Below, piece after piece: positions 1 through 64,000 of a stretch of 64,000 bases of DNA. The notes under the pieces are model-generated. The model saw nothing but the letters and a program-made list of their open reading frames with translations. It did not search any database and was not told the DNA's origin. Position 1 is the first letter of the stretch; each line of letters begins with the position of its first letter. This DNA is from Bacillota bacterium (lineage in GTDB: Bacteria > Bacillota > Dehalobacteriia > UBA4068 > UBA4997): contig JAETNY010000003.1 of assembly GCA_021771915.1 (NCBI GenBank), positions 62,001 to 126,000 on the forward strand, in the 5' to 3' direction. A program made the position numbers and the translations under genes.

Positions 1-177
1 GCAATATATAACCAGCATGCCGAACATAGCCAGCGGCAGAACCTGCCCCAGATACTGTATGTATTTTGGCGTTGGTCTGCCAACAGGAAAGAATAAAAAC
101 GGCAAAAAACGCGTCAGCATTGTACCCAAAATCACCATACCCACCATAATAAACTGCTCGGTCAGGCTCATAGTCAT
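1..177 (-). CDS. azlD: AzlD-type branched-chain amino acid transport protein (partial, truncated by window start)
   Basis: Minus-strand translation [60 protein letters not shown] resembles AzlD; ATGA overlap with the AzlC stop. Confidence 0.8.
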
Positions 178-890
178 AGCGCCGACCCCCTTTTCCGTGG
201 CTTATAAAACAATGTCAGCGCAATCAAAATAAGCAGCATCGTCGGGATAATGAACTTGTCCGCGCCAAAAATCAGCAGACACAGCACTGCCGCGCCCAAA
301 CCAATCAGCGCGCTGCGGTGTTGGCGGCTTTGCAGCCATTGCTCCAGAAAAATCACCACAAACATCGCCGTCATCACAAAATCCAGCCCCGTAGTGTCAA
401 ATTGAAGCAGCGCGCCAAAAAGACCGCCCAGCGTGGCGCCGGAAAACCAATAAAGATGATTAAGCAGCGTAACAAAAAACATGAACCAGCCCCTGTCCAC
501 TCCCGGCGGAACCTGTGCAGTATAATTGATAGAAAAACTTTCATCACACATACCAAAAATCAGGTATAAATCTTTCCAGCCGTTGCCGCGATACTTGTCC
601 AGCATGGAAATGCCATAAAACAAATGGCGTGCGTTAATCATCAGTGTCATAGCCAGCGCCTGTAAAGGATTAAATGCTCCCAACAGCATCTGCGCCGCCA
701 CAAACTCCGCCGAGCCGGCAAAAATCAGCAGGCTCATCAGCATGGGATACCAAAAGCTGAAACCGCATACATGCATAAAAATGCCATAGGTCAGGCCCAG
801 GAACCAGAAGCTGGCAAAAATCGGTATAGTGTAAGGAAACGCCGCCTGAAGCGCCTTTTGCAATTGCCGGCTTTTTATCACAGCTTCCAA
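174..890 (-). CDS. azlC: AzlC family branched-chain amino acid exporter permease
   Basis: 238 aa, AzlC signature ([41 protein letters not shown]); followed by AzlD. Confidence 0.9.
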
Positions 891-916
891 TTATACATCA
901 TCTCCCAGAAAAAAAA

Positions 917-2314
917 CTACATGGAAATCCAACCCAAAACGCTGGCCATCGAACTTAACAGAATAATAATGATAAAGATTGGCGCCAGATATTTTATCAT
1001 AAAAGCATAAATCTGTTTTTGCTTAAACCGGGAAGATAGTTCAACCTCCTCGGTGATTTTTTTCAAACCTACCACCCTGGTCACCAACAGACATGTTGAA
1101 AGCGCGGCCACCGGCATCATCAACGAGTTAGTCAGAAAATCGAAGAAGTCCAGAAGGGACATACCCAGCGGCGCCACAAAATCCAGTACGCCAAAGCCCA
1201 GAGCCGAGGCAGAACCCAAAATTATGATAATCGCACCCATCAGCAGCGTACAGGCCTTACGGCTCCAACCCAACTGGTCCTCAAAGGTGGAAACGCCGCT
1301 TTCCGCCAGAGATATAGCGCTGGTCAGCGCAGCCATAAACACCAGCAAAAAGAACATCAGACCAGCGCCTGTACCAAAGCCCATGCTAGCAAAAACCTTG
1401 GGAATGGTAATAAACATCAAGGACGGACCGGCTTTCAGCGCGTCCGGGTCGCCACCGGAAAAAGCAAAAACCGCCGGGATAACCATTAAACCGGCCAGCA
1501 TGGCAATACCAGTATCAAAAGCCTCCACCTGAAAGGTAGATTTTTCAATATCAACGTCTTTTTTCATATAAGAACCATAGGTGTATAAAATACCCATAGC
1601 GATTGAAAGCGAAAAGAACATTTGTCCCATGGCCGCCACAACTGTCATCCAGGAGAAATTGGCAAAATTGGGAATTAAGAAATATTTCACTCCCTCCAAA
1701 GCGCCCGGCCGTGTCATGGCATAACCGGCCACAAAAATAGCCAAAATTACCAGCAGCGGCATCATCACCTTGGACACACGCTCCACGCCATGCTTAACGC
1801 CAGCCAGCAATACCAAAACCACAGCCACGCTAAAGAGCAGGAACCAGAACTCTGCGCCGAAGCTTTCCGCAATAAAGCCGTGAAAATAATTGTCGTCCGC
1901 CAGCATTATTGTACTGCCGCGCAGATACTCAAATAAATATTTTGTCACCCAGCCGCCAATTACACAATAATAAGGCACAATCAACATTGGAATTATCGCG
2001 TTAACCCAGCCGCCCAGACGAAAATGCCAGCTTTTGCCAAAGGCCTGAAAAGCCCCCACCGGACTGCGTCTGGTCATACGCCCCAACGCCGTTTCCGACA
2101 TAATCAGGGCATAACCAAAGGTCAGCATCAAAATCAAATAAACCAACAAAAAAATGCCGCCGCCATATTTTGCCGCCAGATAGGGAAAACGCCAAATATT
2201 ACCCAACCCCACAGCGGAACCTGCCACCGCCAGAACATAACCCAGCCGGCTGGAAAAACTGCTGCGCGTTTCATTGCCGGCGGTAGAATTTCTGGCTTGT
2301 CCACCTGCTTTCAT
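917..2314 (-). CDS. Sodium-dependent neurotransmitter:sodium symporter (NSS/SNF) family transporter
   Basis: SRLGYVLAVAGSAVGLGNIWRFPYLAAKYGGG motif typical of bacterial NSS transporters. Confidence 0.93.
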   Translation of the reverse strand: MKAGGQARNSTAGNETRSSFSSRLGYVLAVAGSAVGLGNIWRFPYLAAKYGGGIFLLVYLILMLTFGYALIMSETALGRMTRRSPVGAFQAFGKSWHFRLGGWVNAIIPMLIVPYYCVIGGWVTKYLFEYLRGSTIMLADDNYFHGFIAESFGAEFWFLLFSVAVVLVLLAGVKHGVERVSKVMMPLLVILAIFVAGYAMTRPGALEGVKYFLIPNFANFSWMTVVAAMGQMFFSLSIAMGILYTYGSYMKKDVDIEKSTFQVEAFDTGIAMLAGLMVIPAVFAFSGGDPDALKAGPSLMFITIPKVFASMGFGTGAGLMFFLLVFMAALTSAISLAESGVSTFEDQLGWSRKACTLLMGAIIIILGSASALGFGVLDFVAPLGMSLLDFFDFLTNSLMMPVAALSTCLLVTRVVGLKKITEEVELSSRFKQKQIYAFMIKYLAPIFIIIILLSSMASVLGWISM

Positions 2315-2536
2315 CTTAATAAGAACCTCCTAAAAAACTTTTCCTGTTTTATAAACATATTATTTCTATATTAGCATAAAAAAAACAAAAGTGCAATTTT
2401 ATTTCAAAAATTATTCCTGCAAATACAAAATATCTCACAAAAAGACTTGTAACCGGAACAGAAAATAGCTATAATTTATAGAAATATATATTTATATTAT
2501 ATATAGAAGAAATTTTTTTATAAGAGGTACTAAATA

Positions 2537-3067
2537 ATGATTAGAAAAGCAACTTTGGCCGATGTTGCGGCCATTGTCCAAACCTATACCCAGCTGCTTG
2601 AGCATGAGCAGGCAAACGGTAGCACTTCCAACTGGCAGCAGGATATTTATCCCACCGCCCAATCCGCGGAACAGGCCATAAACGATGGCGAGATGTACGT
2701 TCTGGAACAGAACGGCCAAATTGTCGCCAGCGTGGTACTGAACAACCGGCAGGCGCCGGAATATCAGCAAATGCCCTGGCTGTATGCCGCCGAGGACAAT
2801 CAGGTGCTGGTTATTCACACCCTTTGCATACCGCCGGCCCAATCTGGACAAGGCCTGGCCACACAAATGTTGGAGTTTGCCAAAAATCTAGCTCAAAACA
2901 CCAACTGTCAGGTTATCAGGCTGGATACTTATGCGCATAATGAACCGGCCAAAAGCCTTTATCAAAAGCATGGCTTTCATATTGTGGGCTATGCCGACGC
3001 CATGCTGCAAGGTCTAATTCCGGAAGAACTGGTCTTTATGGAATTTGAACTGCCTGCCCGGGCTTAA
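2537..3067 (+). CDS. GNAT family N-acetyltransferase
   Basis: MIRKATLADVAAIVQTY... and acetyl-CoA loop PAQSGQGLATQMLEFA. Confidence 0.88.
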   Translation: MIRKATLADVAAIVQTYTQLLEHEQANGSTSNWQQDIYPTAQSAEQAINDGEMYVLEQNGQIVASVVLNNRQAPEYQQMPWLYAAEDNQVLVIHTLCIPPAQSGQGLATQMLEFAKNLAQNTNCQVIRLDTYAHNEPAKSLYQKHGFHIVGYADAMLQGLIPEELVFMEFELPARA

Positions 3068-3173
3068 ATATACCGACTTGAATTTGACACATTTAACAGT
3101 ATGGAATCGCTGCACGAACCAATATATAAGGCGGCAAGCCAACTTTTCCTTAAAAAAATCAAAATAATTAATA

Positions 3174-3202
3174 TTGACATATTAAAATATAATTGTTAAA
3201 AT
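3174..3202 (+). promoter_or_regulatory. Sigma70-type promoter for hybrid kinase gene
   Basis: TTGACA-N17-TAAAAT upstream of the 3267 ORF. Confidence 0.65.
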
Positions 3203-3266
3203 ATAGGTATATAATTTGGGAGAAAGGGCTGTTAAGCCCTAATTTTGCGTAGGGAGGTTATATTCA

Positions 3267-6200
3267 ATGTATCACTGCCAAACCAAAATTTACCTAATCG
3301 GCCAGCAAGGCCAGATTTTTATGCCCTTGCTGAAGGCTATACCGCCACTGACCGGTTTCAGCCATGATTTTTGGCAAACCGACCTCCCGGACAATAGTCT
3401 TATTAGCCAAGCCAATTTGATTTTGGCCGATTGGCAGAGTCTGCCTGATGGTTTTTCCCCAAAAAATCAGACGCAACAGCAGACTATTTTGTTAACCACC
3501 AAAGAGGAACTGGCTGGACTGAACAGCCAGACTGACCTAAGCCAATTTGCAGATATCTGGTTTTTACCTTTAGAAGAAACAGAACTGCGCCTGCGTTTTG
3601 CCGCCTGGCAGCGCAACTGGAAACAGGCGATGGATTTGCAGGAAACCAAACATTTTTTTGACGCGGCGATTAACGGTTCTCCTAACCTGATTTGGTTTAA
3701 AACCAAAGATGGTATTCATGAAATTGTTAATGACAGCTTCTGCCATACCGTCAATAAAACCAAAGACGATGTGCAGGGGCGCAGTCACGCCTATATCTGG
3801 GACGTGGAAGAAGACGACCCCGCCTGTATTGAGTCTGAGAACGTCGTCATGACCACCAAAGAAACCCATATCTCTGAAGAAACTGTTCAAACAGGCGCCG
3901 GCCAGCGCCTGCTCACCACCTATAAGTCACCGCTTTATAATATTGACGGCAGCGTTATGGGCACTGTTGGCGTGGCTATTGACATCACACAGGAGCAGGC
4001 CTATAAACAGGCGCTGCTGCAAAAAACCCAGGAGTTGGAACACCTGTTTACCACCATGGACTGCGGCGTAATATGTCATAGCTTGGACGGCAACCAGATT
4101 ATCAGCATAAACCAGGCTGCGCTGAAAATTCTGGGCTATAAATCCCTGGAACAAATTCAATCCGAAGGTTTTAAAATGGTAGCAAATACCGTACCGGAAG
4201 ATGACCGCGAGTATCTTAATCAGCAAATTACCACCTTAAAGGAGGTTGGCGATAGCGTTAATGTTGAATACCGCGTGCAGCATGAGAACGGCGATATGCT
4301 GCATATTGTCGGCAATATTAAACTGCTGGAAAAAGACGGCAGACGCTTTTATCAACGCTTTTTATTGGATATCACCGCCCAGAAATTACAGGAATTACAG
4401 CGCTGGCAGGAAACAGAACAGTATCATGCCGAGCTGCTGCAAGCCCTGGCTATTGATTATAACCTGGTTTGTTTCTTTGATTTGGCAAATGGCAAGGGGC
4501 TTTCTTTGCGTGTCAATAATTGTCAATATGATATTTTAAATGAAATATTCGGTCATGAGTTACATTTAACCGAATGTATGGACGCTTACATAAACAGCTG
4601 TGTATATAATGAAGATAAGGAACTGATACGCAAGGCGGTTCAGCCAGATAATTTACGCCGGGAACTGGCTGAAAAAAATACTTTCTCACTGACTTATCGT
4701 ACCAACTGTCAGGACGAAATGCACTTTTTCCAGCTTAAAATCGTACGTACCGGAACCTGGAAAAAGAACCAGGGTATTGTGTTGGGCATTTGCAGCGTAG
4801 ATTCAGAAATACGCAATGAGATGAAGAAAAAATCACTGCTGGAAGACGCCCTTTTGCAGGCTAACCGCGCCAATAAAGCCAAGAGTGAGTTCCTTTCCAA
4901 CATGAGCCACGATATCCGCACGCCAATGAACGCTATTGTGGGCTTTACAACGCTGGCGATTACCCATGTTGATAATCGGGAACAGGTGGAGGAATATCTG
5001 AAAAAGATTATGACCTCCGGCAACCACCTGCTCAGTTTGATTAATGATATTCTGGATATGAGCCGTATTGAGAGCGGTAAAATGAATTTGGACGAGAAGC
5101 CCTGCACTCTACCAGATATTCTGCATGCTATACGCAATATCGTGCAGGCGGATATTCACGCCAAACAACTGGAATTTTATATTGACGCAGTGGACGTGTT
5201 TAATGAGAATATTTTCTGCGACCGTCTGCGCCTCAATCAGGTTTTGCTGAATTTGCTTTCCAATTCTATCAAATACACAGGCAGCGGCGGCATTGTCAGT
5301 CTGCGTATTGCTGAAAAGCCCGGCGCCGCCCCCGGCTATGCCAATTATGAATTTCACATCAAGGATACCGGCATCGGCATGAGCCAGGAATTTGTGGAAC
5401 ATATTTTTGAGCCCTTTGAGCGTGAGCGCAACTCCACTATCAGCGGTATTCAGGGTACCGGCCTTGGTATGGCTATTACCAAAAATATTCTTAATATGAT
5501 GAACGGTTCAATCAGCGTACAAAGCAAGCAGGGCGTGGGAACGGAATTTATTGTATCACTCACCTTCCGCCTGAATACAGAAAATCATGAACCGCCCAAT
5601 ATTCCAGAGCTGAAGAACTGCCGCGCGCTGGTGGTTGACGATGATTTTAACACCTGTGACAGCGTTTCTTATATGCTGCAACAAATCGGCATGCGCGCAG
5701 AATGGACGCTCTCCGGCAAGGAAGCGGTTCTACGCACACGCCAGGCCATATCGCGCAAAGATAACTATTGTGTTTACATTATTGACTGGCTGCTGCCAGA
5801 CATGAATGGTATTGAAGTCTGCCGGCGTATTCGCAAGGAAATTGGCGATGACGTGCCGATTATCGTCTTAACGGCCTATGACTGGTCAGATATCGAGGAC
5901 GAAGCTTTGGAGGCCGGCGTTACGGCATTTTGCAGCAAACCCCTGTTCTTTTCTGAATTACGCCGTTGTCTGCGCAATGTTATTGATGCAGAAAATACGC
6001 CGCACCAGACTGAAACGGAATTGAAAGAGGTTAAGCAAACCGCAGACCTGCACACCGGGCGTATTCTGCTGGCGGAAGACAATGAACTCAATCAGGAAAT
6101 TGCCGTTGCCATTTTGGAAGAAGCCGGCTTCACCATTGAGGTTGCCAACAACGGTCAAATTGCCGTGGATATGGTCAAAAAATCTGAACCAGGCTATTAC

Positions 6201-6431
6201 CGATTAATTTTAATGGATATTCGCATGCCCGTTATGGACGGTTTTGAAGCCGCACGTGCTATCCGCAAGTTAGAAAACAGGCGGCTGGCCAGAATACCTA
6301 TTTTAGCCATGACCGCAAACGCCTTTGAAGAAGATAAGCAGGAAGCGTTGCGTAGCGGTATGAATGCACATATAGCCAAGCCAATCGACATCAAAAAACT
6401 GTTTGATGCACTGGACAGCGTTCTGGTTTGA
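3267..6431 (+). CDS. PAS-domain hybrid sensor histidine kinase with two C-terminal receiver domains
   Basis: PAS-like segments; HisKA (FLSNMSHDIRTPMNAIVG), HATPase (NQVLLNLLSNSIKYT, GTGLGMAITK), two REC domains (ALVVDDDFNT, ILLAEDNELNQEI...MDIRMPVMDG). Confidence 0.93.
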   Translation: MYHCQTKIYLIGQQGQIFMPLLKAIPPLTGFSHDFWQTDLPDNSLISQANLILADWQSLPDGFSPKNQTQQQTILLTTKEELAGLNSQTDLSQFADIWFLPLEETELRLRFAAWQRNWKQAMDLQETKHFFDAAINGSPNLIWFKTKDGIHEIVNDSFCHTVNKTKDDVQGRSHAYIWDVEEDDPACIESENVVMTTKETHISEETVQTGAGQRLLTTYKSPLYNIDGSVMGTVGVAIDITQEQAYKQALLQKTQELEHLFTTMDCGVICHSLDGNQIISINQAALKILGYKSLEQIQSEGFKMVANTVPEDDREYLNQQITTLKEVGDSVNVEYRVQHENGDMLHIVGNIKLLEKDGRRFYQRFLLDITAQKLQELQRWQETEQYHAELLQALAIDYNLVCFFDLANGKGLSLRVNNCQYDILNEIFGHELHLTECMDAYINSCVYNEDKELIRKAVQPDNLRRELAEKNTFSLTYRTNCQDEMHFFQLKIVRTGTWKKNQGIVLGICSVDSEIRNEMKKKSLLEDALLQANRANKAKSEFLSNMSHDIRTPMNAIVGFTTLAITHVDNREQVEEYLKKIMTSGNHLLSLINDILDMSRIESGKMNLDEKPCTLPDILHAIRNIVQADIHAKQLEFYIDAVDVFNENIFCDRLRLNQVLLNLLSNSIKYTGSGGIVSLRIAEKPGAAPGYANYEFHIKDTGIGMSQEFVEHIFEPFERERNSTISGIQGTGLGMAITKNILNMMNGSISVQSKQGVGTEFIVSLTFRLNTENHEPPNIPELKNCRALVVDDDFNTCDSVSYMLQQIGMRAEWTLSGKEAVLRTRQAISRKDNYCVYIIDWLLPDMNGIEVCRRIRKEIGDDVPIIVLTAYDWSDIEDEALEAGVTAFCSKPLFFSELRRCLRNVIDAENTPHQTETELKEVKQTADLHTGRILLAEDNELNQEIAVAILEEAGFTIEVANNGQIAVDMVKKSEPGYYRLILMDIRMPVMDGFEAARAIRKLENRRLARIPILAMTANAFEEDKQEALRSGMNAHIAKPIDIKKLFDALDSVLV

Positions 6432-6433
6432 TA

Positions 6434-7519
6434 TTACATTTTTCCCTGTTGCCTTAATCCGGCAAAATAGGCTTCATTATAAGCCACGGCCGCCGCGCCA
6501 GGCTTAAAACGCGCCGCCAGACGATTAAAACATTCTGCGCGGTGCGTCTGCCCAAGCCGGTCATAACAAACACAAAGCTGCAAGCTGGGAATAAAACCAT
6601 AAGCGTCGGGCAACACAAAACCGCCGCGTTTATCATCACGCTGGCAGGTTAAGGCGCGTATATACCAGTAAGCCGCCTGCTCCCATAACTGCCGTTCAAA
6701 AAAATGACGGCCAATATCACAACATATTTCCGCGCGAGGCAGGTCATAAATAAAACTGGCCAAAAGCGCTGCCAACGCCTGTTCTGGCTGCTCCAGTGCA
6801 TAAAGACACAATGCACAATGCCGGCAGGCGTCAATTTTATTCTCTCGCCAGCCCTGGTCTTCTTTCAAAAACTGCTGCAAAACGGCTAGGGCCTCCGCAA
6901 AGCGACCATGAAAATAAAGTTCCCGGCCATAATAGAACTGCTGGCGTGGCTCCAACCACCCTCCTCTCTGCCGCAGCTCCTCAAAAATCCGCAAATTACG
7001 TTCCGCATCGCCGGGCTTAAGTTTGTGGTGCGTTACCGCGCAATCACCATAAATTATATTGCCATGCGTTATAATCACCTCATGAACAGCCCCCTGCCAG
7101 ACCATACCAACGCGGTTTTTAACAATTCTTTCCCGATAATAAGAAAATGTGACATTGCCCTGCTCATCAAAGCCAGTGTTATAAGGCAGCATCACTACGT
7201 CCACCTGCGGCTGTAAATCAGCTTTAAGCTGGGCGAATTTTTTTCTGTCCGCCTCCAGCAGCACATCATCAGCATCAAGCCATAAACAATAATCACAGCT
7301 GGCCTGCGCAAAGGCCGCATTTCTGGCAGCAGCAAAATCATCAACCCAGACGAAATCAAAAAGCCTGGCCTCAAACTGTGCCGCAATCTCCTTAGTCCTG
7401 TCCGTTGAGCCAGTATCAACAATGATAATTTCATCAACCAAATCCCGCACAGATTCCAGACAACGCCCCAACACATCTTCTTCATCACGCACAATCATAC
7501 ACAAGCTAATTGTTACCAT
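6434..7519 (-). CDS. Family 2 glycosyltransferase with C-terminal TPR-like region
   Basis: MVTISLCMIVRDEEDVLGRCLESVRDLVDEIIIVDTGSTDRTKEIA; start moved to the internal ATG at 7519, which has RBS GGAGGG. Confidence 0.88.
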   Translation of the reverse strand: MVTISLCMIVRDEEDVLGRCLESVRDLVDEIIIVDTGSTDRTKEIAAQFEARLFDFVWVDDFAAARNAAFAQASCDYCLWLDADDVLLEADRKKFAQLKADLQPQVDVVMLPYNTGFDEQGNVTFSYYRERIVKNRVGMVWQGAVHEVIITHGNIIYGDCAVTHHKLKPGDAERNLRIFEELRQRGGWLEPRQQFYYGRELYFHGRFAEALAVLQQFLKEDQGWRENKIDACRHCALCLYALEQPEQALAALLASFIYDLPRAEICCDIGRHFFERQLWEQAAYWYIRALTCQRDDKRGGFVLPDAYGFIPSLQLCVCYDRLGQTHRAECFNRLAARFKPGAAAVAYNEAYFAGLRQQGKM

Positions 7520-7556
7520 TATATTCCCTCCTAACCCCCGGCGAAATTTATAGGCC

Positions 7557-7588
7557 GAAGCCCTCACACCCAAAGGTATGAGGGCTTC
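7557..7588. other. Intergenic hairpin between collagen-like gene and glycosyltransferase
   Basis: GAAGCCCTCA-N12-TGAGGGCTTC perfect 10-bp stem, no clear U-tract. Confidence 0.6.
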
Positions 7589-7638
7589 TCTGGCATGCAG
7601 CCGCTTTTTCACCGGCCTGTATATGCTGCAAACGCTTC

Positions 7639-9054
7639 TTAAGCAAGTCTTATGACTGTTAAATCCGCTTTGTTCAGGTTAACAGCTGCCGTTGTGCCAG
7701 CTAATTGCAGGCTGATAGTGTCATTTGCCGTCAGATTAGCAAGCAGCGTCATATCATAATTGGTGAGCGGAGCAACAGCGGCAATGGTGGAACCCTGCAA
7801 AACAGCGCCATTTTGCAGAAGCTGTGTCGTCAGCTGAGTAGCCGCATCTGCCTCCACATGATAGGTTAACAGATAGGTTCCGCTTTCCGGTACCGTAAAT
7901 TCCTCATTGGTGCCGTCAGCCGCAAAACCATTCAAACTCTGATAAGCCGTCAAAGGAACATTAGCGCCGGCAGTGGTTACGTTCACCGTAGCGCCGGTTG
8001 CACTCTGTGCATTCATAGATGTGGCAGTGGCTCCGGCTCCGGTCGGACCTGTGGGGCCAGTCGGGCCAGTCGCACCGTCGGTACCGTCTGCCCCTGTGGC
8101 CCCAGTAGCACCCGTTGCGCCTGTCGGACCAGTCGGACCAGTTGCGCCTACCGCACCATCAGCACCGGTTGCACCAGTTACACCAGCAAAACCAGTTGCA
8201 CCAGCTGGGCCTGTGGGACCTGTCGCGCCAGTAGGGCCAGTTGGACCTGTTGGACCAGTTGCACCATCAGCGCCATCTGCACCAGTTGCACCAGTCGCAC
8301 CCGTTGCGCCGTCGGCACCATCTGCACCAGTTGCACCAGTCGGACCAGTAGCGCCAGCCGCACCATCTGCACCAGTTGCACCGGTTGCACCAGTCGGGCC
8401 GGTAGCACCAGCCGCACCATCTGCACCGGTTGCGCCAGTAGCACCAGTCGCTCCCGGCAAACCATCTGCACCAGTTGCGCCCGTGGCACCAGTCGGACCT
8501 GTTGCACCAACCGCACCGTCCGAACCAGCAGCGCCAGTGGCTCCAGTCGCACCCGGCAAACCGTCTGCACCAGTTGCGCCAGTCGGGCCAGTCGGGCCTG
8601 TTATGCCGTCGGCACCGGTCGGACCAGTCACACCAGCCGCGCCAGTAGCGCCAGTCGCACCTGTGGGGCCTGTCGCGCCATTCAAACCGGTAGCGCCAGT
8701 TGCACCAGTGGCGCCGGCCGCGCCATTCGCGCCAGTAGCACCCGTCGCACCTCTGGGACCTGTCTGGCCGGGCGCGCCGTTAGCACCAGTTGCACCAACC
8801 GCGCCAGTTGCACCGGCCGGGCCATTCGCGCCTGTTGCACCTGTTGCGCCTCTGGCGCCGGTTGCTCCCGTCGCACCTGTTGCGCCCGTGGCACCAGTCG
8901 GACCGGTCGCACCAGTAGCGCCCGTCGCACCTGTGGGGCCAACGCCAGTGCAGCCAGTGCAGCCCGTACAACCTGTGCAACCCGTACAGCCAGTGCAACC
9001 GCAGTTAAAACCACAGGGATTTAAAGGGTTGAAACAGTTAAAGTATCTATTCAT
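7639..9054 (-). CDS. Collagen-like Gly-X-Thr repeat protein with BclA-like C-terminal domain
   Basis: Long G-X-Y triplet tract ([10 protein letters not shown]...), N-terminal (GCT)6 tract, C-terminal domain [36 protein letters not shown] like BclA/TNF-type C-terminal domains. Confidence 0.93.
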
Positions 9055-9176
9055 ATTGATATTACCTCCTAATTGTAATGCCTGTGTTAATTTTTAGGCT
9101 TAATACAATATATGGAGATCAACATGTGCTTGACACTGCCTGACTGAATATTTTATTAAGAACTCAACTGGACGCT

Positions 9177-9641
9177 TTATAATTTGGCATATTCCGCATC
9201 AGACAACGGTTCGCACCACTCATTACGCGTTCTAACACCGGGAATTTCCACTGCAATATGTGAAAACCAGCTGTCCGCCTTAGCACCATGCCAGTGCTTA
9301 ACTCCGGCCGGTACATTAATCACAATACCCGGCTCCAGACTTACTGGCGGCTGACCGGCTTCCTGATACCAGCCGCTGCCAGCCGTGCAAATCAGCAGCT
9401 GACCACCACCGCTTTCCGCATGATGAATATGCCAGTTATTTCGGCAGCCAGGTTCAAAGGTTACATTAGCCAAAAACAATGGGCAATCAGCAGAGTTTGT
9501 CAGTGGATTTAAATAAGAATTACCGCTGAAATACTGAGCATAAGCGCTGTTGGGCTGCCCCTGCCCAAAAATATTCTGTTGTTCAAATTCGGTCTGGTTG
9601 TTAATTTTCATAAAAAAATCCCCCTTAAAAACTGATTTCAT
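9177..9641 (-). CDS. Cupin domain protein
   Basis: RNNWHIHHAESGGGQLLICTAGSGWYQE...VNVPAGVKHWHGA. Confidence 0.88.
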   Translation of the reverse strand: MKSVFKGDFFMKINNQTEFEQQNIFGQGQPNSAYAQYFSGNSYLNPLTNSADCPLFLANVTFEPGCRNNWHIHHAESGGGQLLICTAGSGWYQEAGQPPVSLEPGIVINVPAGVKHWHGAKADSWFSHIAVEIPGVRTRNEWCEPLSDAEYAKL

Positions 9642-9735
9642 AATACAAAAATTATAACATAAAAAAGCAACCTGGTCTAATGCTTATAATTCATGCCTTT
9701 ATATAACCAAACAGCATGGCCAATATTATAACCTA

Positions 9736-9769
9736 CAAAAATCCGAACCCAAAACAGGCTCGGATTTTA
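9736..9769 (-). terminator. Rho-independent terminator
   Basis: AAAATCCGA-CC...GG-TCGGATTTTT hairpin; T-run on minus strand. Confidence 0.6.
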
Positions 9770-9812
9770 TCAGACATTTTTATGCCCTAAAGGGCATGCC
9801 CACACAACCACA

Positions 9813-9849
9813 CTATTATATACATGTCATAAGCATAGCAAAAGGTAAC
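9813..9849 (-). promoter_or_regulatory. Putative ECF-sigma promoter (copy 1)
   Basis: Minus strand GTTACCTTTTG-N11-ACATGTATATAATAG; same spacing as copies 2 and 3. Confidence 0.6.
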
Positions 9850-9977
9850 GCCCAATTTACTTTTTTTTCAAATTTTTTTTAAATATTGACAAATTATGCC
9901 ATTAAGTCATCAAAAACAATGATATTGATTAACAATATGCCTGTTCTTAGCCTAAAATCTTAAAAAATTTTGATAAA

Positions 9978-10886
9978 CTATTCATAAATTGAATCAATAA
10001 TCTTTTTGGCTTCTTCCACTGTAAAGTTGCCACTAAAACAACATTCAGAATTACCATTTCGCCAGGCCACGGTTTCATGCCCAAGGTTAGACATAATATA
10101 ATGGTCAATATCATTCACCGTATAAACCACTATCTCTGTATCGTCCTTTTCATAATGCACAGCAATATCAACCGTCATGTACAAACAACTCACATGCATA
10201 ATTTCAGTGCCTTCTGGGGTTTCGCGTGTATAAAGCAGAGTGGTATCCAGTGTGGAATAAGTTTTATATGTTTCCATATGGTCAAAAACAAACCCTTCCG
10301 GCAACCAGCGAGGCACAAATTGGGCCATTTCCACCTTATCCGGCAAATGTTCCGATTGGCCTGTGTTTTCCATTATACACTCAAACCAGAAAACATCATC
10401 GTCCCATTTGGGCGCTGATGCAAAGGGGTTAAAGCCCAGCGCGTTGGCCGTAACCGTGCAGGCAAAAACCAACAGCACCAACACTGCCGCCAGACCAGCC
10501 AATTGGCGCCAGGGTTTGACAGCAAACAGACAAAACCTTTTAGGCGGAGCATCGGCTTCTGGCTCAACAACAACCGGAGCGCCTGCTTCGTCGTCCCAAT
10601 CCGCCGCAAAGTCATATAAAGCCTGTTCCTCCTCCAACAGCGGCAAATAAACAGCATAAAACTCAGCCCTGGCCGCTGCCAAATCACAATAAGGCAATTC
10701 AGACGCAGACTTGCTCCGTTCTGCTAAAAGCTGCGAAATATACATAATCAGTTCCATATCCGCCTGTTCGTCAGCCGGCGCTTCCAGGTCTGCCTTTAAA
10801 AAGGCCTGCAAAGCCGCTGTATCCATTTTGTCGAATTTTTTGTATCTGGCCGCTAAAATCCGGCTCTTTTTTTCGACACGCAACAT
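9978..10886 (-). CDS. Putative membrane anti-sigma factor / DUF4367-like protein
   Basis: Cytoplasmic N-terminus, one TM (QLAGLAAVLVLLVFACTVTANALG), extracytoplasmic domain; directly downstream of a sigma factor gene. Confidence 0.7.
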   Translation of the reverse strand: MLRVEKKSRILAARYKKFDKMDTAALQAFLKADLEAPADEQADMELIMYISQLLAERSKSASELPYCDLAAARAEFYAVYLPLLEEEQALYDFAADWDDEAGAPVVVEPEADAPPKRFCLFAVKPWRQLAGLAAVLVLLVFACTVTANALGFNPFASAPKWDDDVFWFECIMENTGQSEHLPDKVEMAQFVPRWLPEGFVFDHMETYKTYSTLDTTLLYTRETPEGTEIMHVSCLYMTVDIAVHYEKDDTEIVVYTVNDIDHYIMSNLGHETVAWRNGNSECCFSGNFTVEEAKKIIDSIYE

Positions 10887-10902
10887 CGTCAAACCCTCCC
10901 CT

Positions 10903-10939
10903 CTATTATATATATGTCACAACTAATACAAAAGGTAAC
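10903..10939 (-). promoter_or_regulatory. Putative ECF-sigma promoter (copy 2) upstream of anti-sigma gene
   Basis: Minus strand GTTACCTTTTG-N11-ACATATATATAATAG. Confidence 0.65.
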
Positions 10940-10970
10940 GCTCAATTTAAGATTTTTTTATTTTTTATCT

Positions 10971-11486
10971 TCATTTATTTTCATTATATTTTGCCATCAG
11001 CTTTTGCAGCTTTAATCTGGCCCGGTATAACCTTTGTTTGCAAATACTGATTGAGATACCGGCTTCTGCCGCAATCTCCTTTAACGGCTTGTCTTCCAAC
11101 GCAAATTTTTTCAGCAACTCATATTCCTGATAGCCGGTTAAATCCGCATATAACACGTCCACATTTTCATCAGGCAGACGCTCATCGGCAATACTGGCCC
11201 AGTCAAAGTTATCCGGCAAACGCGCCATATAACTGGCCATCAGTCTTTTATTGCGTTTAAGATTTTTTATCAGATATTTTAACACATTCCATAACCAGCC
11301 GCTGGGGCGTGGGCTATGCATCAGATGTTCAATCCGTCGGCAGGCGATTTCAAACGCCGCCTGCACAACCTCCTGCGCCGCCGCATCGTCAACCATCGCA
11401 GCCTGCGCATAGGCAAACATCTGATAATACTGCTCATTATAAAGCTTATCAATAAACTCTCTTTCTGCTGAAGTTAATTTATGCAT
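10971..11486 (-). CDS. ECF-type RNA polymerase sigma-70 family factor
   Basis: Region 2 (QYYQMFAYAQAAMVDDAAAQEVVQAAFEIACRR) and region 4 (YQEYELLKKFALEDKPLKEIAAEAGISISICKQRLYRARLKLQ). Confidence 0.88.
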   Translation of the reverse strand: MHKLTSAEREFIDKLYNEQYYQMFAYAQAAMVDDAAAQEVVQAAFEIACRRIEHLMHSPRPSGWLWNVLKYLIKNLKRNKRLMASYMARLPDNFDWASIADERLPDENVDVLYADLTGYQEYELLKKFALEDKPLKEIAAEAGISISICKQRLYRARLKLQKLMAKYNENK

Positions 11487-11716
11487 TGTCCTATCACACT
11501 CAAACTCTTATAATTCCCAAACTAATACACGTAAATTTAGCCTTTTTTCTATTTGCTTTAAAAATCTTCTTAAGTATATTGTAACACTATATTGAATAAA
11601 TTGCCAATCTTTTACAAAAATTTTTCGGTATTATCCAGCAAAAACTCAATTAAATTTTTGGCTTAAATCAGCACAAAATTTATTAATATTCAATTTGTGG
11701 ATTTTTTAACTTTTCC

Positions 11717-11745
11717 TTGACATAACCAAAAAAATTGGTTACAAT
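11717..11745 (+). promoter_or_regulatory. Promoter of deoC with palindromic operator filling the spacer
   Basis: TTGACA-N17-TACAAT; palindrome TAACCAAAAAAATTGGTTA at 11723-11741. Confidence 0.65.
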
Positions 11746-11839
11746 ATAATCAGTTGGAAAAGAATACAAAATAATTTATACATATATATTGCATTAAATA
11801 AGCAATCATAAGCAGTTGCTTTTATGGAGATGAAAAAGT

Positions 11840-12493
11840 ATGAATAATGCCGAAATTTTAAGTCATGTTGACCATACCCTTTTGCAGGCCACGGCTTCCT
11901 GGTCAGAAATTCAGGCGCTTTGTGATGAAGCTGTTGCCAATCAAACTGCTTCTGTCTGCGTGCCGCCCAGCTATATCAAACGTATTGCGGATACCTATGG
12001 CGATAAACTGAACATATGCACAGTGATTGGCTTTCCTCTGGGCTATCAAACCACGGCCGTTAAAGTTCTGGAAACCAAAGAGGCCATTGCCGACGGCGCA
12101 GCCGAGGTGGATATGGTTATCAATCTGGGCGACGTTAAAAATGGTGATTTTGACCTGATAACCGCCGAAATTAAAGCCTTAAAACAGGCAGTCGGCCAAA
12201 ACATTCTTAAAGTAATTATTGAAACCTGTTACCTGACAGAAACCGAAAAAATCAGGCTCTGCCAGTGTGTAACCGAGGCTGGCGCTGATTATATTAAAAC
12301 ATCTACCGGCTTTGGCACAGCTGGCGCTAAAATCGAAGATATTCGTCTGTTTAAGCAGCATATCGGCGCGGCGGTGAAGATGAAAGCAGCCGGCGGCGTG
12401 CGTACCAGAGAGGATTTGGAAATGTTTCTGGCCGAGGGTTGCGAGCGTATCGGCACCAGTTCTGCCCTCAAAATTTTACAAACCCAGGCTTAA
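11840..12493 (+). CDS. deoC: Deoxyribose-phosphate aldolase
   Basis: LSHVDHTLLQATASWSEIQALCDEA, DYIKTSTGFGTAGA, VKMKAAGGVRTREDLEMFLAEGCERIGTSS. Confidence 0.95.
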   Translation: MNNAEILSHVDHTLLQATASWSEIQALCDEAVANQTASVCVPPSYIKRIADTYGDKLNICTVIGFPLGYQTTAVKVLETKEAIADGAAEVDMVINLGDVKNGDFDLITAEIKALKQAVGQNILKVIIETCYLTETEKIRLCQCVTEAGADYIKTSTGFGTAGAKIEDIRLFKQHIGAAVKMKAAGGVRTREDLEMFLAEGCERIGTSSALKILQTQA

Positions 12494-12600
12494 AACCAAT
12501 TAAAGGCAACCATACGCTAAATGACATGGCGACCGGTTATTCCTTTTTCCAGTTATGCCATTTATCGTAAAATTTTATTGCAACAGGAGGAACAAAAAAA

Positions 12601-13647
12601 ATGAAGAAAAAATTTTTAGTGATGTTATCCATCACAGCCATGTTGCTGCTTTGTCTGACCGGCTGCGGCGATAATGGCGACACCAACAAACAGGGCGACT
12701 CAAAAGACCCCAATGTTCAGACCGGCGGTACTGTAATTATTTACAGCCCTCTAACCCAGTCCATGATTGACTCCATGTGCGCAAAGTTTGAGGAAGATAC
12801 CGGCATTCATGCTGAATGTTTGGCCATGGGCACTGGCGATGCGCTGAAGCGTATTGAAACAGAGGTTGACAATCCGCAGGCGGACATTCTGTGGTCTGGC
12901 ACGATTGGCACCGTTAAAAACCGCAGCGAATACTTTGCTGATTATACCTGCGTTAATGAAGATGCATTCTATCCGGAATATAAAAACGTGGAAGGTAACC
13001 TGACTCGTTTCGACACCGTTCCCTCCGTTATCATGGTTAACACCGATTTGATTGGCGATATTGAAATCAAAGGTTATGAAGATTTGTTGAACCCGGAACT
13101 GAAAGGCAAAATCGCTTTCTGTGACCCGGCAGCTTCTTCCTCCTCTTTCGAGCATCTGGTAAATATGCTTTATGCTATGGGCGACGGCGATACTGAAGAA
13201 GGCTGGGCTTATGTTGAGAAATTCTGCGAGCAGCTGGACGGCAAACTGTTGGGCGGCTCCTCCGCTGTTTATAAAGGCGTTGCTGATGGCGAATATACTG
13301 TTGGCTTAACCTTTGAACAGGGCTCCGCGCAATATGTTGGCGCTGGCGCTCCGGTTGAAACCGTATACATGGAAGAGGGCGTTATCTTCCGCGGCGATGG
13401 TGTTTACATCATCAAAAACTGCCCCAATGAAGAAAATGCCCAGGCCTTTGTAGACTGGCTGACCAGCAAGGAAATTCAGGAAATGATGAACAACACTCAA
13501 TACAGAAGAACTATCCGCACCGACGTTCCTGCTGGCGACGCTATGACCCCCATGGAACAGATTAATGTTATTACTGACGATGAAACCTACACCGCTGAGC
13601 ATAAATCTGAATGGCTGGATAAATTTAAGGATATCTTCACCAGATAA
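12601..13647 (+). CDS. ABC transporter extracellular substrate-binding lipoprotein (Fe3+/sugar-phosphate type, AfuA-like)
   Basis: Lipobox LTGC; family fold motifs VIIYSPLTQSMIDSMCAKFEEDTGI, DILWSGTIGTV. Confidence 0.85.
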   Translation: MKKKFLVMLSITAMLLLCLTGCGDNGDTNKQGDSKDPNVQTGGTVIIYSPLTQSMIDSMCAKFEEDTGIHAECLAMGTGDALKRIETEVDNPQADILWSGTIGTVKNRSEYFADYTCVNEDAFYPEYKNVEGNLTRFDTVPSVIMVNTDLIGDIEIKGYEDLLNPELKGKIAFCDPAASSSSFEHLVNMLYAMGDGDTEEGWAYVEKFCEQLDGKLLGGSSAVYKGVADGEYTVGLTFEQGSAQYVGAGAPVETVYMEEGVIFRGDGVYIIKNCPNEENAQAFVDWLTSKEIQEMMNNTQYRRTIRTDVPAGDAMTPMEQINVITDDETYTAEHKSEWLDKFKDIFTR

Positions 13648-13680
13648 TTGCTTAAAATTTTTAACTAATTAAAAGAATTT

Positions 13681-13714
13681 ATTTAGCCCAGTAGAATATT
13701 CTGCTGGGCTAAAT
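13681..13714. other. Intra-operon hairpin between binding-protein and ATPase genes
   Basis: TTTAGCCCAG...CTGGGCTAAA stem. Confidence 0.6.
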
Positions 13715-13733
13715 TTAAAAGGGAAGATAGATT

Positions 13734-14852
13734 ATGAGTGTAAATATTAAAATTGACCATACAATAAAAAAGTATGGCGACTTAACCATTATACCAGACC
13801 TTTCCGCCAACATCAAAAACGGCGAATTTTTCACATTGCTTGGCCCCTCTGGCTGCGGCAAAACCACACTTTTACGTATGATTGCCGGCTTTAACAGCAT
13901 TGAGGGCGGCACAATAAGCTTTGACGACCAGGTTATTAACAATATTCCGGCGCAAAAGCGCAATATCGGCATGGTTTTCCAAAGCTACGCAATTTTCCCT
14001 CATCTTACGGTTCGCCAAAATGTGGAATATGGCTTGAAGCTGCGTAAAATCCCCAAGGCGGAAATGAAACAGCGCGTTGACGAAATTTTGCAGGTTGTAC
14101 GCATTGAAGAATATCAGGACCGCCTGCCTGACAGGCTCTCCGGCGGCCAACAACAGCGCGTGGCGCTGGCGCGCGCGATTGTTATTCACCCCCAGGTGTT
14201 GTTGATGGACGAACCTCTTTCCAATCTGGACGCCAAGCTGCGTATTGAAATGCGCAGCGCTATCCGCGATGTGCAAAAACAGGTTGGCATCACCACAGTT
14301 TATGTTACGCATGACCAGGAAGAAGCTTTGGCTATCTCTGACCGCATTGCCGTTATGAAGCTGGGGGTAATCCAACAGATTGGCTCGCCGCAGGATATTT
14401 ATGCCCGTCCATACAACGCTTTTGTTTCTACTTTCATCGGCCACTCCAATCTGTTCTATGCAACAGTGCAGAAAACCGGCAACCAAACCTGTCTGGCTTT
14501 CCGCAACGGCTATACGCTGGAAATGAACAATCTGGTAGACAGTGTTATCAACGGCCAACAGGTAGTGGTTTCCGTACGGCCGGAGGAGTTCTCTTTGAAT
14601 GACAGCGGTATGGAATGTGAGATTACCAACCGCACTTTCCTGGGCAAATATACTAATTATTTTCTGCGTTTTGGCGATGGCGTAGTTCTTGACGACCAGC
14701 CCAGTATTGAATATTCCCAGGATTTGGGGCATGTTGACAGCATTTTTGATATTGGCACTAAAATCCGCCTTCGCCCCAACCCTAACAAAATCAATGTATT
14801 TTCCGAGGATATGGAACAAAGCTTGATTAGGGATGTGAAACGCTATGACTAA
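13734..14852 (+). CDS. ABC transporter ATP-binding protein (Fe3+/sugar-phosphate type)
   Basis: Walker A GPSGCGKTT, signature [14 protein letters not shown], Walker B VLLMDEPLSNLDA. Confidence 0.93.
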   Translation: MSVNIKIDHTIKKYGDLTIIPDLSANIKNGEFFTLLGPSGCGKTTLLRMIAGFNSIEGGTISFDDQVINNIPAQKRNIGMVFQSYAIFPHLTVRQNVEYGLKLRKIPKAEMKQRVDEILQVVRIEEYQDRLPDRLSGGQQQRVALARAIVIHPQVLLMDEPLSNLDAKLRIEMRSAIRDVQKQVGITTVYVTHDQEEALAISDRIAVMKLGVIQQIGSPQDIYARPYNAFVSTFIGHSNLFYATVQKTGNQTCLAFRNGYTLEMNNLVDSVINGQQVVVSVRPEEFSLNDSGMECEITNRTFLGKYTNYFLRFGDGVVLDDQPSIEYSQDLGHVDSIFDIGTKIRLRPNPNKINVFSEDMEQSLIRDVKRYD

Positions 14853-16494
14853 AAAACTTAAATGGGATTTCTGGACAATCATCACTGTTTTTATCATCGG
14901 CCTTTTTTTGCTGTTTCTGATTTACCCCCTGTTAAGCCTGTTTTTAAGCGGCTTTAAGGATAGCGGCACCGACGCATGGACTTTGGAAAACTATACCAAG
15001 TTTTTCTCCCGTAAATATTACACTGAAGCCCTGATGAACTCTTTCAAGCTAACGGCCTGCGTAACCGTGGTGGCCATTCTGTTGGGCGTTCCCCTGGCCT
15101 ATTTCATGTCCTTTTATAAAATCAGGGGCAAAGGTGTTTTAGAAATTTTATTCATCATCTCCATGATGAGCCCCAACTTTATCGGCGCTTATTCCTGGAT
15201 TTTGCTTTTAGGCCGCAGCGGCACCGTGACCCAGTTTTTGAAAGGCATGGGGATTGAAACACCCTCCATTTATGGCTTTGGCGGCATGTTGCTGGTATTT
15301 GCCTTAAAGCTTTACCCTTTTATTTACATGTACGTTTCCGGCGCGCTGAAAAAAATTGACGTTGCGCTTTCCGAGGCCGCAGAAAGTCTGGGCTGCAGCG
15401 GTCTGCGCAAAGTGTTCACCGTTATTATGCCGCTGGTAACTCCCACTCTGGTGGCGGCGGCGCTGCTGGTATTCATGAACTGCATGGCCGATTTCGGCAC
15501 ACCGGCGCTGATTGGCGAGGGTTATCGTGTTATGCCAACTCTGGTTTACTATGAATTTGTCGGTGAGTCCGGCGGCTCGGCTAACTTTGCCGCCTGCATG
15601 GCCACTATCATGGTAATGGTAACTGCGGTTATTTTTCTGCTGCAAAAGTGGTATATTAATACCAAGTCTTTCACCATGAGTTCCATGCGCCCCATTCAGC
15701 CCAAAAAGATTGGCGGCGTTAAAGGTCTGCTTATTCATCTGTATATTTATCTGCTGGCCGGACTGTCCATCATACCGCAGTGTATGGTAATTTACACCTC
15801 TTTCCGCGCCACACATTTGCAGGTTTTCACCGACGGCTATTCTCTGGAAAGTTATCAGAAAGTTTTCTCCACAGCTATCCAGTCCATTAAAAATACCTAT
15901 CTTTACTGTCTGGTAGCCATTGCAATTATTGTAATTTTAGGTATGTTTATTGCTTATCTGGCTGTACGCCGCAAAAGCTGGCTTACCAACCTGATTGATA
16001 CTATTGCCATGTTTCCGTATATCGTTCCTGGCTCCGTACTTGGTATCACGCTGCTGATTGCTTTCAATCATCAGCCTATGATGCTGGCTGGCACTTCGAT
16101 AATTCTGATTATCACCCTGGTAATCAGACGCATGGCCTACACACTACGTTCAAGTTCCGCCATTCTTTATCAAATCAGCCCCAGCATGGAAGAAGCCGCT
16201 ATCAGCCTGGGTGATTCTCACCCCAAAGCTTTCTTTAAGGTGACGGCCAAGATGATGCTGCCCGGCGTGGCCTCGGGCGCAATCTTAAGCTGGATTACGC
16301 TGATTAATGAATTAAGTTCTTCCGTTATGCTATATACGGCCAAAACCAGAACCATGTCAGTTGCCATTTATAACGAGGTTATCCGCGCCAGCTATGGCAC
16401 CGCGGCCGCTCTGGCCACTATTCTGACCGTAACCACCGTAGTTTCGCTGCTGATATTCTTCAAAGTTTCCGGCAGTAAAGATGTTACCATGTAA
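14845..16494 (+). CDS. ABC transporter fused permease (FbpB-like)
   Basis: 549 aa, two permease modules with EAA loops; overlaps upstream ATPase by 8 nt. Confidence 0.92.
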   Translation: MTKKLKWDFWTIITVFIIGLFLLFLIYPLLSLFLSGFKDSGTDAWTLENYTKFFSRKYYTEALMNSFKLTACVTVVAILLGVPLAYFMSFYKIRGKGVLEILFIISMMSPNFIGAYSWILLLGRSGTVTQFLKGMGIETPSIYGFGGMLLVFALKLYPFIYMYVSGALKKIDVALSEAAESLGCSGLRKVFTVIMPLVTPTLVAAALLVFMNCMADFGTPALIGEGYRVMPTLVYYEFVGESGGSANFAACMATIMVMVTAVIFLLQKWYINTKSFTMSSMRPIQPKKIGGVKGLLIHLYIYLLAGLSIIPQCMVIYTSFRATHLQVFTDGYSLESYQKVFSTAIQSIKNTYLYCLVAIAIIVILGMFIAYLAVRRKSWLTNLIDTIAMFPYIVPGSVLGITLLIAFNHQPMMLAGTSIILIITLVIRRMAYTLRSSSAILYQISPSMEEAAISLGDSHPKAFFKVTAKMMLPGVASGAILSWITLINELSSSVMLYTAKTRTMSVAIYNEVIRASYGTAAALATILTVTTVVSLLIFFKVSGSKDVTM

Positions 16495-16518
16495 TAATTA
16501 ATTAAATCATATAATCCA

Positions 16519-16548
16519 AAGCCCCCTGAATTTAAATTCAGGGGGCTT
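16519..16548 (+). terminator. Hairpin terminator/attenuator
   Basis: AAGCCCCCTGAATTTAAATTCAGGGGGCTT. Confidence 0.6.
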
Positions 16549-16574
16549 ATAACACAAATTAAGAAAGGTATACT

Positions 16575-17870
16575 ATGACACTTTTACGGGATATCTCATT
16601 TCTATGGTCAATGATACACGTTGTCGCCCTGTTTTTGCTGCTTTTTGAGCCGCGTTATTCATGGCGCACCACGCTATTGGCCGGTTTTGCCGGCGCTAGT
16701 ACACTGCTTATCGTCAATGTGCTGGCAATGCTCTGGCTGGGGCATGGCATTATTATGACTCTGGCCTTTTTTACCTGCACAATACCCACTTTGATATTAT
16801 TCCTTTTTCTTTCCAAATATCGGGACGGTCGTTTTTTCTTCCTTTTCTGCCTGACGGATACCACTTGCTTCTGGCTGCTGCAAATCACCAACTTTCTGGA
16901 CAGAATAACCGGCGATACCTACGTTATAATGTTAATTAGCCGGCTGATTATCTTTCCTGTGGCAGAATATATTTTCTGGCGCTATCTGCGCATACCTTAT
17001 TTAGAATTACAAAATCATTTGCATAAGGGCTGGTGGTGGATTGCAGCCATTGGCGCCACCTATTATCTGCTTCTGATGTGTACCTCCGTGCCGGTGGACA
17101 CTCCGCTACCGGACACTGCCGGCCTGATACGCATTGCCCTGGTAATGGTGTTAATGCCGCTGACCTATTTAACAATCCTACGCTCCCTCTGGCGCCAGAT
17201 GACATTATATAACAATCAGCAACAGGTGGAACACCAACGCCAGGATTATAACGCCATCCTGCAAAAAATGGAAATGGAAAAAATCTATCGCCACGATATG
17301 CGCCATCATCTGCTGGTTTTAGAAGCCATGCTACAACAGAACGATTCCGCCAACGCCCGGATATATATTAATGAATTAAACGGCCGCCTGACCGGACTGG
17401 CGCAAAAGGTCTGGTCAGCCAACATGCCGGTTAACGCCGTACTCGCCGCCTACATGGCGAAGGCGGAAACGGCTGATTGTAAAATCCAACTCAATGTGAA
17501 TATCCCGGCCAAACTGCCTTATGATGAAATGGATTTGTGCATTATTATCGGTAATGCTTTAGACAATGCCATTCAGGCCTGCCGAAATATTACCGATACC
17601 GCTCAGCGCAAAATTGACTTTCAGCTGGATTTGTCCGATAATCAGCGTTTACGTTTAAGCATAAGCAACGCCTGCCCCCAGCCGCCCAAATTCAACAAGG
17701 ACGGCCTGCCAATTCAGACCAGACCCAAAGACGGCCATGGGTTTGGCCTGCGCAGCATTAAACATCTTGCCAATCAATATGGCGGTCTGCTGAACTGCCA
17801 GTGGGCAAACGCAACATTTCAATTAAACATTGTTTTATTTCCTCTCAAGAACAAGACAGCAGATTTGTAA
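16575..17870 (+). CDS. GHKL-type sensor histidine kinase, N-terminal multi-TM
   Basis: RHDMRHHLLVLEAML H-box, IIIGNALDNAIQACRN N-box, GHGFGLRSIKHLANQYGG; no response regulator adjacent. Confidence 0.85.
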   Translation: MTLLRDISFLWSMIHVVALFLLLFEPRYSWRTTLLAGFAGASTLLIVNVLAMLWLGHGIIMTLAFFTCTIPTLILFLFLSKYRDGRFFFLFCLTDTTCFWLLQITNFLDRITGDTYVIMLISRLIIFPVAEYIFWRYLRIPYLELQNHLHKGWWWIAAIGATYYLLLMCTSVPVDTPLPDTAGLIRIALVMVLMPLTYLTILRSLWRQMTLYNNQQQVEHQRQDYNAILQKMEMEKIYRHDMRHHLLVLEAMLQQNDSANARIYINELNGRLTGLAQKVWSANMPVNAVLAAYMAKAETADCKIQLNVNIPAKLPYDEMDLCIIIGNALDNAIQACRNITDTAQRKIDFQLDLSDNQRLRLSISNACPQPPKFNKDGLPIQTRPKDGHGFGLRSIKHLANQYGGLLNCQWANATFQLNIVLFPLKNKTADL

Positions 17871-17882
17871 ATCATATAAATC

Positions 17883-19070
17883 CTAATCATAACGCAGAGC
17901 GTCAATCGGCTCCAACCGTGCCGCCCGGTTGGCCGGCAGAAAACCAAAAACAACGCCCAGCCCCACAGAAACCCCAAAGGAAAGCAGCATCGCGTCAGGA
18001 GCCAGCTGAAACGGCAGTTGTCTAAACCAGCAGGCAATCAGGCTGACCACCAAACCCGACGCCAGACCCAACAGTCCGCCCACCGCGCTGGTACTGCCGG
18101 CTTCAATAATAAATTGCAGACGAATATCACGTTTCCTGGCGCCAAAAGACTTGCGCACACCGATTTCCCTGGTGCGCTCGGAAACGGAAACCGACATAAT
18201 ATTCATAATACCCACGCCGCCCACTAACAGCGCAATACCGGCAATCGCGGAAAGTACGGACAGCATGCTGTTCTGCATAGCCAGCAGCATCGCCATACGT
18301 TCTTTCTGGCTGACTACCTTAAAATAATCATCACTCGCATAGCAATCCAGCAATTCGGCCTCAATCGCCGCCACTGCCGCCTCGGAACAATCGCGCGTAA
18401 CAGAATTAAGCGTATAATTACTAACAAAAGCCGTTTCGCCCATTTTTAACACATTACTATATGGGATATAGACAATATCGTCCACACTGCCCTCGCCATT
18501 TTGTACAGAAAATTCATCATAAGCAATCAGCACACCAATTACCGTATAATTGCGGCCCCGGATTTTAAGCGTATTTCCCAACGCCTGACCGCCCATAATT
18601 TTTTCAGCAACATAACTGCCTACTACGCAGACATTAGAGCGCCGCTCCACGTCCATATACTGCAAAAAATTGCCCTCCGCCAGCTCCAGCAGCTGGGTTT
18701 TTGGGTAGTCCTCGCCAACCCCGGCCACCGCCGTTTTTCCATAACGCGTATTGCCATATTTTATGCCGCCGCTCAATCCAACGCTAGGGCTTAAATCACA
18801 AAGCAAATCTGGATTTTCTTCCACCAACGCATACATATCCTCAACTGAAATCTGCCGTGTGGAATCGCGGCTGTAAATATTAACCGTAATCATGTTTGCG
18901 CCAAGGTGCTCAAACTGCTCCTCAACCTGCGCCAGCGTGCCCCGGCCAATAGTCATAATGGCAATAACCGCCGCCACGCCGACAATAATCCCCAGCATGG
19001 TCAGCAAAGAGCGTACCTTGCGCGCCAATAGACTTTTAACAGCCATAACCAAAGCCTGACGAATATCCAT
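17883..19070 (-). CDS. MacB/FtsX-like ABC transporter permease (paralogue 3)
   Basis: KVRSLLTMLGIIVGVAAVIAIMTIGRGT and GVGIMNIMSVSVSERTREIGVRKSFGARKRDI. Confidence 0.92.
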   Translation of the reverse strand: MDIRQALVMAVKSLLARKVRSLLTMLGIIVGVAAVIAIMTIGRGTLAQVEEQFEHLGANMITVNIYSRDSTRQISVEDMYALVEENPDLLCDLSPSVGLSGGIKYGNTRYGKTAVAGVGEDYPKTQLLELAEGNFLQYMDVERRSNVCVVGSYVAEKIMGGQALGNTLKIRGRNYTVIGVLIAYDEFSVQNGEGSVDDIVYIPYSNVLKMGETAFVSNYTLNSVTRDCSEAAVAAIEAELLDCYASDDYFKVVSQKERMAMLLAMQNSMLSVLSAIAGIALLVGGVGIMNIMSVSVSERTREIGVRKSFGARKRDIRLQFIIEAGSTSAVGGLLGLASGLVVSLIACWFRQLPFQLAPDAMLLSFGVSVGLGVVFGFLPANRAARLEPIDALRYD

Positions 19071-19093
19071 AGGCTTACATCTCCAAAATTTAT

Positions 19094-19669
19094 TTACAAG
19101 ACCTTTTCGGCCAGCATATCCGTCTCGCCCAGTATTTTATGCAACCGGAACAAAACCACCACCAGCCAGATACTCACGCCAACACTAACCAAAGACCAGC
19201 CGATAAGCAGCAAATCTAGTGCGTATCCAATCAGACTGACAAGATAAAGCAATATGCCTCCGCCCATACAGCCCAGATACCATTTACGGCAGCCAGTCAG
19301 TTCAGCAACAATACTGCGGCCGGGCAGATAATCTGCCGCCAACTCCACCAGCGCCGTCAGAAAATAAGCCTGAAAGAAAAAACTAACCAGAAAAACGATT
19401 AGGAATACCCATAAATGGTTATCAAACTGCGCCAGATAACCTGGCCATTTCAGCAATTCATAAGCAAACAGCAGCAGACAGGGCAAACCCAGTCGATTTA
19501 ATTCCGGCCGTAGAGCGTTCAACCGCCGTATCGCCAAAAATAATAACAGATAACCCACAAAATTGGGTATCAGGCTAAAGCCGTTAATATCAACATTAAG
19601 CAACAGAAAAATGTAACCCCAGGCCACCAAATTCACACCGGCCGTCAGCCTTTCACGTTCAATCATCAT
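19094..19669 (-). CDS. Hypothetical multi-TM membrane protein
   Basis: 191 aa, several hydrophobic segments. Confidence 0.75.
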   Translation of the reverse strand: MMIERERLTAGVNLVAWGYIFLLLNVDINGFSLIPNFVGYLLLFLAIRRLNALRPELNRLGLPCLLLFAYELLKWPGYLAQFDNHLWVFLIVFLVSFFFQAYFLTALVELAADYLPGRSIVAELTGCRKWYLGCMGGGILLYLVSLIGYALDLLLIGWSLVSVGVSIWLVVVLFRLHKILGETDMLAEKVL

Positions 19670-19679
19670 AACCCCTCCC

Positions 19680-19729
19680 TAACACATATTTTATATTTAA
19701 ATTATACCATAAAATATGTGTTAAGTCAA
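19680..19729 (-). promoter_or_regulatory. Promoter with 15-bp perfect inverted repeat operator
   Basis: Minus strand TTGACT-N17-TATAAT overlapped by TAACACATATTTTAT-N14-ATAAAATATGTGTTA. Confidence 0.65.
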
Positions 19730-19739
19730 TTTTTAGGCA

Positions 19740-20486
19740 TTAACGAACCATACCCTCCTCGGCCTGAACAACTGCCTCTGGGCTATCCGGCTGCCCATCA
19801 TAGACAATTTTGCCGTCCTCAAGACGAATAATCCGCTGCGCCTGCCGGGCAATCGCATTATCATGCGTAATTAAAACAATCGTCCGCCCCTCGTTATTCA
19901 ACAGCTGCAAATAACCCAAAACCTCGCGGCCGGTCTGGCTGTCCAGCGCACCGGTTGGCTCGTCGGCCAGAATAACCGCCGGCTCCCCGGCCAAAGCCCG
20001 GGCAATCGCCACACGCTGCTGCTGACCGCCAGAAAGCTGGCTTGGCACATTGTTAGCCTTATCCGCCAGCCCCACCTGCTCCAGCAGCTTCAAAGAGCGC
20101 TTATGCCGCTCGCCGGCCGACATACCGGCATAAAGCATAGCCAGTTCCACATTTTCACACAAATTCAGCTTGGGAATTAAATTGTACTGCTGAAAAATAA
20201 ACCCCAGCGTCTTATTGCGCAGTTTGGCCTTGGCGTCGTCATTCATGGCCAAAACATCTTCGCCGGCCAGATGATAACTGCCGGAGGTTGGTACATCCAG
20301 ACAACCAATAATATTCATACAGGTGGATTTACCGCTGCCGGAAGCGCCCACAATCGCCACAAACTCGCCCCGGCATATATCCAGCGTCACCCCGTCCAGT
20401 GCATGCACCGCCGTTTCTCCCGTCTGATAAATCTTAAAAATATTCTCCAATCTAATCAACGTATCTTCCTGCTTAAATTCCGCCAT
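19740..20486 (-). CDS. MacB/LolD-type ABC transporter ATP-binding protein
   Basis: [42 protein letters not shown]. Confidence 0.93.
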   Translation of the reverse strand: MAEFKQEDTLIRLENIFKIYQTGETAVHALDGVTLDICRGEFVAIVGASGSGKSTCMNIIGCLDVPTSGSYHLAGEDVLAMNDDAKAKLRNKTLGFIFQQYNLIPKLNLCENVELAMLYAGMSAGERHKRSLKLLEQVGLADKANNVPSQLSGGQQQRVAIARALAGEPAVILADEPTGALDSQTGREVLGYLQLLNNEGRTIVLITHDNAIARQAQRIIRLEDGKIVYDGQPDSPEAVVQAEEGMVR

Positions 20487-20502
20487 TTTTATTGCCTCCT
20501 TT

Positions 20503-21993
20503 TTATTGCTCACTATCTGCATTTTTAACACCGGTCGGAATGGCAATTTTTTCGCCCTCCTGCAAACCAGAAATAACCTCTACATAATAATCGTCATTCA
20601 TGCCCAACTCAACCTCTCGCCAGGAATAGCCCGGCAAATCGCTGGGCTGGCCGGCTGTTCCCTCGCTATCGGCCACCAAAAGCATACTGCCCCGGCTAAT
20701 AGCGTTCATTGGCACCACCAGCACGTTTTCCGCCTGCTGCAAAACAACCTCCGCATTAATATTCATGCCCGGCAAAAGTGCGCCAAAATCCTCCAATGTC
20801 ACGGTGATTGGATAGGTGGTAACGCCGTTATTGCTGTTGCCCTTAATGCTTATCTTGCTGACATAACCGGTAAACTCCTGCCCCTGCAAAGCATCGGCCA
20901 CAACTCGCACCGGCTGCCCAACCTGCATCAGGCCAATATCCAACTCGTCCACATTCATCACAAATTCCAGCTGACGCATATCATAAATCACCGCCATTTC
21001 GCTGGCGTTATTATTAGAATCTATCGTGTCGCCTCGCTCAAATTTTTTCTCAATTACCGTACCGGCAATCGGCGAGATGATAGTATAATCGTCCAGCGCC
21101 GCCTGCGCATTCTGTAATTCAATCTGCGCCCGTTGCAGGGTGTTTTCCACACTGCTGTCCGTCAGGCGCAGCAGTATCTGCCCCTGATGCACTTCCGCTC
21201 CCTCCTGCACCAGTATTTCAGCCACATCGCCGCGACATTTGGCCAAAACCTGCTCACTATAACTATAATCAAAAATACCACTACGCACCGCTGTAAAACC
21301 GCCAGCTTCCGCTGTGGCCCAATCTCCCTCCTGCAAGCTGCCGGGATTTGCCACCAGAATTGTCACCTTATGCGTCAAAACTCCATTGCTCACCTGCTCC
21401 ACACTGGCGATTTCCTTAATGGTTCCGGCAATACGCTGACCAGTGCTTTCCAAAATCACCTCGGCCGGCTGGCCTGCCTGCAACTGTTCAGCGTCGGCAA
21501 TTTGAAAGGGCAGTTCCAGCTGCATTGTATTTCGGTCGCGCAGATAAATCAACTGACTGCCCACATTAACGCTGTCACCCAGCGCGCAATGAATTTTCAC
21601 CACCTGCCCGGCGGCCGGAGCGCCAACCTTAAGCTTGTCAAAATCGGCCTGTGCGTCTCGCAAATTAAGTTGGCTGATTGTATAACTGTTCTGCGCCTTG
21701 CCAGCGTCAATCTGATAAAGCAGCTGGCCGGCCTCAATCATATCGCCCTCTTTAAAAGGCGCGCTCAAAACTTCGCCGGTTACCAGCGCCTTTACTGTAT
21801 AGGAATTTACCGGCTGCACCGTGCCAACCCCCTCCAGGGTGGATATAATATTGGCGCGCTCAACCAGCTGATAACGATAGGCCGGGCTCTCCGCACCCTG
21901 CTTATTATTAACGCGACTCATGAACCACCAGCCAGCACCGCCAGCCGCCAGCAGCAACACCATAATCAGCCAAAATTTTTTTGATTTCAACAT
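20503..21993 (-). CDS. HlyD/MacA-type periplasmic adaptor subunit
   Basis: MLKSKKFWLIMVLLLAAGG TM; biotinyl-lipoyl-like and membrane-fusion motifs; start moved to 21993 because the longer ORF overlaps the upstream gene. Confidence 0.88.
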   Translation of the reverse strand: MLKSKKFWLIMVLLLAAGGAGWWFMSRVNNKQGAESPAYRYQLVERANIISTLEGVGTVQPVNSYTVKALVTGEVLSAPFKEGDMIEAGQLLYQIDAGKAQNSYTISQLNLRDAQADFDKLKVGAPAAGQVVKIHCALGDSVNVGSQLIYLRDRNTMQLELPFQIADAEQLQAGQPAEVILESTGQRIAGTIKEIASVEQVSNGVLTHKVTILVANPGSLQEGDWATAEAGGFTAVRSGIFDYSYSEQVLAKCRGDVAEILVQEGAEVHQGQILLRLTDSSVENTLQRAQIELQNAQAALDDYTIISPIAGTVIEKKFERGDTIDSNNNASEMAVIYDMRQLEFVMNVDELDIGLMQVGQPVRVVADALQGQEFTGYVSKISIKGNSNNGVTTYPITVTLEDFGALLPGMNINAEVVLQQAENVLVVPMNAISRGSMLLVADSEGTAGQPSDLPGYSWREVELGMNDDYYVEVISGLQEGEKIAIPTGVKNADSEQ

Positions 21994-22042
21994 ATTATAT
22001 CCCCCTAACCAAAATTTACTGTATCTCCCCGGCTTATATTTC

Positions 22043-23314
22043 TTAATCGGAGTTGATTGCCACAACCGGCTCCATTTTGGCCGCCTGATTAGCCGGATAA
22101 CGGCCAAACACTACGCCAATTAAAACAGACACACCAAACGCCGCCAAAATCGACACAATGGGTATGCTCATATAGGCAATATCAATCGAATAGGAAACAC
22201 CCTCGCCAAGATAAAGAGAGCCCATAGCCCTGCTAACGAACACCGTTGCCAGAAGCCCCACCACAATACCAAACGCACCGCCTATCAGACTGGTTATAAT
22301 CGACTCCATTGTAAACTGCCGCCGGATATCCTGATTGGTAGCGCCAAAAGCCTTGCGAATACCAATCTCTTTAGTGCGCGCCTGCACACTGGCCAGCATC
22401 ACATTCATAATACCCACGCCGCCGATAAGCAGCACAATTACAGCCAGCACCATATATTCAAAGGCCATACCATAAATAATACCATTCATTTGATGAACCG
22501 TACCGCTGAATGTGTAAGCCGCAAAACTCCAAACCGAATATCCTTTATCATAACCCGTAACCTGCCTGCACATTTCCTCAATAGCAAGCTGCGCATCATA
22601 CATAGTATCCTCGCTGGTTGCCTGAATAAAATAATGGTCCTGATAATAGGTGTTCTGATTGCGCAGGGTTTTGCCAACCATGCGCTGCGCATTTGGATAA
22701 GGAATATAGATGCCATAATTTTCACTTTCAATACCCTGCACAACCCTGCTGGTTACACCAACTATGGTATAATTTTCACCCCATATTTTCAGCGTTTTGC
22801 CCAAAGCGTCACCGCCCAGTAATTCATCAGCAATACTACTGCCTATCACGCAAACTTTGCGGCTGCGCTCCATATCCATATGCTCCAGGAAACGCCCCTC
22901 CTTCAACTGCATTGGCACTATCATATCAATATAATCTTCGTCAACGCCCAGCAGAAGCTGATATTTCGGCTCATTGCCCTCATAACGCACACCGCCGCTT
23001 AACTCAAACGTAACATATGGCGAAATAGCCTTAATAACCTCCTGGTTCGCGTCCACCGCGCGCTCCATATCCTCCGCGGTAATGCTTGTTGCCGCATTAT
23101 CTACATGATTATAAATGTAAGCATTTATCAGACCCGGCACATATTCTTCGACTTCAACGTCGCTAAAATTAAACAATATATTGCTCATTGTCAAAATAAA
23201 CACCACACCAGCCACACCAATCACCATACCCAGCATGGCATGCAGAAAACGCGCCCTGTTTGCGCATAAATTTTTGATTGATGTTTGAAAAATCTGTTTA
23301 ACGTCCATCATCAT
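22043..23314 (-). CDS. MacB/FtsX-like ABC transporter permease (paralogue 2)
   Basis: GVGIMNVMLASVQARTKEIGIRKAFGATNQDI. Confidence 0.92.
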   Translation of the reverse strand: MMMDVKQIFQTSIKNLCANRARFLHAMLGMVIGVAGVVFILTMSNILFNFSDVEVEEYVPGLINAYIYNHVDNAATSITAEDMERAVDANQEVIKAISPYVTFELSGGVRYEGNEPKYQLLLGVDEDYIDMIVPMQLKEGRFLEHMDMERSRKVCVIGSSIADELLGGDALGKTLKIWGENYTIVGVTSRVVQGIESENYGIYIPYPNAQRMVGKTLRNQNTYYQDHYFIQATSEDTMYDAQLAIEEMCRQVTGYDKGYSVWSFAAYTFSGTVHQMNGIIYGMAFEYMVLAVIVLLIGGVGIMNVMLASVQARTKEIGIRKAFGATNQDIRRQFTMESIITSLIGGAFGIVVGLLATVFVSRAMGSLYLGEGVSYSIDIAYMSIPIVSILAAFGVSVLIGVVFGRYPANQAAKMEPVVAINSD

Positions 23315-23333
23315 GTACCCCCTTTTAATTTTT

Positions 23334-23370
23334 CTACTCTATATACGTAATGAAAAAGACAAAAGGTTAC
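23334..23370 (-). promoter_or_regulatory. Putative ECF-sigma promoter (copy 3) upstream of MacB-like permease
   Basis: Minus strand GTAACCTTTTG-N11-ACGTATATAGAGTAG. Confidence 0.6.
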
Positions 23371-23407
23371 ATGATTTTAGAATTTTTTAATTTTTTATAT
23401 AAATATT

Positions 23408-24622
23408 TTAATCAGTGTTAATCGCCGCAACCGGCTCCATTTTGGCCGCCTGTGTTGCAGGATAATTACCAGCCAGCAACCCAACCAACAAAGCAAATGC
23501 CAAACCAAACAATACCGGCATAAACAAGATGTTCAAATCGTCTGAAAGAATAATCTTATAATTTTTCAGTATACCAGCCGCTATACCAAACACACCGCCA
23601 AGCAGACTTATAAAAATGCTCTCAAACAGAAACTGCCGCTTAATATCCCGGCTGCTTGCGCCAAAGGCCTTGCGAATACCAATCTCCTGCGTGCGCTGTT
23701 TAACAGCAGCCAGCATGACATTGGCAATACCCACGCCGCCCACAATCAAAATAATCACACCAACCGAACACCAGCATATTATCCAATCGTAAACCGCCCC
23801 CTCTGAACTGGACTGCATATAACGATAGCTGACACAATGCAGCTGCCAGCGCGGCCCCATTGGGCCAAACCTTTCGGTTAGCATATTTTCCACCGCAATA
23901 CGTGCATTGCCAATATTCTCTAACCCGTTGGCGCGCATATAAAAATTATCTATATAATATATACCGTCATAATCATAATTGGGCGTAGTGCGCTCGCCAA
24001 TCATTTTCTGCGCCAGCGTATAAGGCACAAAAACCGTAAGATTGAAAGAAAAATCAAATTCAATTTTATCCATAACACCAATAACCGTGTATTCTTCACC
24101 ATAAAGACGCAGCTTTTTGCCAAGCGCGTCACCGCCCATCAATTTCTCGTTTATGTAAGCGCCAACCACACAAACCCGACGTTCCCGACTAATATCCATC
24201 GTTTGGAAAAACCGGCCCTCATTTATTGATAAGCACGGCACCACCCCCATATAATTTTCATCAGCGCCAATGATAACCATATTATCCAGTGTTTTATCCT
24301 CATATCTTAAACGAGAAAAAAAATTAACGTGTGGACTGACGCCAAGTATATAATCAGGATTTTCCGCCGCCAGCTGCTGCATATCCTCCAGAGTTATATG
24401 CTGTTTCCTATCCACATTTATCAGCGGCGTAATCTGTAAAAGGTCCGGACAGGCATACTCCGCAAACAACTTATTATAATATTTATACATATACGGCCCC
24501 TCAATCAACACGGATACCACAGCCGCCACACCAACCACCATACCCAGCACAACCTGCGCGAAACGTATTTTGTTTAACCAAAGACTGCGAAAAACCATTT
24601 GACCAGTTTGAAAAATATTCAT
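23408..24622 (-). CDS. MacB/FtsX-like ABC transporter permease (paralogue 1)
   Basis: GVGIANVMLAAVKQRTQEIGIRKAFGASSRDI. Confidence 0.92.
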   Translation of the reverse strand: MNIFQTGQMVFRSLWLNKIRFAQVVLGMVVGVAAVVSVLIEGPYMYKYYNKLFAEYACPDLLQITPLINVDRKQHITLEDMQQLAAENPDYILGVSPHVNFFSRLRYEDKTLDNMVIIGADENYMGVVPCLSINEGRFFQTMDISRERRVCVVGAYINEKLMGGDALGKKLRLYGEEYTVIGVMDKIEFDFSFNLTVFVPYTLAQKMIGERTTPNYDYDGIYYIDNFYMRANGLENIGNARIAVENMLTERFGPMGPRWQLHCVSYRYMQSSSEGAVYDWIICWCSVGVIILIVGGVGIANVMLAAVKQRTQEIGIRKAFGASSRDIKRQFLFESIFISLLGGVFGIAAGILKNYKIILSDDLNILFMPVLFGLAFALLVGLLAGNYPATQAAKMEPVAAINTD

Positions 24623-24655
24623 AATCGTCCTCCTTAATCATACACATTTTAATTT

Positions 24656-25342
24656 TTAATCATGCGTCTTCATATTGGCCGCCAGCAGCTTATCAATCGC
24701 CCGGAAATATATGCGATTACCCAGCATGCCCACAATAGCCAGAGCCAGCCCCAACAGCGCCGGCATAAACAATTCCATCCAGGTAAACTGTTCGGATAAA
24801 TTCCAGGTCAACCCCAGCGGCAGAATGGCAACCCCAATAACGGTGCTGAGATTAAACAATGGCCGCGGCCTTTTCATAACCAAAAGCAATATGATGCCGC
24901 CAATGGTCAGCGCAATAGAAAGCGCAGTACAGGCATAAACAATTTTGGGCGTCTGCTGCCAGCCAAAGGCATGAAACCAAAGCGCAATATAAACCGCACC
25001 CATAATAAACAGGCCAATTTCTCCAACGCCCTGTGAAAGCCAGCGGTTATCTTTAATCTCCCGGATTTCTTCCAGCAGCTGCATATTTTTTAACAGCTGT
25101 TCATCAGCGCCGCGCCGGTATTCATGCTCGGAAAAGCGTTCGCCGGCCATCAGTTCATTAATGCTAATGCCCAATTTATCCGCCAAATCCGGAATTAACG
25201 ATATCTCAGGCATATAATTGCCGTTTTCCCAGCGTGAAACGGTCTTATTGGTGACGCCCAACATTTCACCAAGCTGCGCCTGAGTCAATCCTCGCTGCTT
25301 GCGCAGTTCAGCGATAAATCTGCCAATCTTAACCTGTTCCAT
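24656..25342 (-). CDS. XRE-family transcriptional regulator with C-terminal TM segments
   Basis: IGRFIAELRKQRGLTQAQLGEMLGVTNKTVSRWENGNYMPEISLIPDLADKLGISINELM, followed by hydrophobic helices. Confidence 0.9.
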   Translation of the reverse strand: MEQVKIGRFIAELRKQRGLTQAQLGEMLGVTNKTVSRWENGNYMPEISLIPDLADKLGISINELMAGERFSEHEYRRGADEQLLKNMQLLEEIREIKDNRWLSQGVGEIGLFIMGAVYIALWFHAFGWQQTPKIVYACTALSIALTIGGIILLLVMKRPRPLFNLSTVIGVAILPLGLTWNLSEQFTWMELFMPALLGLALAIVGMLGNRIYFRAIDKLLAANMKTHD

Positions 25343-25537
25343 GTCTTTTAACCTCCTAAACACACCATAAATATATATGAATTATAACAAATTTTTTTTA
25401 TTTTGTATTCCTCACAAAAAGCGAAATCACTTTTTTTCGGCAAAATTTTATTTATATTATTACCCATTAACAGCGAATTACCTGCTTAAAGCCCCAATCA
25501 TCTAAAATATCTACTGGAATGACTAATTTGATAAGCA

Positions 25538-25566
25538 TTGACTTTTATCGACTAATTTGCTATAAT
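25538..25566 (+). promoter_or_regulatory. Strong sigma70 promoter upstream of MCP gene
   Basis: TTGACT-N17-TATAAT. Confidence 0.7.
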
Positions 25567-25762
25567 TTTGATATAGTGGGAGAGATAAGAACACTTTCTG
25601 ACAATATCAAGTTCTTTTGTTTTTTGCCTGACAAAAAGACCCTAAACAGCTGTTTTACTGTTGCTGTGGTCAGCTTTCCGGCGGAAAGCGGTTAGTTATA
25701 CCCTTTTGACGCTGCCAGAATCAGCTCATCTGCTCCACAAAAAGTATAATGGAGTGATTTTT

Positions 25763-27724
25763 ATGAAGTTCCAAACCGTCCGAAAACGAATTTTTGTTTC
25801 AACCTTAATTATGGTAATGGTACCATTGATTTTACTTTCAGTATTTTATTGCTTCTCCTGCTACCATACCGCAGTTAAGCTTGTAAGCAGTGATGTCCAG
25901 CGTCTGGCATTGGTATCCTCCAACCGTACCAGCTGGGAATTGCAAAACTATTTGACTCTGGCCGAAACCGCAGGCTTAAAACGTGATTTAACATCTGATG
26001 AATTTTCCGAAACTGACAAGTTGTCCACATTACAGCATCTGACAGAAATCTTTAATGTGGACCGTGGCAACATCATCAGAGTCGATGGTGTGGAAATCAC
26101 TGAGGGCAAAGATTTTACCAGCCGTGAATATTATCAGAATGCCATGCAGGGAAAAACTACTATCACGGAACCCTTTACCTCCGCACTGACCAATCAAACC
26201 ACAACTATTATTGCTGCACCGCTCTGGCGCGGCGGCCGTGCAGACACAGAAATTGCCGGCTGCGTTTACTTTGCTGTTGACCATGACTTCCTTGGTGTTA
26301 TTATGAATAACCTTTGTCTGACAGAAAACACCAAAGCCTATATCTTTAATGCCCAAGGTGAAGTAATTGCTCAATCCAATTTACATAATGAATCCAACAG
26401 TAAAGACGATCTTAACCTGGCTGACTTGCAAGAAATGTATGCCAATGTTGTAACAGGACAGGCCGGTGGTCAGATTTATAAACTGAACGGCACTTCTGAA
26501 ATTATTGGCTATTCTCAAATTGCCAGCATGAGCGATTGGACAGTTGTTGTCTGTGCTCCGGTTATGGACTTTATGGACGACGTTGTTTCTCTGATTATTC
26601 TGACAATTGTAATCTGTCTGATTACAATTGGTATTGTTACAGTTTTTGCTAACCGAACAGGCAAAAGCATTGGCGCACCGATTAAGACCTGTACAGACCG
26701 TATTATGCTGCTGGCCAATGGCGATTTGAGAACAGAGGTTCCGCAAATTGACTCCAGTGATGAAACTGGTATGCTCTCCACTGCAACCGAGCAAATTGTG
26801 GCTAAGATTAAGCTTATGATTACAGATATTGACCATATTCTTAATTCTATGTCTAACAGCGATTTTGATGTTCACTCCAATATCGGCGATGAAGGTTATC
26901 CGGGCGACTTCCATTCCCTGCTTACCTCAATGCGTGCTATCAATAACAATTTGAGTAAGACCATTCTGGAAATTGACCAGGCCGCTGAACTTGTTTCCAA
27001 CAACTCCCAGCAGGTTTCCAGCGCAGCACAAGCGCTTGGCCAGGGTACTGTGGAACAGGCCGCTTCCGTTGAGGACCTGGAAAATGATATGCGCTCCCTG
27101 ACGATTTACGTACAACAGAACGCCGACAACGCCAACAACGCCAATGTTCAGGTAGTTGAAGTTGGTAAGCAAATCCAGGAAAGCAATGAAAAGATGAACG
27201 AGATGATTAAGGCTATGAACGATATCAACTCAAGTTCTGATGAAATTGCCAAGATTATCAAGACTATTGAAGATATTGCCTTCCAGACCAACATTCTGGC
27301 GCTGAACGCCGCTGTTGAGGCTGCACGTGCTGGCACCGCCGGCAAAGGCTTTGCCGTGGTGGCTGATGAAGTTCGTAACCTGGCTAACAAGTCCGACCAG
27401 GCTGCCAAGGCTACTAAGGAACTGATTAGCCGTTCCATTGAATCGGTTGGCGAAGGTACACGGATTGCCAATGAAACTGCTGTTCAGCTGGAAACCGTTG
27501 TTCAGGGCGCTAACGATATCGTTAATAACATTGGTGAGATTGCCAAGGCTTCTCATAATCAGGCTGAAAGCGTTACCCAGATTAAAGACCGCTTAAGTCA
27601 GATTGCAGCTGTTGTCCAGACTAACTCCGCCACAGCAGAGGAAAGCGCAGCCACGGCTGAAGAACTGCAATCACAATCCAATATCATGAAATCCATGGTT
27701 AACACATTTAACCTCAGACGGTAA
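25763..27724 (+). CDS. Methyl-accepting chemotaxis protein with Cache-type sensor domain
   Basis: [34 protein letters not shown]; signalling hairpin [40 protein letters not shown]. Confidence 0.93.
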
Positions 27725-27746
27725 ATAAATTACCATGATAATATTG

Positions 27747-27776
27747 AAATATCCCCTCTCTCCAGAGGGGATATTT
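27747..27776 (+). terminator. Rho-independent terminator of MCP gene
   Basis: AAATATCCCCTCT-CTCC-AGAGGGGATATTT then C/T-rich tail. Confidence 0.75.
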
Positions 27777-28196
27777 CTTTTACTTGACTTTAATTGAATT
27801 TTTAATCAGGTATAAGTCGATTTATCAGACGGCCAATTTGCGTTTAATGACATCTATGTAATTTCCCCCAGCTTTTTATATGTTGGCAAAAATGACCAAC
27901 GAGGAAAAAGCAAAGTTGGTTACGGAATTTAGGTGCAGCCTGTTTGAGGATTTGCCGATTAAGCTGGCAGAAGTATTTGAACCGTATAAAATACATTATA
28001 AAACAAAAGCGAGCCCACACATTTCTGTGTGAGCCCGCTTTTCTAAAACAGTGCGCCAGACCCTCGGCATGCGCTTAAAATTGGAGAGAGAGGATTAAGC
28101 CACACCGGCAAATTACGCACTCTGCCACTCTTTTATATTTAGCTGCTTTTTTGATTTCTATTTTTTGAGCGGCTTTTTTAACTACGTTCTGCGAAC

Positions 28197-31100
28197 TTAC
28201 TTCGCAATGTTCTCACTAAATCTCATCAACAAAGCGGCGATTTCTGCACGAGTAGCGTTGCCTTGTGGACGTAAGGCGCCGTTATCGCCATTCATCAAGC
28301 CCTCGCCGATTGCCCAGCTGATAGCGTTTGTTGCCCAGCTGCTGACTTTAGCGGCGTCGTTGAAGCTGGCCACATTGCCAGCCAGAGAAGTATCATAACC
28401 CTTGTATTCAGCATAGCGGAACAAAATAGCCGCAATCTGCTCACGGGTTACATTGTCATTCGGACCAAAGCGGCCGTCTTCATAACCGTTAACGATATTG
28501 TTGCGAGCTGCCCAGGTTACAGCAGAACTGTAATACTGGCCGCCAGCAGATACGTCGCTGAATTTGCTGGAAGCAGAAACTGCCGGCTCACCTTCCATAC
28601 GGAACAGAACAGTTACAATCTGTGCACGTGTGGTCTTATCGTTCGGGCCAAAGGTGCCGTTCTCATAGCCATTCATCAAGCCGTTTTCAGCAACATAGTT
28701 GATATACTCGGCATACCAGGCGTTGGCCTCAACGTCAGAGAAACGCTTGTTAACATTTGTGGTCTCATCTTTCTTGTCGGAACCGTCAACCTTAACAAAA
28801 CTCGGGGTAATTTTAACCTTGCCGGCCGGCATTACAAATGTATACTTGGTATCGCTAACTTTGGTCAACTCAATAGTATTACCTTTCAGGTCAGTAACAG
28901 TCAGCGTATCCAGCTTATAGCCATCTGCCGGAGCCACTGTAATAGTAACAGTCTGGCCGCGGGTCGGTCTGGTCGGGGTTACGGTAACTTTGCCGCCGGT
29001 AACCTTGGTAGCAATGCTGACATTGCTGCTGGAACCGCCGCCGCCGCTAGAACCGCCACCCTTGTAAGTAAATACATAGGTGCCGATACCATTAGCGTTA
29101 ACATTATCAGTATTTACTTCGGTATTTGTACCAGCAGTAATAGTGGCTTTAACGCCCTGTACATATTCAACAACCGTAAAGGTAATAGTTTTGCCAACAG
29201 TAGCAGTGCCATCTTGCAACAACAAAATACGGCCATTGTCTGCAACTGCATCAACAGCTGCCTGCAATGTTTCATAAGCAACACCGTCTACAACAGCAAC
29301 ACCATTAAAGTCTTTATCAATTTCAAATTCGCTGAAACCATTAGGATTAGTAAAGCTAATTGCATTTCCACCATTCCAGATTTCTTTGTATGCCAAATAA
29401 CGATAAACCTTACCATTGGACTTGGTATGTTTTACAAACAGGTTCTTGTTATAATTGGACAAATTCAATACAGATTTAGCCAAAGGCAAGTAGATAGATA
29501 CCTCTTTTTCAACGGTAACCGGAATACCCTCTTCAACATTAATTGTGTTTCTGCCTGCACCCTCCAGCACCATATTTTTATCATCGGTGGTTACACGTAC
29601 ATCAGCAACAACAGTAATATCAAACTTCAGTTCTGCCGCTACCTTAATGCTCAAACGAGGCACAACAACGGTTTTAACTGCTAAGCCCTCGGGCGCAGCC
29701 AATTCCTTAACCGCGTCAGCAATCGCCTTGGCGCTAACGGTTGTGCTACCAATAGTCAGAGAACCGTCAGCATTTTCTGTCTTGGCCGCAGAAACTGCAT
29801 TTTGAATACCCTCTACCCATGTGCCTTTGGCTGCTTCAGCCGTAGCCTTTTCATCATCAGTAGCATTTGCCGGAACATCTACGCTGGTTTCCGGTGTTAC
29901 AGTAACAAACTGTTCAAGTTTCAAACCAGACAAATCAACATTATATTCAGTTATACCAACTGTAACCTTAGCCGGATTTGCTACAAATTTGCCTTCAACA
30001 TAGTCAATTTTAATACCCTCAGATGTGACGGCAATAAGAACAGTCTCATTACCATCCATATAGCCTAATTGACAATACAGTGCAATCTCTTCATCTGCGC
30101 CAACATTACCGGTAACTACAATTTTCTTGCCTGCCTTATCAGCTACGGCCGTTACTTTCTCCGGATTGCAGATAATTTTAATAATTTCCAGTTCTGCCCA
30201 CTGTGCATAAACTGTTGTGTCCTTGGTGAACACGGTTGCCGCAGTAATCTTGTTGCCGCCCTCTTTAGCGTCAAACCAGCCCAGGAAAGCATAACCCTCT
30301 TTATTAGCGTACGGCATTATTTCTACCTTGCTGTCAACAGTCTTAACCGTGCCGACAACCTTATCTTCGTCCATAAAGGTAACCGTATATTCAACAGCAA
30401 CCTTTTTTGTCCATTTAGCAACCAAAGTAATATTATCATTAATAGGTGTTGTAAAATCAAAAGGCTCGGTTGCGTCTTTTGCATACCAACCAGCAAAATC
30501 AAAACCAGACTTGGTCGGCTGATTAGGCTCAGTAGCGGTCTTCCCTGCTTCAACTTTCTGGTCTGCAACCAAGCTGCCACCGTCAGTATCAAAGGTTACG
30601 GTATAAACACCTGTACCCTCCGGCTTAACAGTGATTGTGGAAGTACCTTTAATATTGGAATTGCCTTTAGCAGTTGCGGTAATAGTGGCAGAGCCCTCTT
30701 TTACAGCAGTAACAATACCATTTTCATCAACAGTAGCAACTGCTGGGTCGCTGCTGCTCCAGATTACAGTTTTATCAAATGCACCTGTGCCGGTAACAGT
30801 AGCAATCAGCTGCACAGTAGCTTCATCGCCACCAACAACCAAAGTTGTAGTAATCGGAGTAACTGTTACTTTAGTTATTGTAGCTTCCTCTTCATTCTTA
30901 GTCCACTGCGCATAAATAGTTGTATCAGCGTCAAAGGTTGTATTTTCAGTAACCTTATCACCATCGGTGGCAGCAGTGAACCAGCCATTAAAGGTATAGC
31001 CCTCTTTGGTCGGTACCGGCAAAGTACCAATAGCAGCACCCTTGCTAATTGTAACAATATTGTCACCACTAATAGTACCACCATTACCATCAAAGGTAAT

Positions 31101-31517
31101 TTTTACTTCTTCAACTTCAGCGGCTTCAACAGTCAAAGTTGTTTTTGCCACACCCTGGCCACCGTCCTTGGTAACGGTAACACTGATTTCAGCGGTACCT
31201 GTGGCCTGCGCATCGGCAACAACCTTTGCTGTTTTGCCATTGCCTGTTACACTAACATCATTGTTATTGCTAGACCAGGCAAAAGTATAACCGGTCATTT
31301 CGGTATCAGACTGATTGCTGTAAACAATATCTTTTACAGTAAGCGTAACACCAGCTTCATCACCAGCTGTAATTTTAGTTGGATTGCTGGTATCAAAATT
31401 CACCGTATAAACATTGTCAGCCTGAGCCGTAGGCTCATCAGCCGCAAACACAGAAAACGGCATCATTGTGAAAACCATGCAAAAAATTAACAGCTTGGCT
31501 AAAAATTTTTTACTCAT
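28197..31517 (-). CDS. Large surface protein: signal peptide, Ig-like (Big2) and InlB B-repeat domains, three C-terminal SLH domains
   Basis: Signal MSKKFLAKLLIFCMVFTMMPFSVFA; repeats (YTFNGWFTAATDGDKVTENTTFDADTTIYAQW); Big2 (VIWSSSDPAVATVDENGIVTAVKEGSATITAT); SLH x3 (FSDVEANAWYAEYINYVAENGLMNGYENGTFGPNDKTTRAQIVTVLFR). Confidence 0.95.
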   Translation of the reverse strand: MSKKFLAKLLIFCMVFTMMPFSVFAADEPTAQADNVYTVNFDTSNPTKITAGDEAGVTLTVKDIVYSNQSDTEMTGYTFAWSSNNNDVSVTGNGKTAKVVADAQATGTAEISVTVTKDGGQGVAKTTLTVEAAEVEEVKITFDGNGGTISGDNIVTISKGAAIGTLPVPTKEGYTFNGWFTAATDGDKVTENTTFDADTTIYAQWTKNEEEATITKVTVTPITTTLVVGGDEATVQLIATVTGTGAFDKTVIWSSSDPAVATVDENGIVTAVKEGSATITATAKGNSNIKGTSTITVKPEGTGVYTVTFDTDGGSLVADQKVEAGKTATEPNQPTKSGFDFAGWYAKDATEPFDFTTPINDNITLVAKWTKKVAVEYTVTFMDEDKVVGTVKTVDSKVEIMPYANKEGYAFLGWFDAKEGGNKITAATVFTKDTTVYAQWAELEIIKIICNPEKVTAVADKAGKKIVVTGNVGADEEIALYCQLGYMDGNETVLIAVTSEGIKIDYVEGKFVANPAKVTVGITEYNVDLSGLKLEQFVTVTPETSVDVPANATDDEKATAEAAKGTWVEGIQNAVSAAKTENADGSLTIGSTTVSAKAIADAVKELAAPEGLAVKTVVVPRLSIKVAAELKFDITVVADVRVTTDDKNMVLEGAGRNTINVEEGIPVTVEKEVSIYLPLAKSVLNLSNYNKNLFVKHTKSNGKVYRYLAYKEIWNGGNAISFTNPNGFSEFEIDKDFNGVAVVDGVAYETLQAAVDAVADNGRILLLQDGTATVGKTITFTVVEYVQGVKATITAGTNTEVNTDNVNANGIGTYVFTYKGGGSSGGGGSSSNVSIATKVTGGKVTVTPTRPTRGQTVTITVAPADGYKLDTLTVTDLKGNTIELTKVSDTKYTFVMPAGKVKITPSFVKVDGSDKKDETTNVNKRFSDVEANAWYAEYINYVAENGLMNGYENGTFGPNDKTTRAQIVTVLFRMEGEPAVSASSKFSDVSAGGQYYSSAVTWAARNNIVNGYEDGRFGPNDNVTREQIAAILFRYAEYKGYDTSLAGNVASFNDAAKVSSWATNAISWAIGEGLMNGDNGALRPQGNATRAEIAALLMRFSENIAK

Positions 31518-31687
31518 TTTTTTGTCTTTCTCCTTTCTTAAAAATCAAAACTTCATACATCTATAACAACATGAAACAATATCGTTAACAAAAACCACCT
31601 CCCAGTTTACGTTAAAAAAATACTTTAAACTAAATTTATATTTTTTTAACCTTGGTGAATAATAATATAAGAAAAAGTAAATAAAAG

Positions 31688-31717
31688 CTTTCATAAAGTG
31701 TTTTTACTTTACGAAAA
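31688..31717. repeat. Putative recombinase crossover site A (11-8-11)
   Basis: CTTTCATAAAG-TGTTTTTA-CTTTACGAAAA; TGTTTTTACTTTACGAAAA recurs inverted at 33375-33393. Confidence 0.65.
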
Positions 31718-31810
31718 AACGCCGACAAAGCCAACTCCAACCTGTTTTTTAAACAAACTGACCAGAATTTTTGACGGCGATAAAAATTTTTATAAGTTTT
31801 TAAAACAACA

Positions 31811-31846
31811 AACACCCACGCCGCTTGGCCAAACAGCGCAGGTGTT
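31811..31846 (-). terminator. Hairpin terminator downstream of recombinase gene
   Basis: AACACCTGCGC...GCGTGGGTGTT stem with following T-rich tract on minus strand. Confidence 0.55.
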
Positions 31847-31918
31847 ATAAAATGTATACAGGAAAAGCTGTAATAACAACGGTTCGTCTTGATTTGACTT
31901 AAAAATTTTTAATTCTTA

Positions 31919-31951
31919 AAATCGTCACCTGGCAGAGTGGCGATTCTTTTT
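31919..31951. terminator. Hairpin downstream of recombinase gene (possible bidirectional terminator)
   Basis: AATCGTCAC-CTGGCAGA-GTGGCGATT followed by CTTTTT. Confidence 0.5.
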
Positions 31952-32032
31952 ATGCATACGCTTAAATATTATCGTGACCATGAAAGCCCCAATATGAAAA
32001 GTTATCCGTATCGGCATAATCTCACAACCACA

Positions 32033-33172
32033 TCAGTCAAAATTTAAACCGTGCAGGGTGTTCACAAGCTCCATATCGGCGCGTTTCTGTGCCAGACTGG
32101 GGTGTACATAAAGCTGCATGGTCGTGCGGATATTGGCATGACCCAAAATTTCGCTCAGACTTTTAACATTGCCGCCCAAAGCAATAAAACGGCTGGCAAA
32201 AGTATGCCGCAATACATGAAAATTGCGTACTGGTATACCGCAACGCTTTAGAAGGCTGGCAAAACGATATTGCATCGTGCGCGGTTCTAATGGCCGTTGA
32301 CCGCCGAAAATATAAGACTGTTCTGCCCGAATCTTAGCCGAACGGGCAAGCAACGCCAGCAAATCAGCCGTTAACGGTATAGTACGCCGGGCGGCTTCTG
32401 TTTTCGGCGTTTGCAGCAAAAGTTCAGAATGACCGTTTTGCGTCACTCTTTGCACCGTTCGCTGCACCGTCAGCGTCTGCGCCGTCCAGTCAATATCGGA
32501 CCAGCGCAGCGCACAAACCTCCCCCAAACGCAAACCGCTGTTTAAACAAAGCAAAACCGCGGCCTGACTGACAGAGGATGCCGCCAAAAGATTTTCCGTC
32601 AGTTGACAAACCTCCGGTTCTGTAAAAATCTCCGGCTTGCCGGCACAGCGCGCCGCCGGCGGCCGCAGGTTCAAAATTGCCGCAGACTGGGCAATGGCAA
32701 AATCACGCGCCGCCATTTTGACGGCGGATTTTATCAGGCTCAATATATCGGCTATTGTTTTGGCCGCCAAACCGCCCTGCTTATCCAAACGACCACTTTG
32801 CATTTTGTTAGCCATAAAAGCGGCAATTTTTTGCGCCGTCAGCTTACTTAGCAGACAGCCGCCTAGTTCCGGCAAAATTTGAGTATTCAGCAAACCGGCA
32901 TATCGAGCATAGCTGGAGGGTTTTAAAATCGGCTGCTTTCGATGCAGCCAATCAGCAAAAAGTTTCTGCACAGTCAGCTGACTGCCAGGTTGGGGCTTGG
33001 CATTCTGGCTGGCCGCCAGCTGCTGCTTGCAAATCAGAAGTTTTTGACGCACCGCTGCGCAGGTTCTGCCATAAACAGAAACATACTTCTGGCGCCCCTC
33101 CTGCCACACCAGATAACGCCCCTCCCAACGGCCGTCACGCCTTTTATAAATGTTTTCTCCTCTTTTGCTCAT
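32033..33172 (-). CDS. Tyrosine recombinase / phage-type integrase
   Basis: N-terminal arm-binding region (ENIYKRRDGRWEGRYL); catalytic motifs SGLRLGEVCALRW, FHVLRHTFASRFIALGGNVKSLSEILGHANIRTTMQLYVH. Confidence 0.95.
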   Translation of the reverse strand: MSKRGENIYKRRDGRWEGRYLVWQEGRQKYVSVYGRTCAAVRQKLLICKQQLAASQNAKPQPGSQLTVQKLFADWLHRKQPILKPSSYARYAGLLNTQILPELGGCLLSKLTAQKIAAFMANKMQSGRLDKQGGLAAKTIADILSLIKSAVKMAARDFAIAQSAAILNLRPPAARCAGKPEIFTEPEVCQLTENLLAASSVSQAAVLLCLNSGLRLGEVCALRWSDIDWTAQTLTVQRTVQRVTQNGHSELLLQTPKTEAARRTIPLTADLLALLARSAKIRAEQSYIFGGQRPLEPRTMQYRFASLLKRCGIPVRNFHVLRHTFASRFIALGGNVKSLSEILGHANIRTTMQLYVHPSLAQKRADMELVNTLHGLNFD

Positions 33173-33319
33173 CTGATTACTCCCCTTTTGAGTCTAACTA
33201 CGACAACTTTTTGACCATTTTTTTGACGGCTAAAAGCCTTTTATAATGACAATTAACTGCCTAAAAAATAGAATTTTTGTTTTACTTGTAAAAAAGTTCA
33301 ATAAATTTTTTATAAATTA

Positions 33320-33348
33320 TTGACTTGTCTGCCATAAAACCTTATAAT
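33320..33348 (+). promoter_or_regulatory. Consensus sigma70 promoter inside the putative invertible segment, reading outward (rightward)
   Basis: TTGACT-N17-TATAAT. Confidence 0.7.
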
Positions 33349-33374
33349 ATAGATAAGAAAAAGTAAAAGCAGGA

Positions 33375-33404
33375 TTTTCGTAAAGTAAAAACATTTTACG
33401 AAAA
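33375..33404. repeat. Putative recombinase crossover site B (11-8-11, inverted relative to A)
   Basis: TTTTCGTAAAG-TAAAAACA-TTTTACGAAAA. Confidence 0.65.
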
Positions 33405-33445
33405 CCCTGCTTATTTTAATCGCCGCCGCAGTTTTAAAACAATGC

Positions 33446-33480
33446 AAAATCCCTCTTAAAACAGCGTTAAGAGGGATTTT
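33446..33480. terminator. Bidirectional terminator between site B and panE-like gene
   Basis: AAAATCCCTCTTAA-AACAGCG-TTAAGAGGGATTTT. Confidence 0.75.
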
Positions 33481-33530
33481 GATGTGAACACTTCGCTATG
33501 GCAAGGCCAACTTATATGTTATTAATATTT

Positions 33531-34463
33531 TTACTGCTGACTTTTCAGCTGGTTCTGCCGCTCCTTGCCATGAATAATCTCTCGCAAAACGGCATTAATC
33601 GGAGTCAGGACGCCAGCCGCCGCCCCATATTCCTCCACAATGCCGGCAAAATAATCGACCTCGGTAATCCGCCCGGCCTTAATGTCCTGATGCATACTGG
33701 TTTGCGCCGTGCGCGGAAAAGCCGCCATAAAACGCTCGGTTTCCTTGCGGTCAGCCTCCGTTAAATCCACACCGCGCGCCTTGGCCAGTTCCACAACCTC
33801 CTGCATAGCCGCAGAAGCCAGCCGAAAGTAATTTTCAACCTCGCTGCACTCATAAATAAAGCAGTCCACAGCCGCCGTCACCTGATTATAGCCCACGTTC
33901 AACATGAACTTTTTCCAGATAGTACGTTCCATATCGGCGGCAATCTCCAAAGGAATGGGCGTACGGCTCAAAATCTGGCGTACCCGCTCAACCTCCGGCG
34001 CATAAGGCTCCGTATTGCGCTCCCAACCAAACTGCAATACGCCGCGCGTGGTAAAATCCACCGCATTAACCGTGCGCCGCGCGTCAATACCCATGGCAAT
34101 GCCAAACAGCACCCTAGCCTGCGGAAAAGCTGCGCGCAAAGTCGGCGTGGCGCTGATACCATTCAACAGCGGTACAATGATAGTGCCATCGCCCACAAAA
34201 GGCCGCATATCGTCCAGCGCGTCCGCCAGACCGTAATTTTTAACGCAGACGAAAATCACCTCCGCCGGCACCACATCTTCGGCCGGCCGCTCCACGCGCA
34301 GGGGATAGCGCGCATCGTTCACCTGCAAACCCTCGGCCTGCAAACGGTCATACCGACTGCCGCTGGCAATCGCAAAAAAATCATTGGGATAAGCATTATA
34401 CAAATCCATGCCAAAAACCGAGCCCACGGCTCCCATACCAATCATTGCTATTCGCATTTTCAT
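33531..34463 (-). CDS. panE: Ketopantoate reductase (ApbA/PanE) family protein
   Basis: MRIAMIGMGAVGSVFGMDL; IFVCVKNYGLADAL; GRITEVDYFAGIVEEYG. Confidence 0.85.
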   Translation of the reverse strand: MKMRIAMIGMGAVGSVFGMDLYNAYPNDFFAIASGSRYDRLQAEGLQVNDARYPLRVERPAEDVVPAEVIFVCVKNYGLADALDDMRPFVGDGTIIVPLLNGISATPTLRAAFPQARVLFGIAMGIDARRTVNAVDFTTRGVLQFGWERNTEPYAPEVERVRQILSRTPIPLEIAADMERTIWKKFMLNVGYNQVTAAVDCFIYECSEVENYFRLASAAMQEVVELAKARGVDLTEADRKETERFMAAFPRTAQTSMHQDIKAGRITEVDYFAGIVEEYGAAAGVLTPINAVLREIIHGKERQNQLKSQQ

Positions 34464-34529
34464 ACCTCCTTTTATTCATTATGTTGCCTTGTTCAGAGCA
34501 TTGAAAATTTAACAGAGGAGCCTACCCTG

Positions 34530-36344
34530 TTATTCTATTTCCAAAACGGCCATAAACGCCTCCTGCGGTATCGTCACACTGCCGACCTGTTTCATGCGCT
34601 TTTTGCCAGCCTTTTGTTTTTCCAGCAGCTTACGCTTACGTGTAACGTCGCCGCCATAACATTTGGCCAAAACGTCCTTGCGCAGCGCTTTGATAGTTTC
34701 CCGAGCGATAACCTTGTTGCCCACCGAAGCCTGCACCGGTATTTCAAACAACTGCCGGGGAATAAGCCGGCGCAGTTTGTCAGTCAGCGCCCGGCCGCGA
34801 TAATAGGCCTTATCTTTATGCACAATGCAGGAAAGCGCGTCAACCACCTCATTGTTCACCATAATATCCAGCTTTACCAGATTGGACTGCTGATAGCCAG
34901 AAAGTTCATAGTCCAGCGAAGCATAACCTTTGGTCATGCTTTTTAGCTTGTCGAAATAATCAAAAATAATCTCGGATAGGGGCAAATCATAAAGCAGCAT
35001 AACCCGGGTGGGCGTGATATATTCCATGTTTAAGAAGTTGCCGCGCTTGTCCTGCCCCAGTTCCATCACATTGCCCACAAAATCTTTCGGCACCATAATG
35101 GTGGCCTTAACATAAGGCTCCTCAATAGCCAACAACTCGCCGGCCGGCGGCAGGTCAGTGGGATTATCAATCTCGATAACCTCGCCGTTGGTTTTCGTCA
35201 CGCGGTAATTTACGCTGGGCGCGGTGGTAATCAGTTCCAAATCATATTCGCGCTCCAAACGCTCCTTGATAATCTCCATATGCAGCAAGCCCAAAAAACC
35301 GCAACGGAAACCAAAACCCAGCGCCGCCGAGGTTTCCGGCTCATAAAGCAGCGCCGCGTCATTCAGCTGCAATTTTTCCAATGCATCTTTCAAATCGTTA
35401 TATTTGGCGGAGTCCACTGGATACAGACCGCAGTAAACCATGGAAACAGCCGGACGATAACCCGGCAGCGGCAACGGCGTGGGGTCAGCGGCGTTAGTAA
35501 TCGTATCTCCAACCCGAGTATCGCGCACATTTTTAATGCTGGCCGTCAAAAAGCCAACATCGCCGGCCGCCAGCGAGTCCACCATTGTAATGTTGGGGCT
35601 TAAAACGCCCACCTCAACCACTTCAAATTCCTTTTGTGTATTCATCATACGAACGCGCATGCCGCGGCGTACCTCGCCGGACATCACGCGAAAATAAGGC
35701 AAAACCCCTTTATAAGCATCAAATGTGCTGTCAAAAATCAGAGCGGAAAGCGATTCCTCCCGGCTTCCCTCCGGCGCCGGTATCCGTTGCACAATGGCCT
35801 CCAAAACGTCTTCAATACCAAAACCGGTTTTGGCAGAAATCATCAGCGCATCGTCCGCCGGCAGACCAATAACCTCCTCCAGTTCTGCCTTGACCGCATC
35901 GGGGTCAGCGTTGGGTAAATCTATTTTATTGATAACCGGAATAATTTCCAGATTATTTTCCAGCGCCAGATAAACATTCGCCAGAGTCTGCGCTTCAATG
36001 CCCTGCGCCGCGTCCACAACCAGCAGCGCGCCCTCGCAGGCTGCCAGCGAGCGGCTGACCTCATAATTAAAATCCACATGGCCAGGCGTATCAATCAAAT
36101 GCAGCGTGTAGGTCTGGCCGTCTTTGGCCTGATAATTCAGGCGCACCGCCTTAAGCTTAATCGTAATGCCACGCTCACGTTCCAAATCCATATCGTCCAG
36201 CACCTGCGCCTCCATTTCCCGGCTGGAAAGCGCGCCGGTATATTCCAGCAATCGGTCGGCCAGTGTGGATTTGCCATGGTCAATATGGGCAATTATACAA
36301 AAATTACGGATATTTTTCTGTTCTGTTTGTTTATTTACACTCAT
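34530..36344 (-). CDS. lepA: Elongation factor 4
   Basis: [27 protein letters not shown], full-length EF4 homology, C-terminal [25 protein letters not shown]. Confidence 0.98.
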
Positions 36345-36379
36345 TTTGTTAAAATTCCTCTTATATTATAAATTTTTAA

Positions 36380-38056
36380 TTATTTTTCCGTTGTTTTTTC
36401 ATCTGAATTCGCGGACGGCAAAGTACTCCGCGGCCGAAACTTACGACGCAATATACCCAGCAGCTGCTCGGCCTCCGGCATATGCCAAAGCATGGCCAGA
36501 AACATAAACAGGCCAATACCCAGCCCCGTAACCAGCAGAATTTCAGCCAGCTGCGCCAGTTTGCTGGAAATCGGCAGGTAAAGCTGCCAAAAATGCGCCA
36601 GCAGCCAGACGACCGCTCCCATAACCAGAGAAATCAGGGTTGTCTGGGCAGTGGATTTTAACAGCGCCCAACTGCCGATATCGCCAATCTGCCAGTTCAG
36701 CAACACAATAAGCACTACCATGTTGAAAATGCCAGCCACGGAATAGGCCAGCGCCAGGCCGCCCTGCGCCATATAACGCACCAGAATTATGGAAAGCACC
36801 ACGTTGACCGCAATGGAAAGCACCGCAACCGCCACCGGCTTGCGCGTATCTTTCAGGGCATAAAACGCCCGGGAAAGCGTATGAATAGCCGCATAAGCAA
36901 ATATGCCAATGGTATAGAAAACCAGAGCATAGGCGGTTTGTTTGGTGTCCTCCGCCGTAAAGGCGCCGCTTTTGAACTCATACATGAAGCGAATTACCGG
37001 CTCGCTCAAAGCAGCCAGCCCAAAAGAGGCCGGAATAGTCACAAAAATTACAGTACGCACGCCCATAATCAGCGTGGCCTTGAAGTTATCCCACTGCTCT
37101 CGCGCCGCCAGCTGAGTCATAGTGGGGAAAAAGGCAATGCCCACCGTAATACCAAACAGCGTTATCGGCAGCTGCATCAGGCGTTGGGCGGCACGCAACG
37201 CAGAAACCAGCCCGGCCGAAAGTTCAGAAGCCAAATTCTGATTGACAAATAAATTAAACTGGCTGGCGCCCAGACCGATAAACACCGGCACAATCAGCGC
37301 CAGCAGTTCCTGCACGCCGGGGTGACGCAGATTAAAGCTGAACGTGTAATGCATACCCATCTGCCAAAGCTTGATGAATTGCACCAGAAAATTCATAATA
37401 GCGCCCAGCACCACGCCCACCGAAAAGCCAGCAATGCCATAGCCGGGAAAATAATGCTCAATCGGCGCGGCCAGCAGCAGGCCGCCCAGAATAATACCAA
37501 GATTATAAAGCACCGAGCCGACCGCCGGCGCGGTAAATTCCTTATAGGACTGCAATATGCCGGTGCTGATACCGGACAGGCACATGAAAATTACCTGCAC
37601 AAACATAATACGCGTCAGATTGATAGTAAGGGTTTTGGTGTAGCCGTCAAAGCCCGGCACCAGCCAGTCCACCAGCTGCGGCGCCAGCGCCACGCCCAGC
37701 ACTACGCCGATTGTCAGCAGCACCATAATCCAGTTAAAAATAATGCTTAAAACGCGCCAGCCCTCTTCCTCCTGATTGCGCGCCAGATAGCTGGAAAAAA
37801 CCGGAATAAAGGCAGAGGAAAGCGCGCCGCCCACCAAAATCATATACAAAAAATCCGGTATGGAAAAGGCCGCGTTATAAGCGTCGGTTAAATTGTTCTG
37901 GCCAAATTTGGCAAAGATAAGAACATCACGCAAATAACCCAATATGCGCGAGGCAATCGTACTGAGCATCAGCAGGTTGGCCGCAGCCAGCAGAGAAGCG
38001 CCGCCGCCTTTGGCCGTGCCTGAACCGGCACCGTTTTTTTCTGGTAAACCGCCCAA
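36380..38056 (-). CDS. murJ: Lipid II flippase MurJ
   Basis: MviN signature: LSTIASRILGYLRDVLIFAKFG...DAYNAAFSIPDFLY. Confidence 0.93.
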   Translation of the reverse strand: MGGLPEKNGAGSGTAKGGGASLLAAANLLMLSTIASRILGYLRDVLIFAKFGQNNLTDAYNAAFSIPDFLYMILVGGALSSAFIPVFSSYLARNQEEEGWRVLSIIFNWIMVLLTIGVVLGVALAPQLVDWLVPGFDGYTKTLTINLTRIMFVQVIFMCLSGISTGILQSYKEFTAPAVGSVLYNLGIILGGLLLAAPIEHYFPGYGIAGFSVGVVLGAIMNFLVQFIKLWQMGMHYTFSFNLRHPGVQELLALIVPVFIGLGASQFNLFVNQNLASELSAGLVSALRAAQRLMQLPITLFGITVGIAFFPTMTQLAAREQWDNFKATLIMGVRTVIFVTIPASFGLAALSEPVIRFMYEFKSGAFTAEDTKQTAYALVFYTIGIFAYAAIHTLSRAFYALKDTRKPVAVAVLSIAVNVVLSIILVRYMAQGGLALAYSVAGIFNMVVLIVLLNWQIGDIGSWALLKSTAQTTLISLVMGAVVWLLAHFWQLYLPISSKLAQLAEILLVTGLGIGLFMFLAMLWHMPEAEQLLGILRRKFRPRSTLPSANSDEKTTEK

Positions 38057-38140
38057 ATAAAATTCACTTCCTGAATAATAGGTGTTGGATATTGATATTA
38101 TATCACAACCTATACAATGTTACAACCAGAATTTTCATTT

Positions 38141-39031
38141 TTATTCTTCCGCCAAAACCTGCCGCATGGCCTCCGCCAAAAGAGTAGCGGCATATTCTAC
38201 CTCCTCAATATTATTTTCCGTGCTGCCCATCTCCACCAGAATGGCATGGTCAAAAATATGCTGATTATAGCGCCCGGCCTGCACGGAAATCCGCCGCAGC
38301 AGCCCAGGATATAATTCGTCCATCTTATCGCCCAGCCGCTGCATAAAATCGCGATTGCTCTGCCAGTTGGGATTTTCATAACGCTGGGCGCTGCCGCAAA
38401 CCAGCATAATCCGTGCCGCCGTGCGCCCGTTGATATCCACCACTGAAGCCTCCCGGCTAACCCCAGCGTCACGATGCCAGTCAATCAAAACCTGCAAATT
38501 CGGATAAGCCGCCAGAAGCCCCTCTGCCGTGGCCAGAGAATTGGCATAAGCCTTATTCCAATCCGGCCAGTCATGAATGGTTTCATTAACCAAAACCCCC
38601 ACGCCCTCCGCCTGCAAGGTATCCGCAAATGCATGCGCCGCCTGATAAATCCCACCCAGTTCACCATAAACTTTGGGCTGTCCGGAATAGCTGGTATATG
38701 TTTCGGAACTGTGCGTGCAATAAACCGCAACCCTGATTTCAGCGGCGGCCTCCGCCAAATCCTGCTGATAACGCCGCCAGGCAAAAAGCGCCTCGCTGTC
38801 TGCCATTAAACGGCTTGGCCATTTGCCGGAGGGCTGAACAGACTGAATAATACCGTCTGCATTGCTCAACACATTATTTACCGGCGCGCTCTGACCGCCC
38901 AGGCGATTTTGTCCCAGCCAGGCTCCGCCCAGACACAACAGCAAAAGCAGCAGCCAAACCGCAGACTGCCGATTATGCCGACAGGGAGCCGCCATATCTG
39001 CATAGTATGTCCGATTATCTTTTGCACGCAT
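38141..39031 (-). CDS. spoIIP: Stage II sporulation protein P
   Basis: VAVYCTHSSETYTSYSG, DWHRDAG, MLVCGSAQRYENPNWQSN, ILVEMGSTENNIEEVEYAATLLAEAM. Confidence 0.9.
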   Translation of the reverse strand: MRAKDNRTYYADMAAPCRHNRQSAVWLLLLLLCLGGAWLGQNRLGGQSAPVNNVLSNADGIIQSVQPSGKWPSRLMADSEALFAWRRYQQDLAEAAAEIRVAVYCTHSSETYTSYSGQPKVYGELGGIYQAAHAFADTLQAEGVGVLVNETIHDWPDWNKAYANSLATAEGLLAAYPNLQVLIDWHRDAGVSREASVVDINGRTAARIMLVCGSAQRYENPNWQSNRDFMQRLGDKMDELYPGLLRRISVQAGRYNQHIFDHAILVEMGSTENNIEEVEYAATLLAEAMRQVLAEE

Positions 39032-39141
39032 AGTTACCCTCCAATTTCTGTTTAATGTTTATGAAAAAGAAAAGTAAAATATGCCTTTAAAATCAGAAGC
39101 CGCACCAGCTTAAATTTTTTAGCAAAAAGCATAAAAAGCTA

Positions 39142-39170
39142 TTGCATTTTGGAATTTTTTATGCTAAAAT
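39142..39170 (+). promoter_or_regulatory. Promoter of rpsT with extended -10
   Basis: TTGCAT-N17-TAAAAT preceded by ATGC. Confidence 0.6.
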
Positions 39171-39247
39171 ATATTGGTTGATTTATATAGTTTATCCATG
39201 TTATAAGGTTTTTTTATATAGTCAAATGCTTTACAGGAGGTGAAACC

Positions 39248-39520
39248 ATGGCAAACATCAAATCCGCGAAGAAAAGGGTGCTCATCGCTGAAGCCCGGCG
39301 TGTAAAAAATGCAGCTGCGCGTTCCCGTATCCGTACTGCGCTCAAGAAGTATGAGGCTTCTTTGGAGGCAGGCACCAACAAAGAGGAAACTCAGGCTTTG
39401 CTGCGTGAGGTTATCAGTCTGTTGGACAAGGCTGCCCGCACCAATTTAATTCATCGCAATGCCGCCGCCAGAAAGAAATCTCATCTGGTTTTGCGTTTTA
39501 ACAAAACTTTCGCAGCTTAA
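39248..39520 (+). CDS. rpsT: 30S ribosomal protein S20
   Basis: MANIKSAKKRVLIAEARRVKNAAARSRIRTALKKYE; RBS AGGAGGTGA. Confidence 0.98.
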   Translation: MANIKSAKKRVLIAEARRVKNAAARSRIRTALKKYEASLEAGTNKEETQALLREVISLLDKAARTNLIHRNAAARKKSHLVLRFNKTFAA

Positions 39521-39535
39521 TTTACAGCATATATT

Positions 39536-39573
39536 AAAGGGTGATTGCCTGTTTTCCAGCGCAATCACCCTTT
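39536..39573 (+). terminator. rpsT terminator
   Basis: AAAGGGTGATTGC...GCAATCACCCTTTTT. Confidence 0.8.
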
Positions 39574-39583
39574 TTATTATTTA

Positions 39584-39868
39584 TTAAATAAGGTCTTTAT
39601 TAACACCACTGCAATCTATAATTATATCCAACAAATCCGCAGACTGCTGGTATATATAATTCAGCTGTGACATGCAAAGTTCCAGAGAACTGGCCGGGTT
39701 TGCGATTTCTCTCTCCTCCATTTCCAGCACATTATATAACAAATGCAATGTATTATTGACAGCCCAAATCTGCGTGAAAAAATCCGTCAATTTTCCTATC
39801 GCCGCCGCCAATTTTTTTTCGTTTAAGTCCTCCGATGATTGTTTTGTCAAATTTTTTTCTGTTTCCAT
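39584..39868 (-). CDS. Hypothetical protein
   Basis: 94-aa ORF with RBS AAGGAG. Confidence 0.65.
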   Translation of the reverse strand: METEKNLTKQSSEDLNEKKLAAAIGKLTDFFTQIWAVNNTLHLLYNVLEMEEREIANPASSLELCMSQLNYIYQQSADLLDIIIDCSGVNKDLI

Positions 39869-39899
39869 TATATTATTCTCCTTATTTTGTTATTGATTT

Positions 39900-39944
39900 C
39901 CCTCAAAGAGAATGATATAATAGATTTATCATTCTCCTTGAGGG
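39900..39944 (-). promoter_or_regulatory. Leader hairpin upstream of the 94-aa ORF
   Basis: CCCTCAA-a-GAGAATGATA ... TATCATTCTC-c-TTGAGGG. Confidence 0.55.
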
Positions 39945-39994
39945 GTTTGGTTATAAGACAATCGGTGTGCTTGTCAGGCGTTTAACCGGTTGTC

Positions 39995-40174
39995 TTATTT
40001 TTTTAGGCTTTCACTAACCTTTTCTATGCCTTTAATTATAACATTAGTTTTAGTAGTTTCTAATTGTTTTGCACAATCATTAAGCATATCATTCTCAGAT
40101 TGTGTCAGGCGAATTTCTAATCTAACATTTCTTGGATTATCGGTTAGTTTTGTACCTTTTTTCAAGGGCGTCAT
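39995..40174 (-). CDS. Small ribbon-helix-helix/CopG-like protein
   Basis: MTPLKKGTKLTDNPRNVRLEIRLTQSENDMLNDCAKQLETTKTNVIIKGIEKVSESL resembles RHH/MobC-like small regulators. Confidence 0.65.
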   Translation of the reverse strand: MTPLKKGTKLTDNPRNVRLEIRLTQSENDMLNDCAKQLETTKTNVIIKGIEKVSESLKK

Positions 40175-40217
40175 CTTCTCACGCTCCTTTCTTTGCCCAC
40201 ACAAACATTATAATATA

Positions 40218-40229
40218 TTGTACGTACAA
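40218..40229. promoter_or_regulatory. Palindromic operator candidate in the RHH gene promoter
   Basis: TTGTACGTACAA lies in the 17-nt spacer of minus-strand TTGACT-N17-TATAAT. Confidence 0.6.
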
Positions 40230-40282
40230 AGTCAAGTCTAATTTAAAAAATTTGGACAAAAGTTAAAAGGAAATGCTATAAT

Positions 40283-40351
40283 ATGTCTGCACTTTTAATG
40301 CTGCTTTTGGCAGTTGCAGACTTTGCTATTAAACATAGTAAAAGAAAATAA
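40283..40351 (+). CDS. Candidate small hydrophobic peptide (type I toxin-like), 22 aa
   Basis: MSALLMLLLAVADFAIKHSKRK; RBS-like AAAAGGA 11 nt upstream; terminator immediately downstream. Confidence 0.4.
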   Translation: MSALLMLLLAVADFAIKHSKRK

Positions 40352-40381
40352 CCGCCCTCCTAACAAAAGACGCGGTTATTT
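40346..40381. terminator. Bidirectional terminator
   Basis: AAATAACCGC...GCGGTTATTT stem. Confidence 0.7.
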
Positions 40382-40556
40382 TATAACTATTACTCTTGTG
40401 GGCTGACCCAGTTTGAGGGTCGGCTCTTTGTGTTTTTATTGTAGCATACAAATCCAAAAAATGCAGGTATTTTGTACTGGCGGCACTGCTCCATCCCACC
40501 GCCTGGAAAAAGCATAACCTCCAAAAACAGCACCATATCGACACAACTTCCCCAGA

Positions 40557-41639
40557 CTAAAACATCAAAACTGCCTCAGCCACCGCTTTGCCCATAGCGG
40601 CACAGCCAATTTTAGTTTTGCCCTCGCTCATAATATCAGCCGTGCGCAGTCCTTTATCCAAAACCGCATTAACAGCGGCCTCAACCGCATCGCTCTCCTT
40701 GTCCATATCAAAGGAATATTTTAACATCATCGCTGCGGCCAGAATAGTACCGATAGGATTGGCAATATCCTGCCCGGCAATATCCGGCGCGGAACCATGA
40801 ATAGGCTCATACATGCCAACCGTGCTCTCGCCCAGGCTGGAGGAGGGAATCATACCAATGGAACCGGTAATCATGCTTGCTTCATCAGAGAGGATATCGC
40901 CAAACATATTCTCGGTTACGATAACGTCAAACTGTGAGGGCTCCTTTACCAGCTGCATGGCTGTGTTATCCACCAGCATATAATCATAGGCTACATCGGG
41001 ATATTGTTCTGCAATCTGATAGCCCAATTCTCGCCAGAGTTTGGAAGTATCCAATACGTTGGCTTTGTCAATCATTGTTACTTTGCGGCGGCGTTTCTGC
41101 GCCATTTTGAATGCGATATGCAGCATGCGCTCAATTTCATGCGTGCTGTAACTCATCACGTCTGTGGCCATTTTTTCGCCGTTAGGCAGAGTTCCCGTCT
41201 TATGCTCGCCAAAATATACGCCGCCAATCAGTTCGCGCACAATAACCAAATCAATGCCGCGCTGCACAATCTCCGGCTTCAGCGGCGAAGCAAAATCCAG
41301 CTGCGGAAACAGCCGCGCCGGACGCACATTGGAATACAGACCCATCGCCGCGCGCAGGCCAAGCAAACCACGCTCCGGCCGAATATCGCCCGGCAGCTTG
41401 TCCCATTTATAGCCACCGATAGCGCCCAGCAAAACGCTGTCGCTGGCGCGGCAGGCCGCAATAGCCTCCTCGGTCAGCGGCACGCCATGTTTGTCAATGG
41501 AGCAGCCGCCCATATCAACGTCCGTATAATTAAATTTATGGCCAAATTTCTCGCCAACCGCCGCCAGCACCTGCAACGTAGCGTTTACAATCTCCGGGCC
41601 AATGCCATCGCCGCGGATTACCGCAATATTTTTCTCCAT
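40557..41639 (-). CDS. leuB: 3-isopropylmalate dehydrogenase
   Basis: AVIRGDGIGPEIV, RELIGGVYFGEH, VTENMFGDILSDEASMITGSIGMIPSSS. Confidence 0.97.
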   Translation of the reverse strand: MEKNIAVIRGDGIGPEIVNATLQVLAAVGEKFGHKFNYTDVDMGGCSIDKHGVPLTEEAIAACRASDSVLLGAIGGYKWDKLPGDIRPERGLLGLRAAMGLYSNVRPARLFPQLDFASPLKPEIVQRGIDLVIVRELIGGVYFGEHKTGTLPNGEKMATDVMSYSTHEIERMLHIAFKMAQKRRRKVTMIDKANVLDTSKLWRELGYQIAEQYPDVAYDYMLVDNTAMQLVKEPSQFDVIVTENMFGDILSDEASMITGSIGMIPSSSLGESTVGMYEPIHGSAPDIAGQDIANPIGTILAAAMMLKYSFDMDKESDAVEAAVNAVLDKGLRTADIMSEGKTKIGCAAMGKAVAEAVLMF

Positions 41640-41723
41640 TTATAAAATTCCTCCTATATTGTCTGGAATAATAAACTAAAATCTTTATCAATACTCGCTC
41701 ATAATTGTCAATATCTTAAAAAA

Positions 41724-42203
41724 TCAAGACTTTAAAAAGTCTAAAAGACCACCTTTGGCAATAATGTTCTGGATAAATTCCGGAAACGGTTCTGTTTTGT
41801 AGGTTTCATTTTTAGTCAAATTGTGAATTTCACCACAGTCAAAATTAATTTCCAACTCATCACCAACGGCAATTTTATCCGCGTCGGCACACTCCAAAAT
41901 CGGCAAGCCGACGTTGATGGAGTTGCGGTAAAAAATACGCGCAAAGCTTTTGGCAATTACGCAGGAAATGCCAGAGGCCTTTATCGCAATCGGCGCGTGC
42001 TCCCGGGAGGAACCACAGCCAAAGTTAAAGCCGCCCACCATGATATCCCCGGCCTGAACGCGCTGCACAAACTGCTTATCAATATCCTCCATGCAGTGCG
42101 CCGCCAACTCCTGATGATTGGCCGTGTTCAGATAACGCGCCGGAATAATCACGTCCGTATCAATATTATCACCATATTTATGGACAAAACCTTTACTAAT
42201 CAT
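41724..42203 (-). CDS. leuD: 3-isopropylmalate dehydratase small subunit
   Basis: [40 protein letters not shown]. Confidence 0.96.
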
Positions 42204-42218
42204 TTGCTTAAACCTCCC

Positions 42219-43475
42219 CTATGCCTTTGGTGCAGAAATATAACCAGTCAGCGCGCTGGCCGCCGCCACAGCCGGGCTGGCCAGATAAACCTCAGAGCCA
42301 ATATGCCCCATACGGCCGACAAAATTGCGGTTGGTGGTGGCCACACAGCGCTCGCCGTCAGCCAGAATACCCATATAGCCACCAAGACAGGGCCCGCAGG
42401 TGGGTGTGGAAACCACACAGCCAGCATCAATAAAATCAGCCAGATAGCCCAACTCCAGGCATTGCTTATAAACCTGCTGGGTAGCCGGAATAATAATCAC
42501 ACGTACGCCCGGCGCAACCTTATGACCACGCAGAATTTGCGCCGCCACTGCCATATCGGCCAGCCGGCCGTTAGTGCAGGAACCAATAACCACCTGGTCA
42601 ATCTTCACCTCGCCCAGTTCAGCCACTGTTTTAGTGTTCTCCGGCAGGTGCGGCAACGCCACTGTCGGCTGCACCGCCGCCAAATCAATCTCATAAACGG
42701 CGGTATATTCTGCGTCATCGTCCGCCTGATACACTGTTGGCAGCATTTTTTCACGCTCTTTCAGATAAGTCAGCGTAATATCGTCAACCGCAAAAATACC
42801 ATTTTTTGCGCCGGCTTCAATCGCCATATTCGCCATGCAAAGGCGGTCGTCTATGCCCAACTCCGCCAGACCGTCGCCGCTGAACTCCATAGACTGATAA
42901 AGCGCGCCGTCCACGCCAATCAGACCGATAATATGCAAAATGATGTCCTTACCGCTGACCCAGGGATTTTTTTTGCCATGCAACACAAATTTAATCGCCT
43001 CCGGCACCTTAAACCAGGCTTTGCCGCGCGCCATACCGGCCGCCAAATCAGTGCTGCCCACGCCGGTGGAAAAAGCGCCCAGCGCGCCATAAGTGCAAGT
43101 ATGCGAGTCCGCGCCGATTACCAGCTGACCGGCCGTCACCAAACCCTGCTCCGGCAGCAGCGCATGCTCAACCCCCATACAACCCACATCGTAATAATGC
43201 GTAATATTATGTTTAGCCGCAAACTGACGGCATTGCTTGCACTGCTCGGCCGCCTTAATATCCTTGTTCGGCGCAAAATGGTCCATCACCAGCGCAATTT
43301 TATCTTTATTAAAAACCTCGCTAAAGCCGGCCTTTTCAAATTCGTTAATTGCCACGGGGGTGGTAATATCATTGCCCAGACACAAATCTAAATCCGCCAT
43401 AATCAGCTGACCGGGCTTAACGCTCTCCAGCCCACAATGCGCGGCCAGAATTTTCTGGCTCATTGTCATTCCCAT
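42219..43475 (-). CDS. leuC: 3-isopropylmalate dehydratase large subunit
   Basis: [56 protein letters not shown]. Confidence 0.96.
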
Positions 43476-43510
43476 TGTTTTTTCCTCCTCGGACTGTTAT
43501 AAAACTTTTA

Positions 43511-45190
43511 TTATTTTTTCCATACTTCATACAGCTTGTTCGCCGCGCTCAAAAGCGCGTTCAGTGAAGCGTCAATAATATCGTTATCAATGCCGGCGCC
43601 CCAGCAGACGTTATTATCTCTGTCCTCCAGCCCCACATAAGCAATCGCCTGAGAGGTTGAACCAGAAGTCAGAGAGTGTTCCTCATAGGTCACAACGTGG
43701 ATTTTCTTATCCAGCAGCTGCTCCAGCGCTTTGGTTACAGCGTTCAGACGGCCGTTGCCGGTGGTCTGTATACGCGAAATCTGACCATGGAATTTCAATT
43801 CCACATCAGCATACATAATCGCCTTATCACTGAAAGAATATTTACCATAAGAAATGGGCTGGTCAATATTAACATAATGCGAAAGGAAGATATCGCGAAT
43901 TTCCTCGTGCGAGAGTTCCTTGTGCAGGTGATCGGAAACACTTTTAACCGTATAGCCAAAGTCCTCGCGCATTTTCTGGGGCATATTAAAGCCATATTTG
44001 GTCTGCATCAGATAGCCAATGCCGCCCTTGCCGCTCTGGCTGTTAATACGGATAACGTCAGATTCATACTCCCGGCCCACGTCGTGGGGGTCAATCGGCA
44101 GATAAGGCACCGTCCAGCTATGCAGCTGTTTTTCCTCATGCCACTTCATACCCTTGGCAATCGCGTCCTGATGAGAACCGGAGAAAGCGGCAAACACCAG
44201 CCGGCCGCTATATGGCTGGCGCTCATAAACATGCATACGCGTAACTTTTTCATAAACCTTGGTAATTTCTGTAATATTACTGAAATCCAGCTGGGGATTC
44301 ACACCATGACAAAACATATTCATCGCCAATGTAACAATATCCACATTGCCGGTGCGCTCGCCGTTGCCAAAAAGCGTGCCCTCAATACGATTAGCGCCGG
44401 CCAGCATGCCCAGTTCCGCATCAGCCACGCCGCAGCCGCGGTCATTGTGAGGGTGCAAAGAAAGTATCACATTATCACGATATTTCAAATTATCGCTCAT
44501 ATATTCAATCTGGCTGGCGTAAACATGGGCCAGACTCATTTCCACCGTGGCCGGCAGATTGATGATAACCGGCCAGTCCGCCCGGGGCTGCCAGATATCC
44601 AGCACCGCGTTGCAGATTTCCAGCGCAAATTCCATCTCTGTGCCGGTAAAACTCTCCGGCGAATACTCAAAGCGAATATTGCCGGGCATATCCTTGATGT
44701 ATTCATTCATCAGCTTGGCGCCCTCCACGGCAATCTCAATAATACCGGGCTTCTCCATATGAAAAACCTGCTCTCTCTGCGCTAGAGAGGTGGAGTTATA
44801 CAAATGAACAATAGCGTTTTTAGCGCCGCGCACGGCGTCAAAGGTTTTGGCGATAATATGCTCGCGGCTCTGTGTCAAAACCTGCAATGTAACATCGTCC
44901 GGCACCAAATCCTGCTCAATCAGCGTACGCAGAAATTCATACTCGGTTTCTGAAGCCGCCGGAAAGCCAACTTCAATCTCCTTAAAGCCAACTTTCACCA
45001 AATATTTGAAAAATTCCAGTTTTTCGTCCAAACTCATCGGCACAATCAGGCTCTGGTTGCCATCGCGCAAATCCACGCTGCACCAAACCGGCGCTTTATC
45101 AATATATTCCTTTTGCGCCCACTTCAACTCATTTACCGGCGGCATAAAATAGCCGCGATGGTAACGGTCATAATTTTTCAATCTCCTCAA
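43511..45190 (-). CDS. leuA: 2-isopropylmalate synthase
   Basis: WCSVDLRDGNQSLIVPMSLDEKLEFF, LHPHNDRGCGVADAEL; ~560-aa yeast-like LeuA form. Confidence 0.95.
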   Translation of the reverse strand: MRRLKNYDRYHRGYFMPPVNELKWAQKEYIDKAPVWCSVDLRDGNQSLIVPMSLDEKLEFFKYLVKVGFKEIEVGFPAASETEYEFLRTLIEQDLVPDDVTLQVLTQSREHIIAKTFDAVRGAKNAIVHLYNSTSLAQREQVFHMEKPGIIEIAVEGAKLMNEYIKDMPGNIRFEYSPESFTGTEMEFALEICNAVLDIWQPRADWPVIINLPATVEMSLAHVYASQIEYMSDNLKYRDNVILSLHPHNDRGCGVADAELGMLAGANRIEGTLFGNGERTGNVDIVTLAMNMFCHGVNPQLDFSNITEITKVYEKVTRMHVYERQPYSGRLVFAAFSGSHQDAIAKGMKWHEEKQLHSWTVPYLPIDPHDVGREYESDVIRINSQSGKGGIGYLMQTKYGFNMPQKMREDFGYTVKSVSDHLHKELSHEEIRDIFLSHYVNIDQPISYGKYSFSDKAIMYADVELKFHGQISRIQTTGNGRLNAVTKALEQLLDKKIHVVTYEEHSLTSGSTSQAIAYVGLEDRDNNVCWGAGIDNDIIDASLNALLSAANKLYEVWKK

Positions 45191-45343
45191 CCCCTATTCT
45201 GCGTTTAATTTATTTATATTTATTTCTTAACTTAAAAATAGTTTATTAGATTATTATAGACCTTTTCAGGCGGCTTTGTCAACTGCTGCTCTGTATATAT
45301 TTGCAGTATTTTTGGATTAAATTATAATTCTAAATTAAAAATC

Positions 45344-45372
45344 TTGACAACACCAGGCCTTTTCTTTATAAT
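45344..45372 (+). promoter_or_regulatory. Sigma70 promoter for NERD gene
   Basis: TTGACA-N17-TATAAT. Confidence 0.65.
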
Positions 45373-45421
45373 ATTTTACAAAATTTAATTATTTGGAAAT
45401 TTTTATTAAGAAAGTGATTTT

Positions 45422-46180
45422 ATGCCGAAAGAAAAAGCTTCCATTTTCGCCATGCTGCGCGGTGATGAGCCCAGCCCTCTGGCGCGCGTCTGGCATGACT
45501 TATCCGGCGCTGGCGAAGGCGAATGGGGCGAGAAATGTCTGCTGGAACTGCTGAAAAACCGCGCCAAAAATGCCGCCATTTTTCAAAATGTTTACGTACC
45601 GCTGGGCGGCGGCACAACCGAGTTGGATATTGTGCTGGTCGGCAGTACCGGCCTGTATATTTTTGAAAGCAAAGCCTACGGCGGTAAAATTTATGGTCAG
45701 CCGGAACAGCTTAATTGGGCGCAATATCTTGGCGGCAGCAAAAACGTATTTTATAATCCCATAAGACAGAATGAAAATCATCGGCGCAATCTGGCCAGAG
45801 CCTTGCAAATATCCCCAGAATATATTTGTTCAATTATTGTTTTTGAAAACCGGGCTGATTTAAGCAATATTCACCCCAGACACAGCGAAAGCTTTGTTGT
45901 CTGCAACCGCAACAAGCTGTTAAAACATCTGAAAAAGCTGGTTAATTCTCGCCGGCCGGTTCTGGAACTAACAGAAATGGAGTCAATCTGCCGCAAACTT
46001 GCCAAATGGAGCAAGGTTAATCGGCGCACCAAAAAACAGCACATTAAGCAAGTTCAGCAGCAAATGCATGGCGCGCTCTGCCCTTTCTGCGGCCGGGAGT
46101 TGTTAATCAAACAGGGTAGCTATGGCCCCTTTATCGGGTGCAGCGGCTATCCCAAATGTCAATACACCAGAAAAATATAA
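45422..46180 (+). CDS. NERD domain protein with C-terminal topoisomerase-type zinc finger
   Basis: VYVPLGGGTTELDIVLVGSTGLYIFESKAYGGKIYG; CPFCGRELLIKQGSYGPFIGCSGYPKCQYTRKI. Confidence 0.9.
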   Translation: MPKEKASIFAMLRGDEPSPLARVWHDLSGAGEGEWGEKCLLELLKNRAKNAAIFQNVYVPLGGGTTELDIVLVGSTGLYIFESKAYGGKIYGQPEQLNWAQYLGGSKNVFYNPIRQNENHRRNLARALQISPEYICSIIVFENRADLSNIHPRHSESFVVCNRNKLLKHLKKLVNSRRPVLELTEMESICRKLAKWSKVNRRTKKQHIKQVQQQMHGALCPFCGRELLIKQGSYGPFIGCSGYPKCQYTRKI

Positions 46181-46206
46181 AAGCCAAACATCCCAAGTAA
46201 AAATTA

Positions 46207-46237
46207 AGGCAGACGTTTCAATTTAACGTCTGCCTTT
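46207..46237. terminator. Bidirectional terminator
   Basis: AAGGCAGACGTT-TCAATTT-AACGTCTGCCTT. Confidence 0.75.
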
Positions 46238-46247
46238 CAATATTAAA

Positions 46248-46733
46248 TCATTCCGGCTCCGCCAGAGTGACAGTGGTGGCGGCAAAAGCCGCTTCAGCCT
46301 CCGCCTGGCTGGCCAGAGAAGCCATGATTATAACGGTTTGAGCGCCGTCAACCTGCATGATATAATTGTATTCCGTACCGCTGCTGCCATCTACCGTATA
46401 GAAAAAATAGCTGTTGCCGTCTTTAGTGTCCTCCGCCAGCAAAGAGGCGTTGGGGTCGTCTTTTATCAGCTGGTAATAAAGCGCATAAGCTTCCGGCTGG
46501 CCAAAACCGCCGGTCAGAATTGTTTCCTCGTCCTTGCTTATCACAAAAGGCACTTCCATAGTCAAATCATAACCGGCCTTAATATCCACCTGCACTGTAA
46601 TTTTATCACCGGTTTCCACGTTAAAAGTAGCCGCTTTATAGGCATGAGTGGAGCAGGCCGCCAGCAGGAACAGCAATAATAAAAGTCCTGTTATATATTT
46701 ACCTGTTGCCAAAATTTTTTGCATAGCCAACAC
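46248..46733 (-). CDS. Hypothetical lipoprotein
   Basis: Lipobox LLAACS after a hydrophobic signal. Confidence 0.75.
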   Translation of the reverse strand: MLAMQKILATGKYITGLLLLLFLLAACSTHAYKAATFNVETGDKITVQVDIKAGYDLTMEVPFVISKDEETILTGGFGQPEAYALYYQLIKDDPNASLLAEDTKDGNSYFFYTVDGSSGTEYNYIMQVDGAQTVIIMASLASQAEAEAAFAATTVTLAEPE

Positions 46734-47053
46734 CCTCCGACGCTTATATTATCAATTATTTTAACATATCAGCGCCGGATTTACAAGTTAAACCGGTCTA
46801 TAATTGCACAATTTAGCCTATTATTGAGATTATAACAGATAATTACAGCCCAAATTAGCACAAACTTGCAGTTTTTCCGGCCGTATGATTTGCCAAAGCT
46901 GGCAATCGCTGCCGAAAAGCCGCCAAATAACCAGCCCTTGCCGGGTCTGTTCTTTTTTACCATTGCTTTAGACCCAACCCCTGGGGTATAATGACATCAA
47001 GTTCAGAGGAACTGAAAGTTAAAAAACTTAAAAAAGCAAAGGAGTGATAGTTT

Positions 47054-47749
47054 ATGAAAAAACTATTGAGTATCACATTGACAATCGCCGTATTTTGTAT
47101 GTTGGCCACCAGCGCAATGGCTGCACCGGCCAACGCACAACAGCCGCAGGACGAACTTTGGCAGTACATACAGGAAAGTGATGATTTCTGGAACAACATT
47201 ATGAAACAGATTGGCGAGGAGCCGGACCAGAATAAGCGCCCCACTCCGGACGAAAGCCAGAAGCCCACACCTAAACCGCCGGTTATTGAGGATAACCAGC
47301 CTGGTCAGGATAATAATACTGATAAAGATAACAATAACAACAATAATGACGATAAAAACGACAATAACCAGACCAACAACAGTTATGTTGAACAGGTTTT
47401 GCAGCTGGTTAACCGGGAGCGCGCCGCCAGAGGTTTGAACAGCCTGCGTCTGGACGCCAGAGTTTCCGCCGCCGCACAGGTCAGAGCCGCCGAATGTGCG
47501 CGCAGCTTCTCACACACCCGTCCTGATGGCACAAGATGCTTCACCGCGCTGAAAGAGGGCGGCGTCAGCTATCGACGAGCCGGTGAGAACATCGCTTATG
47601 GTCAGCGCACACCACAGGCCGTTATGACGGACTGGATGAATTCCTCCGGCCACCGTGCCAACATTTTGAACAGCAATTACACCACGATTGGCATTGGCTA
47701 TACTGTGATTAACGGCACACCTTACTGGTCTCAGTTCTTTATTCAATAA
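47054..47749 (+). CDS. Secreted CAP/SCP (YkwD-like) domain protein
   Basis: Signal peptide; Asn/Asp-rich linker; LVNRERAARGLNSLRLDARVSAAAQVRAAECARSFSHTRPDG...WMNSSGHRANILNSNYTTIGIGY. Confidence 0.92.
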   Translation: MKKLLSITLTIAVFCMLATSAMAAPANAQQPQDELWQYIQESDDFWNNIMKQIGEEPDQNKRPTPDESQKPTPKPPVIEDNQPGQDNNTDKDNNNNNNDDKNDNNQTNNSYVEQVLQLVNRERAARGLNSLRLDARVSAAAQVRAAECARSFSHTRPDGTRCFTALKEGGVSYRRAGENIAYGQRTPQAVMTDWMNSSGHRANILNSNYTTIGIGYTVINGTPYWSQFFIQ

Positions 47750-48222
47750 GCCAGCTTGCAATCACCAATAAAATTTAATTTTGTATCTATCTGTTTTCTT
47801 TTCATATTTTCCCCTTATTTAAATTCCCTATATTTTCGGAGGCGGCCGCGTTTGGCCGCCTTTCAATTTGCTCTTTCAGTACGGATTAAGCCAATTTTTT
47901 AACTCGCTAATGGTTTGGTGACCTAAATTATACTGTGTACAAAATTGAAAGCGTAAACAGCTGCTTGACTTGCAGCGCCTAATAATGTATAATAATAAAG
48001 TATTAGTTTTTTTTGAACTCATCGTTAATGCTTGCATATAGGTAAAAATTAATTCAACTAACCGCAAAATTGAATTGGCTGATTATTAGTTATACATTCT
48101 ATCTGCATAATTATAATTTATCAGGCAAAATAACAGCCGCATAGTATCAACAGACTGTAAGTTATACGATTTATTTGCATTACCATAAATTATTACTGCA
48201 AAACAGGAAGGAGGAGCCGCCG

Positions 48223-48942
48223 TTGATTAAATTAGTAAACGTAAACAAGTTTTTTGGCAGCGTTCATGTCTTAAAAGATGTTAATTTGGAGGTGGCCGAG
48301 GGCGAAAAGCTGGTAATCATCGGGCCTTCCGGTTCCGGCAAAAGCACCACCGTGCGCTGCATGAATTTTTTGGAGGAACCAACCTCCGGCGAGGTTTACA
48401 TAAACGGAACCCGGCTTACGCATAAAAATAAAATTGAGATTGCCCGCAACACCACGGCGATGGTTTTCCAACAGTTCAATCTGTATCCACATAAGACCGT
48501 TCTGCAAAACCTGACTCTGGCGCCGACCAAGCTGCAAAAGGTACCCAAGGCTGAAGCCGAGGATTTGGCCTATAAGTATCTGGATATTGTTGGGCTGCGT
48601 GAAAAATCCAACGTCTACCCCACCACGCTTTCCGGTGGTCAGCAGCAGCGTGTGGCTATTGCCCGGGCGCTTTGTTCACGCGCCAAGATTATCCTATTTG
48701 ATGAACCAACTTCTGCGCTGGACCCGGAAACCGTTCAGGAGGTTCTGGACGTTATGATTAAGCTTTCGCAGGAAAACATCACCATGGTGGTGGTAACTCA
48801 TGAGATGGGCTTTGCCCGTCAGGTTGCCGACCGGGTTATCTTTATGGACGATGGGCGCATTTTGGAGGAAGGCTCGCCGGAGCACTTCTTCGTTAACCCC
48901 ACAGAGGAGCGCACCAAAGCGTTTTTAAGCAAAATTTTATAA
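48223..48942 (+). CDS. Polar amino acid ABC transporter ATP-binding protein (GlnQ-like)
   Basis: TTG start with [57 protein letters not shown]. Confidence 0.92.
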
Positions 48943-49020
48943 TTGTCTTTTATATGTGCAACCAGCTTTTGCATGTATTCAAGAATATATTAAACTCTAT
49001 TTAAAAGGAAGGGAAAGAAA

Positions 49021-49869
49021 ATGAAAAAATTATTAGCATTGCTGATGTCGCTGACTTTGCTGCTGGCATTGGCTGGCTGCGGCGGTGACCAGGGCGGCAC
49101 GCCAAATCAGAACAACACACCCAACGGCTCCACCAGCAGCATTACGCCTGAAGCTATTACAGCACGCGGCGTTCTGCGCGTGGGCGTTAAAACCGACGTA
49201 CCAGGTTTTGGTCTGCAAAATATAGCCGACAGTTCCTACTCCGGCATTGAGATTGACCTGGCTTATAAAATCGCAGAATCTCTGGGCATTGAAAAAGTTG
49301 AGTTTACTCCTGTAACTGCGGCCACACGCGGCCAGCTGCTGGACTCCGGCGATATTGACCTGGTTGCCGCAACTTTCACCATTAATGAAGAACGTAAAGC
49401 CTCCTGGAACTTCACCACACCTTATTATACTGACGCAGTTTCTCTGCTGGTGAAGAATGACAGCGGAATTGAAGATTTTGCTGATTTGCAGGATATTACC
49501 ATTGGCGTTGCCACCGGCGCCACCTCCAAGGTTGCATTGATTGCCGCTGCTGCTGACGCCGGCGTAACTCTGGACGAAGACAAAAACTTTGCAGAATATG
49601 CCTCCTATCCGGAAATTAAGGCTGCTCTGGACTCCGGACGTGTGCAGGCATTTAGCGTAGACGGCTCCATTCTGGCCGGCTATCTGGACAACACCAATCA
49701 CATTGTAGAAAACATTCGTTTCTCTCCGCAGGATTACGGTCTGGCGTCCAAGAAAGATGCTACCGAATGGGCTGAATATCTGGACGGTCTGGTTACTGGC
49801 TGGCTGGCCGATGGCACTATGGCCCAGATAATCGCTGATAATGGCGTTGTTGCTTCTTATACCGAATAA
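49021..49869 (+). CDS. Polar amino acid ABC transporter substrate-binding lipoprotein
   Basis: Lipobox LALAGC; GVLRVGVKTDVPGFGL, SGIEIDLAYKIAESLG. Confidence 0.9.
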   Translation: MKKLLALLMSLTLLLALAGCGGDQGGTPNQNNTPNGSTSSITPEAITARGVLRVGVKTDVPGFGLQNIADSSYSGIEIDLAYKIAESLGIEKVEFTPVTAATRGQLLDSGDIDLVAATFTINEERKASWNFTTPYYTDAVSLLVKNDSGIEDFADLQDITIGVATGATSKVALIAAAADAGVTLDEDKNFAEYASYPEIKAALDSGRVQAFSVDGSILAGYLDNTNHIVENIRFSPQDYGLASKKDATEWAEYLDGLVTGWLADGTMAQIIADNGVVASYTE

Positions 49870-50044
49870 TTTTACAATATTGGTTTGTTATCAATATTAC
49901 AAATAATTTTATTTTGGCGAATTTTTAAGGAGCAGAGAAATTCTGCTCCTTACCTCGTTATAAAAGCCTTGTTTAATTCATAAGGCTTTTATAATGGCGA
50001 CACAGTTTGCCAAAAGGCTTAAACCGACTATTTAAAGGAGGTTA

Positions 50045-50779
50045 TTGGAAATGTTTTTACTGCATCAAATTTTTGAGCTATGGCGCTGGCAGGATTTGCT
50101 GGCCTCCTGGCCGCGTTTTGCCACAGCGTTTCTGAATACCCTGGAAATTGCCGTTCTGGCTCTGACTTTATCTCTGTTTTTAGGCGTACTGTTTGGCTTG
50201 ATGTCAACCTCGCATAATATGGCGTTGCGCATTATAACGCGCATTTACGTGGAGTTTTTTCAAAACACACCGCTGGCTATTCAGGTGTTTTTCGTCTATT
50301 ATGCCTTGCCCTATGCCGGCATTGTTTTAAACGAGATAACTATTGGCATACTTTGCGTTGGCATTTACACCGGCGCTTATATGTCAGAGGTAGTGCGCGC
50401 CGGCATCGGCTCCATTCCCAAGGGGCAGTTTGAGGCCGCAGCCTCACAGGGCTTCACCTACATTCAAACCATGCTGTTGATTATCCTGCCGCAGACAGTG
50501 AAAATTATCCTGCCGCCAATGGTCAATCAGATGGTTAACCTGATTAAAAATACCTCGATTGTAGCCATGATTGCCGGCACGGATTTGATGTATCGTGCCA
50601 ACGCCTGGGCCACCAACGGCTACATGAGTTATGGTCCCTCTTATCTGCTTTGCGGCGTGCTTTATTTTGCCATCTGTTTCCCACTTTCCACCTGGGCGCG
50701 CGGTTATGAAGAAAAATTGAAACGCCGTGATTCCCAGGCCAGCAAGGAACTGGAAAAAATTGAGGAGGTGGTTGCCTGA
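50045..50779 (+). CDS. Polar amino acid ABC transporter permease
   Basis: RFATAFLNTLEIAVLALTLSLFLGVLFG, EVVRAGIGSIPKGQFEAAASQG. Confidence 0.92.
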   Translation: MEMFLLHQIFELWRWQDLLASWPRFATAFLNTLEIAVLALTLSLFLGVLFGLMSTSHNMALRIITRIYVEFFQNTPLAIQVFFVYYALPYAGIVLNEITIGILCVGIYTGAYMSEVVRAGIGSIPKGQFEAAASQGFTYIQTMLLIILPQTVKIILPPMVNQMVNLIKNTSIVAMIAGTDLMYRANAWATNGYMSYGPSYLLCGVLYFAICFPLSTWARGYEEKLKRRDSQASKELEKIEEVVA

Positions 50780-51474
50780 TGGACGCTTTCAATGCCGTTT
50801 TCACCCCAGATAACATCAATTACATTATGCGCGGCTTCTGGATGACTATCCGCGTGGCTTTCGTCAGCATTATTTTCTCAATCGCCATAGGCACCGTTTT
50901 GGGCATTGTCCGCAGTTATGGCAATTTTATTCTGCGCAAGCTCGCCGGTTTTTACATCGAACTTTTCCGCAACACGCCAAATCTGCTTTGGGTTTTCGTC
51001 TGCTTTATTGCAGCCCCCTTCCCCACCGCCTTTGGCCGGGCCTGTTGTGCTTATGTGCTTTTCACCTCTGCCATGATGGCCGAGGTTGTGCGCGGCGGTT
51101 TAAACTCCATTCCTAAAGGTCAGTTTGAAGCCGCAGCCTCACAGGGCTTTACGCTGGCAAGTACGCTCTGGTACATCGTTATTCCTCAATGTTTCCGCCG
51201 TATCATTCCCACCATGATGAGCCAGGTTATCACCGTCATCAAGGATACTTCTTTCCTGGCGCAGGTAGCGATTGGCGAATTACTGTTCAACACCAAAGAT
51301 TTAATGGCCAAATTACCGGTTTATACCGGTCAGGCTATCGGTTTCCCAGAAGTAGCGCTGCTTTTCGGCTTCGCCATGCTGTTATACTTCCTGTTGAACT
51401 TTACCCTTTCCTGCATTATGCGTTATATACAAAGACGCAATAACGCTGCTACCAATCAGCACACCAACGGCTAA
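50779..51474 (+). CDS. Polar amino acid ABC transporter permease
   Basis: MRGFWMTIRVAFVSIIFSIAIGTVLGIVRSYG, EVVRGGLNSIPKGQFEAAASQG. Confidence 0.92.
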   Translation: MDAFNAVFTPDNINYIMRGFWMTIRVAFVSIIFSIAIGTVLGIVRSYGNFILRKLAGFYIELFRNTPNLLWVFVCFIAAPFPTAFGRACCAYVLFTSAMMAEVVRGGLNSIPKGQFEAAASQGFTLASTLWYIVIPQCFRRIIPTMMSQVITVIKDTSFLAQVAIGELLFNTKDLMAKLPVYTGQAIGFPEVALLFGFAMLLYFLLNFTLSCIMRYIQRRNNAATNQHTNG

Positions 51475-51501
51475 AATTCGGCCGCTATTTCATAAATTAA
51501 C

Positions 51502-51543
51502 AAAAAAAGGCTGTTGTTTCACTGGAAAACAACAGCCTTTTTT
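51502..51543. terminator. Rho-independent terminator
   Basis: AAAAAAGGCTGTTGTTT...AAAACAACAGCCTTTTTT. Confidence 0.8.
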
Positions 51544-51622
51544 ATGCGTTACCAACAAAGCCGCCGGATATTGCCGATTGGCCATTTCCACCGCCAACTC
51601 AAAAGAATGTTGCAGCAGTATT

Positions 51623-52651
51623 TTACAGAATGAGCATCGCATCGCCAAAGGAGAAAAACCGATATTCTTCAGCCACCGCGGTTTGATAGGCCTGCATAAT
51701 CTGCTCTCGCGTGGCAAAAGCGGAAACCAGCATCATCAAAGTACTGCCAGGCAAATGAAAGTTGGTAACCAGAGCGTCAACCGCCTTATAATGATAGCCT
51801 GGGTAAATGAACTTGCGCGTCCAACCGCTGCCAGGCTGAACCACCCCGTCCTCCGTGCTGACCGTTTCCAGCGTGCGTGTGCTGGTAGTGCCAACGCTAA
51901 CCACCCGGCCGCCCTGACGGCGACAGTTATTAATCAACTCGGCCGTTTCCGGCTTAACCTCATAATATTCCGCGTGCATCTGGTGTTCCTCAATATTCTC
52001 TACCTTAACCGGCCGGAAAGTACCCAAACCCACATTGAGCAAAACCTCGGCCACCTTAACGCCGTTGTCCTGAATACGCTGCAAAAGTTCCGGCGTAAAA
52101 TGCAGACCGGCCGTGGGCGCCGCCGCTGAACCTGGGTCCTTGGCATAAACGCATTGGTAACGGCTGGGGTCGGCCAGCTTTTCATGGATATAAGGCGGCA
52201 GGGGCATGCTGCCCAGTTCGTCCAATATTTCCATAAAATTGCCGCTGTATTCAAAGCGCAGCAGACGCATGCCCTCTTCCACAACCTCCTGCACCTCAGC
52301 CGCCAGCTTGCCGGGCGCAAACTCCAGCCAGGTACCCGGGCGCGCTTTTTTGCCAGGACGCACCAGCGCTTTCCAGCAATGCAAATCCACTTGCTGCACC
52401 AGCAGCACCTCCACCAAACCGCCGCCGGCCTGGGTGCGCCGCCCCCAAAGACGTGCCGGCAAAACTTTGGTTCTGTTCAACACCAAAACATCGCCGGGAT
52501 TTAAATATTCCGGCAAATCATAAAAATGACGATGCGCTAAACTGCTATCTGCCCGGTTAAGCACCAGCAAACGGGAAGCGTCGCGCGGCTCAACCGGCGT
52601 TTGAGCAATCAAACGCTCCGGCAGGTCATAAACAAATTCCTCCAGTTTCAT
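51623..52651 (-). CDS. queA: S-adenosylmethionine:tRNA ribosyltransferase-isomerase
   Basis: FVYDLPERLIAQTPVEPRDASRLLVL, AAAPTAGLHFTPELL, FHLPGSTLMMLVSAFA. Confidence 0.97.
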   Translation of the reverse strand: MKLEEFVYDLPERLIAQTPVEPRDASRLLVLNRADSSLAHRHFYDLPEYLNPGDVLVLNRTKVLPARLWGRRTQAGGGLVEVLLVQQVDLHCWKALVRPGKKARPGTWLEFAPGKLAAEVQEVVEEGMRLLRFEYSGNFMEILDELGSMPLPPYIHEKLADPSRYQCVYAKDPGSAAAPTAGLHFTPELLQRIQDNGVKVAEVLLNVGLGTFRPVKVENIEEHQMHAEYYEVKPETAELINNCRRQGGRVVSVGTTSTRTLETVSTEDGVVQPGSGWTRKFIYPGYHYKAVDALVTNFHLPGSTLMMLVSAFATREQIMQAYQTAVAEEYRFFSFGDAMLIL

Positions 52652-52702
52652 CGGAAACCTCCATCACCAAATAACAACATCTTAACACCAGGGCCAAAGC
52701 GT

Positions 52703-54226
52703 TTAATCCACCTTGCGCACCTCCAAAAGGTTGGGATTTTCACCGCCATAGTAATGGCGGAGAATTTCCATCGCGGAATAACCGTCGTTAGCCATACCTA
52801 CCGCACCAAACTGACTTAAACCAACACCATGACCGTAACCACTGCCGACCAGTGTTACGCCGCCTGTTACAGTAACCGTATTCGGTTTGGGCGCCACGTT
52901 GTTTTCATTATCGTCGTAAGCCGCGCCGCTGCCCAAAACATTAACGCCGCCCTTGCTGCGCATATAAGCCTTAGCCAAATCGCCCAAACGCTGCACAGAA
53001 CCAGAACTGTTTTCGGCCATAATATCAGCCCAGGCACGCTCCTGCAAGTTGCCGGAGGCATTAAGCACATAAACTTTATCCCCCGTCACGGCAGACGCCT
53101 CCGATTCTTTCGGTTCCGCCGGCTTCACCACGCTATCCTTGACCGCAAACAGATTGCTGCGCAGACCAAGCAGCTGACGCACTGCATCATTCTGCGCCAC
53201 AACCGTAGCGCCGCTGCCCACCATCGTAACCTTAGTCGCCCGGCCAGATGGCGTTTGATTACCGTCAGCGCCCAGATAAGAAATCTCCAGATAAACAAAA
53301 TTGCCAAACTTTCCGTCCTGACCGGTACGTTTCATATACAAATTAGCCAGTTCAGCCAATTTGCTGGCTGAATAATCAACCTGCCAATCCATATAATTAT
53401 AATTAACATCGTAAGGCGAGGACACGCCGCGCAGATATGGCTGCGCCTGACCACCCCAGACGTTCTCATTGTTTTCCGTATGGCCGCCGGCACTGCTGCA
53501 ATAAACAGTTTCCACCACCTTGCCGTTATAATACAAAACCTGTCGGGCGGTACTATCCACCACATCAACGATAACATCGCCGCCAGCCGCCGTTTCCGCC
53601 GTATAACCGCCATAAACCTGGTCAGAGGTGGAACGGCCCACATCATAATAGGTACCGCCCAGATTGAAATAAGCATAAGAACGCGCCACAATCGCCTGCG
53701 CGCGCAGCGCCTCCCGGGGATAGCTGTAGGTCAGTTCCTGCCCAACAACCCCATATAGATATTCTTCCATATCCAGCACATTAAGCACATAACCATTCGT
53801 CAGCAGCGAAAAACTGCCTCGATATTGTTTGCCGCCATAAGCAAGCACATTTTTGCCGCTGCTCACCGCCAGCACAGAAACACTAACGCCAGACGAGCCA
53901 ACCAACTGCCCGTTTACATAAACCGTTATGGTGCTGCCATTGCGTACAGTTTTAATCACATCGCCCTCGTCAACCTCTGCCATCAGGGCGGAACTGATTG
54001 AACCGCCGTTTACCTGATAAGTACCGGAAACCACTTTGAGTTCCACCGTGCTGGCGCTGGTTTGCAGGCAAACACGAATATTGGTCGCCAAAGCCGGCTG
54101 CGCATCTCCTATCATAAGCGCAAACAGCATCAGCAACAGCATTAAAGGTCGTATTTTTGTTGTCTTTATCATAAAAACTACCCCATTTTTTGTTCTTTTG
54201 CAGCTTGATTTAAGCGCTTCTGCCAT
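52703..54226 (-). CDS. spoIID: SpoIID/LytB domain protein
   Basis: MEEYLYGVVGQELTYSYPREALRAQAIVARSYA; DQVYGGYTAET; GYGHGVGLSQFGAVGMANDGYSAMEILRHYYGG. Confidence 0.9.
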   Translation of the reverse strand: MAEALKSSCKRTKNGVVFMIKTTKIRPLMLLLMLFALMIGDAQPALATNIRVCLQTSASTVELKVVSGTYQVNGGSISSALMAEVDEGDVIKTVRNGSTITVYVNGQLVGSSGVSVSVLAVSSGKNVLAYGGKQYRGSFSLLTNGYVLNVLDMEEYLYGVVGQELTYSYPREALRAQAIVARSYAYFNLGGTYYDVGRSTSDQVYGGYTAETAAGGDVIVDVVDSTARQVLYYNGKVVETVYCSSAGGHTENNENVWGGQAQPYLRGVSSPYDVNYNYMDWQVDYSASKLAELANLYMKRTGQDGKFGNFVYLEISYLGADGNQTPSGRATKVTMVGSGATVVAQNDAVRQLLGLRSNLFAVKDSVVKPAEPKESEASAVTGDKVYVLNASGNLQERAWADIMAENSSGSVQRLGDLAKAYMRSKGGVNVLGSGAAYDDNENNVAPKPNTVTVTGGVTLVGSGYGHGVGLSQFGAVGMANDGYSAMEILRHYYGGENPNLLEVRKVD

Positions 54227-54798
54227 TTATTGTCAAAGATTAACGGCTGCTGTTTGGGTTTGAAATAGCGGTCTTTCTCGCTGTAAATGCAACCGCAGTA
54301 TTTTTGCATATATAAGCCCTCCGCCCGGGCAATTTCCTGCCCCTCGCGGAAATACGGACGAAAATCCTGATAGACAAATTGCAGGCCAAACTCAGCCGCC
54401 GCGCGCTCGCCCCAAAGCCGAATTAAATCGTGCTGCTGATATGGACTAACCAACAAGCTGGTACTGAAGCCGGTAAAACCATGCTCCGCCGCCATGGCCG
54501 CAGTCTGGCGCAAGCGCACGGAATAACAAATACCACAGCGCCCCGGGACCTCCGGCTGGGTTAACTTTCGGTGCAGCAGCGCCAGCCAGCCCGCTAAATC
54601 GTAATCGTCCAGCATGGCAAAAGGCACATGCAGACTTTCCATATATTCGCGAAAACAGTTGCGCCGCTTTTTATACTCCGTGTACGGGTGAATGTTTGGA
54701 TTGTAAAAATAGGTCGATAATTCATGACCGGCCTCACGCAGCAGCTTAAGCGGCATAACACTGCATGGCGCACAGCAGCAATGCAGCAGAATTTTCAT
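54178..54798 (-). CDS. queH: Epoxyqueuosine reductase QueH
   Basis: MKILLHCCCAPCSVMPLKLLREAGHELSTYFYNPNIHPYTEYKKR. Confidence 0.93.
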   Translation of the reverse strand: MKILLHCCCAPCSVMPLKLLREAGHELSTYFYNPNIHPYTEYKKRRNCFREYMESLHVPFAMLDDYDLAGWLALLHRKLTQPEVPGRCGICYSVRLRQTAAMAAEHGFTGFSTSLLVSPYQQHDLIRLWGERAAAEFGLQFVYQDFRPYFREGQEIARAEGLYMQKYCGCIYSEKDRYFKPKQQPLIFDNKWQKRLNQAAKEQKMG

Positions 54799-54805
54799 AT
54801 TTCAA

Positions 54806-55954
54806 TCACTCATTTCCTTCGCTCAAATCACCATTAACCACCGCATTCTCAAACAGACTGCCGGCAAAGGATTTATTTTGCGGCAGCGGATAACCCAAAT
54901 AACGATAAGCCTCAGCCGTAGCCAAACGTCCGCGCGGCGTGCGGTTCAAAAAGCCTAGTTGCAGCAGATACGGCTCGCAAACGTCAAATATGGTGTCCAC
55001 TGACTCACTGATAGTGGCCGCCAGCGTATCCAGCCCCACCGGACCGCCGCCAAAAGTATCAATCAGCGTGCGCAGAACTTTCTGGTCTGTCTTATCCAGA
55101 CCACGGCTGTCAATCTCCAGCAACTCCAGCGCCAGATTGGCAATTTCTTTATCAATCGTGCCGTTGCCTTTCACGCAGGCCACATCACGCACCCGGCGCA
55201 GCAAACGGTTAGCAATACGCGGCGTGCCCCGGGAACGGCCGGCAATCTCGCGCGCGCCGGCATCAGTAATCGGCACGTCCAACAGCACAGCACTGCGCTT
55301 AACAATCGTAAAAAGCTCCTCTGGCGTATAATATTCCAGACGGCTGATAACACCAAAGCGGTCACGCAAAGGCGCAGTCAGCATACCAACGCGCGTGGTG
55401 GCGCCCACCAGCGTAAACGGCGGCAATGGCAGATGAATAGTCTGCGCGCCCGGCCCCTTGCCCATCATAATATCAATATGAAAATCCTCCATCGCCGGAT
55501 AGAGAACCTCCTCTACTGCGCGGTTCAGACGGTGAATTTCATCAATAAACAATACGTCATGCGGCGCCAGACTGGTTAAAATCGAAGCCAGGTCGCCGGC
55601 ATGCTCAATAGCCGGGCCGGAAGTCACTTTAATAGCCACGCCCAACTCTTTGGCAATAATGTTGGCCAGCGTGGTTTTACCCAAACCTGGCGGCCCATAA
55701 AGCAGAATATGGTCCAACGCCTCGCCGCGCGCGTTGGCGGCCTGAATAAAAATTTCCATATTCTCCTTAACGCGCCGCTGACCAATGTAATCGCTTAACC
55801 GCTGCGGCCGAAAGTTAGGCTCCAGCGCAGCGTCCTCCAAATTGGCCTCCGCCGAACTGACGCGCGGCGATAAGTCATGCGTCTTAACCTTGTTTTGCTG
55901 CACAGCCTGCTTATTGGAAAATAAATTTTTGCCAATTTCTTTCTCCAAAGCCAA
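54806..55954 (-). CDS. ruvB: Holliday junction branch migration helicase RuvB
   Basis: [54 protein letters not shown]. Confidence 0.98.
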
Positions 55955-55972
55955 CTCCTCCTATATATACGG

Positions 55973-56617
55973 TTATTCCTGCGCCGCCAGCTTCAATGCC
56001 GCCGTGATAATATCCTCCAACGCCGCGTCCTCGCCCAACTCAGGGCATACAGCGGCCACATAACGTTCCGCCGCCGCCTGGGCATAACCCAGCTGAGAAA
56101 GCGCCAAAGCCGCCGTACGCTGTACATTGGCCGCCAGACTATTTACGGCGGCCGGCGCCGGCATACCGGCGTTTACTCCCAAAATATCCGGCTCAATTTT
56201 CATAACCTTATCGCGCAACTCCAACAAAATACGCTCCGCAGCCTTTTTGCCCACCCCGGGAATACGCAACAAAGCCTGAGCATTGGCGGTTTGAATAGCG
56301 TTAACCAATTCGGCATAACCACAGGTATTCAAAGCGGCCAAAGCCGTTCGCGCACCCACGCCGTTTACGCTCAAAAGCAGATTAAACAGCTGCTGTGATT
56401 TTTTATCCTCAAAGCCATAGAGAGTTAAGGCCTCCGCGCGCGGCTGTGGCTGGGGATTAACCTGAAGCTGCGTATAGAGGGCAATTTGTTCGCCCGGCTG
56501 CGGCAAAACAGCAAAGCAAGCCAGTGCCACCGAAACCTGATAGCCCAAACCACCAGCCAAAATTATTAAATTATCATCGTTAACTGCCAAAACCTCGCCC
56601 TGAATATAGGCTATCAT
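55973..56617 (-). CDS. ruvA: Holliday junction branch migration protein RuvA
   Basis: MIAYIQGEVLAVNDDNLIIL..., LLRIPGVGKKAAERILLELRDK. Confidence 0.96.
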   Translation of the reverse strand: MIAYIQGEVLAVNDDNLIILAGGLGYQVSVALACFAVLPQPGEQIALYTQLQVNPQPQPRAEALTLYGFEDKKSQQLFNLLLSVNGVGARTALAALNTCGYAELVNAIQTANAQALLRIPGVGKKAAERILLELRDKVMKIEPDILGVNAGMPAPAAVNSLAANVQRTAALALSQLGYAQAAAERYVAAVCPELGEDAALEDIITAALKLAAQE

Positions 56618-56653
56618 AGATATCCTCCTGCCATTTTGAATGTCGCTGCTCGC

Positions 56654-57169
56654 TTAGACCAAATTGCTGGTCTGCGCCATAGTATTGCCCTGCAAGTGAT
56701 TGGCACGCTGCCAGTTACTATGACAAACCGCCACAGCCAATGCGTCGGCGGCGTCGTCAGGCTTGGGCACGGCCGTCAGCCCCAGCATATTTTTTATCAT
56801 AAACTGTACCTGTTTTTTATCCGCCTTGCCATAACCGGTAACCGCCTGTTTAATTTGCAGCGGCGTGTATTCAAACACCTGCAAGCCGCGTTGCGCCGCC
56901 GCCAAAATCAGCACGCCGCGCGCCTGCCCCACGCTGATAACCGTGGTACTGTTGCGGTTATAAAACAGTTCTTCAATCGCCATTTCGTCCGGCTGATATT
57001 CCTGCAAAAGCAACAGGGCAGCATCATAAATCTCACAAAGACGGCGCTGGTTCAGCGTGTTGGCCTCCGTGCGGATACAACCATAATCCACCACCTGCAA
57101 CCGGTTATACTCCTTGTCCACAATTCCCCAGCCGGTTATCCCAGTGCCAGGGTCAATGCCTAAAATCCG
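56654..57169 (-). CDS. ruvC: Holliday junction resolvase RuvC
   Basis: MRILGIDPGTGITGWGIV; start taken at the internal ATG. Confidence 0.95.
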   Translation of the reverse strand, partial: RILGIDPGTGITGWGIVDKEYNRLQVVDYGCIRTEANTLNQRRLCEIYDAALLLLQEYQPDEMAIEELFYNRNSTTVISVGQARGVLILAAAQRGLQVFEYTPLQIKQAVTGYGKADKKQVQFMIKNMLGLTAVPKPDDAADALAVAVCHSNWQRANHLQGNTMAQTSNLV

Positions 57170-57266
57170 CATCTTATTTCTCCATAAAAATTCGCTAATC
57201 ATAAAAAATTCTACACGGAGCGGACTTTTACCTGCAAATTTTTTTGCATATTTTTTCTTACGACTA

Positions 57267-57295
57267 TTGCAAAAAATTTTTTTTTATGCTAAAAT
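57267..57295 (+). promoter_or_regulatory. Promoter of tRNA-Thr
   Basis: TTGCAA-N17-TAAAAT with extended -10 (ATGC), shares TTTTTTATGCTAAAATAT with the rpsT promoter. Confidence 0.6.
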
Positions 57296-57424
57296 ATTAT
57301 AGTTAGCTTATGTAATCTCCTGGCACATTTACCAAAACCTTAAAAAGCTTTAAAAATCTGTACGCTGGTAAAATTCGGTTTGCATTAGCAATCTCCCAGC
57401 ACATTTGCCAAGGCCTTAAAAGAT

Positions 57425-57500
57425 GCTGGAATAGCTCAGTTGGTAGAGCAGCTGATTCGTAATCAGCAGGTCGCGTGTTCAAGTCACGTTTCCAGCTCCA
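57425..57500 (+). tRNA. tRNA-Thr (anticodon CGU)
   Basis: 76-nt cloverleaf: GCTGGAA...TTCCAGC acceptor, anticodon loop TTCGTAA, T-loop TTCAAGT, encoded CCA. Confidence 0.95.
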
Positions 57501-57508
57501 GATTATTA

Positions 57509-57550
57509 AAGAAAGACCTCACTGCTTAATAAACAGTGAGGTCTTTCTTT
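57509..57550 (+). terminator. tRNA terminator
   Basis: AAGAAAGACCTCACTG...CAGTGAGGTCTTTCTTT. Confidence 0.85.
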
Positions 57551-57600
57551 ATAAACACTTAGCAATTGTCCAGACCACTTTAGGGTAGTGGCTGGTTGAT

Positions 57601-58305
57601 TTACGCATCTTTATTGCTCTCAGCTTCAGCCGCATCATCAGCGTCATCATCAGTATCCGCATCGTCAATATTTGGCTGTTCCTGATGCAAACCCTCATAA
57701 AGAACATCTTCTGATTCATTCAGATAAAAACTGGCGTAAATATCCTTAAGCAAACTGCTGTTCTGCTCATAAGTTGCCACATCGGCCACGGTTATTACAT
57801 AATAGCGCAAAGCCGGCAGAGGACTAAATAACATAATCTCACAAACAGCGCTGGCCGGCTCACCCTCTTCTTTATCATAAACCTCGCCCTCCGTCTGCTG
57901 CAAAGGGCCGGTTGCCGTCAGCAGCTGGTTATTACCGGGCAGAGTGCGCGATTGCCGTTGCAAAATTTCCGGCTCCTGTAAAATCTGGCCGGCCACAGCC
58001 TCGGCAATATCCAACAAACCGCTGTCAGAATAATAAGTATAGCCGCCAAGCTCCCAGACCATAGTCAGCGTTAAACTGCCCTCTGGAGCGGTAAAAACCA
58101 CATTATCCTCCGCCTCCGACAAAATCAACCATTCTTCCGGGAGCGTCAAAACCGCCCCAATGTGTGGGTGTTCATAAACCTGTGTCGGTGCGTTATAAAG
58201 CGAAGACGCATCTTTGGTGTTCTGACAGCCAGGCAGACAGCATAAAACCGCCAGCACCAGCAAAAGCTTAAGTAAATGCGCCACACTATATTTATTTTTT
58301 GGCAA
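57601..58305 (-). CDS. Hypothetical lipoprotein with acidic C-terminus
   Basis: Lipobox LCCLPGC; C-terminal Asp-rich tail. Confidence 0.75.
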   Translation of the reverse strand: MPKNKYSVAHLLKLLLVLAVLCCLPGCQNTKDASSLYNAPTQVYEHPHIGAVLTLPEEWLILSEAEDNVVFTAPEGSLTLTMVWELGGYTYYSDSGLLDIAEAVAGQILQEPEILQRQSRTLPGNNQLLTATGPLQQTEGEVYDKEEGEPASAVCEIMLFSPLPALRYYVITVADVATYEQNSSLLKDIYASFYLNESEDVLYEGLHQEQPNIDDADTDDDADDAAEAESNKDA

Positions 58306-58335
58306 TATTATCCACCTCTTGTTAAATTGGCTTTA

Positions 58336-58824
58336 TTATTTTTCCGATAGCTTTTTAATACCCAGCTGCAAAGCCGCCAGCGCCGCCTGTTGGCGCACCA
58401 ACTGCCGACCGCCGGGAAACTGATAACGCCAGACCTCAACCTGCTCCTGCCAGGCCGCGGCAATATAAACCAGACCAGCCGGCCAATCCTCGGCCAACTC
58501 AGACGACCCGGCCCAACCGGTTACGGCCAAAGCCAAATCAGCCTGCGCTCTGGCTTTGGCCCCCCTGGCCATCGCCGCTGCCACCGGCGCAGAAACTGCC
58601 GTATATTCAAACAACATATCCGACGGCACGCCCAAAAGCTGTTCTTTGGCGCTATCCGCATAGGTAACAAAGCCCATGGACAGCGCGTCAGAAGCCCCCG
58701 GACAGGAAGTAAAGGCCGCTGACAGCAGACCGCCGGTGCATGACTCTGCAAAGGTCAGCTTATAACCGCCGGCCTGCATTAAATGCAGTAGTTGACCGGC
58801 CTTTTTCAGCAAATGTTTTTGCAT
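58336..58824 (-). CDS. CinA C-terminal (nicotinamide-nucleotide amidohydrolase) family protein
   Basis: LTFAESCTGGLLSAAFTSCPGASDALSMGFVTYADSAKEQLLGV, LAVTGWAG. Confidence 0.9.
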   Translation of the reverse strand: MQKHLLKKAGQLLHLMQAGGYKLTFAESCTGGLLSAAFTSCPGASDALSMGFVTYADSAKEQLLGVPSDMLFEYTAVSAPVAAAMARGAKARAQADLALAVTGWAGSSELAEDWPAGLVYIAAAWQEQVEVWRYQFPGGRQLVRQQAALAALQLGIKKLSEK

Positions 58825-58838
58825 TTTTTACCCCTCGA

Positions 58839-59444
58839 TTAATAGTCTGACAACAGGTTCTTACATTTAAGCAGATAATCCCAGCCGGAAATCAGCGTCA
58901 GCACCAACGCCGCATACATCAAAAACTGTCCCAGCCAGTAAACAGCAACGCCAAAGGCCGGCGCAAAAAAGGGCATGGTGTATAGCAGCAGCAAAGCAAT
59001 GGCCGTCATCTGGCAGGCCGTTTTTAGTTTGCCCAACGATGAAGCGGCAATCACCACATTTTCGCTGACAGCCACCGTGCGCAGACCGGTTATCGCAAAT
59101 TCTCTGGCCAAAATCAGAATAACCACCCAGGCCGGGACGCGTTCCATAGCCACCAGCGCCACCAGCGCCGCCGTCACCAGAATTTTATCGACCAGAGGGT
59201 CCATAAATTTGCCAAAGGTGGTTACCAGATTGCGGCTGCGCGCCAGATAACCGTCGACAAAATCCGTGCAGGCTGCCGCAATAAACAACAAACCAGCTAA
59301 AAAATCAGCCTCCCAACTATGAAAAAGCGATACTACCAGCACAAAAACCGGAACCGCTAAAAAACGCAGCATGGTAATCCTGTTGGGCAAATTCATTTTA
59401 CGCCAAAGGCTCATAATTAAATCCCTTCTTTTATATCTTTTCAC
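58839..59444 (-). CDS. pgsA: CDP-diacylglycerol-glycerol-3-phosphate 3-phosphatidyltransferase
   Basis: NLPNRITMLRFLAVPVFVLV; CDP-alcohol motif DFVDGYLARSRNLVTTFGKFMDPLVDK. Confidence 0.94.
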   Translation of the reverse strand: MKRYKRRDLIMSLWRKMNLPNRITMLRFLAVPVFVLVVSLFHSWEADFLAGLLFIAAACTDFVDGYLARSRNLVTTFGKFMDPLVDKILVTAALVALVAMERVPAWVVILILAREFAITGLRTVAVSENVVIAASSLGKLKTACQMTAIALLLLYTMPFFAPAFGVAVYWLGQFLMYAALVLTLISGWDYLLKCKNLLSDY

Positions 59445-59449
59445 AAAAT

Positions 59450-60853
59450 TTAAACTTTTACCGCTATCAGGTCATAGCCGGAAGTTTCCACAATTTGCAC
59501 CTCAATCAGTTTGCCAATATGCCGCTCTGATAAACTGCCGTCCTCATTGGCTATATAAATCAAACCGTCCACCTCCGGCGCCTGATATTGCGAACGTGCT
59601 TCAAAAAAGCCGGGGAAATCCAACGAAGGCTGCTCCAAAAGCACGCGCAAACGCCGGCCGACCTGCTCCTCCAGACGCGCGGCCGCCGCAACTGCCAAAA
59701 CCTCCGTCAGTTCATTATAACGCCGCTGTTTAACGGCCTCTGGCAGCTGCTCCGCCATAGCCGCCGCTGGAGTGTCCTCCTCCTGCGAATACTGAAAAAC
59801 GCCGGCCCAGTCCAACTCCGCCTCAGCCGCAAATTCCAGCAGTTCGGCAAAATCGTCCTCGGTCTCACCGGGAAAACCAACCATAAATGTCGTACGAATA
59901 GCCACGTCCGGCAGATAACTGCGCAAACGCACCAAAAGCTGCTCAATCTGCTGACGGTTCAGCAAACGGTTCATGCGCTGCAACACGGAATTGCTGACAT
60001 GCTGTAAAGGAATGTCCAGATAATGGCATAAACTGCGGCAATCACGCATGGCCGCCAAAAGTTCATCATCAATGCCCTCCGGATAAACATAAAGCAGGCG
60101 CAGCATAGGAAAATCCAGCTTATCCAACTCCAAAAGCAACTGCGGCAGCATAGACTGACTGCCCAGACTGCTGGAAAAATCACGGCCATAAGCCGTGGTG
60201 TCCTGGGCAATCAGGCAAAGTTCCTGCACACCGGCGGCACGCAGGCGTTTGGCCTCCGTCAGCAACCGCTCCAGCGGCTGGCTGTGCAGAGGGCCGCGAA
60301 TATCAGGAATGGCACAGAAAGAACAGCAGTTACTGCAACCCTCGGCAATTTTCAAATAGGCCGTATAGGGCGGAGTCAGCAAAACACGCGGCAGACAGCT
60401 ATCCGCCGCCTGCTGACGCATTTTGGCCAAAATTTTCGTCAGCCTGTCAGATTGTGGTTTGGCCAATTTCTGCCGCAAAAGCTGCTCCAGACGCTGCGGT
60501 AGCTGGTCATACTCCTCTGTTCCCAGCCAGAGGTCAACCTCCGGCATTTCCGTCGGCAGTTCCTGGCGATAACGCTGCGCCAGACAGCCAGTGGCCGCCA
60601 AAACCAGACACTGCCCTTCCTGTTTAAGCGCCGCCAACTCCAAAAGGCGGTTGATAGACTCCTGTTTGGCGTCGTTAATGAAACCGCAGGTATTAACCAC
60701 CACCACCTGAGCGCAGAATGGGTCTTCTGTGCGAACAAAACCAGCCGCCGCCAGCCCGGCCAGCGCATATTCCGAGTCTACCAGATTTTTGGCACAACCC
60801 ATTGTATCAAAGTATATGTAAATGTTATCAGAAAAATTATCAGCAAGACGCAA
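59450..60853 (-). CDS. rimO: Ribosomal protein S12 methylthiotransferase RimO
   Basis: DTMGCAKNLVDSEYALAGL; radical SAM KIAEGCSNCCSFCAIPDIRGPLHS. Confidence 0.95.
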   Translation of the reverse strand: MRLADNFSDNIYIYFDTMGCAKNLVDSEYALAGLAAAGFVRTEDPFCAQVVVVNTCGFINDAKQESINRLLELAALKQEGQCLVLAATGCLAQRYRQELPTEMPEVDLWLGTEEYDQLPQRLEQLLRQKLAKPQSDRLTKILAKMRQQAADSCLPRVLLTPPYTAYLKIAEGCSNCCSFCAIPDIRGPLHSQPLERLLTEAKRLRAAGVQELCLIAQDTTAYGRDFSSSLGSQSMLPQLLLELDKLDFPMLRLLYVYPEGIDDELLAAMRDCRSLCHYLDIPLQHVSNSVLQRMNRLLNRQQIEQLLVRLRSYLPDVAIRTTFMVGFPGETEDDFAELLEFAAEAELDWAGVFQYSQEEDTPAAAMAEQLPEAVKQRRYNELTEVLAVAAAARLEEQVGRRLRVLLEQPSLDFPGFFEARSQYQAPEVDGLIYIANEDGSLSERHIGKLIEVQIVETSGYDLIAVKV

Positions 60854-60902
60854 AATATTTTCCCTCCCACTTTACCGATATTCCAGCCGCTGTTATCGAC
60901 TG

Positions 60903-61823
60903 TTACTGTCCACCAGACGGCGGCGCAGTACCCAAAAGTTCACTGGGCGGCCGATGATTATCGTCATAACCACTGTAACCGGTGGTTGTGAAATCCAAAT
61001 TATAAACATCATGGCCACCGCTGAAATTGGTAATAGTCTGACCGTTATATTCCAGCGTTAAATGATTGGCGTTATTGGTACGAATATAAATGGACTCATT
61101 AGCCGAAAAAACCTCTGAGGAACCGGCCGCAATGGTGTGATGCGTGCTGGCCTCCGCGCCGTCAATGCGCACGCCCATCCAAACGTCCTCGTCCTCCGCG
61201 CGCACAATCAGCGTTATCGGCGGTTCCGTACTCAAATTAGCCGGCGGCGGCTCGTCATTATTGCCCATGCCCGGCAGCTTGGGGTTGTCCTGTAACAGAT
61301 AAAGCATTAAAAGCAGAGCCACAATCACACTGCCCAGCAAAAGCCAGATAAACCGCCGGCCAAAGCGCTTGCTGCGCGTGCGGATAGGGTGACCAAGCGC
61401 GCCATTGGAAAAAGCCTGCGCACGCAGCTGATTGGCACTGTCCGCCTTGGTATTCTGGTCTTGCAGACGACTTTGCGCCCGGCTCTTCATATCATGCAGC
61501 GTGGGGTCATAATTGCCCCCCTCCGCCATGGTCTGCACCACTTTTTTGCCGGAAACATAGGCTTCAAAATTGTTTTGCTTGCTGTTAACCTCATAATACG
61601 CTTTAACGTCCGCCAAAATTGGCGCTGGGTCCATACCCAAAAAACGCGCGTAAGTATCTGCGAAACCAATGGCATAAATGCGGCCCGGCATCTGCGCCAA
61701 ATCGCCGCTTTCCAAAAGCTGCAAATAGAGTTCTCGCACCTTGGTGGCTTCTTCCACCTGCGAATAGCTATAACCCAGAGTTTCTCTGGTTATGCGCATT
61801 AATTTGCCATTTTCCTCTAACAT
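60903..61823 (-). CDS. RodZ-like helix-turn-helix / DUF4115 protein
   Basis: N-terminal HTH (LMRITRETLGYSYSQVEEATKVRELYLQLLESGDLAQMPGRIYAIGFADTYARFLG), single TM, C-terminal domain. Confidence 0.88.
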   Translation of the reverse strand: MLEENGKLMRITRETLGYSYSQVEEATKVRELYLQLLESGDLAQMPGRIYAIGFADTYARFLGMDPAPILADVKAYYEVNSKQNNFEAYVSGKKVVQTMAEGGNYDPTLHDMKSRAQSRLQDQNTKADSANQLRAQAFSNGALGHPIRTRSKRFGRRFIWLLLGSVIVALLLMLYLLQDNPKLPGMGNNDEPPPANLSTEPPITLIVRAEDEDVWMGVRIDGAEASTHHTIAAGSSEVFSANESIYIRTNNANHLTLEYNGQTITNFSGGHDVYNLDFTTTGYSGYDDNHRPPSELLGTAPPSGGQ

Positions 61824-61826
61824 GGT

Positions 61827-64000
61827 TTATTCCTCCTCCCCGGCTGCCTCAACCGGGGCGTTCACATAAAGCATTTCAAACGTGGGCATATCCATCAACA
61901 CCGTCCGCTTATTGCCGGCCGGGGCGCTGACAATGCCCTCCTCCTGCATGGTATCAATCAGCCGCGCCGCCCGGTTATAGCCAATGCTGAAACGTCGCTG
62001 CAATGATGAAGCTGAAGCATGACCACTGTTAATCACCTGCTGACAGGCTTCAATAAACAAAGGCTCAAAACGGCTTTTCGGCTGCTCCTCCGCCTCATTT
62101 TCCTCCGGTTTATCCGGCTCCACCGGCAGTTCCAGATATTCCGGCTGCGCCTGGGCTTTGCAATAAGCCACCAAATCATGAATTTCCTCTTCGGTCAAAA
62201 ATGCGCCCTGAACGCGCAGAGGTTTCTGCTGACCAATCGGATAATACAGCATATCACCCTTACCCAAAAGCTTTTCCGCACCTCCCATATCCAAAATTGT
62301 GCGCGAGTCTATTTGCGAAGACACGGCAAAAGCAATACGCGAGGGAATATTAGCTTTAATCAGGCCGGTAATAACATCAACCGAGGGGCGCTGGGTGGCA
62401 ATAACCAAATGTATACCGGCCGCCCGGGCCAGCTGTGCCAGCCGGCAGATAGAGTCCTCCACGTCCTTGGAGGCTACCATCATCAAATCCGCCAACTCGT
62501 CAATCAGAACCACAATCTGCGGCATTTTCACCACATCGGGCAATTCATTATAGGTAACAAAATTCTTAACGCCGGCGTCCACAAAGACCAGATAACGCCG
62601 GTCCATCTCATTAACAACCTCTTTTAAAACCTGCGCCGCCTTTTTAGCGTCTGTCACCACCGGCCGCCCCAAATGCGGCAGACCAACATAGGCCGTCATT
62701 TCCACCTTTTTGGGGTCAACCATGATAAATTTAACTTCATCAGGCCGCGCTTTATATAAGATACTGCAAATCAGAGTATTCATGCAAACGCTTTTGCCGG
62801 AACCAGTAGCGCCGGCCACCAGCAAATGCGGCATTTCCGCCAAATTACCCACAATGGCCTGGCCGTTAATATCAATACCCAAACCAATGCTAATTTTTGA
62901 CTTGCTCTTCTGAAATTTCTCAGAACTCAAAACATCTTTGAAATAAACCGGGCTGGTTTCCTCTCTGGCCACCTCAATGCCCACCACAGGTTTACCCGGC
63001 ACCGGCGCTTCAATGCGCAAACCTCTGGCCGCCAAAGCCAGCGCAATATCGTCAGCCAGATTAACAATACGGGAAATTTTTACGCCCGGCGCCGGCTGCA
63101 ACTCATAGCGAATAATCGAGGGACCGCAAACCACCTCTACCACCTTGGTTTTAACGCCAAAGCTGGCCAGCACATTTTCCAGCCGCACGCTGTCGTCCAT
63201 AATACGCTGATTAATGCGGCTGTTTTTCACCACAATGCCGCCTTTCATCAGCGACAACGGCGGCAGCTGATAATCAACCACCCGAACCAGCTCGGTGCGC
63301 ACTGCCGGCGTTGCCTTTTCTGCGGTATGAACCTGTTGCGCCGTCTGTGCTACTGACTTGTCCTCAACTTCCGCCGGCGGCAAAATCTCGGATTCGTCTG
63401 CCGATGGTAATTCTTCCAACTCTGCCGGCCCACTCTGTCCTATGGTTTCCGGCGGCCAATTCTCATCTGTCTGCGCCGCCGGCTCCTCCTCGCTATCCAT
63501 AGCGGCGGCCGCAGCATAATCAGGCACCGGCGCCATGTTGGCCAACTCCTCATTTAAAGCCTGCACATAGCTGGAACCGGCCGGCTCGGTGCGGTCAGCA
63601 CGCACAAAATATTCTTCATCAAAAGCGGCCACGGTTTCCGTTAAGGCTTCATTAGTAACCGGCTCATTAATTTCCGCGTCGGCATAATTAATGTTATCAC
63701 TTTCCGCCGCAGCCTTTGCCACATCTTCAGTATTTTCAGCATTATCGGCATATTGCGCCGCCATAGCCGCGCCATTCAGCGCCAAATCATCAAAATCAGA
63801 AGCCAGACTATGAGCCGCCGGTTCTTCATCAACCACCGGCTCATATACCCGTGTGGGCGGCGGCGTAAACGGTACGACATTAGCATGGTTAACCACCGGA
63901 CGCGGCTGCGGCGTTTTGATAGTGGTAGTAAAGCCCTCGCGCAGGTTGGCGCGCGCATCTGTGGCGAAACGATTGCCGTCGTCAAGGCCATAAGTCAAAT
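61827..64000 (-). CDS. FtsK/SpoIIIE DNA translocase (5' end continues beyond window)
   Basis: MPHLLVAGATGSGKSVCMNTLICSILYKARPDEVKFIMVDPKKVEM; C-terminal gamma domain SSLQRRFSIGYNRAARLIDTMQEEGIVSA; no canonical start before window edge. Confidence 0.95.
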   Translation of the reverse strand, partial: LTYGLDDGNRFATDARANLREGFTTTIKTPQPRPVVNHANVVPFTPPPTRVYEPVVDEEPAAHSLASDFDDLALNGAAMAAQYADNAENTEDVAKAAAESDNINYADAEINEPVTNEALTETVAAFDEEYFVRADRTEPAGSSYVQALNEELANMAPVPDYAAAAAMDSEEEPAAQTDENWPPETIGQSGPAELEELPSADESEILPPAEVEDKSVAQTAQQVHTAEKATPAVRTELVRVVDYQLPPLSLMKGGIVVKNSRINQRIMDDSVRLENVLASFGVKTKVVEVVCGPSIIRYELQPAPGVKISRIVNLADDIALALAARGLRIEAPVPGKPVVGIEVAREETSPVYFKDVLSSEKFQKSKSKISIGLGIDINGQAIVGNLAEMPHLLVAGATGSGKSVCMNTLICSILYKARPDEVKFIMVDPKKVEMTAYVGLPHLGRPVVTDAKKAAQVLKEVVNEMDRRYLVFVDAGVKNFVTYNELPDVVKMPQIVVLIDELADLMMVASKDVEDSICRLAQLARAAGIHLVIATQRPSVDVITGLIKANIPSRIAFAVSSQIDSRTILDMGGAEKLLGKGDMLYYPIGQQKPLRVQGAFLTEEEIHDLVAYCKAQAQPEYLELPVEPDKPEENEAEEQPKSRFEPLFIEACQQVINSGHASASSLQRRFSIGYNRAARLIDTMQEEGIVSAPAGNKRTVLMDMPTFEMLYVNAPVEAAGEEE

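Follow-up and report, generated by a model that had tools for sequence, protein, structure and literature searches.

A 1.7-kb segment lying between two crossover sites, A and B, in a 64,000-nucleotide stretch of DNA from an uncultured Bacillota bacterium (hereafter the window) is probably a self-contained invertible promoter cassette that carries its own recombinase and would switch a neighbouring gene for an SLH surface protein. An earlier note on the same DNA had proposed an invertible promoter cassette, and this reading is supported by the sites, spacers and promoter of a family of relatives and by junctions found in Faecalibacterium longum. In the proposed mechanism the enclosed recombinase would bind both core sites, and probably the arm motifs too, and would join A with B via their identical 8-nt spacers; since these spacers are inverted, inversion would follow, and not excision. 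The sequenced orientation would be OFF, with the promoter firing to the right, through the site-B hairpin, toward a convergent gene. After inversion (ON) the promoter would lie 227 nt upstream of the SLH gene, reading into it, and the recombinase would travel together with the promoter.

Table 1. Features of the candidate cassette and of its surroundings (positions in the window).
Feature	Position	Strand	Description
Target gene (inferred), 1106-aa surface protein	28197-31517	-	Signal peptide, Big_2, Listeria-Bacteroides repeats, three SLH domains
Leader, site A to SLH start	31518-31687	-	Near-identical in G007 next to the ORF
Crossover site A (left)	31688-31717	.	CTTTCATAAAG-TGTTTTTA-CTTTACGAAAA; 11-nt arms, 8-nt spacer TGTTTTTA
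Putative arm-type recombinase motif, left	31757-31780	+	CTGACCAGAATTTTTGACGGCGA; TGACGG enrichment and strand bias in family
Remnant convergent antisense promoter	31811-31853	+	TTGGCC-17-TAAAAT; overlaps terminator of the small-ORF transcript (-)
Small type-I-toxin-like ORF	31928-32017	-	MPIRITFHIGAFMVTIIFKRMHKKNRHSAR; enclosed in the segment
Tyrosine recombinase	32033-33172	-	379 aa, integrase type, Phage_int_SAM_3 + Phage_integrase
Putative arm-type recombinase motif, right	33207-33230	+	TTTTTGACCATTTTTTTGACGGC; TGACGG enrichment and strand bias in family
Outward promoter	33320-33348	+	TTGACT-17-TATAAT; position and strand conserved in family
Hairpin on site B and flanks	33367-33412	.	-23.3 kcal/mol
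Crossover site B (right)	33375-33404	.	TTTTCGTAAAG-TAAAAACA-TTTTACGAAAA; spacer TAAAAACA, inverted copy of A
Near-symmetric terminator-like hairpin beyond site B	33445-33481	.	No clean U tract in + direction (ATTTTGATG)

The coordinates and sequences that the earlier note had given for sites A and B, and their identical inverted spacers, were exact on recheck. Site A and the reverse complement of site B are identical at 27 of 30 positions, and the two 8-nt spacers are exact reverse complements of each other. The inverted match score between the two intergenic regions was 23, a value reached by none of 500 dinucleotide shuffles (mean 10.6, maximum 16), and in direct orientation the same regions scored 15, below the inverted score. 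When the whole 2.3-Mb genome was scanned for the arm motif TTTCGTAAAG-N8-CTTTACGAAA (8-nt spacer, up to 3 mismatches allowed), only A and B were found, so that no trans-acting sites were detected elsewhere in the genome, and the control gave 0 matches. The shuffles and the presence of only two genomic sites bear out the claim that the cassette is bounded by inverted crossover sites. In the window, therefore, paired inverted sites flank a promoter, as in an inverton, and direct-repeat cores of the attL/attR type were not found at the segment ends. An exact same-orientation repeat, ATAAGAAAAAGTAAA, which is absent from the earlier note, lies beside both sites (31667-31681 and 33353-33367), and inversion would let its two copies pair within the leader RNA.

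The enclosed recombinase has conserved residues R215, K257, H319, R322, H345 and Y355, which we take to have the same catalytic roles as in tyrosine recombinases. Both a SAM-like core-binding domain and a catalytic tyrosine domain were found, as in ICE-type integrases, and the closest solved relative of residues 131-369 was the Tn1549 integrase (PDB 6emy/6emz, E = 7e-15). The ORF sits between the two sites, as in a Hin-like layout; the Hin family proper, whose members are serine recombinases, was ruled out by the Phage_integrase assignment of the protein. The TGACGG repeats, the relationship to Tn1549 Int and a conserved N-terminal motif (KRGENIYKRxDGRWEGR) together suggest an arm-binding recombinase, and the TGACGG motifs would be its binding sites. 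The earlier note had described the recombinase as the only gene between the sites; it is indeed there, but a small type-I-toxin-like cassette is enclosed as well. Related peptides of roughly 30 aa (MPIRITFHIGxFTITIxVKRxHKKNRHSAK) have copies in G000:C6, G005, G006 and G007, with up to 14 matches in G005 and none among 20 relatives outside the genus. In most copies the start is preceded by a strong promoter ~100 nt away and followed, ~160 nt on, by a convergent antisense promoter; we regard these peptides as candidates for a type I toxin-antitoxin family.

Around three other recombinases of the genus (64, 54 and 49% identical) the sites keep this arm pattern and have different spacers, and at each of these three loci the spacer is identical on both sides and inverted. 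Such co-variation is expected if both sites must pair during strand exchange, and we regard it as the strongest evidence for inversion that the sequences offer.

The genomes of 85,462 species were scanned, and the 80 best of more than 550 recombinase relatives were retained. Among the 78 of these 80 best relatives with enough flank, 67 had an inverted pair with a score of at least 15 across the recombinase, and each paired-site relative has its own spacer. One site usually lay 200-300 nt ahead of the recombinase start, the other 50-105 nt past its stop. With the same scoring, distant tyrosine recombinases reached 7-12, the exceptions being L013 (gene duplication) and L177 at 14. A quick tree placed all 65 cassette-bearing rows in one part, with 27 generic integrases, none of them with a cassette, outside it; this grouping is weakly held, because its support is 81. 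For the relatives without a downstream site, we considered a short invertible promoter whose recombinase lies outside it and rejected this, as no consistent upstream pair was found (one 14-nt pair occurred in L121), and a scan of viral contigs for the site motif returned none.

The family also shares the promoter and the putative arm motifs. Between the site and the recombinase start, the best promoter of 63 non-redundant members matched on average 10.5 of 12 positions in the outward direction, against 8.9 inward and 8.8 in shuffled sequences, and a promoter with at least 10 of 12 was present outward in 51 of 63 members versus 10 of 63 inward. A 17-nt spacer is found in most of the outward promoters, whose distance to the site is mostly 15-40 nt. 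The TGACGG motif occurred on one strand of the inner flanks in 38/61 upstream and 30/61 downstream cases, and on the opposite strand in 1 and 2, respectively; the genus form of the arm motif is often TGACCA-N6-TGACGG. On the recombinase-3′ side, the first gene is directed away from the cassette at 42 of 53 loci, and on the promoter side this holds for 21 of 46 (Fisher p = 0.0007), a bias which suggests that the assembled copies are mostly OFF. The window fits this pattern, with a convergent gene ahead of its promoter and, across the cassette, an SLH gene directed away from it. The neighbours of the family cassettes are diverse and include TadZ-like, kinase, LRR, response regulator and TnpB-like proteins. 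A TnpB-like gene lies beside the cassette in seven Lachnospiraceae-type loci (L106, L150, L120, L125, L130, L139 and L111); PF07282 was detected in six of them, the RuvC aspartate is missing, and GIDxG is changed to GLSVG, GLAVG or YIHIG. These TnpB-like proteins may be nuclease-dead regulators of the TldR type, controlled by an invertible promoter.

Inversion itself was seen in one relative. Several species share one identical ICE-borne cassette, and in the cultured isolate Faecalibacterium longum CLA-AA-H243 exact 125-mers matched the reference left junction in contig C41, the inverted left junction in contig C76 and the inverted right junction in contig C9. Both orientations were thus present in the sequenced material, unless the isolate has two oppositely oriented copies, which would themselves still need an inversion at some time; hence a member of the family really inverts. 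Flipped near-identical ICE copies were found only in F. longum, and none were found in Butyricicoccus, Blautia, Agathobaculum, Negativibacillus or Eisenbergiella. Among less closely related loci, several pairs have homologous flanks on opposite sides of the cassette, for instance L036/L037, with 87% over 1034 bp. The cassettes of these two loci (G007:C127 and G005:C55) adjoin ICE genes, including a CD1110-family VirB4 ATPase. The proximity of relatives to ICE genes, the resemblance of the recombinase to ICE integrases (Tn1549 Int) and the same-orientation repeat adjoining both sites might also be read as the remnant of an integrated mobile element, with A and B as attL and attR of a small integrase-bearing element. 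However, the core spacers are inverted, and not direct, in the window and in the relatives examined, the direct match is poorer than the inverted one (15 < 23), and inverted junctions are present in F. longum, so that this reading, already disfavoured, is extremely unlikely.

The promoter TTGACT-N17-TATAAT, which the earlier note had described as firing outward, was reproduced, and because it fits the position and spacing of the family promoters a chance match is unlikely. Between its -10 box and the matching portion of site B lie 26 nt, and in the present orientation the outward transcript runs straight into the site-B hairpin. Beyond site B, a terminator had been placed at 33446-33480; the hairpin is real, but a clean U tract is missing in the + direction, and it may serve the convergent gene (33531-34463). 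The earlier note had also expected inversion to move the two hairpins downstream of the recombinase away from the SLH gene, yet after in silico inversion the leader still contains a hairpin followed by a T-rich tail (-26.2 kcal/mol, flanks included). This hairpin might attenuate SLH expression in part, and the family gives no general support for such a role. An Rfam search of the segment gave nothing above a gathering score.

These hairpins bear on another reading, in which inversion is real but expression is set by the hybrid junction hairpin through attenuation, and not by promoter direction, as proposed for cwpV of Clostridioides difficile (PMC2784873). The site hairpins are stable, some have T tracts, and cwpV is a precedent. 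Against this, a strong and positioned promoter is found inside the segment across the family, and T tracts showed no difference between gene-facing and other sides; being no commoner on the gene-less sides (p = 0.33), they also do not point to the site hairpin as a general OFF-state attenuator in the family. We consider attenuation as the main control very unlikely, and a change in promoter direction remains the favoured reading.

For the SLH gene the earlier note had predicted a promoter ~230 nt upstream, reading in, after inversion, and the in silico inversion agrees with it: the -10 box lands 227 nt from the start codon. No good promoter of its own was found for this gene, as the leader matches at best 8-9 of 12 consensus positions. 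From its position, the lack of a good own promoter and the gene orientation in the family, we infer that the SLH gene depends on the switch, although those matches of 8-9 of 12 could drive it independently. When the gene was compared with its counterpart in the sister genome G007, the leader and the start of the signal peptide were 93% identical in DNA and the last 858 nt 97% identical. The gene is a mosaic between the sister species (window 28197-31517 versus G007:C23), in that the middle ~2.4 kb has been replaced by dissimilar sequence, as expected of a variable surface antigen.

The earlier note had suggested that related genomes be compared for both orientations. For the window locus only OFF was found, in the one genome and in the sister G007, with no inverted copy in either; inverted junctions were found in the F. 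longum relative. G007 has the same gene order and orientation, as far as its two contigs show, and four arm-motif sites, two around each of two recombinases. Its left site equals site A exactly, and its right site differs from site B at a few positions, one of them beside the spacer, so that no special constraint is visible there; the switch may be dying in the G007 lineage. The orientation shared by both species and the substituted site B of G007 are points in favour of a locked relic, i.e., an ancestral cassette that no longer inverts, in which case the SLH gene would be permanently OFF or would rely on a weak promoter of its own. The enclosed toxin-like cassette (31811-32017), which looks decayed in the window, points the same way, as it leaves the downstream site 318 nt from the recombinase, compared with 50-105 nt in most relatives. 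Nevertheless, the window sites pair well and have identical spacers, the intact recombinase shares 96% identity with that of G007, and the promoter and the putative arm motifs are also intact. A locked relic is therefore rather unlikely, and the window copy of the cassette would still invert.

Invertible promoters are already known, as are recombinases inside their own segment. The Tn1549 integrase moves a conjugative transposon, whereas the window sites are arranged for inversion. The window differs from Hin, a serine recombinase, in having an integrase-type tyrosine recombinase, arm-like motifs and an 8-nt spacer. In the Salmonella Hin system the recombinase gene lies inside the inverted segment, and an outward promoter drives a neighbouring surface-structure gene (PMC2784873, PMC5903667); the window likewise has the recombinase inside the segment and an outward promoter beside a surface-protein gene, and can be described as Hin-like in layout, with an ICE-integrase-type tyrosine recombinase as its enzyme. 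The fim switch of Escherichia coli (FimB/FimE) shares with the window a tyrosine recombinase, an invertible promoter and a surface structure, but its recombinases lie outside a short 296-bp segment (PMC5903667). In Providencia stuartii, an 844-bp fimbrial segment, putatively inverting and bounded by 14-bp imperfect repeats, encloses a recombinase gene (PMC5903667), and so resembles the window in having an enclosed recombinase next to a surface-structure locus, a likeness of layout in a different phylum. The cwpV/RecV system of C. difficile, to which the earlier note had likened the cassette, also places inversion by a tyrosine recombinase upstream of the gene for a cell-wall protein, there in a clostridium. 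Its 195-bp inversion segment holds no promoter and is proposed to act by terminator formation (PMC2784873), and its recombinase is encoded elsewhere, whereas the window segment has both promoter and recombinase. The analogy was thus wrong in mechanism: cwpV is no precedent for an invertible promoter, the promoter inside the segment argues against a cwpV-type switch in the window, and by layout Hin is the better precedent. The invertons of gut Clostridia in group 139, paired with invertase group 35, have a tyrosine-type recombinase nearby and show orientation changes in reads (PMC11892184). By description, group 139 is alike in its clostridial inverted repeats with a nearby tyrosine-type recombinase, but in the two examples given only 206 and 228 bp separate the repeats (PMC11892184), unlike the 1.7 kb of the window. 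In the literature searched, with subscription papers mostly outside it, we found no account in which this recombinase clade is described together with its paired sites, outward promoter and arm motifs, and novelty is unproven.

Beyond the window, we lean towards the view that a large unnamed ICE-integrase-like clade across Clostridia is a portable self-flipping module, made up in order of site, promoter, arm motifs, recombinase and second site, which has come to stand before very different genes. If so, the module fronts SLH surface proteins, TadZ-like proteins, kinases, conjugation loci and apparently nuclease-dead TnpB-like proteins. Many bacterial DNA switches have been found by read mapping, and the recombinase often is unassigned. 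Since each recombinase of this clade carries its own sites, promoter and spacer, the switch, the enzyme and the candidate target can be read from sequence alone, recombinase-site pairing would become directly testable in many Clostridia genomes, and the cassettes would mark candidate phase-variable surface antigens, here the SLH protein.
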